Shown here: one piece after another, positions 1 to 64,000 of the stretch | How positions within the stretch are numbered: the stretch's first letter is position 1 | How the letters are laid out: each line of letters starts with the position of its first letter | Notes under the pieces: model-generated | What the model was told of the DNA's origin: nothing | The model's database searches: none | What the model saw: only the letters and a program-made list of their open reading frames with translations | NCBI RefSeq assembly: GCF_014062315.1 | Contig: NZ_JACGLT010000010.1 | Coordinates: 13,781-77,780, forward strand | Reading direction: 5' to 3' | Length of the DNA: 64,000 nt | Origin: Gelidibacter maritimus | Lineage (GTDB): Bacteria > Bacteroidota > Bacteroidia > Flavobacteriales > Flavobacteriaceae | Position numbers and translations under genes: made by a program

Positions 1-1590
1 GTAGCGCCTCCCGTAGCGGTTAAGGTTGCACTTGAACCAGCACAGATGCTTTGATCTGCTCCAGCATCAGCAACAACTTCAACTGTATTTGTAACTGTAA
101 CTCTAATAGTATCCGTGGCCTCACAACCGTTGGATATTCCTGTAACAGTATATGTTCTGCTTGTCGAAGGACTCACGGTAATGCTCGCTCCAGTGGCCCC
201 GTTACTCCATTTATAAGTCGTAGCTCCAGTGGCGGTTAAAGTGACATTATCACCTGAATTTATCGTAACATTACCTCCAGCTTCCACTATTGGCAGTGCA
301 TTTACTGTTACTTTGACCTCATCCGTATCTGAATATTGGCCTGATTCGTCATAAGCAGTAACCGAATATGTGGTGGTCGATGATGGGCTCACTGATATAC
401 TTTCGGTTGTTGCTCCCGTACTCCACAAATAAGTAGCGCCTCCCGTAGCGGTTAAGGTTGCACTTGAACCAGCACAGATGCTTTGATCTGCTCCCGCATC
501 AGCAATAACTTCAACTGTATTTGTAACGGTAACTATTACGGTATCTGTAGCCTTACAACCATTGCTTGTCCCGATGACAGTATAGGTCGTGGTGGCTGTG
601 GGACTTACATTGATTGTCTCACCAGTTTCACCATTACTCCATTTATAGGAAGTAGCCCCTGTTGCAGTTAATGTGACGCTTTCTCCTGCATCGATAGTGC
701 TACCGCTCCCTGCATCAACAGTTGGCAGCGGATTGACCGTTACGGTAACTTCGTCCGTATCAGAGTTGGTTCCTGTAATATCGTATACCGTGACCGAAAA
801 ATTGGTGGTTTCATTTGGACTTACCTCTATACTTTCGGTTGTAGCTCCAGTACTCCATAGATATGTAGAGCCTCCTGATGCGGTTAGGATTGTGGCTGTT
901 CCTGCACAGATATCAATGTCCTCGCCAGCGTTCGCAACAACTTGCTGAGCTACAGTGACGATGATTTCTACATTACTCGAACAACCAGAAGGACTAATAG
1001 AACTCACTGAATAGGTTGTTGTAACTCCTGGGCTCACCGTTATAGATTGAGTGGTCTCACCAGTATTCCATTCGTAACCATCTCCTCCACTCACTGTAAG
1101 TGTTGTTGATTCACCTTCAGAAATTATCAAATCGCCGGTTATTATGAGTTCCGGTGCCTCTTTTACAAAAACGCTAACTTCATCCGTACTAAAACAGCTG
1201 TTAGTACTCACTTCAACACTATAAACAGTATCTGCAGTTGGATTAACTTCTATCGAAGCTGTCGTTTCACCTGTACTCCACAAGTACGATGTTCCTCCTG
1301 TAGCTGTTAATGTTGTTGTTTCACCATTACAAATGGTTTGATCTTCTCCCGCGTTTGCTTCCGGTTTTGGAGTAACAGTTACGGTAACGCTAGCTTCATC
1401 AGATTGGTCATAAGCATCAGAAACTATAACGGTAAATGTAGTTGTGGTTTCTGGTGTTACTTGAATACTCTCGGTTGTTTCTCCGGTACTCCAAACATAG
1501 TTTGTGCCCCCACTTGCCGTGAGGGTGGCGGTTGCGCCTTCACAAATCAGTTGGTCACTACCTGCGCTCCCTTGGAGCGCTTCGGGAAAA
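1..1590 (-). repeat. Tandem Ig-like module array with 432-bp higher-order period
   Basis: Seven full modules and part of an eighth, each about 70-72 residues (~216 bp), are read on the minus strand. The last ones alternate between two types: one with ICAGSSATLTATGG and YLWSTGATTESI, the other with TINSGDNVTLTATGAT and YKWSNGATG. This gives a dimeric period of 432 bp (144 codons). The bases from position 1 and from 433 match exactly for about 60 nt and remain similar beyond. Recent unit duplication is the likely origin. Confidence 0.85.
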
Positions 1591-3281
1591 ACCGTTACTA
1601 TGGATATGGCTTTAAATTTACCGTCTGCACTCGTAAAAGTTATGCTTACTTCACCCACTGAAATGGCTGTTACAAGTCCTTTGGCATCCACCGTTGCGAT
1701 GTCTTCAGCATTAGAAGTCCATGTACCGTTTTTATTGGTTGCATTTGTGGGTGTAAACGTAGTAGATAATTGAAGTGTTTCGGCAATGGCTAGTTCTGCT
1801 GTATTTGGTGTTAATTCAACATCTTGTACTGCTATTGCATCATTAGGTTTGTCAACTTGGTTCAAATATTCTTCTAACCAGGTATACCCGCTAGGGGCGA
1901 TATCGTTGTGGTCTTGGCCTTCGGGGACGTTGGCTTTAAACCATATTTCTGGGATGTGGGGGTTGGAGATGTAGAAGTTTGATGGTCTTTTTTCACTCGG
2001 CATTGTGTTTATTAAGTCATTAGCGAGTGACTCATATTGATTATTAGGAACGTAGCCTGTCATAGCTCTAGTTTGTGCAGCACTCACAAGTACTTCGTCT
2101 ATATGATCTCTATAATATTTAACGGTCCCATCATTAGCTATATACTCACAAGCTCCAACCTTTTGGAAGAGTTCCTTTTTTAAAGCCGAACTTGATAATA
2201 CAGAAATGATTCTACCTTGCATTGGTAATCGATTACGTACAAACCATTCTGGTTTTATTGGAAATGTACTGTCCGCAAAAAGATACCAACCATTTATAGG
2301 GTTACTTGGATAATCTGTTGGCCTATTTTCAGGAGAAACAAAGTTGTCTTCATCCCATATTTGTGGATTCATCGTCCCATTTGTCCACGTAGCAAACAAT
2401 TTTTTATCACTCCTTTGTCCAACATTCGTAACAGCACCACCTTGATAATGATTCCCTATATGGTTTAATCTAAAATCATACGCATCCGTCCGAATTGTTC
2501 TACCTTGCCAATTATGAGAGAAGTTATTAATTAGATCTAATTTAACTTCACCTCCTATCTTTGGATGTCTCCACCCGCTATTTGAAATAACATTTCTTAA
2601 AATAGATGCTCCACCATAACCTGGACCATTTGAATTACCTATTATCATTCCTTGTGAGGTATTTCCAATAAGTAAATTCTGAAAAGTTATGTTTCCACCA
2701 GACCCTGATCCCGAAGCAGCGTCTGCACCAACTGCCTGACTATTGGCGTAAGCAAAAGAACACCTGTCTACGATTATATTTGAACCTTGATTATACTGCA
2801 AACAATTTCTATTTAAAAAATACGGACCTTGCTGAGATTTATAACCATTTCTAAACCTAATCCCTCGCCATATATGATTGCCCACGGTTCCACCTATTTT
2901 TATTTCTGATCCTATAATTGTTATGCCCCCATAAGGAGCTGAAAAACCATTCACAGTAAGATTACTATGCATTGTTTCTTCGGTATAAATTACAGTCTGA
3001 AGGTTGATCACCCCACTAACATCAAAAACAATAGTTCTTGCACCTGCAGTAAAAAAAGCTTCTCTGAAACTTCCTGGACCACTATCATTAAGATTAGTTA
3101 CATGCAGTACGGCTCCACCACGACCGCCTGTTGTATATGCTCCTGCTCCAAAGGCTGACGGGAAAGCAGGTTGTTGAGAATAAGAAGAGCTACTTATACT
3201 AATCAAGAGCAGATATAATAAAAATTTGAATTTAAAGTTTGGTTTGGTAATTATTTGATTTGCGTAAATTTTCGGTATCAT
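1..3281 (-). CDS. Secreted pectate-lyase-like beta-helix protein with Ig-like repeat array (3' end outside window)
   Basis: Reading from ATG at 3281-3279, the frame stays open for 1093 codons to the window edge. Residues 1-40 form a basic then hydrophobic signal peptide ending near SSSSYSQQ. Residues ~40-470 resemble the PL1/PelB-type pectate lyases of Bacteroidota: GGRGG, LNDSGPGSFREA, TIVFDVSG, and a closing SGYTWLEEYLN, which typically ends the catalytic domain. Residues ~478-560 look like a bacterial Ig-like Big2 domain (TWTSNAEDIATVD, GLVTAISVGEVSITFTS). From ~565 on, ~72-residue modules repeat (CAG..ATLTA.GG..YLWSTG..T). Such proteins are usually type IX secretion substrates with a C-terminal sorting domain, which would lie outside this window. 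Probable role: extracellular pectin or uronate-polysaccharide degradation. The lyase family assignment is moderately sure; the catalytic residues were not mapped. Confidence 0.85.
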   Translation of the reverse strand, partial: MIPKIYANQIITKPNFKFKFLLYLLLISISSSSYSQQPAFPSAFGAGAYTTGGRGGAVLHVTNLNDSGPGSFREAFFTAGARTIVFDVSGVINLQTVIYTEETMHSNLTVNGFSAPYGGITIIGSEIKIGGTVGNHIWRGIRFRNGYKSQQGPYFLNRNCLQYNQGSNIIVDRCSFAYANSQAVGADAASGSGSGGNITFQNLLIGNTSQGMIIGNSNGPGYGGASILRNVISNSGWRHPKIGGEVKLDLINNFSHNWQGRTIRTDAYDFRLNHIGNHYQGGAVTNVGQRSDKKLFATWTNGTMNPQIWDEDNFVSPENRPTDYPSNPINGWYLFADSTFPIKPEWFVRNRLPMQGRIISVLSSSALKKELFQKVGACEYIANDGTVKYYRDHIDEVLVSAAQTRAMTGYVPNNQYESLANDLINTMPSEKRPSNFYISNPHIPEIWFKANVPEGQDHNDIAPSGYTWLEEYLNQVDKPNDAIAVQDVELTPNTAELAIAETLQLSTTFTPTNATNKNGTWTSNAEDIATVDAKGLVTAISVGEVSITFTSADGKFKAISIVTVFPEALQGSAGSDQLICEGATATLTASGGTNYVWSTGETTESIQVTPETTTTFTVIVSDAYDQSDEASVTVTVTPKPEANAGEDQTICNGETTTLTATGGTSYLWSTGETTASIEVNPTADTVYSVEVSTNSCFSTDEVSVFVKEAPELIITGDLIISEGESTTLTVSGGDGYEWNTGETTQSITVSPGVTTTYSVSSISPSGCSSNVEIIVTVAQQVVANAGEDIDICAGTATILTASGGSTYLWSTGATTESIEVSPNETTNFSVTVYDITGTNSDTDEVTVTVNPLPTVDAGSGSTIDAGESVTLTATGATSYKWSNGETGETINVSPTATTTYTVIGTSNGCKATDTVIVTVTNTVEVIADAGADQSICAGSSATLTATGGATYLWSTGATTESISVSPSSTTTYSVTAYDESGQYSDTDEVKVTVNALPIVEAGGNVTINSGDNVTLTATGATTYKWSNGATGASITVSPSTSRTYTVTGISNGCEATDTIRVTVTNTVEVVADAGADQSICAGSSATLTATGGA

Positions 3282-4605
3282 TGAGTATTAATAATTTGGG
3301 GGGTTAAATTATCGGGACAATTTATAAAACAATTTTTAAGCTTTCGTTTAAAGTATTTATTATTCGATAAAATGTACAAATAAATAGTCCTATTCTTACA
3401 GTGGTTATTGATGTATAAATTTTTTAGACAGATCTTGATTAAAGTCTCGATTAATGTTGCAATAAGTACGATGAAATACATAAAAAAGACTTCCATAGGT
3501 AAACTTTAACATTTAACCTCTTTATGAATTGAACTAAACTAAATCAAAAACCACAACTACACTCCTGTTTTTCAATATTTTAGACCACAAATTAACTTCA
3601 TGGATTTTAATTAGGAGTATTCAGATTTTCCAAATCATTTTATAAATAGAGTTTTACACAGTGAAAATTTCGTGACAGGAACAATCTGAGAACAAAAGTA
3701 GAGACAGCTTACGTACCAAAATTTGTTTAGAAATCTAAAACAAGAGTTAGAAAATATTGTTGGCATTAAGTTTTTATAAATAATTCAGAATACGAGTGCG
3801 TCCTCATCATAGAGATGAAATAAAACAATTTTAAATTGCTAAAAAAATGCCCCATGTCGTGGTAGAGAATGAATCCACGACAAATATGGCAGTGAAATCA
3901 TATAAAGAGAATGAAAATCGCTTGAACGTGGGTATAACCTATCAAAAACGAGCAAAATGAAAGAATCCCAGAAACCATGCATCTACCTATCACCAATAAT
4001 TTTTAAAATATTATCCATTTCGGGGAAGCCTACATAAAGGTAGAAATTTTGATTCTCATATTTACCTTCTTTCAAAGAATTGGCCATTTAAAATTCTTGC
4101 AAGAATTCAGTCATAATTACCCGTTATGGGTACTCTTTAATAAATTAGAAATTAAGATAGAACTGTTAGATTACTCCTGACCCTCAGTTTTCTTGTTTTT
4201 AATAATAAAATTTTTTTAATTAGTGGCCATAACTGCATCGCAGCTGAAATATTATCCAGAATAAGAGAACTTGATCGAAGAAATTCATGAGATTCTTGGA
4301 CTTTAACCTATATTTTCAACACAAAAACGATTTTAAAAATATAAACATATTAATAGGATAAAAATGTGTTGATTTGTACGAGTTCATCGTGATTGTGTTG
4401 GTTACTTTTAATTAATCTCGTAACTGACATATTATGTGAGTTGTGTTTTTATTAGTGTTAAGCAAAATTAGAATTCTGGAAAACAATCTGTTCTCTATTA
4501 TGAATTGAGTTTTTTAAAATAAAAGTATAATTTTCAATTTCTTATAAAGACTTTATTCAAGTATTTAATTATTTTGAGAAATTAAACCAAACCTAATATT
4601 TTTAA
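3282..4605. other. 1.3-kb stretch without recognisable gene
   Basis: Very A+T-rich DNA between the divergently oriented lyase gene and the first glycosyltransferase. Only short open stretches exist, for example ~37 codons from an ATG near 3847, and none carries a motif I recognise. The first ~150 bases should include the lyase promoter and the last ~150 the promoter of the polysaccharide operon, but I see no clean TAnnTTTG element (the nearest, TTATTTTG near 4570, has one mismatch). It may be decayed coding DNA. Confidence 0.6.
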
Positions 4606-5616
4606 ATGGAACCATTAATCAGTATCATCATACCAATTTATAATGTTGAAAAATACTTAAATGAATGCATAGATAGCGTTATAAATCAAACTTACAAAAA
4701 TCTCGAAATCATTCTGATAAATGATGGGTCACCGGACAAGTGTGGTCCAATTTGCGATCAATATAAGTTAAAGGACGATAGAATAATTGTAATTCACCAA
4801 AAAAACAAGGGTTTAAGTGGTGCTAGAAACTCAGGATTAGAAGTGGCATCTGGCGATTATATAGGGTTTGTTGATAGCGACGACTGGATTGGGGAAAAAA
4901 TGTATGAGGTCATGCTTAATCTACTATTGAAATATGATTTAGATATTATCGAATGTGAAGCTAATCAAACAAATCATGAAATTGACTATAAAACAGGTAG
5001 TTATGATGTGGCAATCGAAAATTCATTTAAAGCACTTCACCGAATAATAAAGAACTCGAGTTTTCCTGTATGGAGAAGATTATATAAAAAAGAGATTATA
5101 AAAGACTCAAGATTTGTATTAAATAAAACCTCTGAGGATGTCTATTTTATGATTGACAATATTCCTAAAACAAACAAAATGGGATATTATGGATTTCCTT
5201 TCTATAATTATAGAGCCAACCCTACAAGCATAATGAGGAGCCCATATAACTTGACTCGTCTGGATGACTCTATATCAGCAGCCCTGTATTTGAAAAATGA
5301 ACTTGTGTCATTTATCTCCAATAATAAAAAGAACGAACAAGGTGTTAAACAGAAAGAGCTTTTATTGGTAGTTCAAAATTTTATTTTAGACCAACTCATT
5401 TATCATTATAAAATGCTGAACTATTATCCGGAAGTAGATCCAAAACATACGAATCGAAAAAAAGTAAAAAACCTTATTGACAAAAACTATTTTAATAGTA
5501 AAAATCATAGCCCCTATATAAAATTCGCGAAATTTTTACCTGAGCAACTATTTAAATTTTTAATAGATTCAAACAAAATCAGACACAAAGCTCTTAAATC
5601 CAATCAATTCACTTAA
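4606..5616 (+). CDS. GT2 family glycosyltransferase
   Basis: A 336-residue GT-A fold transferase. Residues 4-100 hold the GT2 core: SIIIPIYNVEKYL at the start, the nucleotide-binding ND at 39-40, and the DxD-type metal motif DSDD at 90-93. It should transfer a sugar from a nucleotide donor to a growing undecaprenyl-linked repeat unit on the cytoplasmic face. There is no membrane segment. The C-terminal two thirds are specific to this protein and do not reveal the acceptor. It is the first gene of the polysaccharide cluster, 28 bp before the flippase gene. Its first 100 residues are very close to those of the GT2 at 7180, so the two are paralogues. Donor and acceptor are unknown. Confidence 0.93.
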   Translation: MEPLISIIIPIYNVEKYLNECIDSVINQTYKNLEIILINDGSPDKCGPICDQYKLKDDRIIVIHQKNKGLSGARNSGLEVASGDYIGFVDSDDWIGEKMYEVMLNLLLKYDLDIIECEANQTNHEIDYKTGSYDVAIENSFKALHRIIKNSSFPVWRRLYKKEIIKDSRFVLNKTSEDVYFMIDNIPKTNKMGYYGFPFYNYRANPTSIMRSPYNLTRLDDSISAALYLKNELVSFISNNKKNEQGVKQKELLLVVQNFILDQLIYHYKMLNYYPEVDPKHTNRKKVKNLIDKNYFNSKNHSPYIKFAKFLPEQLFKFLIDSNKIRHKALKSNQFT

Positions 5617-5644
5617 TTACTAATTTGAATGTCAAAGTTAAAAA

Positions 5645-7183
5645 ATGTCAAGAGTTTCTAAGTCTTTGAAGAATGCGAAGGTTGGGTTGTTTTTCTACTC
5701 AATTACAATTTTTGTCGCGTTCTTTTCTCGTAAAATATTTTTAGACTACTTAGGAGCTGATTTTATAGGACTTATTTCAGTTCTACAAAGTATTTTAGGG
5801 TTTTTAAACATAGCAGAATTGGGAGTGGGCACCGCAATTGGCTATGCTTTATATAAACCAATCTTTGATGGAGATAAAAAAGAAATTAACCAACTCATTC
5901 AATATTTCGGGCATTTATATAAAAAAATAGGTTTAGCAATTCTTGTTTTAAGCCTATTAGTTTCAATCTTTTTCCCTTTTTTTTTTACCGATGTTCCTTT
6001 TACACTACCTTTAATTTATTTTGCGTTTTTCACGTTTGTTTTATCCTCTCTTGTAGGGTACTTTTTGAACTATCACGTTACCTTATTTCAAGCAGACCAA
6101 AAAGAATACTTATTATCAAAGTATGTACAAACTGCCGGGATTCTTAAATCCGTATTACAAATAACTCTAATATATAATTTTGCTAATTATTACGCTTGGA
6201 TTACAGTTGAACTCCTTTTCGTATTTGTGATAGCTATTGTATTAAGATGGCGAGTTAAAAAATCATATCCTTGGTTAAAGATTACTTTAGATAAAAATGC
6301 TAAATATATAAAGTATCCAGAAATACTTGTTAAGATAAAGCAAATTGTTGTTCATAAAATAAGCTTTTTTGTTCTTGTGGGTACGGATCAAATACTGATA
6401 TATGCATTTGTAAATCTTCAAAGCGTAGCTTTTTTCAGTAACTATCAACTCATATTTGGTTATATTCAATCTTTTGTTAATAATGGCTTTACAGGATCTC
6501 AGGCGAGCATCGGCAATTTAATTGCAGAAAACGACTTTCACAATACAAATAAGGTGTTTTGGGAAATGATGGCAATTAGATGTTTTTTTGGAGGCTTTCT
6601 ATTTATTATACTTTACTTTTCGACAGGTTTTTTTATAGATATTTGGCTTGGAGGCGAATTTGTTTTAAGTGATGATGTTTTAATTTTAATGTGTGCAAAT
6701 ATTTACATTTCTCAAGCTAGGAAACCTGTAGACGATTTTATTAACGGTTATGGTCTTTTTGCGGATACTTGGGCTCCAATAACAGAAACCTTACTCAATC
6801 TAAGTATCTCTATTCTCTTAGGTTTCTATTTTGGAATTACAGGAATACTTTTAGGAACCTTTATCAGCACATTTTTAATAGTTGTTTTATGGAAACCATA
6901 TTATTTATATACTCAGGGATTTAAAATTCTTGTTTGGCACTATTGGAAAGATTTCTTTAAATTGCTTTTCTCATTCTTAATAACCTTTTTATTGTTGAAA
7001 TATATAACAAAAAACAATTTAAATACAGAACCAGTCAATTTTTTCGACTGGGCTATCTATTCTGGTCAAGTATCAATACTTATATTTCTAATTTATGTTA
7101 TATTATTATATTTACTTAATCAGGGTTTTAGAGATTTTATTAAAAGAATCAAAAAAATGATTATTCAAAAAAGAAAAAGATGA
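5645..7183 (+). CDS. Wzx-type polysaccharide flippase (PST/MOP superfamily)
   Basis: A 512-residue polytopic membrane protein with about 12-14 hydrophobic segments over its whole length. The start (SLKNAKVGLFFYSITIFVAFFSRKIF) and the early LGADFIGL, FLNIAELGVGTAI pattern are typical of PST-family oligosaccharide flippases from Bacteroidota and Firmicutes polysaccharide loci. It should translocate the undecaprenyl-diphosphate-linked repeat unit across the inner membrane for polymerisation by the Wzy-like protein at 9315. The next gene starts inside its stop codon region (4-nt ATGA overlap), so the two are translationally coupled. The length is normal for the family and I see no damage. Confidence 0.93.
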   Translation: MSRVSKSLKNAKVGLFFYSITIFVAFFSRKIFLDYLGADFIGLISVLQSILGFLNIAELGVGTAIGYALYKPIFDGDKKEINQLIQYFGHLYKKIGLAILVLSLLVSIFFPFFFTDVPFTLPLIYFAFFTFVLSSLVGYFLNYHVTLFQADQKEYLLSKYVQTAGILKSVLQITLIYNFANYYAWITVELLFVFVIAIVLRWRVKKSYPWLKITLDKNAKYIKYPEILVKIKQIVVHKISFFVLVGTDQILIYAFVNLQSVAFFSNYQLIFGYIQSFVNNGFTGSQASIGNLIAENDFHNTNKVFWEMMAIRCFFGGFLFIILYFSTGFFIDIWLGGEFVLSDDVLILMCANIYISQARKPVDDFINGYGLFADTWAPITETLLNLSISILLGFYFGITGILLGTFISTFLIVVLWKPYYLYTQGFKILVWHYWKDFFKLLFSFLITFLLLKYITKNNLNTEPVNFFDWAIYSGQVSILIFLIYVILLYLLNQGFRDFIKRIKKMIIQKRKR

Positions 7184-8169
7184 AACCAAAAATCAGTGTG
7201 ATAGTACCTGTTTATAATGTAGAACAATTCCTTTCAAAATGTATTGACAGTATCATTAATCAAACTTATGAGAATTTAGAAATTATTTTAGTCAATGACG
7301 GATCTCCAGATAATTGTGGATTCATATGCGATGAATATGGCAAAAAAGACAATAGAATAAAGGTTATTCATCAAAAAAACAAGGGGCTTTCTGGTGCTAG
7401 AAACTCAGGTTTAGAAATCGCTAGTGGTGATTATATTGGATTTATTGATAGTGACGATTGGATTCATGAAAAAATGTATGATACACTTATAACCCAATTG
7501 CTATTGCATCAATGCGATTTAACTAATTGCATCACTATAAACTCAAACCAGACATGGGAAAATGAACCATTAGAAAATTATAAACCAATAATTCTAGACA
7601 AAAAAGCTCTATTATATAATTATCTCGATTATGGATTTTATATTGTAAGAAACTTATATTCTAGAGAACTGATGAAGGACCTTAGATTTGATGAAAACAT
7701 ACCTTTTGTAGAAGACATGTTTTTTGGTATTAACGTGGTTGAAAAAATTGATAGAAGTGTATTTATAAACTTTCCCTTATATATATATAACCAAGACAAT
7801 ACCAGTTCTTTGACTCGAGTAAAGTATAATAAAAATACATTTATATCATTAAAGGCAAATAATTATATCAAAAAAAAGACTCTTGCTATCTTTCCAAACG
7901 ATATTGAGTTACAGTCAGTCATTAGAAATAGAATCATTGGAAACTGCCTCTATCATTTTCAAAATCTCTATCACAAAAGTAATATACATTTAGATAAAGA
8001 TGATATGATGAAAAGAAAGTCAAAACAAGCCTACAATGATAATTTTGCCTTCTTTAAAAATCCTTCAGTTTTTAAAACAATTATTAGACTCTTAAATGTG
8101 TCACAACTAAATTGTTTTTATCGCACCTATTTCGCTCTAAATAAAAAAAGAATTGAATCGAAATGCTGA
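7180..8169 (+). CDS. GT2 family glycosyltransferase (paralogue of the one at 4606)
   Basis: A 329-residue GT2 enzyme with the same core layout as the protein at 4606: ND at 39-40 and DSDD at 90-93. By hand count, 78 of the first 100 aligned residues are identical without a gap, whereas the remaining ~230 residues are largely unrelated. The catalytic/donor half was therefore duplicated or exchanged while the acceptor half diverged. It overlaps the flippase gene by 4 nt and is followed by a 48-bp gap to the next GT4 gene. Presumably it adds a second sugar of the repeat unit from a similar donor. The specificity cannot be read from sequence. Confidence 0.93.
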   Translation: MKPKISVIVPVYNVEQFLSKCIDSIINQTYENLEIILVNDGSPDNCGFICDEYGKKDNRIKVIHQKNKGLSGARNSGLEIASGDYIGFIDSDDWIHEKMYDTLITQLLLHQCDLTNCITINSNQTWENEPLENYKPIILDKKALLYNYLDYGFYIVRNLYSRELMKDLRFDENIPFVEDMFFGINVVEKIDRSVFINFPLYIYNQDNTSSLTRVKYNKNTFISLKANNYIKKKTLAIFPNDIELQSVIRNRIIGNCLYHFQNLYHKSNIHLDKDDMMKRKSKQAYNDNFAFFKNPSVFKTIIRLLNVSQLNCFYRTYFALNKKRIESKC

Positions 8170-8217
8170 TGTAATATTACTTCGTATTTAATGTATTCTC
8201 TATTTTAAAAATGATTT

Positions 8218-9318
8218 ATGCCTAAAAAGAAAATAGATTTCGTAATCTCATCATTGACACATGGTGGTGCTGAACGTGTGCTTGTGTTAATGGCTAATAG
8301 CCTGGCAAGAAACATAAACAATGAAGTTTCCGTGATAGTTCTCTACAAAGCAAATGAGTCCTATACGTTAAATTCTGCAGTGAAAAGAATACAATTAAAA
8401 CAAAGTAGATTTATACCAACTTTCACCTTGGATAGCATTATTAATTTAACGACATACTATCGAATTAAGTCGCGAAGACCCGATTTTTTAATTTCTTTCT
8501 TAACAACGACAAATTTTATTGCAATAATTGTCGCTAAGGTTTTCTCAATCAAAATAATAGCACAAGAGCATATTTCTTATTTCGGGTCTATTCAGGATAA
8601 TGGTTTTATCACTAAAATAACCAGAAAGTATTTATACAAAATGGCTGATAAAGTCACTGTACTGACTTATAACGACGTCTCTGGTTATAAAAAACTTGGC
8701 GTTGATGTGTGCGTGATGCCTAATCCGTGTAGTTTCAAACCCATTACCGATAATTCCCATCCTAGAGATAAAATAATTTTAGCAGTAGGAAATTTAGATC
8801 GTCACCATCACAAAGGATTTGACAACTTAATAAGCATAATGGCACCAATACTTGAAGAGTATCCCGATTGGCAACTAAAAATTGCAGGCTCAGGGGAAAT
8901 TGGCTTAAAATATCTTACAGAATTAGCTAAAGAAAAAAACATTTTGGAGAAAATTATCTTTACTGGATTTATTAACAATATTTCTGAAGTCATGCACCAA
9001 TCGTCTATTTTTATCTTACCATCAAGATTCGAAGGATTGCCAATGGTACTATTAGAAGCCATGTCGCAAGGTATGGCATGCATCGCTTACAATTGCAAAA
9101 CAGGTCCTTCAGATATCATTGAAAACAATAAGAACGGACTATTAATAGATGATCAAAATATAGCAAAGATGCAAGGAGGTTTAAGGAAACTTCTAATGAG
9201 TGAAAACTTAAGACTTAGGTTATCTAATGAAGGAGTAAAATCTCTTGACAAATATGATGTATTGGCTATTACAAAACGCTATGAAGCATTGTTTGAGAAA
9301 ATAATGACTGCCAAATGA
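8218..9318 (+). CDS. GT4 family glycosyltransferase
   Basis: A 366-residue GT-B fold glycosyltransferase. The N-terminal acceptor domain starts with the family motif HGGAER (residues ~15-20). The C-terminal Rossmann domain has the donor-binding EGLPMVLLE (residues ~272-280), an E(x7)E arrangement of GT4 retaining enzymes. It has no membrane segment and should act at the cytoplasmic face on the lipid-linked repeat unit. It overlaps the polymerase gene at 9315 by 4 nt (ATGA), so it is part of the same operon. The exact sugar is not predictable. Confidence 0.93.
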   Translation: MPKKKIDFVISSLTHGGAERVLVLMANSLARNINNEVSVIVLYKANESYTLNSAVKRIQLKQSRFIPTFTLDSIINLTTYYRIKSRRPDFLISFLTTTNFIAIIVAKVFSIKIIAQEHISYFGSIQDNGFITKITRKYLYKMADKVTVLTYNDVSGYKKLGVDVCVMPNPCSFKPITDNSHPRDKIILAVGNLDRHHHKGFDNLISIMAPILEEYPDWQLKIAGSGEIGLKYLTELAKEKNILEKIIFTGFINNISEVMHQSSIFILPSRFEGLPMVLLEAMSQGMACIAYNCKTGPSDIIENNKNGLLIDDQNIAKMQGGLRKLLMSENLRLRLSNEGVKSLDKYDVLAITKRYEALFEKIMTAK

Positions 9319-10532
9319 ACAAGTTAATAGTTTCAATTTGTTTTTATTTACCTTTCGCAATTAGTTGCTTGAATGTACAGGAAATCACAGCAAATTTCGT
9401 CTCAACGAGTCTAGCTCAAATTATCGCTTATCTAAATTTGGTTTTAATTATTACCGGCGTAGTGCTATTCCGTAAAAACATTCGTATTTTATCCAGTACT
9501 AATCGATTATGGTTTGTTTTTTATATTTTATATTATGGTATAGGGCTATTGGCTTCCGGGGTATCTGGCTTTCAAACTTCCATTATTGCAACATTAGTTC
9601 CAGTAATATTTTTTACTGGATATAATTTCCTTTTAAGTAATAAAGTACACTTTAATCTTTTTTTTATTATTCTTACCATTTGTTTTGTCATTACATCGTT
9701 TATTACAATAATTTTTGTTAAACTCAATTTCAACATCTATACTGGTGAAGTTCTACGTGGGTGGGATCTTGATCGGGCAGGTGGGATTACTGGTGATGCT
9801 AATGCAGCAGCACTGACCAATATTATTGCATTCTTGTTGGTTAATCAAATATATAAGCCTTCTAAAATAATTTTTCGTCTTATCAAAATTTTATTGTTGA
9901 TAACTATATTTTATAGCCTCTTCCTTACATTTTCTACTACTGGTTTATTTACGTTTACTATAATCTTTGCTTTAATAAATTATAAGTTCTTTACGGGTAT
10001 AAAGATCGTATTGTTCGTCGTGATGATACCTTTATTTTACATAGGGGTTTTTGTGCTTCAATCCGAAGTTCAGAGTTTAGGTTTATCAAAAGCACAAACA
10101 TATAAAATTGAAAATATAACAAATCTATTAACTTTTAAATTAGATAAAGTAGACAATTCCGGGAGGGGGGATTTGTTAGATAATGTAATTCATTATTTAT
10201 ACAAAAATCCAATTCTTGGAAATGGAATTGATTTTTCGGTTGCTATGAGAGGCCATAATACATATATTGGTATTTGGGTGGATGCTGGGATATTAACTTT
10301 CCTATTTTTTATCTTTATGTTATCTTATTACTTACTTAAAACATTTGCATTAATTCCACAGCTTCGATTTTTTGCGATGTCATTATTAATAGTGCTTTAT
10401 ATTTTTATGATAAGTCTACAGAGTGTGATAAACAAACCATACCTAATTGTTATTTTTGTATTTATTGGTTACCTTATTGATAACAATAAATCAGATAATA
10501 GTTATATGGATACATCACAGGAAACAATTTAA
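9315..10532 (+). CDS. Wzy-type O-antigen/capsule polymerase
   Basis: A 405-residue integral membrane protein with about ten hydrophobic segments and one larger polar loop (roughly residues 255-320). That loop contains GRGDLLDNVIHYLYKNPILGNG and ends in RGHNTYIGIWVDAGI, the arrangement of the periplasmic loop of the O-antigen ligase/polymerase family (Wzy_C-like; the GHNTY pattern is common there). It should join flipped repeat units on the periplasmic side. It overlaps the upstream GT4 gene by 4 nt. It is the last gene of the first gene block, followed by 1.17 kb without a recognisable gene. A WaaL-type ligase role is possible but less likely beside a Wzx. Confidence 0.85.
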   Translation: MNKLIVSICFYLPFAISCLNVQEITANFVSTSLAQIIAYLNLVLIITGVVLFRKNIRILSSTNRLWFVFYILYYGIGLLASGVSGFQTSIIATLVPVIFFTGYNFLLSNKVHFNLFFIILTICFVITSFITIIFVKLNFNIYTGEVLRGWDLDRAGGITGDANAAALTNIIAFLLVNQIYKPSKIIFRLIKILLLITIFYSLFLTFSTTGLFTFTIIFALINYKFFTGIKIVLFVVMIPLFYIGVFVLQSEVQSLGLSKAQTYKIENITNLLTFKLDKVDNSGRGDLLDNVIHYLYKNPILGNGIDFSVAMRGHNTYIGIWVDAGILTFLFFIFMLSYYLLKTFALIPQLRFFAMSLLIVLYIFMISLQSVINKPYLIVIFVFIGYLIDNNKSDNSYMDTSQETI

Positions 10533-11704
10533 CATTCTCTAATACCTTTGGTGTAATCTAAATTATCTGAAAATTATTAAATTGACTTTTTTCGTTGCAG
10601 AAAACTAATCAAAGCTGCTATCGAAAAATAAAATCTGAGTTTATTATATATGTTTTATTCACGTGATACATCTTAATATTCAATATTTTCTTTATTAGAG
10701 GTCATTGTTAATCGAAAAACCTAAAGTAATTAAGAAAGTCTTGGGGTTCATTGGCATTTGTCCATTTATGAGATTATACAGATACTAAGTATATCAGCGA
10801 TGGACAAAACTCCAATCAAAGAATTGCTTACAGACGAATTTTCAAATCAAAATTTCAATGCATAGATAAATTTATTTAACAACTAAATATCATCGCATCA
10901 GAACTAATCTGGGTTCTTAAGTAATTTTGAACAGACCGGCATGTATCTATAGATAGTTATTATTTTAATTTGCTTATATTGGAAAATACTCCAATATTTT
11001 ATGTTTTGTCTCTAATGTCAAAGACGATCCTTCTTAGTTGAGATTCTTTGTCAGCTCTGTCAATTGTGCGTCATATTCTCATCATTAAAAATGACATTGT
11101 ATATGTTGTCTGGTAGTCAATCTCTCAAAAACTTGTTTATTGGACATTACTTTTTCGCAAATTAGAAAGCGTGCAATCTGCATTGTTGATATTGCTCGCA
11201 ATCAACTTATTATCTTTCAAATAAATCGAAGAAGCCGTTTGTTAGCAAGTTATTTCATAAATATGTGATGATACGTTGCGGTGCTTAAAAACTCTATCAA
11301 GCAGAGCAAGTCCTCCAATGCATTCCATCATATGAATCTTCATTTTTTTTCCCGTAGAGTGGATTTCGCACAAGAACATCTAAAGATGTCCTCAAAAAAT
11401 GTTATTATGAGTGAATCTACTATTTTAAGATTCTTTACGAATAACACTCTTGTCCTTTCGTCAAATAACATTTTTGAAGTCAAGTAAGTTTAGTTCAAGT
11501 TTGATATTAAGTTGTCCCGTTAAATATTTACTTTTGTTCAAATGTAAAGTTTATGGTAAAATCCAAGGTTTAAACAAAGCGGGGAACCCCTATAGGAAAC
11601 CGTACTTTTCAAAATGCTCATTGGGCACTAAAAAGTATATACTTTAGCCTGAGTAACGGTTATCCTGTTAATAGTCATAATGTATCGCTTAATAATTAAA
11701 AAAT
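10533..11704. other. 1.17-kb stretch without recognisable gene inside the polysaccharide locus
   Basis: A+T-rich DNA separating the polymerase gene from the next GT4 gene, where the rest of the locus is tightly packed. Open stretches on the plus strand (11281-11487 and 11450-11647) have no family features and an unusual composition. Small inverted repeats occur, for example ACATCT/AGATGT near 11380 and TTGGA...TCCAA near 10980. It is most simply the remains of one or more decayed or deleted genes. The last ~100 bases must hold the promoter or leader of the 11705 gene. Confidence 0.6.
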
Positions 11705-12778
11705 TTGAACTCTAATAAAATTAAAATCATCTTTGTGCTTCCCAACCTATTACCAGGTGGTGCAGAACGAGTGTTTTCATATTTAGCTCAAAACATTGAC
11801 GCAAAAAAATTCAATGCAACATTGTTAATAATGGGCTATTCCAAAGATGCTTCTTATAAAATTGAAAATATAACCACCGTCTTTTTAGAAAAACCAAGAG
11901 TGTTAAATGGAATTCCTGCACTATATCAATATATTAGAAAAAATAAACCAAATATTTTGGTTAGCGCAGTTGGTCATCTTAATACGGTTACTGCATATAT
12001 GTCCTTCATGTTTCCTAAAACTAAATTTATATCAAGAGAAGTTACTGTTCTTAGCTTGGATGAATCATTTTTTAAAACAAAGAAGTTTGATCTTTTAGGC
12101 TTTTTAAGCAATAGACGTTTTAATTCTTTTGATAAGATTATATGTCAATCACAAGACATGTTAGATGATATTAAAAACAGCTATAAAGTATCTGAAGACA
12201 AAATGATAGTAATAAATAATCCCATAACAGATGGATTCAATCTTAAAAACCAAATAGCCATAAACACCCCTATTCAGTATATAACCGTTGGTAGATTAAG
12301 CAGAGAAAAAGGTATCGATAGAATTTTAAAGATACTGACAAAACTCAACTTTCCTTTTCATTATACAATTATTGGCGACGGAGTTGAAAAAGATAATCTT
12401 TTCTCCTTAATCGACCAATATGGTTTAAAAGATAAAATCACTCATATCAATTTCACAAAAGACGTCGCAATATATCTTTCTAAAAGTGATTTTTTCCTAC
12501 AAGGATCCTATTTTGAAGGTTTTCCTAACTGTTTAATTGAATCATGTGCCGTCGGCACCCCTGTCATAGCTTTTAAAGCTCCAGGCGGTACTAAAGAAAT
12601 CATTGAGGATGGTATTAACGGTTTTTTGGTTGAAAACGAAGAACATTTTCTTGAAAAACTAACGGCTCAACATAAGTGGGATCCAATAGAAGTTAGAGAA
12701 TCTGTATATACGAAATTCAATAAAAACTTAATTCTTCAACAATACGAAGACTTATTTCTTAATATTCTTAAACAATAA
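11705..12778 (+). CDS. GT4 family glycosyltransferase with TTG start
   Basis: A 357-residue GT-B enzyme. The conserved N-terminus IKIIFVLPNLLPGGAER (GGAER at ~18-22) must be included, and the only usable initiator before it is TTG at 11705-11707. An in-frame TAA lies 12 nt upstream at 11693 and the next ATG is ~45 codons in, past the conserved motif. The donor-site motif EGFPNCLIE lies at ~271-279. It has no membrane segment, so it acts on the cytoplasmic face. It begins the second gene block of the locus, and the following GT4 starts 6 bp after its stop. The rare start codon suggests low or leader-dependent translation. Confidence 0.9.
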   Translation: MNSNKIKIIFVLPNLLPGGAERVFSYLAQNIDAKKFNATLLIMGYSKDASYKIENITTVFLEKPRVLNGIPALYQYIRKNKPNILVSAVGHLNTVTAYMSFMFPKTKFISREVTVLSLDESFFKTKKFDLLGFLSNRRFNSFDKIICQSQDMLDDIKNSYKVSEDKMIVINNPITDGFNLKNQIAINTPIQYITVGRLSREKGIDRILKILTKLNFPFHYTIIGDGVEKDNLFSLIDQYGLKDKITHINFTKDVAIYLSKSDFFLQGSYFEGFPNCLIESCAVGTPVIAFKAPGGTKEIIEDGINGFLVENEEHFLEKLTAQHKWDPIEVRESVYTKFNKNLILQQYEDLFLNILKQ

Positions 12779-12784
12779 ATCGGA

Positions 12785-13930
12785 ATGAAATTAGGAATAT
12801 TCATTTACTCATTATCAGGTGGAGGGGCTGAAAGACAAACATCATATATATTGTCATATTGTCATAAGCACAATATTGAGACGCATTTAATACTAATGAA
12901 CACCACCATTAAATATGATATACCCGAAGGACTACAAGTACATTATCTAGAAAAATCTGAAGTAACTGAAAATGGTTTGCTTAAAGCTATTAAAATTCCT
13001 TATTTGGCCTATAAATATTCTAAATTAGTAAAAAAATTAAATATTACCCATAGTGTAAGTCTTTTAGTAAGACCTAATTTTATAAACTTAATCGCTAGTC
13101 AATTTACACACTATAACTTTAAAGTTATCTCAAATGAATTGGCTTTTCCAAGCTTACAATATAGTTATAAAGGCTTCCAATCTATATTCAACAAAACGTT
13201 AATTAAAACATTATATAAAGAATCTGATTTAATTATTGCTAACTCGAATGGGAATGCGAATGACTTAATAGATAATTTTAAAGTACCTTCCAGCATAATT
13301 AAAGTTGTTTATAACCCAATCGATTTAGATAAAATAAAATCCATTGAAGCCAGTACGTCATTGTTCGATACTGAAAATTTTAACCTTATCACCCTAGGTC
13401 GCTTAGATCGAGGGAAAAATCATGAAATGTTAATTAGAGCGGTTCATAAATTACAGAATCCGAAAGTGCGTTTGTATATTTTCGGTGTTGGAGAACTACA
13501 GCAAGAATTAGAAATACTCATCCAAGAGTTAAAAGTTAATGAAGCGGTGAAACTCATGGGTTTTAATCCCAACCCCTATCAATTTCTTAAAGCAGCAGAT
13601 CTCTTTGTATTTGGATCCAATCATGAAGGGTTTCCGAACGTTTTATTGGAAGCTATGGCTTGTGGATTGCCTATATTAAGTACGAACTGCCAATCTGGTC
13701 CAAGTGAGATTATGGAGTTAAATACCGATAAAAATGACTTAATGATAACCGACTATGGCATTCTAGTACCAATTAAAAATGTTAACTTAATGGTTAAAGG
13801 AATGAACTATTTTATAAATAATAAAAGCTACGCTCAAAATTGTAGGATTAATAGCCTTAAACGTGTTAAGGATTTTGGAAAAAACCGTATTTTGGAAAAA
13901 TACATCAACACAATAAAGTCAATAGCTTAG
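12785..13930 (+). CDS. GT4 family glycosyltransferase
   Basis: A 381-residue GT-B glycosyltransferase. It opens with LGIFIYSLSGGGAERQ, the acceptor-domain glycine-rich loop, and carries EGFPNVLLEAMACGLP (E(x7)E) at ~281-289 in the donor domain. A short TDKNDLMITDYGILVP insertion near the end is typical of GT4 proteins annotated as N-acetylgalactosamine transferases in such clusters, but this is not proof of specificity. It sits 6 bp after the preceding GT4 and 29 bp before asnB, in one operon. Presumed role: extension of the lipid-linked repeat unit. Confidence 0.93.
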   Translation: MKLGIFIYSLSGGGAERQTSYILSYCHKHNIETHLILMNTTIKYDIPEGLQVHYLEKSEVTENGLLKAIKIPYLAYKYSKLVKKLNITHSVSLLVRPNFINLIASQFTHYNFKVISNELAFPSLQYSYKGFQSIFNKTLIKTLYKESDLIIANSNGNANDLIDNFKVPSSIIKVVYNPIDLDKIKSIEASTSLFDTENFNLITLGRLDRGKNHEMLIRAVHKLQNPKVRLYIFGVGELQQELEILIQELKVNEAVKLMGFNPNPYQFLKAADLFVFGSNHEGFPNVLLEAMACGLPILSTNCQSGPSEIMELNTDKNDLMITDYGILVPIKNVNLMVKGMNYFINNKSYAQNCRINSLKRVKDFGKNRILEKYINTIKSIA

Positions 13931-13959
13931 AAAGGGAGCTTAAAAATTAAATTTTAAAT

Positions 13960-15864
13960 ATGTGTGGAATCAACGGCATTATAACCAAGTCCAATCAGAA
14001 AAGAGATAAGCTTTCCGAAGTCATTAATTCCATGAATAATCTCATCATCCACCGAGGTCCGGATGATGATGGTTTGTTTTCAGAGGAGAATCCTGATTTT
14101 TCCGTTGGGATGGGAATGCGAAGATTATCTATCATTGACTTAAATTCGGGAGAACAACCTATATTTTCAGACGATAAGCAAATTGTCATCGTGTTTAATG
14201 GCGAAATCTATAATTTTAAATTAATTAAATCTAAACTGGAAGCAGAAGGTGTTTCATTCACCACTAATAGTGATACCGAAGTTATCTTGAAAGCCTATGA
14301 AAAATATGGCGTTGAGTCCTTTCAATGGTTAGATGGCATGTTTGCATTTAGCATCTATGACAAAAACCTCAATAAATTATTTATTGCCAGAGATTTTTTT
14401 GGTGAAAAACCTTTGTATTACACGCATACCGATAAAGAGTTTATTTGGGCTTCAGAACTAAAATCTATTATTAAAACCATAAATTTTACTCCCACTATTT
14501 CAAAAAAAGGCTTGAATCTTTATTTTAGATTAACTTACATTCCTGCTCCACATACCATTTACGACAATATTTTTAAGCTTGAAGCCAATCATTATTTGGA
14601 ATATGATCTGTCTTCACACAAGACAGCAATTCACAAAATCAATGAGGAACCCAAACCTAAAGCTTCCAATATTTCTTTTGACGATGCCAAATCAAAAACG
14701 AAAGACTTGGTTTATAACAGTGTGGAAAGTAGATCTATTGCCGATGTTGGCTTGGGAACGTTTTTATCAGGAGGTGTTGATTCATCGATTATCACACTTT
14801 GTTTGGCACAAACTACCGACAAAAAAATTGATACTTTTTCAATCGGGTTTAAAAAAGCTTCTTATGACGAGTCGGATAAATCTCGAGTTGTAGCTAAAAT
14901 GATAAATAGTAATCACCATGAATTTATCATAGATGAGAACGATCTTAAACATAATATTCACGACATATTATTGAATTTCGACGAGCCATTTTCTGATTCG
15001 GCGGCCTTACCCACTCATCTTCTCTCCCAAAAAACGAGTCAACACGTCAAGGTTGCACTGACCGGTGATGGTGGCGATGAAGTATTTGGAGGGTATAACA
15101 AGTACTATATTGGTAAAATGAATGATAAATACACGAGTTTTATACCCAAGGGCCTACATAAAACTATCTCAAGATTAGGTAATAAATATCTTATCGATAA
15201 AGATGATCATCGCGGGCGAAAATATCAAATTAACAAGTTGCTGAATGCCATAGATTATAATGGTGAGTTTTATTGGGATATTATCTCGCTGGCTAATACG
15301 AGCAATCAATTAGCTGAAATAATTGCACCTGAGTATTTCGAAAATAACATCTTTGCTGAATATAAAGATATTTTAAACTATCAAAAAGTTGAGACATTAA
15401 CAGATTTTAGACTAGTTGATAAAATATTGAGTCTTGAGGGCGGAATGTTGGCCAAAGTAGATAGAACTAGTATGATGTCTTCATTAGAGTGCAGAGCGCC
15501 TTTTTTGAATAGAGAACTATGGGAATTTGCCAATACGCTTCCCGAAAATTACCTAATGAAAGGTTGGAATAAAAAGTATATACTAAAAGACGCCTTCAAA
15601 GATCAGTTTCCAGAGAAATTTTTAGATAAAAGCAAAAGTGGATTTGGCAGCCCGACAGGAGATTGGTTAAGACAAAGTTTCAGAACGGAGCTCGAGAGCT
15701 ATATCGAACCTGAATTTTTAAAATCACAAGGAATATTTAATGTAGAAGTGATTACTAAATTGGTGAATGATCATTTAGACAGTAAAAAAGACAGTTCGTT
15801 TAGGGTTTGGACATTATACTGTTTCCAAAAATGGTATAAGTTCAATTATCTTAATCAAAATTAA
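13960..15864 (+). CDS. asnB: Asparagine synthase (glutamine-hydrolysing) family protein
   Basis: 634 residues, the usual AsnB length. The protein begins MCGINGI, so after Met removal Cys is the N-terminal nucleophile of the class II glutaminase domain (~1-210), with RGPDD near 33-37 and the NGEIYN motif. The synthetase domain has the PP-loop SGGVDSS at ~269-275 and DEVFGGY downstream. The general reaction is glutamine-dependent amide formation on an adenylated carboxylate. Between GT4 genes of a surface polysaccharide locus, such homologues often amidate uronic-acid residues rather than make free asparagine. Which applies here cannot be decided from sequence. It is 6 bp upstream of the next GT4. 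Confidence 0.93.
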   Translation: MCGINGIITKSNQKRDKLSEVINSMNNLIIHRGPDDDGLFSEENPDFSVGMGMRRLSIIDLNSGEQPIFSDDKQIVIVFNGEIYNFKLIKSKLEAEGVSFTTNSDTEVILKAYEKYGVESFQWLDGMFAFSIYDKNLNKLFIARDFFGEKPLYYTHTDKEFIWASELKSIIKTINFTPTISKKGLNLYFRLTYIPAPHTIYDNIFKLEANHYLEYDLSSHKTAIHKINEEPKPKASNISFDDAKSKTKDLVYNSVESRSIADVGLGTFLSGGVDSSIITLCLAQTTDKKIDTFSIGFKKASYDESDKSRVVAKMINSNHHEFIIDENDLKHNIHDILLNFDEPFSDSAALPTHLLSQKTSQHVKVALTGDGGDEVFGGYNKYYIGKMNDKYTSFIPKGLHKTISRLGNKYLIDKDDHRGRKYQINKLLNAIDYNGEFYWDIISLANTSNQLAEIIAPEYFENNIFAEYKDILNYQKVETLTDFRLVDKILSLEGGMLAKVDRTSMMSSLECRAPFLNRELWEFANTLPENYLMKGWNKKYILKDAFKDQFPEKFLDKSKSGFGSPTGDWLRQSFRTELESYIEPEFLKSQGIFNVEVITKLVNDHLDSKKDSSFRVWTLYCFQKWYKFNYLNQN

Positions 15865-15870
15865 GAGAGA

Positions 15871-17001
15871 ATGCAGAAAAAGCGGATATTGTTAGTGGCG
15901 TCGTATGATGGCTCTCTATACGAGTTCAGGGGGGATTTTATAAAACACCTCATTGCCAACAACTATGAGGTTTTTGCGGCTGCTCCTATTTTTTCAGAAA
16001 AGTATTTTAAGAAAATTAAGGAGATTGGCGCTACTCCTATTGAATTTAAGTTGCAACGCACAGGTCTTAATCCTATCAAAGATCTTCAAACCATATACGA
16101 ACTGAAATCAATCATAAAAAAAAACAGAATAGATTTAGTATTCCCTTACACATTAAAGCCGGTAGTTTACAGCTCCATTGCAGCCAATATGTGCAAAATC
16201 CCTGTTATCTCATTAATCACAGGATTAGGCTATACTTTTTCTGGGTTGACCGCTAAGACAAAGCTATTGCAACGCTTTAGTGAGTCCTTATACAAATTAT
16301 CTATTAGAAAAAATAGAGCCATCGTATTTCAGAACACAGATGATCATCAACTTTTATTGGATAGAAAAATTATTGATGTCTCACAAAAAGTTGCCTTTGT
16401 TAGTGGTTCAGGAGTCAATCTTGAACAATTTAGATTTAAAGAAAAAAAAACCACTGATCATGTATCTTTTCTTTTAATTGCAAGATTAATTAAAGAAAAA
16501 GGAATTGCTCTTTATATGGAAGCGGCAGAAATATTGAAAGCAAGGTATCCTCAATCAGAGTTTCATTTGATTGGAGCAACTGAAACCTCTCCTTCTGCAA
16601 TCAGTGAGGATGAAATCAACCTTTTACATCAAAAAGGAATTATTGTTTTTCATGGTCTTCAATATAATATTGAAGAACATTTGCACAAAAGAGATGTTTT
16701 TGTGTTGCCGAGTTACTATCGGGAAGGTTTGCCAAGAACCACTTTGGAAGCCTGTGCTTGCGGAAATCCAATAATTACGACGGATTCGGTAGGTTGTAGA
16801 GAATCTGTAAAAGAAGGGTTCAACGGATTTTTAATTGAGCCTCAAGACTTAGAATCTTTGATAAAAGCTATGGAGTATTTTATTAATAATCCTGATAAAA
16901 TCAAAGAAATGGGAATCAATAGCAGAAAATATGCTGAAGAGCGATTTGATGTGGATATAATCAATAATGATTTATTACAATTAATAAAAAGTATTCTTTA
17001 A
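15871..17001 (+). CDS. GT4 family glycosyltransferase (PglA/WbpX-like)
   Basis: 376 residues, GT-B fold. The N-terminus RILLVASYDGSLYEFRGDF and the segment VFPYTLKPVVYSSIAA, followed by ISLITGLGYTF, are typical of transferases related to Campylobacter PglA and Pseudomonas WbpX, which act early on undecaprenyl-linked amino sugars. The donor motif EGLPRTTLEACACGNP lies at ~285-300. Its place directly before the PglC-like initiating transferase (14 bp) supports the idea that it adds the second sugar to the lipid-linked first sugar. Specificity (GalNAc or other) is inferred from the family only. Confidence 0.9.
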   Translation: MQKKRILLVASYDGSLYEFRGDFIKHLIANNYEVFAAAPIFSEKYFKKIKEIGATPIEFKLQRTGLNPIKDLQTIYELKSIIKKNRIDLVFPYTLKPVVYSSIAANMCKIPVISLITGLGYTFSGLTAKTKLLQRFSESLYKLSIRKNRAIVFQNTDDHQLLLDRKIIDVSQKVAFVSGSGVNLEQFRFKEKKTTDHVSFLLIARLIKEKGIALYMEAAEILKARYPQSEFHLIGATETSPSAISEDEINLLHQKGIIVFHGLQYNIEEHLHKRDVFVLPSYYREGLPRTTLEACACGNPIITTDSVGCRESVKEGFNGFLIEPQDLESLIKAMEYFINNPDKIKEMGINSRKYAEERFDVDIINNDLLQLIKSIL

Positions 17002-17015
17002 ATAAATCTAATCTT

Positions 17016-17630
17016 ATGCACATATACAGCATATTTATAAAACGTATTTTTGACTTTTTAGCCGCCTTTTTTGGACTTATTATAATTTCTCCAATATTTA
17101 TAATTTTAATGTTTTCACTTTTTATACTTAATAATGGTAAGCCTTTTTTCTATCAAAGACGCACTGGAAAACATGGCACTTTATTCACAATTATTAAGTT
17201 TAAAACCATGAATGATAAAACAGATAAAAACGGAGAATTATTGCCCGCAATGGAACGTGTAACAAAAATCGGGAACCTTTGTAGAAAGCTTTCACTGGAC
17301 GAGCTACCACAGCTAATAAATATTCTCAAGGGAGACATGAGCCTGATAGGACCGCGACCACTCCTACCCCAATATTTACAATATTATAATGCCAGACAGA
17401 ATAAAAGACATGACGTTTTGCCGGGTATTACAGGATGGGCACAAGTAAACGGTAGAAACACCATAAGCTGGGAACAGAAATTTGAATACGACGTTTATTA
17501 TGTAGAGCATCAATCGTTTTCCTTGGATCTGAAAATCTTCTTAAGAACAATAGATAAAGTCATAAACAGAAAAGATATAAATAACTCCGAAACAATGGAT
17601 ATGCCGGAGTTTTTAGGAACTAAGGAATAG
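17016..17630 (+). CDS. Initiating phosphoglycosyl transferase (PglC-like, small monotopic)
   Basis: A 204-residue bacterial sugar transferase (COG2148). A single N-terminal hydrophobic segment (residues ~8-35) forms the re-entrant helix. The catalytic Asp-Glu pair is in LSLDELPQL (~93-98), and KGDMSLIGPRPLL, PGITGWAQVNGR follow. It transfers phospho-sugar from a UDP-sugar to undecaprenyl phosphate, the first step of the repeat unit. The short length fits PglC/WecA-independent monotopic enzymes that use UDP-diNAcBac-type sugars, matching the PglE/PglF-like genes at 19618-22625. It ends 18 bp before the end of a convergent gene, so it is the last gene of the plus-strand block. Confidence 0.93.
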   Translation: MHIYSIFIKRIFDFLAAFFGLIIISPIFIILMFSLFILNNGKPFFYQRRTGKHGTLFTIIKFKTMNDKTDKNGELLPAMERVTKIGNLCRKLSLDELPQLINILKGDMSLIGPRPLLPQYLQYYNARQNKRHDVLPGITGWAQVNGRNTISWEQKFEYDVYYVEHQSFSLDLKIFLRTIDKVINRKDINNSETMDMPEFLGTKE

Positions 17631-17648
17631 TTTATCGTTGAAATGTCT

Positions 17649-18305
17649 TTAAACAATTTTTAAATCCTTTAAGTTTAAAATATAATCTTGTGGTAAGTTT
17701 TGAGCATCGGAGAATTTATGGGAATCAAAATGAATGTTTTTACCATTATCTATTAAAGCCACACTTCTCCAGCCTAAAGTATTGGGAGCAATAAAATCCT
17801 TTTTTAAATTATCCGCAATATAATAGTAGTCTTTACCTGACACCAACCTTTCAATGGCTTTAAAGTTGTCCAAACTAGGCTTTTCAGATGCAATTTCGTC
17901 AGAAATCACGATGCCATCCAGATAATCCAAGATCCCTAAGCTTTCAATTTTTGCTCTTTGTGTTTTTGATCTCCCGTCAGTGATGATTCCAATTTTTCCG
18001 TTTTTTGATTTTATGGCATCAAAAACATCTAGAACACCATCGAACAATTGAATTTTCGGATGGTGATTCCGATACATTTCAACCAAAGTCTTTAGTTCCA
18101 AATTATAAGCAGTGGCAATAAACTCAAAGACGTTTATCTCACATCGGTATAATGAAAACATCTTTGAATATAGCGGCTTCCAATTCGTCGGCTCCAAGTA
18201 TACGGCTATTGATTGATATGCAGACTTTAAAAAATCCAATTCATTATATAATGTGTCGTCTAAATCAAAAACAACAACGGTGTTTGAATCAACCTTTATA
18301 TCCAT
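17649..18305 (-). CDS. HAD-family hydrolase
   Basis: 218 residues. Motif I is VVVFDLDDTLYNE (residues ~10-22, DxDxT nucleophile), motif II is in GIITDGRSKTQ, and motif III/IV is in ISDEIASEKPSLDNF with YIADNLKKDF. A cap of ~80 residues lies between motifs I and II (subclass I). It should be a cytosolic phosphatase on a small substrate. Its start overlaps the end of the ATP-grasp gene by 17 nt, so the two are translationally coupled and probably functionally linked. They sit on the opposite strand between the PglC-like and PglE-like genes. The substrate is unknown. Confidence 0.9.
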   Translation of the reverse strand: MDIKVDSNTVVVFDLDDTLYNELDFLKSAYQSIAVYLEPTNWKPLYSKMFSLYRCEINVFEFIATAYNLELKTLVEMYRNHHPKIQLFDGVLDVFDAIKSKNGKIGIITDGRSKTQRAKIESLGILDYLDGIVISDEIASEKPSLDNFKAIERLVSGKDYYYIADNLKKDFIAPNTLGWRSVALIDNGKNIHFDSHKFSDAQNLPQDYILNLKDLKIV

Positions 18306-19260
18306 GAACTAAGATTTCATCATCATAACGAATCATTAATAAATCTTTTTCCCAAACATCAAACTTTTCTTCAATTTCCTTCTCTAATAAATATTCTTCA
18401 ATAATCCATTTTGAGAAATTGGCGCCAGACAAATAAGATAATGGATATCCCCCGCCAAACCGAGGATTAATTTCAATACCATAGATTTTAGCGTCATCAG
18501 TCTTGTGCAAGAAAAACTGCGCTGTAAGGCACCCGACAGCACCTTCGATATGATTCAAGTTTTCCTTTAGATAAGGAGTCATTGAATTATTCACAGTCAA
18601 TGCCTTATAAACCTCACCGTCTCTGACTTCAATTCTTTTTCGTGGCACGGCACATTTTAATTTATGATTTTTGCTATAGTATAGATCACAAGTATATTCA
18701 TCATATTCTTCGTGATCCAAATATTCCAAAAACATTAGTTTTTCATTATTAAAATGATATTTATTCAACTCGGCTGTTGACCTAATGATAAAGGTGTCTA
18801 CACTCCTACTACCATCACTTGGTTTTATAAAAAGCGGTAAACTATACTTATCTTTAGGATACTCTTTGGCTACATTTACATTATGCTCTATAAAAAACTT
18901 ATGAATCAACCTCTTATCCCTACACTTAGAAACAAGATCAACTGATGAAATTATGATTTTAATACCATGAGCTTCAAATCTGATTTTATTTTTTGCAAGT
19001 TCGAGTAACTCAGTATCTATTGTTGGAATAACCAGCCTAATATCTTTATCTTTACACAACGCTAACAGCACATTAATATAATTAGGATCATCCAATCTCG
19101 GCGCTTGAAAAAAGCCATCAGCAACATGGCATGCCGCAGATAATATTGGACTGGAATCGGTAGCATACACTTTACCATTCGTAAATAGTAATTTCAATTC
19201 TTTTTGAAATGACCGAACAAGAGAAACTCTACGCCCTGCTGAAGTTATTAAAATATTCAT
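18289..19260 (-). CDS. ATP-grasp ligase-like protein (CarB-related)
   Basis: 323 residues. An N-terminal pre-ATP-grasp Rossmann domain (NILITSAGRRVSLVRSF; YATDSSPILSAACHVAD; VIPTIDTELL) is followed by an ATP-grasp fold with LPLFIKPSDGSRS and the metal-binding end IYGIEINPRFGGGYPLS. Such proteins form amide-like bonds between an acyl phosphate and an amine. It is the first gene of a two-gene minus-strand unit with the HAD gene. Placed between amino-sugar genes, it could aminoacylate or otherwise acylate the sugar amine, which is an inference. Its promoter must lie in 19261-19617, shared divergently with the PglE-like gene. Confidence 0.88.
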   Translation of the reverse strand: MNILITSAGRRVSLVRSFQKELKLLFTNGKVYATDSSPILSAACHVADGFFQAPRLDDPNYINVLLALCKDKDIRLVIPTIDTELLELAKNKIRFEAHGIKIIISSVDLVSKCRDKRLIHKFFIEHNVNVAKEYPKDKYSLPLFIKPSDGSRSVDTFIIRSTAELNKYHFNNEKLMFLEYLDHEEYDEYTCDLYYSKNHKLKCAVPRKRIEVRDGEVYKALTVNNSMTPYLKENLNHIEGAVGCLTAQFFLHKTDDAKIYGIEINPRFGGGYPLSYLSGANFSKWIIEEYLLEKEIEEKFDVWEKDLLMIRYDDEILVHGYKG

Positions 19261-19617
19261 TCTTATGATTTATAAATCTCTATCTGCTTTAAACAAATAT
19301 TAAGCCGTTAAATATAATATAGAAAACATAAACTGTACTAAAGAACCGACATAAAACCTGTATTTAAGTCAACATGAACTTCGAAAAAGCAATTTGATCG
19401 CACGGACAGATATTTAAAAATGCAAAATTTATCGTTAAAAAACCTTTTTCAAATTTGAGATTAACATCAACGTCGTAGATATTTACTTTTTATCGTTTTA
19501 ATTGGGTGAATTTGTACAGAATAACGCATATTTAACCTACAATTAAGATCGTGTCCCAGATCACTCTATTGACATGAAATTGAATAGTAATATTAAGTTA
19601 CTTCACAATTTTGACTT
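19261..19617. other. Divergent intergenic region (357 bp)
   Basis: Separates the minus-strand ATP-grasp/HAD unit from the plus-strand aminotransferase operon and must hold both promoters. It is A+T-rich without an open frame of note. I see no perfect TAnnTTTG element; CAATTTTG at ~19606 is a partial match very close to the plus-strand start. Confidence 0.5.
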
Positions 19618-20739
19618 ATGAAACCGAAAATATGGCTATCATCACCACATATGAGTGGCAATGAATTACCTTACATACAACAAGCATTTGATTCCAATTG
19701 GGTAGCTCCTTTGGGGCCCAATGTGAATGGCTTTGAAATTGATTTACAATCTTACCTTGAAGAGGGGCGCCATGTTGCCGCATTGGCATCTGGCACCTCT
19801 GCACTACATTTAAGTCTAATCTTATTAGGCGTTAAAAATGGAGATGAAGTTATCTGTCAAAGCAAAACCTTTTCTGCTTCTGCCAATCCGATCGTGTACC
19901 AAGGTGCAACACCTGTTTTTGTGGACAGTGAAAAAGAAACTTGGAATATGTGTCCAGTGCAACTCGAAATAGCAATCAAAGATAGAATCTTAAAAGGGTC
20001 TAAACCTAAAGCTATCATTGCAGTGCATTTGTATGGGATGCCTTATAAAGTGGAAGAAATTAATGAAGTAGCATCAAAATATGATATTCCAATAATTGAA
20101 GATAGCGCCGAATCTTTAGGTAGCATATATAAGGGTCAAAAATGTGGAACTTTTGGTGACTTTTCAATATTATCTTTTAATGGTAATAAAATTATAACTA
20201 CTTCAGGAGGTGGCGCATTGGTAACCAGGACATTAAAACAGAAAGAAAAAGCTGTGTTTTTGGCTACACAAGCGCGTGATAACGCACCACACTATTTACA
20301 TTCTCATATTGGATACAATTACAGAATGTCTAATGTTGTGGCCGGTATTGGTCGTGGACAGATGACCATTTTAGATAGTCACGTAGCAAAGCGTCGCTCT
20401 AATCATGAGTTTTATGTAAATGCTCTAAAAAACATCAATAATATTGTATTTTTACACGAGCCAGAAGGTTATTTTTCAAACCGATGGTTGTCTTGTATTT
20501 TATTGAAATCTAAATCTATAAGAGAAGGTTTAAGGTTAGCTTTAGAAAAAGAGAACATAGAATCAAGACCCTTGTGGAAACCAATGCATCAACAGCCAGT
20601 ATTTAAAGATGCACCACAATATCTCAATGGTGTTTCAGACGAGTTGTTTGATAAAGGCTTGTGTTTACCGAGTGGATCTAATTTATCAAATGCCGAACGT
20701 GATAGGATAGTTACAACAATTAAATTATATTTTAATTAA
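19618..20739 (+). CDS. DegT/DnrJ/EryC1 aminotransferase (PglE-like)
   Basis: A 373-residue PLP-dependent sugar aminotransferase. It begins KIWLSSPHMSGNELPYIQQAF, typical of the PglE/WbpE group. It has ALASGTSALHLSL for cofactor phosphate binding, IIEDSAESLGS (cofactor-ring Asp) and the Schiff-base lysine in SFNGNKIITTSGGG near residue 190. It should convert UDP-4-keto-6-deoxy-GlcNAc to the 4-amino sugar with glutamate. The 4-keto substrate would come from the dehydratase encoded next, whose start overlaps this gene's last base. A PglD-type acetyltransferase, the usual next enzyme, is not present in the window. Confidence 0.93.
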   Translation: MKPKIWLSSPHMSGNELPYIQQAFDSNWVAPLGPNVNGFEIDLQSYLEEGRHVAALASGTSALHLSLILLGVKNGDEVICQSKTFSASANPIVYQGATPVFVDSEKETWNMCPVQLEIAIKDRILKGSKPKAIIAVHLYGMPYKVEEINEVASKYDIPIIEDSAESLGSIYKGQKCGTFGDFSILSFNGNKIITTSGGGALVTRTLKQKEKAVFLATQARDNAPHYLHSHIGYNYRMSNVVAGIGRGQMTILDSHVAKRRSNHEFYVNALKNINNIVFLHEPEGYFSNRWLSCILLKSKSIREGLRLALEKENIESRPLWKPMHQQPVFKDAPQYLNGVSDELFDKGLCLPSGSNLSNAERDRIVTTIKLYFN

Positions 20740-22625
20740 TGATTTATAAATTATTACATAAAATATCTCATAAGTATGCCTCAAAATGGCTCATTTTGGC
20801 GTTGGATCTATTGATCGTGGCCATCAGCTTGTTCTTTGCCTATTTCATAAGATTCAATTTTAAAATTGAATTTGATCTTCCTTTGATGATTACCCAAATT
20901 CCATACGTGCTTATAGCTGCAATGATTAGCTTTTTAGCTGTACGATCACATAAAGGTGTGGTTAGATTTACAGGATACAAAGATATAATCAATATAATCA
21001 TTGGGGTCAATATTTTGGCTACACTTTTGATCATTTCTACCTTTTTTAGCCGAAAGTTTGGATATAGTGAAGTTTTTGATATACCAGGCTCCATCATTTA
21101 TATCCATCTATTATTAAACATCCTACTACTAATTGGCTTTAAATTATTTATAAAATCGCTTTATAATGCCATAAGCAATGATTTTATTGCCACTAAAAAA
21201 ATCCTGATATATGGTGCCGGTAATTCAGGAATGATCACCTACCAAGCCATAAGCAATGATCCGCAAAACAGCTATATAGTAATGGGATTCATTGATGACA
21301 ACGAGAGCAAGGTTGGTAAAAAAATTAACCTTTTACCTGTTTATAATCTTGAAAGAATAACCTCAGATTTTGTCGAAAGATGCAATGTTGAGGAGGTCAT
21401 CATCTCCATTCAAAATATTGATCCTACAAGGTTACTCCAAATCACAGGCTATCTATTTGACCTAGGTCTTCATGTAAAAATCGTTCCTCCAGTACAGAGC
21501 TGGATTGATGGCGATTTAAGCATTGGACAAATCAAAAACGTTAATATTGAAGACTTGTTAGGTAGAGATCCTATATCCATAATTAATCCAACTGAAGAAT
21601 ATGACCATAGAGTTATTCTTATAACCGGAGCGGCTGGATCAATAGGCAGTGAAATTTGCAGAAAAGTCAGCCAATATGATTACAAAAGATTAATTCTGGT
21701 AGATAATGCCGAATCAGCGCTTTATGACCTACAGCAAGAATTCAGGCAACAAGGCTTAGAAAACATAGAAGCTATAGTTGCCGATGTCCGAAATAGAGCT
21801 AGAATTGATCAAATACTCAATGAACATAAACCAAAAGTTGTATTTCACGCCGCCGCATACAAACATGTGCCCTTAATGGAAAACAACCCATATGAAGCAG
21901 TGAGCGTTAATATAGGAGGGACTAAAAATGTGGCCGACATGGCTGTCAAACATGGTGTTGATAAGTTCGTCTTAATCTCTACGGACAAAGCAGTTAACCC
22001 AACGAATGTCATGGGCGCAACTAAACGAATTGCAGAACTTTACGCAACATGTCTTAAGGGAAAAGGTCATACCAAATTTATAACCACAAGGTTTGGTAAT
22101 GTTTTAGGTTCCAATGGATCGGTAATTCCGTTATTCAAAAAACAAATTGAAAAAGGTGGCCCCTTAACCGTAACCCATAAGGATATTACACGCTATTTCA
22201 TGACCATTCCCGAAGCATGTCAACTTGTTTTAGAGGCTGCTGCCATGGGAAATGGTGGAGAGATATTTGTTTTCGATATGGGAGAACCGATTAAAATTTT
22301 CAACCTTGCAAAGAATATGATCATTCTATCTGGATTACGGTACCCTGAGGATGTAGATATTAAAATCACAGGTTTAAGACCAGGTGAGAAAATTTATGAA
22401 GAGCTTTTGGCCGATGGTGAGAACACTACCAAAACCTATCATGAAAAAATAATGATTGCAAAATCTCGATATATAGACATCGATAATGTAGAAAGGCAAA
22501 TCAACAAACTCACTGTAGTAACCTCATTGACACAGCCATTAGAAATAGTATCTTCGATAAAACTTATAATCCCTGAATATATATCCAATAACTCTACTTA
22601 TGAAGTTTTGGATATTAAAAAATAA
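20739..22625 (+). CDS. Membrane-bound UDP-GlcNAc 4,6-dehydratase (PglF/WbpM/CapD family)
   Basis: 628 residues. Four N-terminal membrane segments (~15-125) are followed by a CoA-binding-like Rossmann domain (ILIYGAGNSGMITYQ) and a C-terminal extended SDR domain with the NAD motif GAAGSIGSEI at ~296 and STDKAVNPTNVMGATKR near 414. Met occupies the usual catalytic Tyr position, as is normal for this family. It makes UDP-4-keto-6-deoxy-GlcNAc from UDP-GlcNAc, feeding the aminotransferase encoded just upstream (1-nt overlap). It is the second gene of a probable four-gene operon that continues into the export genes. The length is standard. Confidence 0.94.
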   Translation: MIYKLLHKISHKYASKWLILALDLLIVAISLFFAYFIRFNFKIEFDLPLMITQIPYVLIAAMISFLAVRSHKGVVRFTGYKDIINIIIGVNILATLLIISTFFSRKFGYSEVFDIPGSIIYIHLLLNILLLIGFKLFIKSLYNAISNDFIATKKILIYGAGNSGMITYQAISNDPQNSYIVMGFIDDNESKVGKKINLLPVYNLERITSDFVERCNVEEVIISIQNIDPTRLLQITGYLFDLGLHVKIVPPVQSWIDGDLSIGQIKNVNIEDLLGRDPISIINPTEEYDHRVILITGAAGSIGSEICRKVSQYDYKRLILVDNAESALYDLQQEFRQQGLENIEAIVADVRNRARIDQILNEHKPKVVFHAAAYKHVPLMENNPYEAVSVNIGGTKNVADMAVKHGVDKFVLISTDKAVNPTNVMGATKRIAELYATCLKGKGHTKFITTRFGNVLGSNGSVIPLFKKQIEKGGPLTVTHKDITRYFMTIPEACQLVLEAAAMGNGGEIFVFDMGEPIKIFNLAKNMIILSGLRYPEDVDIKITGLRPGEKIYEELLADGENTTKTYHEKIMIAKSRYIDIDNVERQINKLTVVTSLTQPLEIVSSIKLIIPEYISNNSTYEVLDIKK

Positions 22626-22660
22626 CGCTATCATTATTTCAATCATTTAAAACCAATTCT

Positions 22661-23434
22661 ATGAAAAAAAATATTGTTATACTTTCAATATTAGCGATAA
22701 CTTTGGTCACATCCTGTGCCTCTCGTAAAGATCTGATCTACTTTCAAGATGAACCTTTAAGTGGCGGGTACATTGACTCATCACCGGAACAACTTTTTTA
22801 TAAGGCTGACGATATATTAACGATTACTGTCTCTGCGGCGGACCCTGTAGCGGCGAAACCATTCAATCTAGCAACGGTGACTGAAAGTATTGATCTTGTC
22901 AATGCAACGGGTCGTGAACGCATGCAGAATTATTTAATTGATTATAATGGAAATATTGAGTTTCCGGTTTTGGGTACGCTCCACATTGCGGGGATGACCA
23001 GAATAGAACTTACCGAAATGTTAAAAGAAAAAATCAGTGAATACGCTACAGATCCGATCATTAATATACGGCTCGTTAATTTTACTGTAACAATTATTGG
23101 TGAGGTTAACAGTCCTGGTACTTATACCATAGAGAATGAACGGATCTCTCTCCCTGAGGCGATTGGTTTAGCTAACGATTTAACCATTTTTGGTCAACGT
23201 AAAAATGTCTTATTAATTCGTGAAATTGATGGTAAGAAAAAATTTGCTAAAATTGATTTGACCTCAGTTAACTCGGTAAGTTCTCCACTTTATTATCTAC
23301 AGCAAAATGATGTGCTTGTGGTTGAGCCTAATAATGCAAGAATACGCTCTGCCAACTACAATCAAAATAATGCTATATTAATTTCCGCGATAGGCACCCT
23401 AACTACAATCGTAGCCGTATTTTTGATAAAGTAA
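22661..23434 (+). CDS. Polysaccharide export outer-membrane lipoprotein (Wza/BexD-like)
   Basis: 257 residues. The signal peptide ends in the lipobox LVTSC with lipid-anchoring Cys19. Residues ~45-120 form the Poly_export domain (ADDILTITVSA; NYLIDYNGNIEFPVLGTL), followed by a SLBB-type segment (VTIIGEVNSPGTYTIENERISLPEAI). A C-terminal hydrophobic stretch (ISAIGTLTTIVAVFLI) is typical of the Bacteroidota version. It should form the outer-membrane exit channel for the polysaccharide together with the Wzc-like protein encoded 23 bp downstream. Confidence 0.93.
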   Translation: MKKNIVILSILAITLVTSCASRKDLIYFQDEPLSGGYIDSSPEQLFYKADDILTITVSAADPVAAKPFNLATVTESIDLVNATGRERMQNYLIDYNGNIEFPVLGTLHIAGMTRIELTEMLKEKISEYATDPIINIRLVNFTVTIIGEVNSPGTYTIENERISLPEAIGLANDLTIFGQRKNVLLIREIDGKKKFAKIDLTSVNSVSSPLYYLQQNDVLVVEPNNARIRSANYNQNNAILISAIGTLTTIVAVFLIK

Positions 23435-23457
23435 TAAAAGATCAACAATTAATTATC

Positions 23458-25821
23458 ATGGAACCCAAAACATCAATGTCTACTAACGAACTAAAAAAAA
23501 CGATAGACCTTTACCTTTCTAGATGGAAATTAATATCTTTTTTTGTGATTATTTCGCTTGCGTTAGCCTATACCTACCTTCGTTATGCTACCTATGAGTA
23601 TCAAGCTGCGGCAAGCATTAAAATTAAGGATGACAAGCAGTCCCAAAAGTTGCCAAGTATTTCAGAATTAAACAAAGGCTCTCTGTTTTCCGATGGCAAT
23701 ACCAAAATAAATGATGAAATTGAAGTTCTGACCTCAAGGGCCTTAATCGCCAACGTAATAAAAAAACTAAATTTAAATATTAGATATTATGAACAAGGAA
23801 AAATTAAGGAGCAGGAACTCTATAAGAACCCACCTATAGCCCTAAATTTTTTCGCTAGTGATTCAATCATGCATCAAGTTGATACGACGCTATTTATTAA
23901 GATTAAATCGCCATCGCAGTTTTTAATGTTTCAAGATGACGGAAAATCTTTAATAGATCGTGATGACGCTGGAGGTAAATTGTTTTCTTTTGGAGATCGG
24001 ATTAAAACAGGTTTTGGCGATATGGTTATAGTACCAAATACGGATAAGTATGCACCAAGAATAGGAAGCAATTTAAAGGTATCAATAAATCCTGTGAATT
24101 CACTTGTCAACAAATATCAATCAAAGATTTCGACAGCTATTGAAAAGGAATCAACTATTGTTAAACTCTCACTTAAAGACAACATCCCTGACAGAGCTAT
24201 CGATATTTTAAATCAAATAATAAAGGAATATAATAATGACGTTATTTTAGATAAAGAAGAAGTCATAAAGGTCACTTCCGATTTTATAAACAACCGTTTA
24301 GAGTTGGTTTTCAAAGAATTAGAAGAAGTAGATTTTACTGCGGAACAACTTCAAAAACGTAATAACTTAACTGCGCTTGGCTCCCAAGCTGATATATATT
24401 TGCAAAGTGAAAAACAGAATGAATTTCAAATTAGCAGTACGACCAATAAAATTCAATTGATAGATTATTTACAAGAAGAAATAAAAGAAAAGAATAAACG
24501 CTCGGATTTATTACCGGCTAATATTGGAATTGATGATTCCAATGTTAGCCAAGTAACTAAAAGTCATAATGAATTGGTTGCTCAACGGGACAAAATATTG
24601 AAAAATTCAACAGAAAAAAATCCTGTAGTAATCAATCTGAACAATCAGATTGATGCCTTGAAGAGTAATTTAGAAAGCTCTTTGGAAAATATGCGGAGAA
24701 CGAGCGAAATAACGCTTAATAGCCTGAACAGAGAGGATGCGAGAATCAGGGGTCAATTATATTCTGCTCCAACCAAGCAAAGACAGCTTCGAGATATTGA
24801 ACGCCAACAGAGCATAAAAGAGTCATTATATATGTTCTTATTGGAAAAGCGAGAAGAATCTGCAATAAGTTTAGGGATGTTTACACCAAATGCCAAAGTG
24901 ATTGAAACTGCTTACTCAACCTATAATCCTGTTGCACCAAATAAGATGATGACCTATTTGGGAGCACTCATGTTTGGAATGATGATTCCAATTGGCTTTA
25001 TCTTTGTCATGGACATGTTGGATACCAAAATTTATGATAAAGACGATTTATTGGGAACGCTTATGGCGCCTTATATTGGAGATATTCCGTTAACCAGTAA
25101 AAAAACAAAACTCATTAATAAAATTGACTATTCTCCTAAAGCAGAATCTTTCAGGATTTTAAGATCGAATATTGATTTCGTTTTAAGCGACCATGATCTA
25201 AGTGCGAAAAAGATTTTTATTACTTCCACTAGAGCGCAAGAAGGGAAATCACACACCAGCACCAACCTGGCTTCATCCATTTCATTTTCGGAGAAATCCG
25301 TATTGTTAATAGAAATGGACATTCGAGTACCTAAAATCATGCAATATTTAAAAGAAAAGCCTACAACAAAAGTCGGTCTCTCAGATTATTTAGCAGATAA
25401 AAAGTTATCTCCTGATGATATTGTAACCAAACTTAAAAACAATCCTAATTTAGATGTGATTGCTTCCGGGACCATCCCTCCCAACCCGTCAGAGCTTTTG
25501 ATGAGCAACAGGGTTGGAGAATTGTTTAATCATTTCAAAGATAAATACGATTATATTGTTGTTGATGGTTCTGCAGTTGGATTAGTTAGTGATACGCTTT
25601 TAATTGCCAAGTTTGCAGATATATTTATTTACGTAGTAAGTGCAGATAACATAGATAAGCGACATTTGGCTGCAGTAGCGAAACCATTACTAAAAGATAG
25701 TAGATTACCTAAGATGCATTTGTTATTGAATGGTACCAACTTTGATAAAAAAGGCTATGGTTATGGATATGGATATGGTAAAGATCCAGGTAAGAAAAAA
25801 AAATGGTATCAATTTTCTTAA
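23458..25821 (+). CDS. Wzc-like chain-length regulator with BY-kinase domain
   Basis: 787 residues. An N-terminal Wzz domain has a first membrane segment at ~25-42, a long periplasmic coiled-coil region (~240-450) and a second segment at ~500-520. A cytoplasmic tyrosine-kinase domain follows: Walker A AQEGKSHTS (~591-599), Walker A' LLIEMDIRVPK (~615-625, with Glu where Asp is usual) and Walker B YIVVDGSAVG (~698, lacking the common Pro). The tail near 765-775 holds alternating Tyr-Gly pairs before a Lys-rich end, presumably the autophosphorylation cluster. It controls chain length and export with the Wza-like protein. A bidirectional terminator follows directly. Confidence 0.92.
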   Translation: MEPKTSMSTNELKKTIDLYLSRWKLISFFVIISLALAYTYLRYATYEYQAAASIKIKDDKQSQKLPSISELNKGSLFSDGNTKINDEIEVLTSRALIANVIKKLNLNIRYYEQGKIKEQELYKNPPIALNFFASDSIMHQVDTTLFIKIKSPSQFLMFQDDGKSLIDRDDAGGKLFSFGDRIKTGFGDMVIVPNTDKYAPRIGSNLKVSINPVNSLVNKYQSKISTAIEKESTIVKLSLKDNIPDRAIDILNQIIKEYNNDVILDKEEVIKVTSDFINNRLELVFKELEEVDFTAEQLQKRNNLTALGSQADIYLQSEKQNEFQISSTTNKIQLIDYLQEEIKEKNKRSDLLPANIGIDDSNVSQVTKSHNELVAQRDKILKNSTEKNPVVINLNNQIDALKSNLESSLENMRRTSEITLNSLNREDARIRGQLYSAPTKQRQLRDIERQQSIKESLYMFLLEKREESAISLGMFTPNAKVIETAYSTYNPVAPNKMMTYLGALMFGMMIPIGFIFVMDMLDTKIYDKDDLLGTLMAPYIGDIPLTSKKTKLINKIDYSPKAESFRILRSNIDFVLSDHDLSAKKIFITSTRAQEGKSHTSTNLASSISFSEKSVLLIEMDIRVPKIMQYLKEKPTTKVGLSDYLADKKLSPDDIVTKLKNNPNLDVIASGTIPPNPSELLMSNRVGELFNHFKDKYDYIVVDGSAVGLVSDTLLIAKFADIFIYVVSADNIDKRHLAAVAKPLLKDSRLPKMHLLLNGTNFDKKGYGYGYGYGKDPGKKKKWYQFS

Positions 25822-25835
25822 TTGACCATTCCATA

Positions 25836-25870
25836 AAAAAACTCCGATATTGTGAATATCGGAGTTTTTT
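25836..25870. terminator. Bidirectional rho-independent terminator
   Basis: Perfect 16-bp stem (AAAAAACTCCGATATT at 25836-25851 with its complement at 25855-25870) and a 3-nt GTG loop. The A-run on one side and T-run on the other serve both the plus-strand export operon and the convergent proline dehydrogenase gene, whose stop lies at 25872. Confidence 0.93.
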
Positions 25871-25871
25871 A

Positions 25872-27044
25872 TTATAATTTCCTTCGTTTTCTCTCAGTTT
25901 TCAACAAAGACAACTCTCTTGTTGTCTGCCCCGCAACCGAAGTATTCTCTTCTGCCCTTCTGATTAGATAAGGCATAACATCCTTTACAGGACCAAAAGG
26001 CACATATTTAGCTACATTATAGCCGTGCTCAGCCAAATTGAAACTAATATGGTCACTCATACCATAAAGCTGTCCAAACCATACCCGATTGTCACTTTTA
26101 TCAATTCCCAATTCTGACATCAACTGCATCGCCAAATAAGAACTTTGCTCATTATGGGTACCAATAAATAAAGAGATTGTGTTTAGATTTCTTAATATAT
26201 AGTCCAAGGTCTCATCAAAATTTAGATCCGTAGCTTCCTTGGTGGCGCAAATAGGAGATTCATAACCTTTGTCATCAGCTCTTTCCCGTTCTATTTCCAT
26301 ATAGGCTCCTCGAACAATCTTAGCGCCCACTGTAAACCCCTCTTTCTGCGCTCGTTTATGAAGTGCTTTAAGATATTCCAATCGGTCCCATCGGTATAAT
26401 TGGAATGTGTTATAAACAACTGGAACCTCAGTATTATATTTACGCATCATAGCTTCACATAAATCGTCAGCAGCATCTTGCATCCAGCTTTGCTCGCTAT
26501 CAATCAAAATTTCAACATCTTTTTCCTTAGCTAATTTACACACTTTATCAAATCTGGCTACCACTCTATCCCACTCCTCTTGCTCTTTTGGTGTAAATGG
26601 CTTCTTTTCACCTTTCTTTTGATACAAATGGAACCGCCCAAACCCAGTCGGCTTAAAAACAGCAATTGGCATAGACTTTTTCTCGTCGGCAAAATTGATA
26701 ATTTTCAAGGTTTTCTCCATAGCGGCATCAAAATAAGACTCAGCCTCTTGACCTTCAACAGAGTAATCCAGAACCGAACTTACACCTTTTACATACATCC
26801 TATCTATAACCGGTAAACAATCCTCTTCGCTGACACCGCCGCAGAAATGATCAAAAACTGTGGCCCTAATCAAGCCTTCCACAGGTAAATGAGCTTTCAA
26901 GGCGAAATTTGTCACTGCAGTACCTATTCTAACCAATGGTTCGTGAGAAATCATCTTGAACAAAAAATAGGCGCGGTCAAGCTCTGAATCACTTTTAAGA
27001 CTAAAAGCAACTTCGGTATTTTCAAAAATTTTAGATATTTTCAT
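25872..27044 (-). CDS. Proline dehydrogenase (monofunctional)
   Basis: A 390-residue FAD-dependent TIM-barrel enzyme that oxidises L-proline to 1-pyrroline-5-carboxylate. The family signature PYLIRRAEENTS near residue 365 binds the proline carboxylate, and VPFGPVKDVMPYL precedes it. Upstream, VGAKIVRGAYMEIER holds the barrel Lys/Arg and IGTHNEQSS is also conserved. It is the stand-alone type without the P5C dehydrogenase half of PutA, usual in Flavobacteriia. It is divergent from aroB, with 92 bp between the starts containing a TAAATTTG element on its strand. Expected to be membrane-associated and to feed electrons to quinones. Confidence 0.93.
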   Translation of the reverse strand: MKISKIFENTEVAFSLKSDSELDRAYFLFKMISHEPLVRIGTAVTNFALKAHLPVEGLIRATVFDHFCGGVSEEDCLPVIDRMYVKGVSSVLDYSVEGQEAESYFDAAMEKTLKIINFADEKKSMPIAVFKPTGFGRFHLYQKKGEKKPFTPKEQEEWDRVVARFDKVCKLAKEKDVEILIDSEQSWMQDAADDLCEAMMRKYNTEVPVVYNTFQLYRWDRLEYLKALHKRAQKEGFTVGAKIVRGAYMEIERERADDKGYESPICATKEATDLNFDETLDYILRNLNTISLFIGTHNEQSSYLAMQLMSELGIDKSDNRVWFGQLYGMSDHISFNLAEHGYNVAKYVPFGPVKDVMPYLIRRAEENTSVAGQTTRELSLLKTERKRRKL

Positions 27045-27061
27045 TATAAGAAAAATAAAGG

Positions 27062-27069
27062 CAAATTTA
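27062..27069 (-). promoter_or_regulatory. Putative -7 promoter element of proline dehydrogenase gene
   Basis: Read on the minus strand this is TAAATTTG, matching the Bacteroidota -7 consensus TAnnTTTG, about 18 nt upstream of the start codon. No convincing -33 TTTG is seen at the normal distance. Confidence 0.45.
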
Positions 27070-27136
27070 ATTATTCATTCTTGATTTTTTAATTAAAAAC
27101 TGCTTATTTTCATCCCAAAATAAAGCTTATACACAA

Positions 27137-28204
27137 ATGACCTCAATTACAACCGATGCATACGCCGTTCATTTTAATCAAACGGGATATAATCAACTTA
27201 ACAACTACCTTAGAGACAATCATTTCTCCAAACTATTTATTATTGTAGACACCAATACACATCAGCATTGCTTACCACTTTTTATGTCGAAATTAGAAAC
27301 AAATTTAGATTGTGAAATTATAGAAATTGACCCCGGTGAAGCGCATAAAAATATTGACACCTGTGTAGGCGTATGGAATGTCTTGTCTGAACTGGGTGCT
27401 GACAGAAAAAGTCTTATCATCAATGTTGGCGGAGGTGTGGTTACTGATTTAGGAGGGTTTGTAGCCTGCACCTTCAAGCGCGGCTTAAAATACATTAACG
27501 TCCCCACCTCGCTCCTCGCCATGGTTGACGCGTCTGTAGGTGGAAAAACAGGTGTTGATCTCGGCGCCCTTAAAAATCAAATTGGTGTGATCGCCTCGGG
27601 TGATATGGTAATTGTGGACACCAGCTATTTGAATACTCTTCCTCAAAATCATCTTAAGAGCGGCTTAGCTGAAATGCTCAAACATGGACTCATTTTCGAT
27701 GCGTCCTATTGGAATAAATTTTTAGACCTAAACAATTTAACCTTAGACGATTTAGATACTTTAATTCATCAATCGGTTGAAATAAAGAACACCATTGTTA
27801 CTGAAGACCCGAATGAACATGGTATTCGGAAAACTCTTAATTTCGGACACACTTTAGGCCATGCCATTGAATCTTATTTTTTAAGCAATGCAGACAGGGA
27901 GGAGCTCTTACATGGGGAAGCGATAGCTATAGGAATGATTATGGAAGCTTATATTTCATCTGAATTACTCCGATTTCCAAAAGATGATTTGGAGACAATT
28001 AAAGAAACCTTCTTCAAAATATTTAAAAAAGTGGCAATTGAACCAACAGATCATGATGACATTATCGATCTTTTAAAATATGATAAAAAAAACGAACATG
28101 GTAACATCAATTTTGTTTTACTGGAAAAGATTGGAACACCTAAAATTGACTGTTTAGTAGAAAATGAATTGCTAATAAAGGCATTTGAATTTTATAGATC
28201 CTAA
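27137..28204 (+). CDS. aroB: 3-dehydroquinate synthase
   Basis: 355 residues, standard AroB length. The NAD-binding and active-site segment is clear: GGGVVTDLGGFVA near residue 96, then INVPTSLLAMVDASVGGKTG (residues ~118-137, Lys in SVGGK contacts phosphate), and the zinc ligands in LNFGHTLGHAIE (~236-247) and HGEAIAIGM (~258). It converts DAHP to 3-dehydroquinate in the shikimate pathway. It stands alone, divergent from the proline dehydrogenase gene and followed by more than 500 bp without a gene. Confidence 0.96.
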   Translation: MTSITTDAYAVHFNQTGYNQLNNYLRDNHFSKLFIIVDTNTHQHCLPLFMSKLETNLDCEIIEIDPGEAHKNIDTCVGVWNVLSELGADRKSLIINVGGGVVTDLGGFVACTFKRGLKYINVPTSLLAMVDASVGGKTGVDLGALKNQIGVIASGDMVIVDTSYLNTLPQNHLKSGLAEMLKHGLIFDASYWNKFLDLNNLTLDDLDTLIHQSVEIKNTIVTEDPNEHGIRKTLNFGHTLGHAIESYFLSNADREELLHGEAIAIGMIMEAYISSELLRFPKDDLETIKETFFKIFKKVAIEPTDHDDIIDLLKYDKKNEHGNINFVLLEKIGTPKIDCLVENELLIKAFEFYRS

Positions 28205-28761
28205 ATTGTGATTATTACTACTTTAAAGTTGATGCTTCTCAAGATCTCAAATGACAGAAGGAATAATTTATCATACCTATTTGTACCAGACGCATGTGGT
28301 GAAAGCTCTTAAATAAGGAAAGTATGGCAATTCTCGCACTCTGATATCTTTAGAATAGACTTAAGACAATCCTATTGATACCACGTCCTTTCGTCACAAA
28401 AGCATCAGGATCAAAACAAAGAAGATTAGCCTTGTCATACCCTGAAATACACAACGCGCGAAAGGCAAACAAATATACTATTATAATGAAATGCAGTAGA
28501 ATTCACTGAACAGTCCATTTTATAGCGTCACAGTATTTGGATTTTAATCATTAGTGCTTCTAAAGATTGAAGTTTCGATAATATTTCTCCTCAAACTCTT
28601 GAATTTAACAGCATCATCTACATTATCTATAAAAAGCTGGTATAAATTATTATTAAGCTGTACTTAGTTATTCTTCAGCCTTCAAATACCTAAATGACGC
28701 AATTAAAATACCCTTTGTTGAGCGCTCAACAAAAGATGATTAATACGAGATGTAAATATGA
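28205..28761. other. 557-bp stretch without recognisable gene
   Basis: Lies between convergent aroB and the Lrp-type gene. The minus strand has one open run of about 40 codons (roughly 28350-28480), but it has no start-linked motif or family resemblance I can name. The only striking element is the 20-bp palindrome at 28714-28733. No tRNA-like cloverleaf was seen. Confidence 0.55.
28714..28733. promoter_or_regulatory. Perfect 20-bp palindrome
   Basis: TTTGTTGAGCGCTCAACAAA reads the same on both strands. It lies 29 bp beyond the stop of the Lrp-type gene. It could fold as a short transcript hairpin (terminator-like, though without a clean U-run) or be a site for a dimeric DNA-binding protein. 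Function unknown. Confidence 0.5.
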
Positions 28762-29241
28762 TTAAAGTTCGTTAAAAATAGAGTGCATAAGACGCTTCTT
28801 GTCATTAATGCTCTCCTCTAACGAAATCATGGTCTCAGTTCTGTAAATACCTTCAATATCGTCTAACAGGAAGATGATATCTTTTGCGTGCGATGTGTTT
28901 TTAGCTCTTACCTTACAGAAAATATTAAATTTGCCTGTGGTAATGTGAGCCACAGTTACGAATGGTATTTCACTAATGCGCTCTAAAACAAATTTCGTTT
29001 GAGAAGTGTTATTTAAGAAAACGCCGACATAGGCAATAAAAGAATACCCTAATTTTTTATAATCCAAGGTCAAGGATGACCCTTTAATAATACCTGCTTC
29101 CTCCATTTTTTTTACGCGAACGTGAACTGTTCCAGCCGAAATCACTAATTTTTTGGCAATATCCGTAAATGGAATTCGCGTATTATCAATTAACATATCT
29201 AAAATTTGATGATCAATTTCATCTAATTTGAATTTACCCAT
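28762..29241 (-). CDS. Lrp/AsnC family transcriptional regulator
   Basis: 159 residues. An N-terminal AsnC-type winged HTH (KLDEIDHQILDMLIDNTRIP; ISAGTVHVRVKKMEEAGII, residues ~5-58) is followed by the RAM/AsnC ligand-binding domain (GVFLNNTSQTKFVLERI, VTTGKFN-like HITTGKFNIFCKV). Such proteins are octameric or dimeric amino-acid-responsive regulators, and the target is not evident. It is transcribed in the same direction as the upstream M14 peptidase gene but has its own -7-like element at 29267-29274, so it may be independently expressed. Confidence 0.93.
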   Translation of the reverse strand: MGKFKLDEIDHQILDMLIDNTRIPFTDIAKKLVISAGTVHVRVKKMEEAGIIKGSSLTLDYKKLGYSFIAYVGVFLNNTSQTKFVLERISEIPFVTVAHITTGKFNIFCKVRAKNTSHAKDIIFLLDDIEGIYRTETMISLEESINDKKRLMHSIFNEL

Positions 29242-29266
29242 TTGTTATAAATTATTAAATTTTTTA

Positions 29267-29274
29267 CAAAAATA
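29267..29274 (-). promoter_or_regulatory. Putative -7 promoter element of the Lrp-type gene
   Basis: On the minus strand the octamer reads TATTTTTG, matching TAnnTTTG, 25 nt upstream of the start codon. No good -33 element is seen at normal spacing. Confidence 0.45.
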
Positions 29275-29314
29275 GTAGAAATATGTTGAAGATAATACAC
29301 CAAAAGAGACTTTT

Positions 29315-30472
29315 TTACACAGATAGTGACTGTTTTTTATTATTTATCCATACGAAATCGATTGAGATGCCTTCACTTAATTCCGTATGATCTTCAACAA
29401 AAACTAATTGTTCATTTGCGTCAATTTCTCTGTGACCGAAAAAATCACTTAAATCTGAAATTTTATCAATTTTTGGAATAAATACAATGCGATCTTCTTC
29501 AAGTTTCTCATCATATTGTATGGCAATATCCGAAACTTGATGTCCTTCTCCTGTTTTCAACTTCGCATTTCGAATGATAATATCAAAAAATAACTTTTCG
29601 TTACGAGGAATTTCGAAATAAGTTTTTTCTTTAAGACCTTGTGGATTTCCAAACACAATCTCAACCACTCCAACCCATAAGGATTGAAAAATCAATTCCC
29701 TGACCTTTTCCCTGTTGTAATCTTCGTGATAATGGCCAGCTTCAAACAAAATCGTAGGCACATTTGAAGCTTGGAATGTATCCCCAACACAATTAATATT
29801 AAAAGCATCATCATAAATACCCACCTGACCTGGGATTTGGGATTGAAGATTATTATTCATTTTAACTATGACATCCATGGCTATCTTACGTGTTTTAGTC
29901 ACTGAGCGGCCGTTATTTTGAGCTGGGGCTAAGAAGGAAACAGCAGCAGGCTTATTCCTTTCTCCAGCACTGAATATGGTGCGCTGTCCATGAAGATTAA
30001 AACAAAAATCTGGTTGAAAATCCTCAAAACAATTTCTTAGCACCCTGCTTTCTGGTTGAGTTAAATCTTGTGCATCTCTATTTAAATCGACTTGATTAGC
30101 ATTTAATCGTGTGTACAGTCGTGAACCATCCGGATTCAACATAGGTATAATCCCAAGCGTACAACTATCCAACAATCTTCTCACAAAGTCATTTTTGCTT
30201 TGAGTGAGAACGTTTAATAGGTCAAAAATAGCTTTGGTGGTTGTACTTTCATTACCATGCATTTGAGACCACATTAAAATCTTCTTTGGTCCAGATCCGA
30301 CTTTTATAAAATGAATGTCTTCATTCAAAACTGAGCACCCAATTATTGATAGGTCAATATGAGTACTGTGCTTTTCTAACAAACCTCTGATATGATCTGA
30401 ATTGATATAGCGACCAAAAAGAAGTGCTTCTCGGTGATGCTCATATTCCTTTAATAAATGTTCTATATCCAT
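29315..30472 (-). CDS. M14 family zinc carboxypeptidase-like protein
   Basis: 385 residues from ATG at 30472. A TTG seven codons further upstream overlaps a promoter-like element and is rejected as the start. The first zinc motif is HGNE (His72, Glu75), the third ligand is His161 in FNLHGQR, and substrate-site elements NPDGSRLYTR and VDLNRDA are present. A late Glu in TILFEAGHYHED fits the catalytic base. There is no signal peptide, so it is likely cytosolic, acting on peptides or on amidated small molecules. It is divergent from an HTH regulator gene, and both promoters carry the same palindromic site (see 30487-30748). Confidence 0.88.
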   Translation of the reverse strand: MDIEHLLKEYEHHREALLFGRYINSDHIRGLLEKHSTHIDLSIIGCSVLNEDIHFIKVGSGPKKILMWSQMHGNESTTTKAIFDLLNVLTQSKNDFVRRLLDSCTLGIIPMLNPDGSRLYTRLNANQVDLNRDAQDLTQPESRVLRNCFEDFQPDFCFNLHGQRTIFSAGERNKPAAVSFLAPAQNNGRSVTKTRKIAMDVIVKMNNNLQSQIPGQVGIYDDAFNINCVGDTFQASNVPTILFEAGHYHEDYNREKVRELIFQSLWVGVVEIVFGNPQGLKEKTYFEIPRNEKLFFDIIIRNAKLKTGEGHQVSDIAIQYDEKLEEDRIVFIPKIDKISDLSDFFGHREIDANEQLVFVEDHTELSEGISIDFVWINNKKQSLSV

Positions 30473-30486
30473 GTGAAAATAATTAT

Positions 30487-30500
30487 GATACAAATGTAAA
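30487..30500 (-). promoter_or_regulatory. Palindromic operator-like site 1 overlapping the M14 gene promoter
   Basis: On the minus strand it reads TTTACATTTGTATC, a near-copy of the perfect palindrome at 30511-30524. It includes TACATTTG (30498-30491), a perfect TAnnTTTG -7 element about 19 nt before the M14 start codon, so a protein bound here would block promoter opening. Confidence 0.5.
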
Positions 30501-30510
30501 CAAATGAATT

Positions 30511-30524
30511 TTTACATTTGTAAA
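30511..30524. promoter_or_regulatory. Palindromic operator-like site 2
   Basis: TTTACATTTGTAAA, 6-bp arms separated by TT. It has the same architecture as site 3 at 30735-30748 and lies centre-to-centre ~24 bp from site 1, roughly two helical turns, so proteins on sites 1 and 2 could touch. Confidence 0.5.
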
Positions 30525-30734
30525 CGATATTATTCGCGGTATTTGTTTACAACAATCAACCATTAGACCTCGTTTAAAACACCATTCAGGCGAATTATCA
30601 TCTTCTAAATTAGAATTTAGAAAAGTACAACATTAAATTCTGATAACCAATATATTAAATTATGTAATATAAAGTTTAGATTTCAATAAAAACTAATGAT
30701 TTTCTTAAATAATTAGCTTTGAAGGTTGTTTTTG

Positions 30735-30748
30735 GTTACATTTGTAAC
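30735..30748. promoter_or_regulatory. Palindromic operator-like site 3 with -7 promoter element of the HTH gene
   Basis: GTTACATTTGTAAC, a perfect palindrome around TT. It contains TACATTTG (30737-30744), a perfect TAnnTTTG -7 element. A TTTG at 30718-30721 could be the -33 box with a somewhat short 15-nt spacer. Transcription would start near 30750, which excludes the TTG at 30719 as initiator and supports ATG 30776. Confidence 0.55.
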
Positions 30749-30775
30749 GCACTAACATCTAAACAAGAGTTTACA

Positions 30776-31153
30776 ATGATCAACAATGAGGAATTCGCAA
30801 AGCGGTTACAAAAAGTTATCGATTATTATGCAGAATCGGCATCTTCTTTCTCCGATGTCATAGGTGTTCAGCGCTCAAGTATTTCGCATATTCTATCCGG
30901 TAGGAACAAACCCAGTTTGGATTTCGTACTAAAAGTATTATCGTCCTACCCCGAAGTCGAACTCTATTGGCTGTTAAATGGTAAGGGCGAGTTCCCCGCC
31001 CAATCTAAAGTTATTGCTAAAGAACAAAATCATATCCCAGAAAAAACACCGCAACCGACTTCAAGTCTGAACGCAAAAAAAGATGAGAAAAACATTGAGA
31101 AAATTGTTGTTTTTTATACGGACGGGACTTTCAAGGAATTTATAAAAAATTAA
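30776..31153 (+). CDS. HTH (XRE/CI-repressor-like) transcriptional regulator
   Basis: 125 residues from ATG 30776. Residues 1-70 form a helix-turn-helix domain of the phage CI/XRE type: FAKRLQKVIDYYAESASSFS, then IGVQRSSISHILSGRNKPSL (recognition helix) and the closing VELYWLLNGKGEFP. The remaining ~55 residues are a polar linker ending in a short beta-like segment (KIVVFYTDGTFKEFI). It is probably a dimeric repressor. Its promoter and that of the divergent M14 peptidase gene share 14-nt palindromes, which suggests autoregulation and control of the neighbour. An IS200-type remnant begins ~20 bp after its stop. Confidence 0.9.
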   Translation: MINNEEFAKRLQKVIDYYAESASSFSDVIGVQRSSISHILSGRNKPSLDFVLKVLSSYPEVELYWLLNGKGEFPAQSKVIAKEQNHIPEKTPQPTSSLNAKKDEKNIEKIVVFYTDGTFKEFIKN

Positions 31154-31172
31154 CTGGATAAATAAAAATGCA

Positions 31173-31189
31173 CACCTTCTTAGAAGGTG
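31173..31189. repeat. Hairpin at right end of IS200-type remnant
   Basis: 8-bp stem CACCTTCT/AGAAGGTG with a 1-nt centre, 20 nt after the stop of the HTH gene. It probably is the right-end recognition hairpin and may now also act as a transcript end for the HTH gene. Confidence 0.6.
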
Positions 31190-31260
31190 CCTTTGGTTAG
31201 CCCTCATAGGGGGCGGCAAGGGAAAATTAAGAAATCAAACCGATGTTGCTGATCCTCAAC

Positions 31261-31671
31261 TCACTTCTCTTCTTTCTCTTAATATTTTACATGTTTCTTA
31301 ATCATTTCCTCGACCAAGTTGATGATGGTAACAAAATATCCCCGCGCCCAAAAATGATTGACCCAATAGGGCTTCGTTTTCAATTTAGGGTAACTCTTGA
31401 ACAGTTTTATTGCAATCTTGTCCTTTAGAGTACCCATCAATTTTGTAATAGAAACTTTCGGCGGAACTGAAACCAATAAATGAAAGTGGTCTTCTTCAAC
31501 GTTCAATGCCCGAACATCACAACCTTTCCAATCATAGAGCATTTTATAACGTGTTCGACCAAATTTTATATTGCTCCCTTCAAAATCCGAAGACGATATT
31601 TTGGAACCCAAACAATATGATAGTCACATTCATAAATAAGATGGCTAAGTTTCTTATATTTATTTACTCAT
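31261..31671 (-). pseudogene. Broken IS200/IS605 TnpA (Y1 transposase)
   Basis: From ATG 31671 an in-frame stop appears at the fourth codon. A second frame then shows the conserved N-terminus KLSHLIYECDYHIVWVPKYR, another stop after ILKGAI, and a further shift near 31550 into YDWKGC, the HUH motif in EDHFHLL, and FKSYPKLKTKPYW, FWARGYFV. A premature TAA (probably Gln to stop) precedes the natural TGA at 31261. The Tyr expected in the last helix reads His (KKHVKY). At least two frame disruptions and three stops make it inactive. Confidence 0.9.
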
Positions 31672-31705
31672 AGGGCAAATATAAGGCACAGACGTCAGAA
31701 CATTA

Positions 31706-31724
31706 CCACCTGCAAAGCAGGTGG
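31706..31724. repeat. Hairpin at left end of IS200-type remnant
   Basis: 8-bp perfect stem CCACCTGC/GCAGGTGG with an AAA loop, 35 nt upstream of the transposase start, where IS200-type left-end hairpins lie. Confidence 0.65.
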
Positions 31725-31740
31725 ATTTTTAAGGTGAATT

Positions 31741-32052
31741 AGATTCACATCTATTTTTGGAAATTAGAATTCTTTATTTTTGCGATTCTAAATATGATTT
31801 CATTATATAATTCTATAAATAGGATCAGTTAGATGAAACGTCTTAACTTTTTATTGTTCTGATTTTGCCCCCTTGCTCCATGCAAATCTCGATAAAAATT
31901 TGAAACCAATTTTTCAATATTTATCTACATTAAATCGTTAAATTCAATCCACATGGCTAAAAGATGCAAAAGGCTGAAGGTTTTATTCCACATTATCTTA
32001 TATTTCCAATTTATTTTATTATTTATTTGTCTAATATATCAATGACGACTCG
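31741..32052. other. Intergenic region (312 bp)
   Basis: A+T-rich sequence between the IS remnant and the acyltransferase gene, with no open frame or hairpin of note. It should contain the promoter of the 32053-34445 operon. No clear TAnnTTTG was found. Confidence 0.5.
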
Positions 32053-33501
32053 ATGCTTTTTAACTCAATAGATTTTGCAATATTTCTACCTATTGTATTT
32101 TGTATCTACTGGTTTATCACACAGAAAAACCTAAAGGCGCAAAATCTATTTATTTTATTTGCAAGCTATGTTTTTTATGGATGGTGGGATTGGAGGTTTC
32201 TGTCGTTAATAATTTTCAGCACTATAGTTGATTACTCTATTGGTATCACCTTAGGTCGAGAAGAAAATCCAATAAAAAGAAAGATGTTCTTATGGATAAG
32301 CATCTTTACCAATTTAGGGTTTTTGGGCTTTTTCAAATATTTTAATTTTTTTCTAGAAAATTTACAATCTGCATACACCTTTTTTGGAAGTGAACTTAAT
32401 ATAAGTTCCTTACATATTATTTTACCTGTTGGAATAAGCTTTTATACCTTTCAGACCTTAAGCTATACTATTGATATTTATAAAGGAAAGTTGGAACCGA
32501 CGAAAGACATCATTGCCTTCTCAGCTTTTGTAAGCTTTTTCCCCCAACTTGTCGCAGGCCCAATAGAAAGAGCAACTAGTTTATTACCACAATTCTTTCA
32601 AAAACGGCAATTTGATTATAACCAAGCGGTAAATGGAATGCGGCAAATTTTATGGGGTTTTTTTAAAAAAATTGTTATTGCTGATAATTGTGCAATGTTT
32701 GCTAATCAATTCTTTAATAACTCATCAGAGTTCTCTGGGAGTTCTCTATTTCTGGGCGCAGTATTCTTTACATTTCAAATATATTGCGATTTCTCTGGTT
32801 ATTCTGATATTGCAATTGGCACTTCAAGATTATTTGGTTTTGATTTAAAGCAAAACTTTGCATTTCCTTATTTTTCACGAGATATAGCTGAATTTTGGAG
32901 GCGATGGCACATTTCACTCTCTACTTGGTTCCGTGATTACCTGTATATTCCGTTAGGAGGCAGTAGGGGCGGAAAATGGATGAAAATTAGAAACACATTT
33001 ATCATCTTTATTGTAAGTGGTTTTTGGCACGGTGCTAATTGGACATTTATTGTATGGGGCGCGTTAAACGCGATTTATTTTTTACCTCTACTAATTACCA
33101 AAAGAAATAGAACACACTTAGGAACAGTAGCTGAAAACAGCGTGCTACCATCGTTTAAGGAGTTTATCAATATGGCTTTTACATTTTTATTATCTGTAAT
33201 AGCATGGGTGTTTTTTAGAGCCAAAAATGTCGAACATGCAATTTCTTATCTAAAAACAATTTTTTCAAACAGTCTTTTTAGTATTCCAGAATTCGAAAAT
33301 AAACGCTATGCTCTCGAAATTATAGTGCTCGTTATATTTATGCTTATAATTGAATGGCTTGGAAGAAGAGACCAATATGGAATCGAAAAACTGGCCTTAA
33401 GATGTAATAGGAAAGTTAGACTCAGTATCTATTTAGTTCTCGTGTGTTTAATCTATCTTTATTTAGGCAAAGAACAAGAATTTATATATTTTCAATTTTA
33501 A
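32053..33501 (+). CDS. MBOAT family membrane O-acyltransferase (AlgI/DltB-like)
   Basis: 482 residues with about 10-12 membrane segments. The N-terminus MLFNSIDFAIFLPIVFCIYW and SYVFYGWWDWRFL are typical of the AlgI/PatA branch. The core motif FWRRWHISLSTWFRDYLYIP (~residues 283-302) and the catalytic His in SGFWHGANWTF (~322-332) are intact. It should carry an acyl, probably acetyl, group across the inner membrane for modification of an exported polymer. An SGNH-like protein follows after 2 bp and should perform or assist the transfer in the periplasm. The acceptor could be the surface polysaccharide or peptidoglycan. Confidence 0.93.
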   Translation: MLFNSIDFAIFLPIVFCIYWFITQKNLKAQNLFILFASYVFYGWWDWRFLSLIIFSTIVDYSIGITLGREENPIKRKMFLWISIFTNLGFLGFFKYFNFFLENLQSAYTFFGSELNISSLHIILPVGISFYTFQTLSYTIDIYKGKLEPTKDIIAFSAFVSFFPQLVAGPIERATSLLPQFFQKRQFDYNQAVNGMRQILWGFFKKIVIADNCAMFANQFFNNSSEFSGSSLFLGAVFFTFQIYCDFSGYSDIAIGTSRLFGFDLKQNFAFPYFSRDIAEFWRRWHISLSTWFRDYLYIPLGGSRGGKWMKIRNTFIIFIVSGFWHGANWTFIVWGALNAIYFLPLLITKRNRTHLGTVAENSVLPSFKEFINMAFTFLLSVIAWVFFRAKNVEHAISYLKTIFSNSLFSIPEFENKRYALEIIVLVIFMLIIEWLGRRDQYGIEKLALRCNRKVRLSIYLVLVCLIYLYLGKEQEFIYFQF

Positions 33502-33503
33502 AT

Positions 33504-34445
33504 ATGGTTAGTTTTATAAGAAAGTTTAGCGTATTTGCGTTCATTTCAATAGCTATATTAGCTATTATAATAGTCGTACCTTTTTCTATAATTAAACAAA
33601 AAGCCCGATTTGAAATAAGCGATAGTGCCAATATTGTTATGTTTGGACATTCTCACACTGAATGCGCTTACGATGACGAAATTATTCCTAATTTTAAAAA
33701 TTTAGCGTCCTCAGGAGAATCTTACTTCTACACTTTTCAAAAGATAAAGAAAACATTAAGTCAAAATCCAGAAATTGAAACTGTTTTTGTCGAATTTACA
33801 AATAATCAAATTGACAAGGTAATGGATGAATGGACTTGGGGGTATGACAAGATGTCATTTTATCTACCTGTCTATTTACCCTTTTTAGAATATCAAGATG
33901 TTGAAATTCTAAATGACAATAACGCTAGCACTTTCAGATCAACAATTTCTGTAGCTTCAAGAAAGAACTTATTCCGATTTTTAAAATCAGATTATGATTA
34001 CTCTGATGAAATAGGCGGGTTTACATCTCTAAATGTAAGTGCGGTTGATAGAATTTTAGATACTATGGATACTAATATTCAACATAATAAGACTTATTCT
34101 ACTTCAAATGTTAATTTACATTATTTAAGAAAAATTATTGATTACTGTAGGAGTGAAGGGAAAGATGTATTTCTTGTTAGAACGCCGCAACATAAGAAAT
34201 ATAAAATGTTAAAAAATGAAGAGCAATTCCTTTCTGTTAGAAACTCTCAATTTTCTGATATTGATTTTATAGACTTCAACAATAACAATCTTCCAAACAC
34301 TTATTATGCTGACTTAGAGCACCTAAACGGAAAGGGAGCCACGGTACTTTCAAAGAAATTTAAGCAATTACTAGAAGGGGGCTTAATTAGCTCAAAAGAG
34401 AAGTTCTTTATTGATAGAACCTTTCACTATTTAATTTCGGAATAG
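33504..34445 (+). CDS. SGNH-like periplasmic acyl-transfer partner of the MBOAT protein
   Basis: 313 residues from ATG 33504, two bases after the MBOAT stop. A possible earlier in-frame start would overlap the MBOAT gene by 58 nt and break the signal-anchor. One N-terminal membrane segment (~8-31) precedes NIVMFGHSHTECAYDD (nucleophile Ser50 in a GxSx block I). A late DLEHLNGKG near residue 270 provides the Asp-x-x-His dyad. The layout matches DltD/AlgJ/PatB-type proteins that work with an MBOAT. I expect it to be anchored in the inner membrane with a periplasmic catalytic domain. Overall similarity to any named family is weak. Confidence 0.82.
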   Translation: MVSFIRKFSVFAFISIAILAIIIVVPFSIIKQKARFEISDSANIVMFGHSHTECAYDDEIIPNFKNLASSGESYFYTFQKIKKTLSQNPEIETVFVEFTNNQIDKVMDEWTWGYDKMSFYLPVYLPFLEYQDVEILNDNNASTFRSTISVASRKNLFRFLKSDYDYSDEIGGFTSLNVSAVDRILDTMDTNIQHNKTYSTSNVNLHYLRKIIDYCRSEGKDVFLVRTPQHKKYKMLKNEEQFLSVRNSQFSDIDFIDFNNNNLPNTYYADLEHLNGKGATVLSKKFKQLLEGGLISSKEKFFIDRTFHYLISE

Positions 34446-34457
34446 CTTTCTTTTGAG

Positions 34458-34465
34458 TAATTTTG
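34458..34465 (+). promoter_or_regulatory. Putative -7 promoter element of small lipoprotein gene
   Basis: TAATTTTG matches TAnnTTTG, 17 nt before ATG 34483. It covers the alternative TTG start at 34453 and so argues against it. Confidence 0.45.
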
Positions 34466-34482
34466 TCCTCAAATTAAAAAAC

Positions 34483-34869
34483 ATGAAATTTCCATTAGTT
34501 TTCATTTTCTTACTCCTCTTGAGCAGCTGCTACAATAAGGAACGTGAATGCAAAGATTTTAGAACTGGTACATTCGAATTTAAATATACAACGGATGGTG
34601 TTGAAAAAACGGGTCGGTTTGTGAGAACTGAAAACCTTAACATCGATTATTATGAAAATAAAATCGATACGGCATCTATTAGATGGATTAACGATTGCGA
34701 ATTTATCATGAAACATATCAATCCGAAGAATATGAGCGAAGAGAAAGCCATCCATATGAAGATTTTAAGCACTTCTGAAGACTCCTATACTTTCGAGTAT
34801 AGCTTAGCCATTCAGCATGGCACCCAACAAAAACGTGTAGAACAAGGGAAGGCTAAAAAAGTCAAATAA
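34483..34869 (+). CDS. Small putative lipoprotein
   Basis: 128 residues from ATG 34483. A signal peptide with lipobox LLSSC puts the lipid-modified Cys at 16. The mature part (~112 residues) has a beta-rich pattern (GTFEFKYTTDGVEKTGRF; SIRWINDCEFIMKHI; TFEYSLAIQHGTQQ) like single-domain lipocalin- or DUF-type lipoproteins common in flavobacteria. I do not recognise a named family. It has its own promoter-like element, so it need not belong to the acyltransferase operon. Confidence 0.8.
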   Translation: MKFPLVFIFLLLLSSCYNKERECKDFRTGTFEFKYTTDGVEKTGRFVRTENLNIDYYENKIDTASIRWINDCEFIMKHINPKNMSEEKAIHMKILSTSEDSYTFEYSLAIQHGTQQKRVEQGKAKKVK

Positions 34870-35257
34870 TAGACTGTCTCCTAATTACATATCCATTATA
34901 AGTACATTGGTTTTTAATTGAAGATTACTTGTCCATACGTACGAAACCAAACCTCTATACCCTTAGCACCATTAGATTCTCTTGCTATCATTATGGGAAT
35001 AAGGCAGGATTTTTACCACTCAAAAATAATAAGTATTTAAAAGGCGTAGTGAAGTGCTTTACAAAGTCTTGTTTTTGATATAACGCCTTAGGTTCAACAA
35101 AAATGTTCCCATTTTATTCTTATGATCTCATCATTAAATATCAATTCACCCAGAAAAAGCTATTGAAAGTTAGTACCTAAGTTTCTGCATTTTTATATTA
35201 ATGAATATCAGTACTTTTTATTCAAATATTTTTGAAGAAAAAATCGCCACATAAAAA
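34870..35257. other. Intergenic region (388 bp)
   Basis: Between the convergent lipoprotein gene and parC. It contains no frame longer than ~25 codons that looks coding. A weak long-loop inverted repeat (AAGGCGT near 35040 and ACGCCTT near 35085) is the only structure seen, and no clear terminator was identified. Confidence 0.5.
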
Positions 35258-37921
35258 CTAAAACAACTTCCCTTGCCCATTTTCATCTGAATGACCCTCT
35301 TCATTAGAGTCGCCATCTGAATTCGATTTCGTTTTTTTTGAAGCTTTATCTTCTGAAAGATTATCTTCGTCAACAACTTCAATCTCTGTTGCAGGTACTT
35401 CTTCGGGTGCTTCATAAGGTAGAGGTTCCAGCAAATTGATTTGGTTGACCTTATCTCTGGTCAATTGATTGCCTAAAGCGGTAATGCCTTTAATACTTAT
35501 GAATTCTTCAAGATTAACTTCAAGATTTTCTTTTCTGTCTTTGCCACGTTCCTTGGTAAACTCTACATCAACCATAGGTTTCCAATCGGTTGATACGATT
35601 TCCAATTGCGATTTTGGGTGGTCTGAGATAAATTGCTCTTCTCTACCTTCTTGCTCAATTAAAAAACGTTTCACATAATACCGTTCCTTCTCACCATCGA
35701 AGTAAATGGCAGAAATTGGTTTTTTAGGAATCCATTTCTCCAGAACAATCATATCGTTGTCAAACCGTGTGGTCAATTCTGGCAAAATAGTTTTTAAGAC
35801 ACCCGATTGATGAATTACCAATAAACGGTCTTCACCTCTGAACTCACCTATCAGCTCTCCTCTACCATCTACATTTAAGCGTTGTACGGTATCATCAAAC
35901 CATATCTTCCGCGGTTTTAAGGTAGATATTCCTTTTTCTTTAAGTTCAATCTTTCGGATGGCATATTTAGTCACCCGATTTCCTTTAGAATTTCGTCCTT
36001 TTATAAGAACATCAGCAAAATCGAGATCCCATTTCAGTTTCTTGACACTGCCTGCTTGTCTGAGATAGACCGTAACAACCTCGGCCTCACCATTTGGATT
36101 GGATGAAAAATACCAAACCATAGAGCCTTTACTGCCGTTGGTTAAATCATACTCACGATCTCGAGTAACCGCTAAAACAGAAAATCGTTTTACATACGAT
36201 GGCCCTTTGGCGCCATCACGGTAAATCATATTGTAAATGGTACGCTTATCTTTCCGCTTAAAAACGGCCACACTAATGATATCCTTACCTACGAAGGTTT
36301 TGGCATCGACTTTGGTAACCATCATTTTACCGTCTTTTGTAAACACAATAATATCGTCAATATCACTACAATCGCACACATACTCGTCTCTTTTGAGTGA
36401 GGTGCCAATAAACCCTTCCGCCCTATTGACATATAGTTTAGTGTTCCTGATAACAACCTTTGTAGCATCAACATCATCAAACAAACGGATCTCCGTCAAT
36501 CGCTCCCGACCTTTGCCATACTCCTTTTTAAGACGTGCAAAATAGGCTATGGCATAGTCCACCAAATGCTCCAAATCATGTTTTACTTGAGCAATTTGTT
36601 CTTCAAGAGCGTCTATTTTCTGCTGTGCTTTGTCAATATCAAATTTAGAAATACGCTTGATTCGAATTTCCGTTAATCGCTCAATATCCTCTGTGGTAAT
36701 CGCTCGTTTTAAATGCTTGATATGTGGCTGAAGTCCTTTGTCAATTGCCGATATAACCCCTTCCCAAGTTTCCTCCTCCTCTATATCCCGATAGATTCTA
36801 TTTTCAATAAAAATTCGCTCCAAGGACGCAAAATGCCATTGTTCTTCAAGCTCATCGAGTTTAATTTCCAGATTACGCTTTAAAAGCTGAACAGTGTTGT
36901 CAGTAGAATGACGTAACATTTCGGAAACCCCAACAAAAAGTGGTTTATTGTCTTCAATCACACATCCCAATGGAGATATTGAGACCTCGCAATTGGTAAA
37001 TGCATATAGCGCATCAATTGTTTTGTCGGGTGAAATACCAGATGGTAAATGCACCAAGATCTCAACCGTGGCTGCGGTATTATCTTCAATCTTACGGATT
37101 TTAATCTTACCTTTTTCATTCGCCTTTAAAATCGAGTCAATCAACGACGATGTATTGGTACTAAAAGGTATTTCATTGATGACCAAGGTGCTTCGGTCCA
37201 ATTGTGAGATTTTCGCTCTAACCCGAATTTTACCGCCACGTAAACCATCTTTATAGTCGGTGACATCGATAATACCGGCAGTAGGAAAATCGGGATAAAT
37301 CGTGAATTTCTTACCGTTAAGATGCTTGATTGACGCATCAATCAATTCAATAAAATTATGAGGCAATATTTTTGTAGAAAGTCCAACGGCAATCCCTTCG
37401 CCGCCTTGTGCTAACAACAAAGGAAACATGACAGGAAGGTTGATTGGTTCTTTTCGTCTGCCATCGTATGAAGCTTGCCATTCTGTTACTTTCGGATTAA
37501 AAACAACATCCAAAGCAAATTTTGATAAACGCGCCTCAATATAACGTGGTGCTGCCGCACTATCTCCAGTAAGAATATTTCCCCAGTTACCTTGGGTATC
37601 AATCAATAAATCTTTTTGACCAATCTGAACCATGGCATCTGCAATACTGGCATCACCATGAGGATGGTACTGCATGGTATGACCAACAATATTGGCTACC
37701 TTATTATAACGTCCATCATCCAAATCTTTCATAGACTGCATGATCCGGCGTTGAACAGGCTTAAACCCGTCTTCTATGGCCGGTACCGCACGCTCAAGAA
37801 TAACATAGGAAGCGTAGTCCAAAAACCAATCCTTAAACATTCCGGTAACTCTGGTAATGGTTTCATTATTTCCGTTTTCCTGAATATTTTCATCTTCATT
37901 GTGTATGTGATCTTCTTCCAA
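35258..37921 (-). CDS. parC: DNA topoisomerase IV subunit A
   Basis: 887 residues. The GyrA/ParC breakage-reunion domain starts at ~28 (DWFLDYASYVILERAVP). It has the quinolone-region HPHGDASIADAM (~86-97) and catalytic Tyr127 in AAPRYIEARLS. A long coiled-coil arm (~400-480) follows, then a C-terminal beta-pinwheel-like region. The last ~45 residues are acidic and Ser/Asp-rich with a basic patch. With ParE it decatenates daughter chromosomes. It lies 10 bp downstream of a small membrane-protein gene and in one operon with parE, the normal flavobacterial arrangement. Confidence 0.95.
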   Translation of the reverse strand: MEEDHIHNEDENIQENGNNETITRVTGMFKDWFLDYASYVILERAVPAIEDGFKPVQRRIMQSMKDLDDGRYNKVANIVGHTMQYHPHGDASIADAMVQIGQKDLLIDTQGNWGNILTGDSAAAPRYIEARLSKFALDVVFNPKVTEWQASYDGRRKEPINLPVMFPLLLAQGGEGIAVGLSTKILPHNFIELIDASIKHLNGKKFTIYPDFPTAGIIDVTDYKDGLRGGKIRVRAKISQLDRSTLVINEIPFSTNTSSLIDSILKANEKGKIKIRKIEDNTAATVEILVHLPSGISPDKTIDALYAFTNCEVSISPLGCVIEDNKPLFVGVSEMLRHSTDNTVQLLKRNLEIKLDELEEQWHFASLERIFIENRIYRDIEEEETWEGVISAIDKGLQPHIKHLKRAITTEDIERLTEIRIKRISKFDIDKAQQKIDALEEQIAQVKHDLEHLVDYAIAYFARLKKEYGKGRERLTEIRLFDDVDATKVVIRNTKLYVNRAEGFIGTSLKRDEYVCDCSDIDDIIVFTKDGKMMVTKVDAKTFVGKDIISVAVFKRKDKRTIYNMIYRDGAKGPSYVKRFSVLAVTRDREYDLTNGSKGSMVWYFSSNPNGEAEVVTVYLRQAGSVKKLKWDLDFADVLIKGRNSKGNRVTKYAIRKIELKEKGISTLKPRKIWFDDTVQRLNVDGRGELIGEFRGEDRLLVIHQSGVLKTILPELTTRFDNDMIVLEKWIPKKPISAIYFDGEKERYYVKRFLIEQEGREEQFISDHPKSQLEIVSTDWKPMVDVEFTKERGKDRKENLEVNLEEFISIKGITALGNQLTRDKVNQINLLEPLPYEAPEEVPATEIEVVDEDNLSEDKASKKTKSNSDGDSNEEGHSDENGQGKLF

Positions 37922-37931
37922 TATAACGTGT

Positions 37932-38414
37932 TTAATTAGTAGGTTTTATATTTTCTTTAATCATTTTGCTCAGAGATTGTCTAATGTAGCGTCTTTTCCT
38001 CTTGGTGACCAAAGTGACATTAAATGTTTCCTTCCTGGTATGGCCTTTTGAGTTTTTGATATAAAGGGTTAAACTTTTATATATAAAGTAATTTTTAAAT
38101 TTAAAAGCCACCAAACGCGATTTATCAAACTCTAATAAATGTTCTCTATAATTAAAATAATCTGATAATAAAAGGCCCTTATTGATCACCACTACTTTAA
38201 TGCCATCGCTATCATACTCAAAATACTTGGATACGGCATGCACTGAAAAAAAAAGGATCAGAAATCCTGCCAGGATAAGAAGAAAAGTTAAAAAGGGATT
38301 AGAGGTTAAGTGGCTAAATGCACTGAACACCGTAGCCAAAAAAATAGCAAATACAATCAGTATAAAATAAACTGATATAATGATGTTTTTAACCTTAGAA
38401 TTATTAGTTCTCAT
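37932..38414 (-). CDS. Small membrane protein with PH-like domain between parE and parC
   Basis: 160 residues. Two adjacent membrane helices (~10-32 and ~40-62) are followed by a cytoplasmic ~90-residue beta-rich domain ([37 protein letters not shown]) that looks like a bacterial PH domain. A basic C-terminal helix ends it. Its start overlaps the parE stop by 11 nt and its stop is 10 nt before parC, so it is co-transcribed and translationally coupled with both topoisomerase subunits. The function is unknown; the tight position is the main clue. Confidence 0.85.
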
Positions 38415-40269
38415 GAATCTCCTCCACTATATCTAATTCTACCTTAAGGTTATCAATAATAAATTCCTGTCTGTTTGGTGTATTTTTGCCCATATAAAAC
38501 TCAAGAAGCTCATCAATGGACATATCCTTGTCAAGCATAACCGGATCCAATCGAATACTGTCTCCAATAAAATTGACAAATTCATCAGGTGAGATTTCTC
38601 CAAGACCTTTAAATCGGGTTATTTCTGGTTTTGGCTTTAATTTTTCAATGGCATCACGACGCTCTTGGTCCGAATAACAATAAATGGTTTCCTTTTTATT
38701 CCTAACCCTAAATAAGGGGGTTTGCAAAATGTATAAATGACCTTCTTTGATTAATTCTGGAAAGAATTGTAAAAAGAAAGTAATCAGTAACAAACGAATA
38801 TGCATTCCGTCTACATCAGCATCTGTAGCAATAACAATATTGTTATAACGTAAATCTTCAATGGATTCCTCAATGTTCAATGCTGCTTGCAATAAATTGA
38901 ATTCTTCATTTTCATAAACAATCTTCTTGCTCATTCCATAAGAATTCAAAGGCTTACCCCTTAAACTAAAGACGGCTTGTGTATTGACATCTCGTGATTT
39001 GGTGATACTTCCTGATGCCGAGTCGCCCTCTGTAATAAATAGAGTAGATTCTAAATACCGATCGTTTTTTGTATCTCCAAAATGTACGCGACAATCACGC
39101 AATTTTTTATTGTGTAAATTAGCTTTCTTAGCCCTGTCCTTTGCAAGTTTTCTGATGCCGGACAGTTCTTTACGTTCACGTTCGGCCTGAAGAATTTTAC
39201 GCTGGATTTGATCAGCGGTCTCAGGATTTTTATGCAGAAAATTATCTAATTGTGTTTTTACAAAATCGTTGATAAAGGTTCTTACCGTTGGAAGGTCGCC
39301 CCCCATATCTGTGGAACCCAATTTGGTTTTGGTTTGACTTTCAAAAACCGGTTCCATCACCTTTATGGCAATTGCGGTAACTACGGATTTCCGAACATCT
39401 GAGGGGTCAAAATTTTTACCGTAAAACTCTCTTACGGTCCTAACCAATGCCTCACGATATGCCGCTAAGTGTGTTCCGCCTTGGGTTGTATTTTGGCCAT
39501 TCACAAAAGAATGATACTCTTCACTATATTGTGTTTTGGAATGGGTTAAAGCAATTTCAATATCATCACCCTTAAGGTGGATGATTGGGTAAGCCATGTC
39601 AGACTCGTTGATGTTTTCTTCCAACAAATCTTTAAGGCCGTTTTCACTATGATATTTTTGGCCGTTAAAAATAATGGTCAATCCTGTGTTTAAATACACA
39701 TAGTTTTTGAGCATCTTTTCAACGTACTCATTACGATACTTATAATTTTTAAAGATTGCTTCGTCCGGAATAAATGAGACTTTTGTACCTTTCCTTCTTG
39801 AGGTGTCATCTAATAATTCCTGATGGGTCAGGTTTCCTTGTGAAAATTCTGCGGAAGCCGATTTATTATCGCGTGTGGATTCTACACGAAAAAAGTTGGA
39901 TAGTGCATTCACAGCCTTTGTTCCTACACCATTAAGACCTACCGATTTTTTAAAGGCTTTAGAGTCGTACTTACCCCCTGTATTCATTTTGGAAACCACA
40001 TCTACAACTTTCCCCAATGGGATCCCACGGCCATAATCGCGGACAATAACCTTATTTCCTTGAATGGAGATTTCAATGGTCTTGCCCGCTCCCATAACAT
40101 ACTCGTCAATGGAATTATCCAAAACCTCTTTTAAAAGAATATAGATGCCGTCATCAGGTGAAGAACCATCACCAAGTTTACCAATATACATACCAGGACG
40201 CATACGGATATGCTCTTTCCAATCGAGCGAACGTATATTATCTTCGGTATAGGCAGTTTGTTGAGACAT
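38404..40269 (-). CDS. parE: DNA topoisomerase IV subunit B
   Basis: 621 residues. The GHKL ATPase has [24 protein letters not shown] and [13 protein letters not shown] in the first ~120 residues. A transducer domain follows, then the TOPRIM domain with the acidic EGDSASGS near 413 and DADVDGMHI. The start [20 protein letters not shown] is typical of the Bacteroidota ParE. It supplies ATP-driven strand passage for ParC. It is the first gene of the parE-(PH protein)-parC operon, with 150 bp upstream before a small membrane-protein gene. Confidence 0.96.
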
Positions 40270-40419
40270 AAAAGGTTGTAAAATTTAGATAGGTTGCTAA
40301 TATAACATTTCGTTATAAAACTTAAGAATACATGATGCTAAAGTAATTAACAAAGTTTTTAATAATTAAACTGGAAGATTGAGCTAGAAAGCATGAAAAT
40401 TCCAATTCACCAGCATGCT

Positions 40420-40569
40420 TTAGCTTTTGCTTTTAAACGTAAAATATAAAATTGGAACAATAAGAATTGCCAATGCAATAATTAAAGAGGTTATAAACAC
40501 AAACTTAAAAATGTAGTAAAGCACCACAAAGAAGATGATTGCTACAGCGAGCCACAATATAATTTTCAT
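40420..40569 (-). CDS. 49-residue membrane protein
   Basis: ATG at 40569 to TAA at 40420. The product is almost entirely hydrophobic: a Lys-led N-terminus (MKIILWLAVAIIFFVVLYY), a second helix (FITSLIIALAILIVPILYF) and a basic end (TFKSKS). Two membrane passes are likely. A TATCTTTA octamer (one mismatch to TAnnTTTG) lies ~35 nt upstream. Standing alone between parE and ychF with an intact frame and start, it looks like a genuine small gene. No function is known to me. Confidence 0.65.
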   Translation of the reverse strand: MKIILWLAVAIIFFVVLYYIFKFVFITSLIIALAILIVPILYFTFKSKS

Positions 40570-40825
40570 ATAACTTCAATATTTATTCGATTTAAAGATA
40601 CGGATAAAATTAGTTATAAAAGAAATTATTATTGATGTAGAAGCGATGGGTTGCGACTTGTAGCATCCTGTTTTATTAAATAATGAACAGAAAACAGATG
40701 AATCATAAAGACAGGAGCAAATACTGGCTCTCTAAACCGAAAACCTTAAAAGAATAATAATTATTATAAGCACCTATTGCACTTGTGGTTATAGGCCTTT
40801 AAAAATTGATGCTCAGACTCTATTG

Positions 40826-41920
40826 CTATACATTAAACAAAAAATGCATGACATCGCCATCCTTAACAACATAATTCTTTCCTTCTACCCGCATTTTACC
40901 AGCTTCCTTGGCCTTTGCTTCACTACCTAAGTTTGAAAAATCCTCAAATGCAATGACCTCTGCCCTGATAAATCCTTTTTCGAAATCTGTATGAATGACT
41001 CCTGCAGCTTGTGGTGCCGTTGCACCCACATCAATTGTCCAAGCGCGAACCTCTTTAACACCAGCCGTAAAATAAGTTTGTTGTTTTAGAAGTTTGTACG
41101 CTGCCCTGATCAATTTTGAAGATCCGGGCTCGTCAAGCCCAATATCTTGCAAAAACATCTGACGCTCCTCATAACTGTCCAATTCTGTTATATCTGCTTC
41201 CGTTCCTACAGCCAGAACTAAAATCTCGGCGTTTTCATCTTTAACTGCCTCCCGTACTTTTTCTACGTAGGCATTGCCTGAAACTGCCGATCCTTCATCG
41301 ACGTTACACACATATAGGACCGGTTTATCAGTAATAAATTGTGCCGGATTGACATATTCGTCATAATCATCTTTGTCAAACTCCAAAGCTCTTACGGACA
41401 CACCAGCTTCTAAAGCTGATTTTATTTTCACCAAAACAGCTTCTTCCTTTTGCGCTTCCTTATTGCCCGTTCTTGCGGCACGTTTTACCTTCTCTAATTT
41501 TTTTTCGACAGTGTCCAAATCCTTCAATTGAAGTTCCATATCTATGGTCTCCTTATCCCTAATTGGGTTGACACTACCATCCACATGCACAATATTCTCG
41601 TTATCAAAACATCGTAAGACATGTAAAATGGCATCTGTTTCTCTAATATTAGCCAGGAATTGATTCCCCAAACCTTCACCCTTACTGGCGCCTTTAACCA
41701 AGCCTGCTATATCTACTATCTCTACAGTAGCAGGTTGTACGCGCACTGGCTTTACCAAGGCTTCCAATCGCTCCAAACGCGGATCTGGAATATTGACAAT
41801 GCCGATATTTGGCTCAATAGTACAAAACGGAAAGTTGGCACTTTGCGCTTTAGCGTTAGATAAACAGTTAAAAAGGGTCGATTTCCCTACGTTTGGTAAT
41901 CCTACAATTCCGGCTTTCAT
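40826..41920 (-). CDS. ychF: Redox-regulated ATPase YchF (OLA1 family)
   Basis: 364 residues from ATG 41920, the family's standard length. An upstream GTG would add nine residues and is rejected. The Obg-type P-loop GLPNVGKST is at ~5-13, switch regions [10 protein letters not shown] and [17 protein letters not shown] follow, and the C-terminal TGS-like domain ends [13 protein letters not shown]. It is a cytosolic P-loop protein, hydrolysing ATP rather than GTP in characterised members, linked to translation and oxidative-stress responses. It is preceded by a ~70-nt leader with two hairpins and a TAAATTTG promoter element. Confidence 0.95.
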
Positions 41921-41990
41921 TGAAACAGTTATTTTTATTCCCGCCACAACGGGAATCTCATTAAATAAAATCGCATTTTTTTTGCGACTG

Positions 41991-41998
41991 CAAATTTA
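41991..41998 (-). promoter_or_regulatory. Putative -7 promoter element of ychF
   Basis: Minus strand reads TAAATTTG (TAnnTTTG). A start about 7 nt downstream gives a leader of roughly 65 nt containing two inverted repeats: TCGCA/TGCGA at 41971-41987 and ATTCCCG/CGGGAAT at 41937-41956. Confidence 0.45.
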
Positions 41999-42020
41999 GT
42001 TAATTATCTGGATTATTTGC

Positions 42021-42054
42021 ATAAAAAAATCCCAAGCTATACCTGAGATTTTTT
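42021..42054 (-). terminator. Probable terminator of the ferredoxin gene
   Basis: Imperfect hairpin: AAAAAATC...CTGAG/GATTTTTT arms around a short loop, 23-56 nt beyond the ferredoxin stop, with an A-run/T-run on either side. One internal mismatch. Confidence 0.5.
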
Positions 42055-42076
42055 ACACATATTATTTTCAATTTTA

Positions 42077-42430
42077 CTATCCTTCCGGATGCATGAAACG
42101 TTGTTTTTCTAAAAGCTGCGCTTCTGTTTCCATGTGATCATCATCAGGAACACAACAATCTACGGGACATACCGCAGCACATTGTGGCTCTTCATGAAAA
42201 CCTTTACACTCCGTACATTTATTAGGAACGATATAATAAATTTCATCACTAATAGGTTCTTGGGACTCTTCAGCATCTACTTCCTCCCCATTTGGAAGCA
42301 CTACTTGACCATTTAAACTGGTTCCATCTTTATATCTCCAATCGTCAGCACCTTCATAAATTGCAGTATTTGGGCACTCTGGCTCGCAAGCACCGCAATT
42401 AATACATTCGTCTGTTATTATAATTGCCAT
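42077..42430 (-). CDS. 2[4Fe-4S] ferredoxin
   Basis: 117 residues. The first cluster motif [12 protein letters not shown] lies at ~9-20. The second, [20 protein letters not shown], is near 73-92 and has the long CxxC-x8-CxxxC spacing of the YfhL/Alvin type ferredoxins. An acidic insertion of ~50 residues separates the two motifs. It is a low-potential cytosolic electron carrier. It is divergent from the LuxC-like reductase gene (183 bp between starts), a pairing common in Flavobacteriaceae. Confidence 0.93.
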
Positions 42431-42562
42431 AGCGTTTTTTACATTAAAATTTTAACTAAAGAAAAAGTGATGAGATTATATCAGTTTTAAAGTGACTTTG
42501 GTGATCTTTAAAACCTTTTAGAAAAAGTGTGACTTAAACAAATCTCGTTCATTTCATTTTTC

Positions 42563-42570
42563 TAACTTTG
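42563..42570 (+). promoter_or_regulatory. Putative -7 promoter element of the LuxC-like gene
   Basis: TAACTTTG matches TAnnTTTG, 43 nt before ATG 42614. No clear -33 TTTG is seen upstream. Confidence 0.45.
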
Positions 42571-42613
42571 CGTTGCAAAAATAACGCCAAAACTATTCAT
42601 AACCAAATACAGA

Positions 42614-43672
42614 ATGGATTTACAGCAAAGAATTAATGCTTTCGTAAAACTAGGGGAATTTATTGAACAATTCACAACAGAAGGCTTTGAGCTAAATGAG
42701 AATATTAGCGCAAGTGACTTGTTTTTTGATGGCTTTAAACACCAAATTAAATTGGCTCATGAGCATAATGGGTGGTTTACTAAAGAGAATATCGCCTTTG
42801 CATTAAATGGCTGGTCTAAGTCGTTAAGTCATAGCAATATGGTGCAATGGTTAGAGAAGTATAACTTTAACAATATTTCGCCTAAAAAAGTAGCCATTAT
42901 TATGGCGGGAAACATTCCGCTGGTTGGTTTTCATGATTTCTTATCGGTACTGATTAGTGGTCATGATGTTTTTGTAAAACAATCCTCCAACGACAAGCAC
43001 TTACTACCCTATTTAGCTAAATACCTAGAGCATGTAGAACCTGGGTTTAAAGGAAAAATTGCATTTACCGAAGAGAAATTACCCGATTTTGATGCCGTAA
43101 TCGCTACTGGAAGTAATAACACTTCCCGCTATTTTGAACATTATTTCAAAGAAAAAGCATCCATTATTCGAAATAACAGAAACTCTGTAGCCATTTTGAC
43201 TGGTGAAGAATCCGATGAAGAGCTCAAGGCACTTTCCGAAGACATATTCAGGTATTATGGCCTCGGCTGTAGAAATATATCAAAATTGTTTGTACCCAAA
43301 GGTTACAAGTTTGATGCCTTTTTTAATGGAGTTTATGAATGGCACCCAATCATCCATCAAAATAAATATGCCAATAACTATGATTACAATAAGGCAGTTT
43401 ATTTAATGAGCAAATTTAATTTGCTCGAAAACGGCTTTTTAATGCTCAAAGAAGATACTAGCTATGGTTCTCCAATTGCAACGTTATTTTATGAATACTA
43501 TAACGATATAGATGCGCTGAAACAGTTGATAAATGAAAACAAAAGCAGTATACAATGCGTGGTTTCCAAAGGGGTTACAGAAGATTCAGTAGCCTTCGGA
43601 CAGACGCAACATCCGCAATTGTGGGACTATGCTGACAATGTTGACACAATTGCATTTTTGCTAAAAATATAG
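42614..43672 (+). CDS. LuxC-like acyl-CoA reductase
   Basis: 352 residues of the LuxC branch of the aldehyde dehydrogenase superfamily. KKVAIIMAGNIPLVGFHDFL (~95-114) begins the nucleotide-binding part, HDVFVKQSSNDKHLLPYLAK follows, and the catalytic Cys lies in YYGLGCRNISKLFVP (~residue 220). It probably reduces an acyl-CoA to aldehyde with NADPH; the substrate is unknown. No lux genes are nearby. The neighbours are a divergent ferredoxin gene and, 75 bp downstream, serC, a conserved flavobacterial order that hints at a housekeeping rather than bioluminescence role. Confidence 0.88.
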   Translation: MDLQQRINAFVKLGEFIEQFTTEGFELNENISASDLFFDGFKHQIKLAHEHNGWFTKENIAFALNGWSKSLSHSNMVQWLEKYNFNNISPKKVAIIMAGNIPLVGFHDFLSVLISGHDVFVKQSSNDKHLLPYLAKYLEHVEPGFKGKIAFTEEKLPDFDAVIATGSNNTSRYFEHYFKEKASIIRNNRNSVAILTGEESDEELKALSEDIFRYYGLGCRNISKLFVPKGYKFDAFFNGVYEWHPIIHQNKYANNYDYNKAVYLMSKFNLLENGFLMLKEDTSYGSPIATLFYEYYNDIDALKQLINENKSSIQCVVSKGVTEDSVAFGQTQHPQLWDYADNVDTIAFLLKI

Positions 43673-43747
43673 TTGATAAATTATCAATTTCTTACCCTCA
43701 ATTCCTTTTGAATTTAGCACCTTTGTATCTTTCAAAAACCAAAAACA

Positions 43748-44812
43748 ATGAAAATACACAATTTTAGCGCTGGACCTTCAATTTTACCTCAAGAGGTTCT
43801 GAAAAAAGCTTCCGAGGCCGCAATTGAATATAATGGGATAGGCCTATCTTTATTGGAAATTTCGCATAGGAGCAAACATTTTGTAGATATAATGGAGAAT
43901 GCCAGAGCTTTAGCTTTGGAGTTGTTAGGGCTTGAAGGAAAAGGTTACAAAGCCTTATTTCTTCAAGGTGGAGCAAGCACACAATTTATCATGGTTGCTC
44001 TAAATCTATTAGAAAAGCGTGCAGGGTATTTAAACACAGGCACTTGGAGTGAAAAGGCAATTAAGGAAGCTAAGATATATGACGATATCTATGAAGTGGC
44101 TTCTTCCAAAGATGCTGGATACAATTACATTCCTAAAGGATACGAAATTCCTGAGAACTACGATTATTTCCATTGTACCTCAAACAACACTATTTTTGGA
44201 ACTCAGATAAAGCAGTTTCCAAACTCGCCAATACCAATGGTATGTGATATGAGCAGTGATATATTCTCACGTCAATTGGATTTTACTAAATTTGATCTCA
44301 TTTATGCTGGTGCACAAAAAAATATGGGTCCAGCCGGAACGACTTTAGTAGTAGTCAAAGAGGATATTTTAGGTAAGGTATCTCGGAAAATCCCATCCAT
44401 CATGGATTATCAAGTTCAGATCTCTAAAAGCAGCATGTTTAACACACCTCCTGTGTTTGCAGTATACACCTCTATGTTAACTTTGGAATGGCTTAAAAAT
44501 TTAGGAGGGATAAAAGCCATTGAGGAAGTCAATGAAATGAAAGCTCGTGTTATTTATTCGGAAATAGATCTCAATCCTTTATTTAAAGGTTATGCGGTTA
44601 AGGAAGATCGTTCATATATGAATGCTACTTTTAATTTGGTTAACGATGACTTGAAAGAGACTTTTGAAACCATGTTAAAAGAAGCGGGTATTAGCGGTTT
44701 AAACGGACATAGAAGTGTTGGCGGCTATAGAGCTTCCATGTACAACGCCATGCCGTTAGACAGTGTAAAAGCACTTGTGGAAGTGATGAGCGAATTGGAA
44801 ACAAAAGCTTAG
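43748..44812 (+). CDS. serC: Phosphoserine aminotransferase
   Basis: 354 residues, normal for SerC. It begins HNFSAGPSILP, with HRSK at 40-43 for substrate phosphate binding and the PLP lysine at 191 in AGAQKNMGPAG. It ends in the family motif GHRSVGGYRASMYNAMP. It converts 3-phosphohydroxypyruvate and glutamate to phosphoserine. It precedes serA by 135 bp in the same direction. Together they provide the first two steps of serine synthesis; serB is not in the window. Confidence 0.96.
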   Translation: MKIHNFSAGPSILPQEVLKKASEAAIEYNGIGLSLLEISHRSKHFVDIMENARALALELLGLEGKGYKALFLQGGASTQFIMVALNLLEKRAGYLNTGTWSEKAIKEAKIYDDIYEVASSKDAGYNYIPKGYEIPENYDYFHCTSNNTIFGTQIKQFPNSPIPMVCDMSSDIFSRQLDFTKFDLIYAGAQKNMGPAGTTLVVVKEDILGKVSRKIPSIMDYQVQISKSSMFNTPPVFAVYTSMLTLEWLKNLGGIKAIEEVNEMKARVIYSEIDLNPLFKGYAVKEDRSYMNATFNLVNDDLKETFETMLKEAGISGLNGHRSVGGYRASMYNAMPLDSVKALVEVMSELETKA

Positions 44813-44947
44813 TAACAACTACAGTTAACAGTCTGATTCATATCAGTATGAGTAATAATTAACAATGAAATAGTTAATTATTAAGTAAAATATATAACAG
44901 TAATAATAAAAGTAAACCCATTTTGGTGGGCGTAAAAATAAATTTTC

Positions 44948-45910
44948 ATGAAAGTATTAGCAAACGACGGAGTTTCTCAAAGTGGAATTGACGCATTAAA
45001 TGCAGAAGGATTTGAAGTAATCACGACTACAGTGGCTCAAGAGCAATTGATAAATTATATTAATGACAAAGATATTGATGTGCTATTGGTCAGGAGTGCT
45101 ACTAAGGTTAGAAAGGATATTATTGATGCATGTCCAAATCTTAAGATCATTGGACGTGGTGGCGTAGGAATGGACAATATTGATGTTGATTATGCACGCA
45201 GTAAGAATTTACATGTTATCAACACGCCGGCTGCCTCTTCGCAATCAGTAGCTGAATTGGTGTTTGCCCATCTATTTGGTGGTGTCAGATTTTTACATGA
45301 TGCCAACAGAAATATGCCTTTAGATGGCGATTCGAAATTCAATGCGCTTAAAAAGAATTATGCCCAGGGCACAGAATTAAGAGGAAAAACTCTAGGAATT
45401 ATTGGTTTTGGACGTATTGGACGTGAAGTTGCCAAAATTGCTCTTGGTGTAGGCATGAAGGTCATTGCAAGTGATAAGTTTGTCGGAAAAGCAAATATCA
45501 AAGTCGAGTTTTACAACGGCCAGTTTATCAATGTTGAAATTGAGACCCAGCCAATGAAAGACATTCTTAAACATTCAGATTTTATTACATTACACGTTCC
45601 AGCACAAGATGAATACGTGATTGGAGAAAAGCAATTCTCCCAAATGAAAGATGGGATTGGCATAGTAAATGCTGCACGTGGAGGCGTTATTGATGAAGTT
45701 GCGCTTGTTAAAGCCATCGATAGCGGAAAAGTGGCCTTTGCAGGATTGGATACTTTTGAAAGTGAACCAACACCAGCAATTAAAGTGCTTATGAATGGGA
45801 AAATCTCATTAACTCCTCATATTGGTGCCGCTACAAACGAAGCTCAGGATAGAATTGGTACGGAGCTGGCATCACAAATTATAAGTATATTAAAGACTGA
45901 AAAAGTATAA
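44948..45910 (+). CDS. serA: D-3-phosphoglycerate dehydrogenase (short form)
   Basis: 320 residues. The D-2-hydroxyacid dehydrogenase fold has substrate-binding VRSATKV and GRGGVGMDNID, the Rossmann motif GFGRIGREVA (~152-161) and the catalytic region NAARGGVIDE, with His in LTPHIGAAT. It lacks the C-terminal ACT domain of the long SerA, so no serine allosteric control of that type is expected. It oxidises 3-phosphoglycerate for serine synthesis and is co-directional with serC. A good terminator follows at 45930. Confidence 0.93.
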   Translation: MKVLANDGVSQSGIDALNAEGFEVITTTVAQEQLINYINDKDIDVLLVRSATKVRKDIIDACPNLKIIGRGGVGMDNIDVDYARSKNLHVINTPAASSQSVAELVFAHLFGGVRFLHDANRNMPLDGDSKFNALKKNYAQGTELRGKTLGIIGFGRIGREVAKIALGVGMKVIASDKFVGKANIKVEFYNGQFINVEIETQPMKDILKHSDFITLHVPAQDEYVIGEKQFSQMKDGIGIVNAARGGVIDEVALVKAIDSGKVAFAGLDTFESEPTPAIKVLMNGKISLTPHIGAATNEAQDRIGTELASQIISILKTEKV

Positions 45911-45929
45911 GTTATTAACATGAATTAAT

Positions 45930-45966
45930 AAAAATGCTTGTCATACAGTGTATTGCAAGCATTTTT
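45930..45966 (+). terminator. Terminator after serA
   Basis: 11-bp stem AAAAATGCTTG/CAAGCATTTTT with a 15-nt loop, ending in a T-run, 20 nt past the serA stop. Confidence 0.85.
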
Positions 45967-46002
45967 TGTATTTTGACATCTTAAATATAAAATCAATTAA
46001 TT

Positions 46003-46644
46003 ATGTCTGGAATTTTAGATCTTTTAAACAGTGATCTTGGTAAATCAATCGTGAGTGGTGTTGCTGGTCAAACCAATCAACCTCAAAATAAAACAAATGA
46101 TGTGTTGACCCTGGCCATGCCTGTTTTAATGGCTGCAATGAAACGTAACGCCGCATCACCTGAAGGTGCTCAAGGATTATTAAGCGCAATAAACAACAAA
46201 CATGATGGAAGTATTTTAAACAATCTTAGTGGACTATTTGGCGGTGGTGTTGATGATAGCGTTATGTCAGATGGAAGTAAAATCATTGGACATGTGCTCG
46301 GCGATAAACAAAGCAATGTCGAAAAAGCAATAAGTGCCAAATCAGGAGTAGATACCGGGTCTGTTGCGCAAATATTAAAAGTAGCCGCTCCAATTTTAAT
46401 GGGCATGCTCGGCAACCAAGCCAAACAACAAAATGTTGATAGCCCAGGTGGACTTGAAGGTTTGTTGGGTGGGCTGCTTAAAGGCAACTCTCCTCAAAAC
46501 GAGCAAAGTTTTCTTGAATCTATCCTTGATGCCGATAAGGACGGAAGCATCATAGATGACGTTGCAGGAATGGTACTGGGAGGCAGCAAAAAGAAAGATG
46601 GACTTGGCGGAATGATTGGAGGTCTGTTTGGTGGAAAAAACTAA
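46003..46644 (+). CDS. DUF937 family protein
   Basis: 213 residues, rich in Gly, Ala and Asn. Two related halves with LTLAMPVLMAAMKRNA and LKVAAPILMGMLGNQA match the DUF937 pattern of predicted alpha-helical proteins. GLFGGG and GGMIGGLFGG glycine motifs end the halves, and a calcium-type loop DADKDGSIIDD lies near 177. There is no signal peptide or membrane segment. The function is unknown in the family. It is monocistronic, flanked by terminators at 45930 and 46669. Confidence 0.88.
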   Translation: MSGILDLLNSDLGKSIVSGVAGQTNQPQNKTNDVLTLAMPVLMAAMKRNAASPEGAQGLLSAINNKHDGSILNNLSGLFGGGVDDSVMSDGSKIIGHVLGDKQSNVEKAISAKSGVDTGSVAQILKVAAPILMGMLGNQAKQQNVDSPGGLEGLLGGLLKGNSPQNEQSFLESILDADKDGSIIDDVAGMVLGGSKKKDGLGGMIGGLFGGKN

Positions 46645-46668
46645 GCTTTAGATTAACATATATCATTT

Positions 46669-46697
46669 AAAAATCGTGCTTCTATAGCGCGATTTTT
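46669..46697 (+). terminator. Terminator after the DUF937 gene
   Basis: 11-bp stem AAAAATCGTGC/GCGCGATTTTT (one G-T pair) with a 7-nt loop, followed by a T-run, 25 nt past the stop codon. Confidence 0.85.
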
Positions 46698-46763
46698 TGT
46701 TAAAAGCATGTAATTATTGAATTGATGGGCATGATTTTTGTAACTTTTAATGAAAAAAAAGTT

Positions 46764-47195
46764 ATGAAAACACTTATCACACTTTTATTTTTGGGTTTAT
46801 TTATGGTATCGTGCCATAGCTCTAAACCATCCAACAGACTGACTTCAGCTGTGAACAATAAAGAACAGGACACGGTCAGGATTGCCAATGACTCTTTGGA
46901 ATATGAAATTCTAATTATTGAACCGGGATTCAACTCATGGTTAGCCTCTACCGCAAAACCTGAAGGGTTTTATTCTCAAGAGTATTTGGAAGCTCGGAAC
47001 AGACACTATGTTTTGGAATGGAATCAGCGTGTTTTACAGCCATTACGCTATAACAGCAATTTATATGAACTTCAAATTGACTACCAGCCCCATATAGATT
47101 ATGGTTATGAAGTCAATTACAAGCTGTACAACTACTTCATATACTTCCAGTTAACATACAATCAAAGATTAGGGCCGTTTACGCCTCGGATTTAA
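46764..47195 (+). CDS. Putative lipoprotein (DUF6146-like)
   Basis: 143 residues from ATG 46764. The longer frame upstream starts at TTG and has no secretory N-terminus, so it is rejected. The signal peptide ends with lipobox FMVSC (Cys17). The mature part contains LEYEILIIEPGFNSWL and YLEARNRHYVLEWNQRV, then aromatic-rich YQPHIDYGYEVNYKLYNYF, features I associate with the flavobacterial DUF6146 group. It probably sits at the outer membrane facing the periplasm. The function is unknown. It is followed by the DUF6787-like gene, which has its own promoter element. Confidence 0.8.
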   Translation: MKTLITLLFLGLFMVSCHSSKPSNRLTSAVNNKEQDTVRIANDSLEYEILIIEPGFNSWLASTAKPEGFYSQEYLEARNRHYVLEWNQRVLQPLRYNSNLYELQIDYQPHIDYGYEVNYKLYNYFIYFQLTYNQRLGPFTPRI

Positions 47196-47207
47196 AGGAA
47201 TTTGAAG

Positions 47208-47215
47208 TATCTTTG
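47208..47215 (+). promoter_or_regulatory. Putative -7 promoter element
   Basis: TATCTTTG matches TAnnTTTG, 17 nt before ATG 47233, consistent with a short leader for the 47233-50336 gene group. Confidence 0.45.
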
Positions 47216-47232
47216 CAGCGCAAAATGGTACA

Positions 47233-47730
47233 ATGGAAAATTTCAAGAAAAATTGGCAAATACAACAAAACTGGCAGCTTCTTTTTCCAGTTTTGGGCAT
47301 TCTCATTTTAGGGTATTGTTCTTATAGATTAGCTGATGTAATTGTAGGAAACATTAATTTATTTTTGGTACTGATAGCATCGGTTGTCATTTTCTCCTTG
47401 CTCTTAAAATTGACCTTGTTCTTATTTAAAAAGCTTGAAAAAAAATGGATTTTAGACTATCGATGGGAAATGATCCGGGTGTTTATCGTTTTTTCAGTTA
47501 CCGGTTCTTCTTCGATGTTTATAGGAAAACCAATTATGGCGCTAATTGGCATTACAAAAGATAATTTAAACACCACAGTTTACTGGATTCTATACATTAC
47601 GGTAGGACTTATCTTTTACCAGTTTATGCTCGTTTTTTTTGGATGGCTGTTTGGTCAGTTCAAATTTTTCTGGGAGTTTGAAAAGAAAATGTTGAGTAGA
47701 ATTGGGTTCAAGAAATTTTTAAATCAATGA
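47233..47730 (+). CDS. DUF6787-like membrane protein
   Basis: 165 residues with four hydrophobic segments (~17-36, 42-65, 83-100, 118-142). The segment WEMIRVFIVFSVTGSSSMFIGKPIM and the C-terminal QFKFFWEFEKKMLSRIGF match the pattern of the small DUF6787 membrane family of Flavobacteriia. There are no enzyme motifs. It overlaps the next gene by 4 nt (ATGA) and so is translationally coupled to the small His-containing protein and probably to the TonB-dependent receptor downstream. Confidence 0.75.
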   Translation: MENFKKNWQIQQNWQLLFPVLGILILGYCSYRLADVIVGNINLFLVLIASVVIFSLLLKLTLFLFKKLEKKWILDYRWEMIRVFIVFSVTGSSSMFIGKPIMALIGITKDNLNTTVYWILYITVGLIFYQFMLVFFGWLFGQFKFFWEFEKKMLSRIGFKKFLNQ

Positions 47731-48065
47731 ACTTTTTAAGACAACATATCATATTTAAAGCTTTGACACTTCTTTTAGTGTTGACTTTTTTGTTGCCTTC
47801 TGCCGTAAAAGTCATGCATGTTTTTGAAAACCATAAGCATGAAGTGTGTTATGGTGAAGTGGATGCGCATTTCCACACCTTAGATATTGATTGTGAGTTT
47901 TATAAGTTCAAACTCAATATTCCCTTTACTATTCCTCAAAATCTTGCTACTTTAATTGTCTATCCTGAAATCCATATTTTCAACACTAAAGAATATGACT
48001 TTCTCAGCGATTACCAAAAGCTTCATTTTTCCCGTCGAGGTCCTCCAGTGATTAATTTAATCTAA
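47727..48065 (+). CDS. Small exported His/Cys-containing protein upstream of TonB receptor
   Basis: 112 residues. The N-terminal hydrophobic segment (~9-28) is a signal peptide or anchor. The mature region begins FENHKHEVC, then DAHFHTLDIDC, that is, several His and two Cys within ~30 residues, a plausible metal site. The rest is beta-rich without a family I can name. Proteins of this shape often precede metal-related TonB receptors in flavobacteria. It overlaps the gene before it by 4 nt and lies 54 bp before the receptor gene. Proposed role: periplasmic metal-handling accessory (inference). Confidence 0.72.
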   Translation: MNFLRQHIIFKALTLLLVLTFLLPSAVKVMHVFENHKHEVCYGEVDAHFHTLDIDCEFYKFKLNIPFTIPQNLATLIVYPEIHIFNTKEYDFLSDYQKLHFSRRGPPVINLI

Positions 48066-48119
48066 TTATTCTGAAATTACTTCAGATTATATGTTTATTA
48101 AATTAATCAAAACACTTCT

Positions 48120-50336
48120 ATGAAATATATCTTAAATGTATTGCTTTTATTGGCAATACCATCTATTTACGCACAAAATACATTAAAAGGTAGTGTGGTT
48201 GACAAAAACACTGCTGAGCCTATTATTTTTGCAAATATTTATATCCCACAGCTCGAGAAGGGAGCCACAACTGATTTTGATGGTAATTTTACACTGTCTA
48301 ATATTCCAAATGGCACGTTTCCCATCGTCGTTTCATTTATGGGTTATGAAACACTCTCACAAAACATAACCTTTCCTTCAACAGAGGTTTTTAATTTCAC
48401 CATGATTCCATCCGCAATTGAAATGGAAGAAATTATCATATCCACACCGTTTCATAAATTACAAAGTGAAAATGTGATGAAGGTAGAACGCAAAACTATT
48501 GCTACTTTAAAAACAAAAGGTGCGGTCACTTTAGCCGACGGCATCACAACCATTGCCGGCGTAGAGAGTATTACAACAGGCGTCAGTATTGGAAAGCCTG
48601 TCATCAGAGGGCTGAGTTCCAATCGGGTTTTAGTGTACACTCAAGGCGTGAGATTAGAAAATCAACAATTTGGAGATGAACATGGCTTGGGGTTAAGTGA
48701 TGCTGGAATTGAAAGCGTGGAGGTTATAAAAGGTCCCGCTTCCCTACTCTACGGAAGTGATGCGCTGGGTGGTGTGCTTTATTTAAATCCCGAAAGATTC
48801 GCTCAAATCAATACTAATAAAGCAGATGCCAGTTATAACTATTTCAGTAGCACCAAAGGCTTTAATACAGACGCAGGCTACAAGGCTTCTGGTAATAATT
48901 TTAAGTTTTTATTCAGAGGAAGTCTTGCTGAACATGCTGATTACAATACTGCGGATTATAGAGTGACCAACAGCCGATTTAGAGAACAGGATTTTAAGGC
49001 TGGTTTTGGGTATCAAAAATCGGGTTTTAAGACTGAGCTTCGTTATAATATCAATAATTCAAAACTAGGCATCCCAGGAGAACTTGGAGAGCAAACCACA
49101 AACAAAACACCATTATTGCCTTTTCAAGAAGTGACCAATCATGTGCTAAGTTCTAAATCGACTGTGTTTTTCAAAAACTCGAGTTTAGATATCAGCTTAG
49201 GCTTACTTTATAATGATAGAAAGGAATTTGAAGACCATCATCATCATGATCATGGGCATGCCGAGTCTAATCATGAAGAACATGAAGATTTTGAAGCGGC
49301 ACTTCAAATGAAATTGAAGACCTTTAATTATGATGTGAAATACAACTTGCCAACATTAGGTAAATTTGAGACCATAGTAGGCGTTCAGGGTATGAGCCAG
49401 GGCAATACAAATTATGGCCATGAGCAATTAATCCCAGATGCCACTACCAACGATATTGGTGTACTTGCCACGTCACATATCCACTTTAATAGTTCTGATA
49501 TTCAAATTGGTGCGCGTTTTGATCACCGTTCAATCGATGTGGCTTCTGGTTTAAATAAAGAATTTTCGAGCTTTAATGGTGCTCTTGGATACAAAACAAA
49601 AATTTTTGAAAAAATTACTTCAAGAATTAATTTCGCCTCGGGTTATCGCGCTCCTAATTTGGCCGAACTCACTTCTGATGGTACGCATGAAGGCACCAAC
49701 CGCTATGAAATTGGAAATGAAAACCTTAAAAATGAACAAAATTTTCAAGCAGATTTAGCTTTAGAATATAAAAGTGAGCATATTGAGGTTTTTGCCAATG
49801 CTTTCTATAACAAGGTGAACAATTATATTTTCATTTCCCCTAACGGAGATTATATTGATAACACTCCTGTTTACAATTATTTACAGGAAGATGCCAATTT
49901 GTACGGTGGTGAAATCGGCTTGCACCTTCACCCACATCCATTAGATTGGCTGCACCTTGAGAGTAGCTTTGAAACAGTTACGGGAAAACAGAAGAATAAT
50001 AACTATTTGCCACTAATTCCTGCCAACTCCTTATCTAATACGCTTAGAGTGGAATTCGACACAAAGTCTGTTCAAAAACTATATGCATTTGTTAGAATGA
50101 ATACCTATTTCAAACAAAATAATGTCAGTGGTTTTGAAACAGCCTCAGATGGATATAACCTCTTGGGTGCCGGTTTTGGTGGCACTGTCAAAATCCTTGA
50201 AAACAATCTTGACATCAGGATATCAGGCAGCAATCTGACTGATAAAACCTATATCAATCATTTATCGCGCTTAAAATCAGATGGCATTTATAATATTGGA
50301 CGAAATATTAATGTGGGATTGACTTACACATTATAA
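48120..50336 (+). CDS. TonB-dependent outer-membrane receptor with His-rich loop
   Basis: 738 residues. The signal peptide ends near IYAQNT, followed by a carboxypeptidase-regulatory-like domain (~20-105: GSVVDKNTAEPIIFANIYIP). The plug domain (~120-225) has GVSIGKPVIRGLSSNRVLVY and EVIKGPASLLYGSDALGG. A 22-strand-type barrel ends with NLTDKTYINHLSRLK and a terminal aromatic-rich strand. An extracellular loop near 372-395 has about ten His with Asp/Glu, as in zinc receptors of the ZnuD type. It probably takes up zinc or another transition metal with TonB-ExbBD energy. A bidirectional terminator follows. Confidence 0.93.
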   Translation: MKYILNVLLLLAIPSIYAQNTLKGSVVDKNTAEPIIFANIYIPQLEKGATTDFDGNFTLSNIPNGTFPIVVSFMGYETLSQNITFPSTEVFNFTMIPSAIEMEEIIISTPFHKLQSENVMKVERKTIATLKTKGAVTLADGITTIAGVESITTGVSIGKPVIRGLSSNRVLVYTQGVRLENQQFGDEHGLGLSDAGIESVEVIKGPASLLYGSDALGGVLYLNPERFAQINTNKADASYNYFSSTKGFNTDAGYKASGNNFKFLFRGSLAEHADYNTADYRVTNSRFREQDFKAGFGYQKSGFKTELRYNINNSKLGIPGELGEQTTNKTPLLPFQEVTNHVLSSKSTVFFKNSSLDISLGLLYNDRKEFEDHHHHDHGHAESNHEEHEDFEAALQMKLKTFNYDVKYNLPTLGKFETIVGVQGMSQGNTNYGHEQLIPDATTNDIGVLATSHIHFNSSDIQIGARFDHRSIDVASGLNKEFSSFNGALGYKTKIFEKITSRINFASGYRAPNLAELTSDGTHEGTNRYEIGNENLKNEQNFQADLALEYKSEHIEVFANAFYNKVNNYIFISPNGDYIDNTPVYNYLQEDANLYGGEIGLHLHPHPLDWLHLESSFETVTGKQKNNNYLPLIPANSLSNTLRVEFDTKSVQKLYAFVRMNTYFKQNNVSGFETASDGYNLLGAGFGGTVKILENNLDIRISGSNLTDKTYINHLSRLKSDGIYNIGRNINVGLTYTL

Positions 50337-50379
50337 AACAAAAAAAGCTTGGGACATAAATGTTCTCTAGCGTAAAAAA

Positions 50380-50410
50380 AAACTCCCTTTCAAAGACTGA
50401 AAGGGGGTTT
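50380..50410. terminator. Bidirectional terminator
   Basis: Hairpin with core CCCTTTCA/TGAAAGGG (50385-50392 and 50398-50405), extended by a wobble and A-T pairs, flanked by A- and T-runs. It lies between the receptor gene and the convergent gene ending at 50413. Confidence 0.88.
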
Positions 50411-50412
50411 TA

Positions 50413-50685
50413 TTATTTTACCTCTATAACTTCTGGCTTTTTGCTGAATACATAAGTAAAAAACCACATAATAGTGAAAGAAGGAATGATGTCAAAACCT
50501 GGTAAAATTTCTTCAATAAATGAGAATACACCAGCTACTTTACCCTTTTTTCCAGCATACATTTTTGTCATGAGCAGTGCTGAAATTGGTGCCCAAATAA
50601 TATCGATAAAGGTTATCATTCCGATGAGATCCAAAACGATACCCAAAACGAGTTTTTTGTTTTTGCTTAAATTGTTTAATGTCAT
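50413..50685 (-). CDS. Small conserved membrane protein
   Basis: 90 residues with two to three hydrophobic segments (~11-32, ~45-60 weak, ~66-82). LGIVLDLIGMITFIDIIWAPISALLM followed by KGKVAGVFSFIEEILPGFDIIPSFTIMWFF resembles a small family found in many Bacteroidota, sometimes near folE. No catalytic residues are seen. It is co-directional with folE, 52 bp downstream of it, and ends at a shared terminator. Function unknown. Confidence 0.75.
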   Translation of the reverse strand: MTLNNLSKNKKLVLGIVLDLIGMITFIDIIWAPISALLMTKMYAGKKGKVAGVFSFIEEILPGFDIIPSFTIMWFFTYVFSKKPEVIEVK

Positions 50686-50737
50686 TGTATAAATATTAAT
50701 TCAAATTATTTATAACAAGAAATATACCAAAAAACTC

Positions 50738-51334
50738 CTATGAGAATTTATTACCAATCAGTTTCAAAAACTCGTTGCGCGTTTCAATTTTCTCAAATTG
50801 CCCTCTAAATCCCGAAGTGGTTGTCACCGAATTTTGTTTTTGTACCCCGCGCATCATCATACACATGTGAGAAGCTTCAATAACAACGGCAACACCTTGA
50901 GGCTTTAGTGTTGTGTTGATACATTCTAAAATTTGTTCAGTCAAACGTTCCTGTACTTGCAAACGTCTTGCAAAAACATCTACAATTCTTGGCAATTTGC
51001 TCAATCCAACAATTTGACCATTTGGGATGTACGCAATGTGCGCCTTTCCGAAAAAAGGTAAAATATGATGTTCACAAAGCGAATACACTTCAATGTCCTT
51101 AACAATAACCATTTCATTGTATGACTCTTTAAACATAGCGCTTTTTAAAATCTCAGCAGCATCTTGACTATAGCCTTGGGTCAAAAACTGCATGGCTTTA
51201 GACGCACGTTCAGGCGTTTTCAATAACCCTTCTCTATTGACATCCTCGCCAAGATCTTCAATAATTTGCTTATATCGTTCTTTAATGTCCTCAGTGACTT
51301 TGAGGTTATATTCTTCAAAATGTTGATATGCCAT
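50738..51334 (-). CDS. folE: GTP cyclohydrolase I
   Basis: 198 residues. The zinc ligands Cys87 and His90 are in [12 protein letters not shown] and Cys158 is in [12 protein letters not shown]. The GTP-site motif [24 protein letters not shown] lies between. [16 protein letters not shown] near 40-55 is the usual N-terminal element. It converts GTP to dihydroneopterin triphosphate, the first step of folate/pterin synthesis. It is the first gene of a two-gene minus-strand unit, with a TACTTTTA element (one mismatch to TAnnTTTG) near 51360. Confidence 0.96.
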
Positions 51335-51555
51335 CGTTTGTTATTTATCTAATGTTAAAAGTACAGGTTTTAAGTGAAATTCAGAATCTTTAAAACGCCT
51401 TATTTAGATATGGTCTTTATGGAACTTCTAATTAATTTTCGCTATTATTTGAACTATTGACTTAGAGTCTGCTCCCCGAATTCCGTTTCAGAATAATACC
51501 TACCATAATTGTACAAAAGCAAACAATATACTAACTTGCTTGCAATTATTTGTCT

Positions 51556-52215
51556 ATGATAAAAGCAACCAATATACATAAATATTACGATGACCTACAC
51601 GTTCTTAAAGGTGTAGATCTCAACATTCAAAAAGGTGAAATTGTATCAATTGTAGGTGCATCTGGTGCGGGGAAAACTACTTTGCTACATATTTTAGGCA
51701 CTTTGGACAGGGCATCTGCCAAAGCTCAAAGTAGCCTGCAAATTAATAGTGTAGATATTATCAGCTTAACCGATAAACACCTCGCCAAGTTTAGAAATGA
51801 ACATATTGGGTTTATCTTCCAATTTCATCAACTGCTACCCGAGTTTACGGCAATAGAAAATGTGTGCTTACCTGCATTTATAAAGAAAACTTCTAAAGAT
51901 GAAGCCGAAAATCGCGCCAAAGAATTATTGGATTTCCTAGGGTTAAGCCATAGATATCATCATAAACCTGGCGAATTGTCCGGTGGCGAACAGCAACGCG
52001 TGGCAGTAGCTCGAGCATTGATCAATAACCCAGAACTAATTTTTGCCGATGAGCCTTCGGGCAATTTAGATAGTGAAAGCGCAGAAAATCTGCATAATCT
52101 CTTTTTTAAATTACGCGACGAGTTTGGCCAAACCTTCGTTATAGTAACCCACAACGAAGAGTTGGCAGATATGGCAGATAGAAAATTAGTGATGGTCGAT
52201 GGTAAAATCGTATAA
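51556..52215 (+). CDS. ABC transporter ATP-binding protein (LolD/MacB-like)
   Basis: 219 residues from ATG 51556; a TTG two codons earlier is unlikely. It has Walker [10 protein letters not shown] (~36-44), the Q-loop in [14 protein letters not shown], signature [15 protein letters not shown], Walker [15 protein letters not shown] and the H-loop His in [10 protein letters not shown]. The length and [18 protein letters not shown] features are those of LolD, the ATPase of LolCDE lipoprotein release, but no LolC/E permease gene is adjacent, so the partner is encoded elsewhere. It ends 5 bp before a convergent pair of short genes. Confidence 0.92.
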
Positions 52216-52220
52216 TTAAT

Positions 52221-52394
52221 TTACTTTATATCAGGTATAACATCAACAACACTATCAATTAACTTACTGATGGCACCGCCAATATTATGGCCACTTTTAT
52301 AAAGTGGTATGTGTCCCAAAACATTGTCAAAATTAGTTATTGAGTTACTTACAACATTTAATGTTGAATCTACGATGTCATTATTATCTTCCAT
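52221..52394 (-). CDS. 57-residue hypothetical protein (second of an overlapping pair)
   Basis: ATG 52394 to TAA 52221. The sequence is acidic at the start (MEDNNDIVDSTLNVVSNSI), then has GHIPLYKSGHNIGGAISKL and ends DSVVDVIPDIK. It has amphipathic-helix character and no membrane segment. Its first 11 bases overlap the end of the upstream 46-residue gene in a different frame, typical of translational coupling. No family is recognised. It ends 5 bp from the convergent LolD-like gene. Confidence 0.55.
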   Translation of the reverse strand: MEDNNDIVDSTLNVVSNSITNFDNVLGHIPLYKSGHNIGGAISKLIDSVVDVIPDIK

Positions 52395-52524
52395 TATTTA
52401 AGTTTTTACGGTTATCTTGAAATTGTTTTAAATCAGTGATGGCATCCTTGCCAAGTTTGGTTCCGATGCCAATGACAAAAAGTGCAATTGCAGATTTTAG
52501 ACCAAATTTTATAATCGATTTCAT
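52384..52524 (-). CDS. 46-residue hypothetical protein with one membrane helix (first of pair)
   Basis: ATG 52524 to TAA 52384. N-terminus MKSIIKFGLKSAIALFVIGI is a membrane helix or uncleaved signal, followed by a glycine turn (GTKLGKDAI) and a polar basic tail (LKQFQDNRKNLNNGR). It overlaps the 57-residue gene by 11 nt. The two small proteins may act together at the membrane, one anchored and one amphipathic. No homologue is known to me. Confidence 0.55.
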   Translation of the reverse strand: MKSIIKFGLKSAIALFVIGIGTKLGKDAITDLKQFQDNRKNLNNGR

Positions 52525-52727
52525 TTGTTTTTGTTTTTTAATCAGATAGCCTAATTTAATTAATTAAAATGATTCCCAAAAATGAAATCGGATTTGCGTT
52601 TAAAATTAATCGGATAGCGTTAAATTGAAAAATGCTCGGAGATAAAATCGAATTTTGGCTACTAATGGAATGTGGCAAGGAAATTGCAGCTTAATCCGTT
52701 TATTAAGTCATAATATAGTCCACAGCA

Positions 52728-53501
52728 TTGAAAAAAGAAGAACTGAAAGAATTTTTAGACGCCAAAGTCATTAAATATAACCATCCGCGATTTATAGAAA
52801 GTGATCCTATCCAGATTCCCCATCAGTTTTCAAAAAAGGAAGACATTGAAATTGCAGGATTTTTAACTGCCACAATATCTTGGGGAAACCGGAAAAGCAT
52901 CATTAACAACGCAAATAAAATGATGGCCTTATTGGACCAATCGCCCTTCGATTTTATAAAAAACCATCAACCATCCGATCTACAAAAATTAAGACCTTTC
53001 GTCCACCGAACCTTTAATGAAGATGACTTTATTCAGTTTGTTAAAAGCTTAAACCATATTTATGAAAATCACGATGGACTAGAAGCTGTTTTTTATAAAT
53101 ATTCAGAAAAAATTTCAATGCAATATGCAATTCATCAATTTAAAAAGCATTTCTTTGAAGCCGAACATTTACCAAGAAGCACGAAACATGTCAGTGATCC
53201 TTTAAAAAATTCAGCAGCCAAGCGCATCAATATGTATTTAAGATGGATGGTTAGAGACGACAATAACGGTGTTGACTTTGGGATTTGGAAGAGTCTCACT
53301 CCCGCCCAGCTCTCGTGTCCGCTAGACGTACATTCTGGCAACGTAGCACGATCTTTAGGTCTGTTGAAAAGAAAACAAAATGATGCAAAAGCTTTAAATG
53401 AATTGGACACTGCATTAAGAACAATGGATAAAGACGACCCTGTTAAATACGACTTTGCCCTTTTTGGCCTAGGTGTATTTGAAGGGTTTACAAAAATTTA
53501 G
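52728..53501 (+). CDS. TIGR02757 family protein, TTG start
   Basis: 257 residues. The N-terminus KKEELKEFLDAKVIKYNHPRF and the central TATISWGNRKSIINNANKMM are those of the TIGR02757 family. It continues with NSAAKRINMYLRWMVRDDN and LDVHSGNVARSLGLL, a helix-rich region reminiscent of the HhH-GPD DNA-glycosylase fold, and ends KYDFALFGLGVFEGF. The only initiator that keeps the conserved N-terminus is TTG at 52728; the next ATG is 64 codons in. It is cytosolic and a nucleic-acid role is plausible but unproven. It is 45 bp upstream of the histidine kinase gene. Confidence 0.88.
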   Translation: MKKEELKEFLDAKVIKYNHPRFIESDPIQIPHQFSKKEDIEIAGFLTATISWGNRKSIINNANKMMALLDQSPFDFIKNHQPSDLQKLRPFVHRTFNEDDFIQFVKSLNHIYENHDGLEAVFYKYSEKISMQYAIHQFKKHFFEAEHLPRSTKHVSDPLKNSAAKRINMYLRWMVRDDNNGVDFGIWKSLTPAQLSCPLDVHSGNVARSLGLLKRKQNDAKALNELDTALRTMDKDDPVKYDFALFGLGVFEGFTKI

Positions 53502-53546
53502 CTACTTACCTACTCCTATATACCAATACTATCAAAAAATTATCAC

Positions 53547-54737
53547 ATGAAAAATCCCAAACTACCAGAAAACGAGCTTCAGCGCTTAGAAGTTTTATCA
53601 GAATATCAATTACTTGACACGTTACCTGAAGAAGAATATGACAATATAACAAGCCTTGTAGCAACCATTTGTGACGCTCCCGTTTCATTAATTACTATGC
53701 TCGATAAGGACCGTAATTTTTTTAAATCACATTATGGAGTTCCGTTTAATGAATCACCGAGAGATATTTCTTTTTGCGGGCATGCCATTTTAGATAATGG
53801 CCCTATTTTTATTATTGAAGACGCTAGATTAGATGAGCGTTTTATAGGCAACCCTCTTATAGAAGATGCCATGGCAATTTTTTATGCTGGCGTTTCCTTG
53901 ATCAATCCTGAAGGTTATGCCTTAGGAACTTTGTGTGTTTTTGATCACAAACCCAGGACTTTAACCACTTCACAACAAAATGCACTCATCACTTTAGGCA
54001 AACAGGTTGTTAATACTTTAGAATTACGACGGCAAAATTTAAAATTGCAAGTTGCTAAAAAAGAACTGACACTGCACAACATCCAATTGAAGAAATTTGC
54101 AAGCCATGTGTCACACGATTTGAAATCGCCATTGGCCAATATTATTTCTTTGACTGATCTTTTAAAGGATGAACTAATTGACAGGCATTCAAATTCGTCA
54201 TTAGAATATCTTGAATATATTGAAGATTCCGCCTTGATCCTCAAAGATTATATTGATGGCATTTTACTGCATTATAAAGCCGACGAGCTACTCATCGCTA
54301 AAAAAGAGGACATCAAACTCTCAGAATTATCTAAAAATATTAGTCAATTATTATTGTCAAAAAATGATAAGCTGACGTATTCTGGAGAGGACACCATAAA
54401 GAACATCAATAAACCGGCCTTAACGCAAATCCTTATCAATTTAGTGGACAATGCGCTCAAGTATAACGATGCTGAAAAACGTTTGATTCATGTTTCTTAC
54501 GTAGAAGAACCTAAATACCACAAATTCTCGGTTTCAGACAACGGAATTGGTATTGAAAAGGACAAGCAGGATGTAATTTTTCAATTGTTTACTATCATCC
54601 CTCATAAAAACATCAAACCAAGTACAGGCATCGGATTAAGCACCATTGAAAATCTAGTTAATAAATTAGGTGGTGAAATTAGTCTCTCTTCAGAAATTGG
54701 TGCGGGGAGTGTTTTTACTTTTACTATTGCCAAGTAG
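53547..54737 (+). CDS. GAF-domain sensor histidine kinase, cytosolic
   Basis: 396 residues without a membrane segment. A GAF domain occupies ~20-160 (LVATICDAPVSLITMLDKDR; SFCGHAIL; GTLCVFDHKPRTL). A short coiled coil follows, then HisKA with the phospho-acceptor His near 190 in SHDLKSPL. The HATPase domain has the N-box ILINLVDNALKY, G1 VSDNGIGI and G2 STGIGLSTIENL. The SFCGHAIL-type GAF is common in redox- or light-related sensors, but no chromophore Cys was confirmed. There is no response regulator nearby, so it is an orphan kinase. The signal and output are unknown. Confidence 0.92.
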   Translation: MKNPKLPENELQRLEVLSEYQLLDTLPEEEYDNITSLVATICDAPVSLITMLDKDRNFFKSHYGVPFNESPRDISFCGHAILDNGPIFIIEDARLDERFIGNPLIEDAMAIFYAGVSLINPEGYALGTLCVFDHKPRTLTTSQQNALITLGKQVVNTLELRRQNLKLQVAKKELTLHNIQLKKFASHVSHDLKSPLANIISLTDLLKDELIDRHSNSSLEYLEYIEDSALILKDYIDGILLHYKADELLIAKKEDIKLSELSKNISQLLLSKNDKLTYSGEDTIKNINKPALTQILINLVDNALKYNDAEKRLIHVSYVEEPKYHKFSVSDNGIGIEKDKQDVIFQLFTIIPHKNIKPSTGIGLSTIENLVNKLGGEISLSSEIGAGSVFTFTIAK

Positions 54738-54898
54738 GATTAAGCTGTTTTATCAATTGCTTAACAAGCAGCATAAACATGAGCGGTGCAACCTCATTAT
54801 ATAAGAGGAGCAGTTGTCCTTTTTAACCTATTTTAACATATTTTCAAAATAGCTTCCGATAAATCCTTTTATCTTTAAAGTTTTAAAATCCTAACTAT

Positions 54899-56383
54899 AT
54901 GAAAAACTATTTCTTACTAATTGCCACATTTTCGGTGAGCATTCTTTATTCGCAAGGAATAAAGGTTCCTTTAGACACTATGGTTGTTACCAATCACTCC
55001 GTAGTTATTAATGGTCAAAACCTATCGTACCAAGCAACAGCCGGTACACAGCCGGTCTGGGATGCCAAAGGAGAACCAATTGCCACATTGTTCTACACCT
55101 ATTATAAAAAAAGTAACAGTGAAAAAGAAAAACGACCAATCATCTTTTCTTTTAATGGTGGCCCAGGTTCTGCATCTGCGTGGATGCATATTGCCTATAC
55201 TGGACCTGTAATTTTAAACATAGACGATGAAGGCTATCCTGTTCAGCCTTATGGTGTAAAAGCCAATCCGCATTCTATTTTAGATGTGGCAGATATTGTT
55301 TTTATTGATCCTGTAAACACTGGATATTCTAGGATGGTTGCAGATAAAGACGGAAAGATGCCGGATAGAAAAACATTTTTTGGGATTAATGCCGATATTA
55401 AATATCTAGCAGAATGGATGAATACCTTTGTTTCGCGAAAAAATCGATGGGAGTCTCCAAAATATTTAATCGGAGAAAGCTATGGTGGCCCTCGGGTTAT
55501 GGGGTTATCAAAAGAGTTGCAAAATAGCCAATGGATGTATCTTAATGGCGTAATATTAGTATCGCCAGCCGATTATAAAATATACTCTACAGATCAGCCC
55601 ATATACTCTGCTTTGAATTTGCCATATTTTACGGCGGCGGCATGGTATCAAAACGCACTTTCACCTGCACTCCAACAAAAAGACCTCTTGGACATATTAC
55701 CTGAAGTAGAGGCTTATACCATTGATAAAGTTATGCCTGCCATCGCCAAAGGCGGCTTTATTTCAGAAGCAGAAAGAAACCAAGTGGCCGAAAAGATGAG
55801 CCTTTATTCTGGATTGAGCAAATCTTCAATTATTGATCACAATCTGGATGTTCCGACAAGTTTCTTCTGGAAAGAACTCATCCGTGACAAGGGCTATACC
55901 ATTGGCAGATTGGATTCAAGGTATTTAGGAATCGATAAAATGAACGCGGGAAATTCTCCTGATTATAACTCTGAACTAACCTCATGGCTCCATTCCTTCA
56001 CCCCTGCCATCAATTATTACATTCGTGAAGAACTTAAGTTTAAAACTGACGTCAAATATAATATGTTTGGAAACGTCCACCCGTGGGATCGACAATATGA
56101 TAGAACCCGAGACGGATTAAGACAGGCCATGGCCCAGAATCCATATTTAAAGGTATTGGTGCAGTCTGGGTATTATGACGGTGCCACCACATATTTTGCT
56201 GCAAAATATACTGTTGGACAAATGGATCCGAGTGGTAGGATGAAAGACCGTGTCTCTTTTAAAGGTTACAGAAGTGGCCATATGATGTATTTAAGAAAAG
56301 AAGATTTAAAGACGGCTACAGAAGATATAAGACAATTTATTTTGGAATCCACCCCTAAACAAGGGGAAGCCGCAAAGTACTAA
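54899..56383 (+). CDS. S10 family serine carboxypeptidase-like secreted peptidase
   Basis: 494 residues. The signal peptide (MKNYFLLIATFSVSILYSQG) ends near residue 19. The alpha/beta-hydrolase fold has FNGGPGSASAWMHI (oxyanion hole, ~90), nucleophile Ser near 193 in GESYGGPRV, Asp near 427 in SGYYDGATTYF and His near 461 in GYRSGHMMYL. These match the S10 catalytic triad in order and spacing. It should remove C-terminal residues from peptides in the periplasm or outside the cell. It is monocistronic with a clear terminator 6 bp beyond the stop. Confidence 0.93.
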   Translation: MKNYFLLIATFSVSILYSQGIKVPLDTMVVTNHSVVINGQNLSYQATAGTQPVWDAKGEPIATLFYTYYKKSNSEKEKRPIIFSFNGGPGSASAWMHIAYTGPVILNIDDEGYPVQPYGVKANPHSILDVADIVFIDPVNTGYSRMVADKDGKMPDRKTFFGINADIKYLAEWMNTFVSRKNRWESPKYLIGESYGGPRVMGLSKELQNSQWMYLNGVILVSPADYKIYSTDQPIYSALNLPYFTAAAWYQNALSPALQQKDLLDILPEVEAYTIDKVMPAIAKGGFISEAERNQVAEKMSLYSGLSKSSIIDHNLDVPTSFFWKELIRDKGYTIGRLDSRYLGIDKMNAGNSPDYNSELTSWLHSFTPAINYYIREELKFKTDVKYNMFGNVHPWDRQYDRTRDGLRQAMAQNPYLKVLVQSGYYDGATTYFAAKYTVGQMDPSGRMKDRVSFKGYRSGHMMYLRKEDLKTATEDIRQFILESTPKQGEAAKY

Positions 56384-56388
56384 TCATA

Positions 56389-56420
56389 TAAAAACCTGAT
56401 AATTGATTTTATCAGGTTTT
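56389..56420 (+). terminator. Terminator after the S10 peptidase gene
   Basis: 13-bp stem AAAAACCTGATAA/TTATCAGGTTTTT with a 6-nt loop and a T-run. Confidence 0.92.
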
Positions 56421-56614
56421 TTTATTTCCTAATCTTAAAAAAAATTCTGTTTTAAATACTATACAAGATTTTTGACTCTCCTTATATATTCTGTCCTAAT
56501 TCTTTATACTTAAGAACTTAAACCAATGTAAGCTTTTCTATAAAAAGCACCATGTCAACACAATGTTGTTAATTAGTTAATCTTAAATTTAGATAGAAAT
56601 CATAATTTAGTGGT

Positions 56615-57622
56615 ATGCAGCAGCCCTTAGTCAGCATTCTAACCCCTTTTAAAAATAGCGAGGACTTTTTATCGCCCTATCTCGAATCTATACGTGGTCA
56701 GACCTATACCAATTGGGAGTTGATTATTGTAGATGACCATTCTACTGATCAAGGCTATGACCTCATAGCTTCGTTTGCTAATGATGACGCTCGAATAAAA
56801 TTACTTAAATCTAACGGACAGGGTATTATTGATGCATTAAGAACAGCCTTACAAAACAGTACAGGACACTATATAACCCGGATGGATAGCGATGATCTTA
56901 TGGCGCCAAAAAAACTGGACCTGATGCTCAACGATTTGAAAGCCCATGGTAAAGGTTATATTGCATTAGGGCTGGTCAAGTATTTTTCTGAAGGTGAACT
57001 TGGAGAAGGATATCAAAACTATGAGGAATGGTTGAATCGACTTACTACATCAGGCACCAATTATAGTGAAATCTACAAGGAATGCGTCATTCCATCCCCT
57101 TGTTGGATGGTAGAACGAGATGATTTGATTGCTTGTGGTGCTTTTGATAAAAACATATATCCCGAAGATTACGATTTAGCATTTAGATTCTACAAACACG
57201 GTCTAAAGTGCATTCCCTCCAATCAGGTGCTCCATTACTGGCGTGACTACAGCAGCAGGACTTCAAGAACTGATAAACATTATTCCGACAATCATTTTCT
57301 TAAACTGAAGGTGCACTATTTTTTAGAGCTCGATTTTAATCCAAATCGCCCGTTGGTGCTATGGGGTGCAGGCTTTAAAGGTAAATTTTGTGCTAAATTG
57401 TTGAAGAAAAATAAAGTACCATTTATTTGGATCTGTAATAATCCCAAGAAAATAGGCAAGCATATCTATAACATAAAACTCCATGCCACTTCATCCCTAA
57501 GCACGATTCGTCAACCTCAAGTAATCGTTACTGTGGCCAACAAAACCTCTCAAAAACGAATCACTGCCATTCTAGAAAACCACCAATTGACAAAAGCCTT
57601 TGATTATTTCTTCTTTTGTTAG
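56615..57622 (+). CDS. GT2 glycosyltransferase with extra C-terminal Rossmann-like domain
   Basis: 335 residues. The GT2 core lies at ~5-220: SILTPFKNSEDFLSPYLESI, IIVDDHSTD, RMDSDDLMAPKKL (DxD) and PEDYDLAFRFYKHG. From ~245 to the end a second unit opens RPLVLWGAGFKGKFCAKLL, a glycine-rich nucleotide-binding type loop, followed by FIWICNNPKKIGKHIYNIKL and VIVTVANKTS. This resembles the small NAD/UDP-sugar-binding folds seen in PglD-type N-termini. It stands alone, far from the polysaccharide locus. Donor, acceptor and the role of the second domain are unknown. Confidence 0.88.
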   Translation: MQQPLVSILTPFKNSEDFLSPYLESIRGQTYTNWELIIVDDHSTDQGYDLIASFANDDARIKLLKSNGQGIIDALRTALQNSTGHYITRMDSDDLMAPKKLDLMLNDLKAHGKGYIALGLVKYFSEGELGEGYQNYEEWLNRLTTSGTNYSEIYKECVIPSPCWMVERDDLIACGAFDKNIYPEDYDLAFRFYKHGLKCIPSNQVLHYWRDYSSRTSRTDKHYSDNHFLKLKVHYFLELDFNPNRPLVLWGAGFKGKFCAKLLKKNKVPFIWICNNPKKIGKHIYNIKLHATSSLSTIRQPQVIVTVANKTSQKRITAILENHQLTKAFDYFFFC

Positions 57623-57685
57623 CAATCTCAACTTATAAACGTTAAATTTCTCAAAATCTGAACACGCTTATCCTCTTGTATTTTT

Positions 57686-57693
57686 TATATTTG
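57686..57693 (+). promoter_or_regulatory. Putative -7 promoter element
   Basis: TATATTTG matches TAnnTTTG, 34 nt before ATG 57728, the first gene of a tightly packed four-gene block. Confidence 0.45.
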
Positions 57694-57727
57694 GTCCGCT
57701 TGTTCGACTACAAAAAATATAATAGGA

Positions 57728-59653
57728 ATGCAGTTTAAAAACCCAGAAATTCTTTATGCACTACTGCTGCTCATTATTCCTATAATTGTCCATTTATTCC
57801 AACTCAGACGCTTTGAGAAGGTCACTTTCACCAACGTTCAGTTTCTTAAAAACATTATTTTAAAAACGCGTAAAAGTTCACAAATCAAAAAATGGTTGAC
57901 ATTGTTGACCCGCTTGCTATTGTTAACTTGTCTAATTATCGCTTTTGCCCAACCATATCAAGCTAATCAAAGTAGTTTTACCACTACCAATGAAACCGTC
58001 ATTTATTTAGACAATTCGTTCAGCATGCAAGCTAAAGGCGATAATGGTACACTTTTAAATGCCGCGGTACAAGATTTAATTGAGCATGTAGATGAAAATG
58101 AATCCATTAGCCTTTTCACAAATGATCTCAATTTTTCGAACACAACCATCAAGGCCATTCAAAATGATTTGATAGAACTCTCCTATTCGCCATATCAAAT
58201 GGACTATGAGGCCGTTATTTTAAAAGGAAAAAAAGCATTCACCAAGGACAAAGGCAGCGTCAAAAATTTGGTGCTGATTTCAGATTTTCAACAAAAAAAC
58301 GAAGTTTTGACGCTCGATAAAGATAGTCTGGTCAATTATCGCTTGGTACAACTACAACCAAGAGCCACTGAAAATGTCAGTATCGACTCACTATATATCT
58401 CTAAGGACAACGTAGAAACCTTAGAGCTAACGGTTATGTTGAGCAATCAAGGAAACCCAATTGAAACTTTGTCGATTTCCTTATTTGAAGACCAACAACT
58501 AATGGCAAAAAGTGCAGTCTCTATTGATGATAAAATCGAGACCATTTTTACAATCCCTAACAATAAAGCTTTTAAAGGAAAGGTTGTTATTGATGATGTT
58601 AATTTAAACTATGACAACACATTACACTTTAATATAGATAAAAAAGATCGTATAAAAGTTTTGGCAATCAATGATGCCAATGCTGATTTTTTGAGAAAAC
58701 TTTATACCACAGACGAATTTGAACTGACCATTGTCAATTTCAAAGATCTCAATTATAACATTATCGTTGATCAGAATTTGATTGTTCTCAATGAATTACA
58801 AGACATTCCAAACGCACTATCTACATCGCTAAAGTCCTTTTCTGAAAATGGTGGAAGCATCTTAATAATCCCTTCAACTAAATCAGACACACCTACTTAC
58901 AATCAATTATTTAGCGTTTTATCATTACCAAGATTCACTACTCAGATATTATCAGAAAAACGAATTACAAAAATCAATTTTTCTCACCCGCTTTTAAAGA
59001 ATGTTTTCAACAAAACTGTAGCTAATTTCCAATATCCAAAGGTCAATTCGTTTTATAGGCAGTCCAATCCATCTGGGGCTAGCGTGTTGAGCTTTGAAGA
59101 TAACGCAACCTTCTTAGCCCAGTTTAATAATATTTACGCTTTTTCTGCAAGTTTAGATGAAAACAATTCCAATTTTAAAAACTCACCATTAATTGTGCCC
59201 GTGCTATATAATATTGGCAAACAAAGTTTAAAATTACCACAATTGTACTACACCATTGGCATAACAAACATCATTGATATCAATGCCAATTTGCTTCAGG
59301 ACGAAATTTTAAAACTCGAGAATGCTAAAACGTCAATGATCCCTATGCAACAGACCTTTAGCAATAAGGTGCAAATAATTACTGACGAAAACCCTAAATC
59401 GGCGGGTATATTTAAAGTTAAAAATAAAGAAAAGGTCTTACAACATCTTAGTTATAATTACAATAGGAATGAGAGCCAGCTTAATTATCTGAACGTTTCA
59501 CAAATTAAAAATAGCACCAACAACAGTTCTGTAGCGGCTGTTATTGACGATATAAAAAGTACCACTAATATCAATGAGCTGTGGAAATGGTTTGTTATTT
59601 TTGCAATAGCTTTTTTAATTATTGAAATGCTCATCTTAAAACTTCTTAAATGA
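57728..59653 (+). CDS. BatA-like membrane protein with von Willebrand A domain
   Basis: 641 residues. The N-terminal double-membrane domain (FKNPEILYALLLLIIPIIVHLF; LTRLLLLTCLIIAFAQPYQ) is that of TIGR02226/BatA. A VWA domain follows with MIDAS DxSxS in YLDNSFSM (~92-99). The long periplasmic part extends to ~615 and a last membrane segment (FVIFAIAFLIIEMLILKLL) ends the protein. Related proteins belong to Bacteroidota aerotolerance-type operons, but no MoxR or other Bat genes are present here. It overlaps the next gene by 4 nt, part of the conserved block with the dihydroorotase-like gene. Confidence 0.9.
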   Translation: MQFKNPEILYALLLLIIPIIVHLFQLRRFEKVTFTNVQFLKNIILKTRKSSQIKKWLTLLTRLLLLTCLIIAFAQPYQANQSSFTTTNETVIYLDNSFSMQAKGDNGTLLNAAVQDLIEHVDENESISLFTNDLNFSNTTIKAIQNDLIELSYSPYQMDYEAVILKGKKAFTKDKGSVKNLVLISDFQQKNEVLTLDKDSLVNYRLVQLQPRATENVSIDSLYISKDNVETLELTVMLSNQGNPIETLSISLFEDQQLMAKSAVSIDDKIETIFTIPNNKAFKGKVVIDDVNLNYDNTLHFNIDKKDRIKVLAINDANADFLRKLYTTDEFELTIVNFKDLNYNIIVDQNLIVLNELQDIPNALSTSLKSFSENGGSILIIPSTKSDTPTYNQLFSVLSLPRFTTQILSEKRITKINFSHPLLKNVFNKTVANFQYPKVNSFYRQSNPSGASVLSFEDNATFLAQFNNIYAFSASLDENNSNFKNSPLIVPVLYNIGKQSLKLPQLYYTIGITNIIDINANLLQDEILKLENAKTSMIPMQQTFSNKVQIITDENPKSAGIFKVKNKEKVLQHLSYNYNRNESQLNYLNVSQIKNSTNNSSVAAVIDDIKSTTNINELWKWFVIFAIAFLIIEMLILKLLK

Positions 59654-60903
59654 ACGTACTAATAAAATCTGCCACCATAGTGGACTCAAAAAGCGATTTT
59701 CACAATCAAACCTGTGATATCCTTATTGAGAAAGGCGTCATTTCAAATATCTCTAAACAGATTGAAAACCCTGATAACGTTCAGGAAATTACACTTGAGA
59801 ATCTACATATTTCCCAAGGCTGGTTTGATAGTAGCGTAAGTTTTGGAGAACCGGGTTTTGAAGAACGTGAAACTATTGCTAACGGACTTTTCACCGCCGC
59901 ACGATCAGGGTTTACAGATGTTGCCGTTAACCCCAATACCAATCCGGTGATTGATAGTTATGCCGATATATCTTTTCTTAAAGGTAAGGCTAATGGAAAT
60001 TCTGTTAACCTACATCCGATTGGTGCCTTGACAAAAAATAGCGATGGTGAAGATTTAGCGGAGCTTTTCGATATGAAAAATGCTGGAGCCATTGCTTTTT
60101 ATGATTACCAAAAACCAATAAGCAATCCAAACCTAATGAAACTGGCCTTACAATACGCTAGCAATTTTGGTGGATTGATCTACTCTTTTCCTCAGGAATC
60201 TAAAATCTCTGGACTTGGAGTCATGAATGAAAACATCATGAGCACATCCTTGGGCCTAAAAGGAAACCCAACATTGGCTGAAGAACTACAGATTGTGCGC
60301 GATCTGTTTTTATTAGAATATACCGGTGGAAAATTGCATATACCAACAATTTCTTCTGCAAAATCCGTCGAGTTGATCCGAAATGCAAAAACCAAAAATA
60401 TAGATGTGAGCTGCAGTGTAGCCATTCATAATTTGATTTTGACAGATGAGGTATTGCAGACCTTTGATACACGCTTTAAAGTCAAGCCACCATTAAGAAC
60501 ACAATCTGATTGTGACGCTCTTATTGAAGGTCTTAAGGATGGTACTATCGATATGGTAACGAGTGATCACAATCCAATTGATATAGAGCACAAAAAAATA
60601 GAGTTTGATTACGCAAAATATGGCACTATCGGATTGGAAACTGCTTTTGGAGCTTTAAATACCATTTTCAGCCTGAAGAAAACAATCGAGCTATTGACCA
60701 AAGGGAAAGGGCGATTCGAAATTACGTCAACGCCTATTGCCATTGGCTCTAAAGCTAAATTAACCCTATTCAACCCTGACAAGAATTATCAATTCGGCAA
60801 GAATATGATCCTTTCTACTTCAAAAAATGCCATCTTTGAAAACCAAAGTCTCAAAGGGAAAGTGTATGGTATTTTCTCAAACAATCAACTGGTTTTAAAT
60901 TAA
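59650..60903 (+). CDS. Dihydroorotase-like protein lacking metal ligands
   Basis: 417 residues with a full dihydroorotase layout: an N-terminal beta-sandwich strand set, a barrel, and a C-terminal sandwich. The motif that should read DxHxHFREPG is DSSVSFGEPG (60-69), so both metal-binding His and the substrate Arg are replaced by Ser, Ser and Gly. The later HxxD-type His regions are also changed (YSFPQES; HIPTISS). NPNTNP and TSDHNPID remain. It is probably a non-catalytic paralogue, possibly structural or moonlighting, comparable to the inactive PyrC' that supports aspartate transcarbamoylase in some bacteria. It is coupled to its neighbours by a 4-nt overlap and a 1-nt gap. Confidence 0.88.
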   Translation: MNVLIKSATIVDSKSDFHNQTCDILIEKGVISNISKQIENPDNVQEITLENLHISQGWFDSSVSFGEPGFEERETIANGLFTAARSGFTDVAVNPNTNPVIDSYADISFLKGKANGNSVNLHPIGALTKNSDGEDLAELFDMKNAGAIAFYDYQKPISNPNLMKLALQYASNFGGLIYSFPQESKISGLGVMNENIMSTSLGLKGNPTLAEELQIVRDLFLLEYTGGKLHIPTISSAKSVELIRNAKTKNIDVSCSVAIHNLILTDEVLQTFDTRFKVKPPLRTQSDCDALIEGLKDGTIDMVTSDHNPIDIEHKKIEFDYAKYGTIGLETAFGALNTIFSLKKTIELLTKGKGRFEITSTPIAIGSKAKLTLFNPDKNYQFGKNMILSTSKNAIFENQSLKGKVYGIFSNNQLVLN

Positions 60904-60904
60904 C

Positions 60905-61231
60905 ATGAAAGATTCTATTGTCAAAGAGGGTAAAACATTGGCCATCATAAGCTACTTAACATTTATAGGTATGATCTTGGCCATTATAATGAATTTAGAA
61001 AAGCGTAATCCATTTACAGCATTTCATATCAGACAAATGTTAGGCTTAATGATACTTTTAATCTTTTCAAATTTAGTAGAACAATATGTCAACAGTCTTT
61101 TGGGAACTGCCTTTTGGATCGTCACCTTTGCATGTTGGCTATTTGGGCTCTATTATGCCATAAAAGAAGAATATAAACTTATACCTGTTCTTGGTGAAAA
61201 ATTCCAAGAATGGTTTAAAACTATTAATTAA
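60905..61231 (+). CDS. Small DUF4870/Tic20-like membrane protein
   Basis: 108 residues with three hydrophobic segments (~12-30, ~46-62, ~68-86). KEGKTLAIISYLTFIGMILAII and NPFTAFHIRQMLGLMILLI match the pattern of the DUF4870/Tic20-like family, in which FHxRQ is conserved. The C-terminal end is amphipathic (GEKFQEWFKTI). It starts one base after the dihydroorotase-like stop and ends two bases before the esterase start, so it is in one operon. The function is unknown. Confidence 0.85.
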   Translation: MKDSIVKEGKTLAIISYLTFIGMILAIIMNLEKRNPFTAFHIRQMLGLMILLIFSNLVEQYVNSLLGTAFWIVTFACWLFGLYYAIKEEYKLIPVLGEKFQEWFKTIN

Positions 61232-61233
61232 TC

Positions 61234-61890
61234 ATGTCCGATCTCTCTTTACATCATATTACAAGACCTTCAAGTTTAAAGGAAAATGCACCTACACTCA
61301 TCATGTTCCATGGGTATGGCAGTGATGAAAATGACCTGTTTAGCTTTGCTTCTGAAATGCCGGAAGAGTTATTTATCATCTCTGCGCGAGCGCCCTACCC
61401 TATGCAACCTTATGGCAATGCGTGGTATGCGATCAATTTTGACGCCAAGATGAACAAATGGAATGATAATGAACAGGCCATCAAATCGAGAGATCTGATT
61501 GCTAATTTCATTGATGAAGTAAAAGAAAAGTATCCTATAAGTAAAGACAACCTGACACTTTTAGGTTTTAGCCAAGGTACAATTCTGAGTTACGCTGTAG
61601 CGCTCACCTATCCGGAGAAGATAAAAAACATCATTGCTTTAAGCGGCTATATTAGCCCTGAAATGCTTCCTGACGATTTAGAAACCAAAAACTATTCGCA
61701 TTTAGCTTTTTACTGTTCACATGGTAATGTAGATCAAGTCATTCCTGTAGAATGGGCAAGAAAAGTGCCTCAGTTTTTGAATGCACTTTCAATTAAAAAC
61801 ACCTATAAAGAATTTCCTGTTGGACATGGTGTAGCCCCAGAAAACTTTTATGAATTGAGAAGTTGGCTAAACAAACGCTTGGAAAAATAG
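61234..61890 (+). CDS. Phospholipase/carboxylesterase-type alpha/beta hydrolase
   Basis: 218 residues, typical of the YpfH/acyl-protein-thioesterase group. The oxyanion-hole HGYGSDENDLFSFA is near 28-41, nucleophile Ser in LLGFSQGT lies near residue 114, Asp in HGNVDQVIPVEWA near 166, and His in VGHGVAPENF near 199. It is cytosolic, without a signal peptide, and probably hydrolyses short acyl esters or thioesters. It is the last gene of the 57728-61890 block, with 2 bp to the gene before it. Confidence 0.92.
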   Translation: MSDLSLHHITRPSSLKENAPTLIMFHGYGSDENDLFSFASEMPEELFIISARAPYPMQPYGNAWYAINFDAKMNKWNDNEQAIKSRDLIANFIDEVKEKYPISKDNLTLLGFSQGTILSYAVALTYPEKIKNIIALSGYISPEMLPDDLETKNYSHLAFYCSHGNVDQVIPVEWARKVPQFLNALSIKNTYKEFPVGHGVAPENFYELRSWLNKRLEK

Positions 61891-62043
61891 TTCAAAGGTT
61901 TAAATCTCACAGAATATCAAAACACGAATACATCGTTACTTCTGGAAAATCAGCTTTATTTATAGTACTATAGAATAAGCTGTCAGCTGCGATACACTCG
62001 ATATTTGTGATGAGTACATGTAAGCATATTAAAATTTAAGCTA

Positions 62044-62253
62044 TTAAGGATGTTGCTCCATCGGAAGCTCACTTTTAAGTGCTTTTAGTTCTTTATTTAG
62101 GTGATTAATAGAATCTTTCAGCATTTGCTCTTTTTCTATCAATTTTGTCATTTTTTCTTGGTACGTTTCAAATATATTCTTGGAGTTTACATATTGAAAT
62201 ATAATTAACAACAATGCAAAAACGAACATGTACATAAAGAGTTTACCTTTCAT
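62044..62253 (-). CDS. Small coiled-coil membrane protein
   Basis: 69 residues. One membrane helix (LFMYMFVFALLLIIFQYV, ~5-22) is followed by a charged coiled coil (~30-62: YQEKMTKLIEKEQMLKDSI; LNKELKALKSEL). The shape recalls FtsL/FtsB-type division proteins, but without specific motifs this is only a resemblance. It begins 6 bp after the MBL hydrolase stop on the same strand and is likely co-transcribed. Confidence 0.72.
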   Translation of the reverse strand: MKGKLFMYMFVFALLLIIFQYVNSKNIFETYQEKMTKLIEKEQMLKDSINHLNKELKALKSELPMEQHP

Positions 62254-62259
62254 AAATTT

Positions 62260-63021
62260 TTATAGGTTAATTTGTAAATTGTCATAGGCCAAAAAGACAT
62301 TTTCTGGGAGGGTTTCTTCCACTTCATCATGAAAACCGAGCATGTGACTAATATGTGTCAGGTACGCTCGCTCAGGCTTTACTCTAGCTATGACCTCTAG
62401 AGCTTCACTAAGGGTAAAGTGAGAAATGTGTTCTGCTTCCCGCAAGGCATTTACGACAAGCACCTTAACCCCCATGAGCTTTTTAAGCTCATCGTCTTCA
62501 ATGGTTTTCATGTCGGTTAAATAGGCAAAATCATTGAATCTAAAACCAAAAACCTGAAGTTTATAATGCATCCCATTTATTGGCACAACATTTATATCGC
62601 CTAACTGGAATGGCTTATTTTCAATCCTAATGGGCTTCACTCCCGGCGCCCCCGCATATTTATTTTTTGTTTCAAAAATATAGGCAAAACGTTGCTCAAG
62701 CGCTTTTAAAACCCTTTTGTGAGCATAAATCGGAATATCACCCTGCTTAAAATAAAAAGGTCTAATATCATCTAAGCCTGCCGTATGATCAGCATGTTCA
62801 TGGGTAAAAACCACCCCATCCAACTTAGTACATTTGGCATTTAGCATTTGTTGTCTAAAATCTGGGCCGCAATCAATGACATAAGTATAATTACCCCATT
62901 CTATCAACACAGATACGCGCAGACGCTTGTCTTTCGGATTGTTGCTTAAACATACAGGATGAGTACTTCCTATAACAGGAATTCCTTGAGATGTGCCGGT
63001 TCCTAAAAATATAACTTTCAA
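62260..63021 (-). CDS. MBL-fold metal-dependent hydrolase (PhnP-like)
   Basis: 253 residues. The start KVIFLGTGTSQGIPVIG and the di-metal motif THEHADHTAGLDDIRPF (HxHxDH, ~75-91) are typical of PhnP-type cyclic-phosphate phosphodiesterases. Later ligands are in NALREAEHISHFTL and AYLTHISHMLGFHDEVE. It probably acts as a cytosolic phosphodiesterase or hydrolase; the physiological substrate is unknown. It is followed closely by a small coiled-coil gene. The divergent promoter region toward 63112 is short (90 bp). Confidence 0.9.
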   Translation of the reverse strand: MKVIFLGTGTSQGIPVIGSTHPVCLSNNPKDKRLRVSVLIEWGNYTYVIDCGPDFRQQMLNAKCTKLDGVVFTHEHADHTAGLDDIRPFYFKQGDIPIYAHKRVLKALEQRFAYIFETKNKYAGAPGVKPIRIENKPFQLGDINVVPINGMHYKLQVFGFRFNDFAYLTDMKTIEDDELKKLMGVKVLVVNALREAEHISHFTLSEALEVIARVKPERAYLTHISHMLGFHDEVEETLPENVFLAYDNLQINL

Positions 63022-63056
63022 AGATGATTTGTTTGCAACAAAAGTAAGTTTATTAT

Positions 63057-63086
63057 TTTGTTTAAGATAGCAATTTGATACCTTTG
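63057..63086 (+). promoter_or_regulatory. Bacteroidota housekeeping promoter
   Basis: TTTG at 63057-63060, 18-nt spacer, TACCTTTG at 63079-63086: a near-ideal -33 TTTG / -7 TAnnTTTG pair. Transcription should begin ~63092, giving a ~20-nt leader for the gene at 63112. It is the best promoter seen in the window. Confidence 0.7.
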
Positions 63087-63111
63087 TAGCTTATATAACT
63101 CAATCTACGAC

Positions 63112-64000
63112 ATGGAGATTACCTTAAAAGGCGATAAAGAATTTGAAGAGATTCCATCGCTTAAAAACAAAGCGCTTCGTATCAATCTTAATGAGAATAT
63201 TTACGGAACCTTTGCTGAGATTGGCGCAGGCCAAGAAACTGTGCGTCAGTTTTTTAGAGCTGGTGGCGGCTCAGGCACCATTGCCAAAGCCATGTCTGCT
63301 TATGACAAAGACTTTTCTGATGCCATTTATGGTGCAGAACAAGACGGTCGATATGTCACCGAAGAGCGACTGAGAAAAATGTTGACCCACGAAATTCAAC
63401 TAATTGAAGAGCGCATTTCAAGAGACAAGCATCCCAATAAAATGTTTTTCTCTTTTGCCAATACCGTCGCAACGATAGATTTTGCCAAAAAATATAAAGG
63501 CCACGGTTGGGTAGGCATCAAATATCAAATTGAACCACATCACAATTCGTATAATGAGATTATTCTTCACTTTCGATTTAAGGAAAATGATGCGCGTTTG
63601 CAACAAGAAACACTCGGTATATTAGGCACCAACCTTATTTATGGTGCTTACTATAAGTATAACGAACCTAAAAAAATATTACGCTATTTATACGATCACC
63701 TAGATAAAGATCAGATTGAAATCGATACGATCAACTTCTCAGGGCCAGTGTTTAAAGATGTTGATAATCGATTGATGAGCTTACAATTGGTTAAAAATAA
63801 TATGACCGATGCCGTTATGTTTGCTCCCGATGGCAACAACGTATTACCGGCAAGAATTTTATACAAAAAAAACATTTTGGCATTGCGCGGTAGTTTCAGG
63901 CCCGTAACCAAGGTTAATATTGACATGTTTGAGAAGTCTTATGACATGTTCATTAAAGAAAACAAGGTCGATATCAATAATACTCAAGTGGTTTTTGAAA
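63112..64000 (+). CDS. Conserved flavobacterial protein (often labelled nicotinate-nucleotide adenylyltransferase or TonB-related), 3' end outside window
   Basis: The frame is open from ATG 63112 to the window edge (296 codons). The sequence EIPSLKNKALRINLNENIYG, FAEIGAGQETVRQFFRAGG and RLYDHLDKDQ-like RYLYDHLDKDQIEID belongs to a highly conserved ~480-residue family found throughout Flavobacteriia. Database names for it (nicotinate-nucleotide adenylyltransferase and others) are, as I recall, not backed by matching motifs: I see no HxGH nucleotidyltransferase signature here. It is cytosolic, with no signal. Its strong consensus promoter suggests steady expression. The function is best regarded as unknown. 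Confidence 0.85.
   Translation, partial: MEITLKGDKEFEEIPSLKNKALRINLNENIYGTFAEIGAGQETVRQFFRAGGGSGTIAKAMSAYDKDFSDAIYGAEQDGRYVTEERLRKMLTHEIQLIEERISRDKHPNKMFFSFANTVATIDFAKKYKGHGWVGIKYQIEPHHNSYNEIILHFRFKENDARLQQETLGILGTNLIYGAYYKYNEPKKILRYLYDHLDKDQIEIDTINFSGPVFKDVDNRLMSLQLVKNNMTDAVMFAPDGNNVLPARILYKKNILALRGSFRPVTKVNIDMFEKSYDMFIKENKVDINNTQVVFE

Follow-up and report, generated by a model that had tools for sequence, protein, structure and literature searches.

Conserved putative operators at full-turn spacings point to a probable looped repression of a divergent HTH-M14 peptidase gene pair in the Flavobacteriaceae

The region between a small helix-turn-helix (HTH) regulator gene and a divergent M14 zinc carboxypeptidase-like gene of Gelidibacter maritimus is probably a site of looped repression, where the HTH protein would repress the two promoters by occupying the -7 box of each and by forming a DNA loop, with a bending protein at an intervening element, E. 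The 125-aa XRE-type protein would bind as a dimer to TTACAnnTGTAA dyads, with a dimer at site O1 covering the M14 -7 box and a dimer at O3 covering the HTH gene's own -7 box, which would result in autorepression. Site O2, 24 bp from O1, and a weaker site O4, about 35 bp further, would form a cluster on the M14 side in which O1 and O2 act as a pair. This cluster would contact O3 across a DNA loop of about 20-22 turns, with the bending protein, probably of the HU/IHF family, located at E and a conserved C-terminal hairpin on a flexible linker as the likeliest contact between dimers. The DNA loop is proposed because of the helical phasing between O2 and O3 in related genomes. Evidence for DNA looping has mostly come from phasing experiments at the bench, on a small number of model operons. 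The near-universal regulatory region of a large family seems here to hold such an experiment in its evolutionary record, where changes in spacing are either small (1-2 bp) or close to full turns, with very few intermediate ones.

The features are listed in Table 1 by their positions in the window (the whole 64,000-nt stretch of DNA that was analysed). The intergenic region, from the M14 ATG (30472) to the HTH ATG (30776), is 303 bp long and holds O1, O2 and O3. The HTH start was set at 30776 in place of an upstream TTG at 30719 from the open reading frame list, because relatives align from that methionine. HGNE, NLHG and FEAG, which we take to be the catalytic motifs of the M14 protein, were present on direct reading of its translation. 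The genome of the window is 4.7 Mb in size and the closest named relatives of the HTH protein were from Gelidibacter species.

Table 1. Genes, predicted promoter boxes and candidate regulatory sites of the HTH-M14 region
Feature	Position	Strand	Evidence or remark
M14 zinc carboxypeptidase-like gene, 385 aa, candidate divergent target gene	29315..30472	-	Pfam PF00246, 55.2 bits (cut-off 21.6)
O1, putative operator overlapping the M14 -7 box, minus-strand sequence TTACATTTGTAT, one mismatch	30488..30499	-	Sequence; conserved in relatives
Predicted M14 -7 box TACATTTG (TAnnTTTG)	30491..30498	-	18 bp from the M14 ATG (30472)
O2, perfect putative operator, 24 bp from O1, over no promoter box	30512..30523	.	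Sequence; conserved in relatives
O4, degenerate putative operator with an intact left arm, located 35 bp from O2	30547..30558	.	Sequence; better kept in some relatives
Element E, 34-bp, AT-rich, candidate bend site for an HU/IHF-family protein; WWTCARnnnnTTA...TTATATAAAGT in relatives	30642..30675	+	Unsupervised motif search
IHF-consensus-like 13-mer AACCAATATATTA, 1 mismatch to WATCARNNNNTTR	30645..30657	+	Register conserved in relatives
O3, perfect putative operator over the HTH -7 box	30736..30747	+	Sequence; conserved in relatives
Predicted HTH -7 box TACATTTG	30737..30744	+	31 bp from the HTH ATG (30776)
XRE/Cro-CI-type HTH gene, 125 aa, presumed repressor	30776..31153	+	Pfam PF01381, 26.2 bits (cut-off 23); AlphaFold2 model
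C-terminal beta-hairpin codons (IEKIVVFYTDGTFKEFI), conserved, preceded by a variable linker; candidate element for oligomerisation	31094..31144	+	Relatives and model

The HTH protein belongs to the XRE or HTH_3 family by a profile score above the gathering cut-off (Table 1) and by HTH-type helices in its AlphaFold2 model, which has five helices over residues 4-68, low confidence at residues 81-90 and 95-103, and hairpin strands at residues 109-113 and 119-123. Relatives were variable after residue 75 whereas the C-terminal hairpin was conserved, and a flexible linker that ends in a conserved hairpin might serve to bridge HTH dimers. A Foldseek search with the model included C proteins, SinR, 434 Cro, P22 c2 and DdrO in its match list, none of them at E <= 0.001, and the best match among solved structures by sequence search was only at E 0.033. 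The LacI/GalR family, which includes GalR, combines a LacI-type HTH with a sugar-binding domain, and membership was rejected for this protein of 125 aa with Pfam matches to HTH_3 and HTH_19 only. A CI/LexA-type repressor with an S24 domain was likewise rejected, as Pfam and NCBIfam gave no S24 match and the C-terminus consists of the linker and hairpin. A phage or defence origin of the gene was also set aside, with PHROGs giving repressor-type HTH matches only and PADLOC weak ones.

Three copies of a palindrome had been described in the original prediction, one of them a near copy on the minus strand, and all were located: TTTACATTTGTATC on the minus strand at 30487-30500, TTTACATTTGTAAA at 30511-30524 and GTTACATTTGTAAC at 30735-30748. 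The further claim that two of the copies contain TAnnTTTG placed for the HTH and M14 genes also held, with TACATTTG in register at O1 and O3. With the flavobacterial -7 box TAnnTTTG taken at -12 to -5, following excerpts of its published description (PMC9723704), transcription starts were predicted at about 30486 for M14 (14-nt leader) and about 30749 for HTH (27-nt leader). Copies with up to two mismatches numbered 26 in the window against 24.4 expected, a chance level, so only exact copies carry weight. The exact 12-mer occurred three times in the 4.7-Mb genome (once for the reversed-pattern control), twice at this locus and a third time inside a stretch that by eye appeared to be coding. 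The conservation of the sites at about 200 related loci rules out chance.

The HTH protein was detected in 374 of 395 family genomes and in 197 of 203 genera (E <= 1e-10). A sample of 150 loci from one genome set and 80 from named contigs was reduced to 208 once identical regions were removed. The M14 gene was divergent and upstream of HTH in 145 of the 150 loci of the first set and adjoined it divergently in 202 of the 208 non-redundant loci. The HTH-M14 module seems widespread in the family, and the regulator, its operator and the architecture seem to be previously uncharacterised. When 142 loci were aligned at O2, its arm columns were 94-100% conserved and its two central bases variable, with the arm conservation and the 24-bp spacing partly a matter of construction since the O2 finder required 8 or more of the 10 arm bases together with a weak O1 located 24 bp away. 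A scan without the pair requirement placed O1 and O2 exactly 24 bp apart in 17/30 loci. Cores of AATT, AAAT and ATTT were found at O2 in 40, 37 and 34 loci with intact arms. At O1 the CAAA and TA box columns were 96-100% conserved in the same 142 loci while the outer left bases varied, and O3 read TTACATTTGTAA in 109 of the 133 loci having an O3. O4-like sites with at least 8 of 10 arm bases were located 34 or 35 bp to the right of O2 (51 and 57 instances, respectively, over 184 loci). Outside the family, 10 of the 17 genomes with a match were read (HTH identity 31-55%), and each of the ten loci carried one or more sites with perfect arms, either in the intergenic region or where the HTH gene starts.

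Because the arms of O2 are conserved around a variable core, the palindrome is taken to be more than a -7 box. The original prediction had set against itself a pattern in which orthologous regions keep only the TAnnTTTG part and the arms vary freely, and the comparison of intergenic regions of HTH-M14 pairs gave the opposite. Its central claim, that the palindrome is an HTH operator covering the -7 boxes, stands in so far as conserved dyads lie over both boxes but is an incomplete account of the region, as it lacked the fixed 24-bp O1-O2 pair, the weaker fourth site, the IHF-like element and the helical phasing of O2 and O3.

Loci from which the HTH gene is missing provided a second line of comparison. 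An M14 relative remained in 15 of the 21 family genomes without a detected HTH protein, and a strict dependence of M14 on HTH was therefore not supported. Fourteen of these 15 genomes were examined, with G272 omitted as its match starts at a contig end. The 24-bp O1-O2 pair was present in 191 of 202 loci with HTH and in 2 of 14 without (Fisher 7e-12, with species that are not independent). A site near the M14 start matching 9 or more of the 10 arm bases was found in 202/202 and 3/14 loci, respectively, while the -7 box was kept in 201/202 and 9/14, such that the dyads were mostly lost in HTH-less loci while the box often stayed. A strong dyad was retained in L235 and L238, which are HTH-less loci of one genus. 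A contig edge lies 239 bp upstream in L242, another HTH-less locus with a positive site, and its HTH gene may be off the contig. In L244 and L245, both HTH-less and of one genus, a lipoprotein-like gene that is elsewhere located 3' of HTH seemed by eye to abut M14, and these loci look as if the HTH gene and the control region had been deleted.

These results bear on a reading without any regulator, in which the dyads would be an elaborated sigma-A promoter pattern, TAnnTTTG with a chance mirror image. O1 and O3 do hold the -7 box in register as such a reading would have it, but the arms of O2 with their free core and the decay of the sites where HTH is missing, steeper than that of the box, led us to reject it as most improbable. 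The palindrome very probably serves the HTH protein as its operator.

The distance between O2 and O3 was examined in 184 loci. O2 was picked on the scores of O2 and O1, and O3 on its score near the HTH start, with distance playing no part. Distances fell at 202-204 bp (9 loci), 211-215 bp (71), 221-225 bp (93) and 232-235 bp (6), and none of the 184 loci had a distance of 205-210, 216-220 or 226-231 bp. Five outlying distances were 164, 190, 192, 243 and 255 bp, four of which were within 2.3 bp of the fitted phase. The class means of 203.1, 213.1, 223.2 and 234.3 bp are separated by unequal steps of 10.0, 10.1 and 11.1 bp. A fit to the 178 loci that were in classes and on the tree, which excludes the five outlying distances and one locus absent from the tree, gave a best period of 10.38 bp (R 0.87). 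At least 24 class changes were required on the tree of HTH and M14, whereas each of 20 label shuffles required 65 or more. As in GalR-HU-type looped repression, the two sites would lie on the same helical face, which is here a comparative measure: 177 of 184 loci were within 2 bp of the fitted 10.38-bp phase, and the control spacer, from the HTH stop to the next gene, gave an R of 0.32.

Changes in O2-O3 spacing on the tree, counted over all 184 loci with the outliers kept, included 49 of 1-2 bp, one of 3-7 bp, 21 of 8-13 bp and six larger, while the control spacer of 80 loci had 20, 13, 6 and 16 in the same size classes (Fisher P = 2.6e-5 for changes of 3-7 bp versus 8-13 bp). A fixed-pattern search over 198-228 bp in the 395 genomes matched 167 genomes, with zero reversed-control matches among the genome rows listed. 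Among the matches listed were 40 further genomes that served as a replicate, of which 35 were within 2 bp of the phase and three beyond 3 bp, one of these distances in the replicate being 219 bp. Six rows in which orientation or site identity was unclear were dropped from the replicate (G249, G321, G339, G383, G401 and G415), and it missed three genomes, G125, G291 and G399, each of which is at 213 bp by coordinates.

Repression could instead be local only, with each site bound alone, no loop, and a spacing quantised by a factor at E or by a preference for indels of 10-12 bp. O1 and O3 overlie the boxes and might each work independently, and no O3 was called in 21 of 208 loci. The O3-ATG spacing, which was rejected as a control as it is itself constrained and was replaced by the downstream spacer, showed four 10-12 bp changes too, along with a single change of 3-7 bp. 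Part of the 10-12 bp preference may therefore be mutational, because the O3-ATG distance needs no phasing. Set against this reading are the two arms kept at O2, which lies over no box, the avoidance of 3-7 bp changes between O2 and O3 unlike in the downstream spacer of the same loci, and the quantised spacing of O2 and E described below. We regard repression without a loop as unlikely.

A loop to O3 would not be universal, because many of the 21 loci without a called O3 have the O1/O2 pair (15 loci) and E (13 loci). Three of the 21 hold a decayed O3, and some carry extra sites about 65 bp from O2. A different array of sites with spacings often of about 21-24 and 43 bp was seen in L019, L021, L140, L143, L146, L147 and L212, and this array is a second architecture of the same putative operator.

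Element E was identified by an unsupervised motif search of the O2-O3 interval in 131 loci, which returned one 34-bp element that starts 93-94 bp before O3 in 110 of them. When rescored on 207 loci that include the 131 on which it was defined, E was above the 99th percentile of shuffles in 174. Its core matched WATCARNNNNTTR, the E. coli IHF consensus, with at most one mismatch at a single register in 136 of 160 loci (exactly in 32/160), while other registers gave no more than 8%. According to excerpts of one study (PMC8421141), from which this consensus was taken, IHF sites are bent by about 160 degrees and most strong sites have an A-tract to the left of the core. Such a tract was not enriched at E: of 160 loci, 26% had runs of at least four A on this side of the core, compared to 25% in random spacer stretches. 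The 3' arm of E, TTATATAAAGT, located to the right of the core, was conserved like the IHF-like half and is not explained by the E. coli IHF consensus. The genome of the window has two genes of the HU/IHF family. The protein predicted to bend DNA at E is probably of this family, and it could be some other protein.

The spacing of E differed on its two sides. Changes between O2 and E included 35 of 1-2 bp, none of 3-8 bp, 24 of 9-12 bp and three larger, and E-O3 spacing was nearly fixed, with 33 changes of 1-2 bp, two of 3-4 bp and five of 10-13 bp (40 in total). The HTH protein or the protein bound at E might also activate, where the M14-side cluster and the bend would bring dimers to RNA polymerase at the HTH promoter and the region would function as a two-way switch. 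The persistence of E and of O1/O2 in loci without a called O3 is consistent with this, as the right-hand partner there may be a promoter complex, but O3 overlaps the HTH -7 box in most loci, which favours repression when the protein is plentiful. We consider such activation rather unlikely. The loci without a called O3 show that the arrangement has variants, and the right-hand partner of the proposed loop may sometimes be RNA polymerase itself. Within the preferred reading of looped repression, we also put forward a composite idea as a long shot: the M14 carboxypeptidase would trim the C-terminal hairpin of the HTH protein, breaking the dimer contacts and the loop such that each of the two proteins would control the other, while the record of spacer lengths across the family would be a natural phasing experiment giving the helical repeat of a looped promoter, about 10.4 bp, in living cells.

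Further palindrome copies in the genome were suggested by the original prediction as a check, and here the scan came up empty relative to its control. TTACANNTGTAA was located at five places in the window's own genome against four for the reversed pattern, and a wider regulon there was rejected. The extended dyad TTTACANNTGTAAAC occurred exactly once, at O2, in nine of nine genomes of the window's genus and was matched in 22 of 39 relatives. In other genera several matches to the extended dyad were distant from HTH or on a different contig, among them those in G010, G021, G036 and G039, and its reversed control also yielded scattered matches. Within the window's genus the regulator appears to serve its own locus only, and it may have weaker or lineage-specific targets.

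The precedent for the proposed loop is the GalR-HU repressosome of the E. coli gal operon, in which two operators on one helical face, with an architectural protein between them, provide loop-dependent repression of two promoters. The ladder of 203, 213, 223 and 234 bp, from which looping is proposed here by comparison, resembles gal in its full-turn steps, where repression by GalR and HU was best at 103, 113, 123 and 133 bp in excerpts of the published account (PMC4693257). The present region differs from gal in its 125-aa XRE-type protein, a loop of approximately twice the length, divergent genes and an IHF-like motif in place of hbs, and its ladder was made by evolution while that of gal was made in the laboratory. 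RcoLS20 of the Bacillus subtilis plasmid pLS20, an Xre-family regulator, is described in excerpts of its report as looping DNA at divergent promoters, its own included; the loop joins two operators, and inserting 5 bp disturbs it (PMC4207663). The likeness, drawn from the family, the divergent promoters including its own and the two operators, is accompanied by features particular to RcoLS20, namely a 75-bp spacer with a static bend, a plasmid conjugation switch and a Gram-positive host.

Other small repressors share single features with the HTH protein. CI and Cro of the lambda/434 type have an HTH fold of the same class, and the neighbouring lambda operators OR1 and OR2 are 24 bp apart as are O1 and O2, but the HTH protein differs from CI in having a low-confidence linker and short hairpin only, with no CI-type C-terminal domain. 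In ImmR/ImmA and DdrO/IrrE a small XRE repressor is encoded beside a metallopeptidase, and the HTH gene likewise adjoins a metallopeptidase gene. Unlike ImmA and IrrE, the peptidase here is of family M14, and it has a relative in 15 of the 21 HTH-less family genomes mentioned above.

Looped repression is known, and what appears to be new here is the regulator, the operator and the record of full-turn spacing. Literature searches covering titles and the beginnings of abstracts, with few subscription journals, gave no paper among the matches listed on the HTH-M14 pair, its operator or full-turn spacing, and with the same scope no repressor loop was found for this bacterial group. The 12-mer string turned up in three papers that, by title and abstract, are about other organisms. 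If true, the proposed mechanism would offer a direct looping test in this group and would supply an operator and architecture for a widespread, uncharacterised regulator. Quantised spacer lengths could then reveal loops in genomes before experiments.

Gene order was compared between the window and 20 longer loci, leaving out L263, in which no HTH frame was found. Downstream of HTH in the window are an IS200/IS605-type transposase-like frame (31279-31611, minus strand) and two further genes (32053-34445), which are probably an insertion in the window's lineage. The small lipoprotein-like gene at 34453-34869 is located beyond them, and in relatives it adjoins HTH directly in 12 of 20 rows. Other genes in the rows resemble, as we presume, those for proline dehydrogenase, aroB and subunits of topoisomerase. 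A 159-aa regulator of the Lrp/AsnC type (28762-29241, minus strand) is located directly downstream of M14; it differed little by eye between the window and the congener L252, and a gene of this type occupied the same place in 15 of 20 rows.
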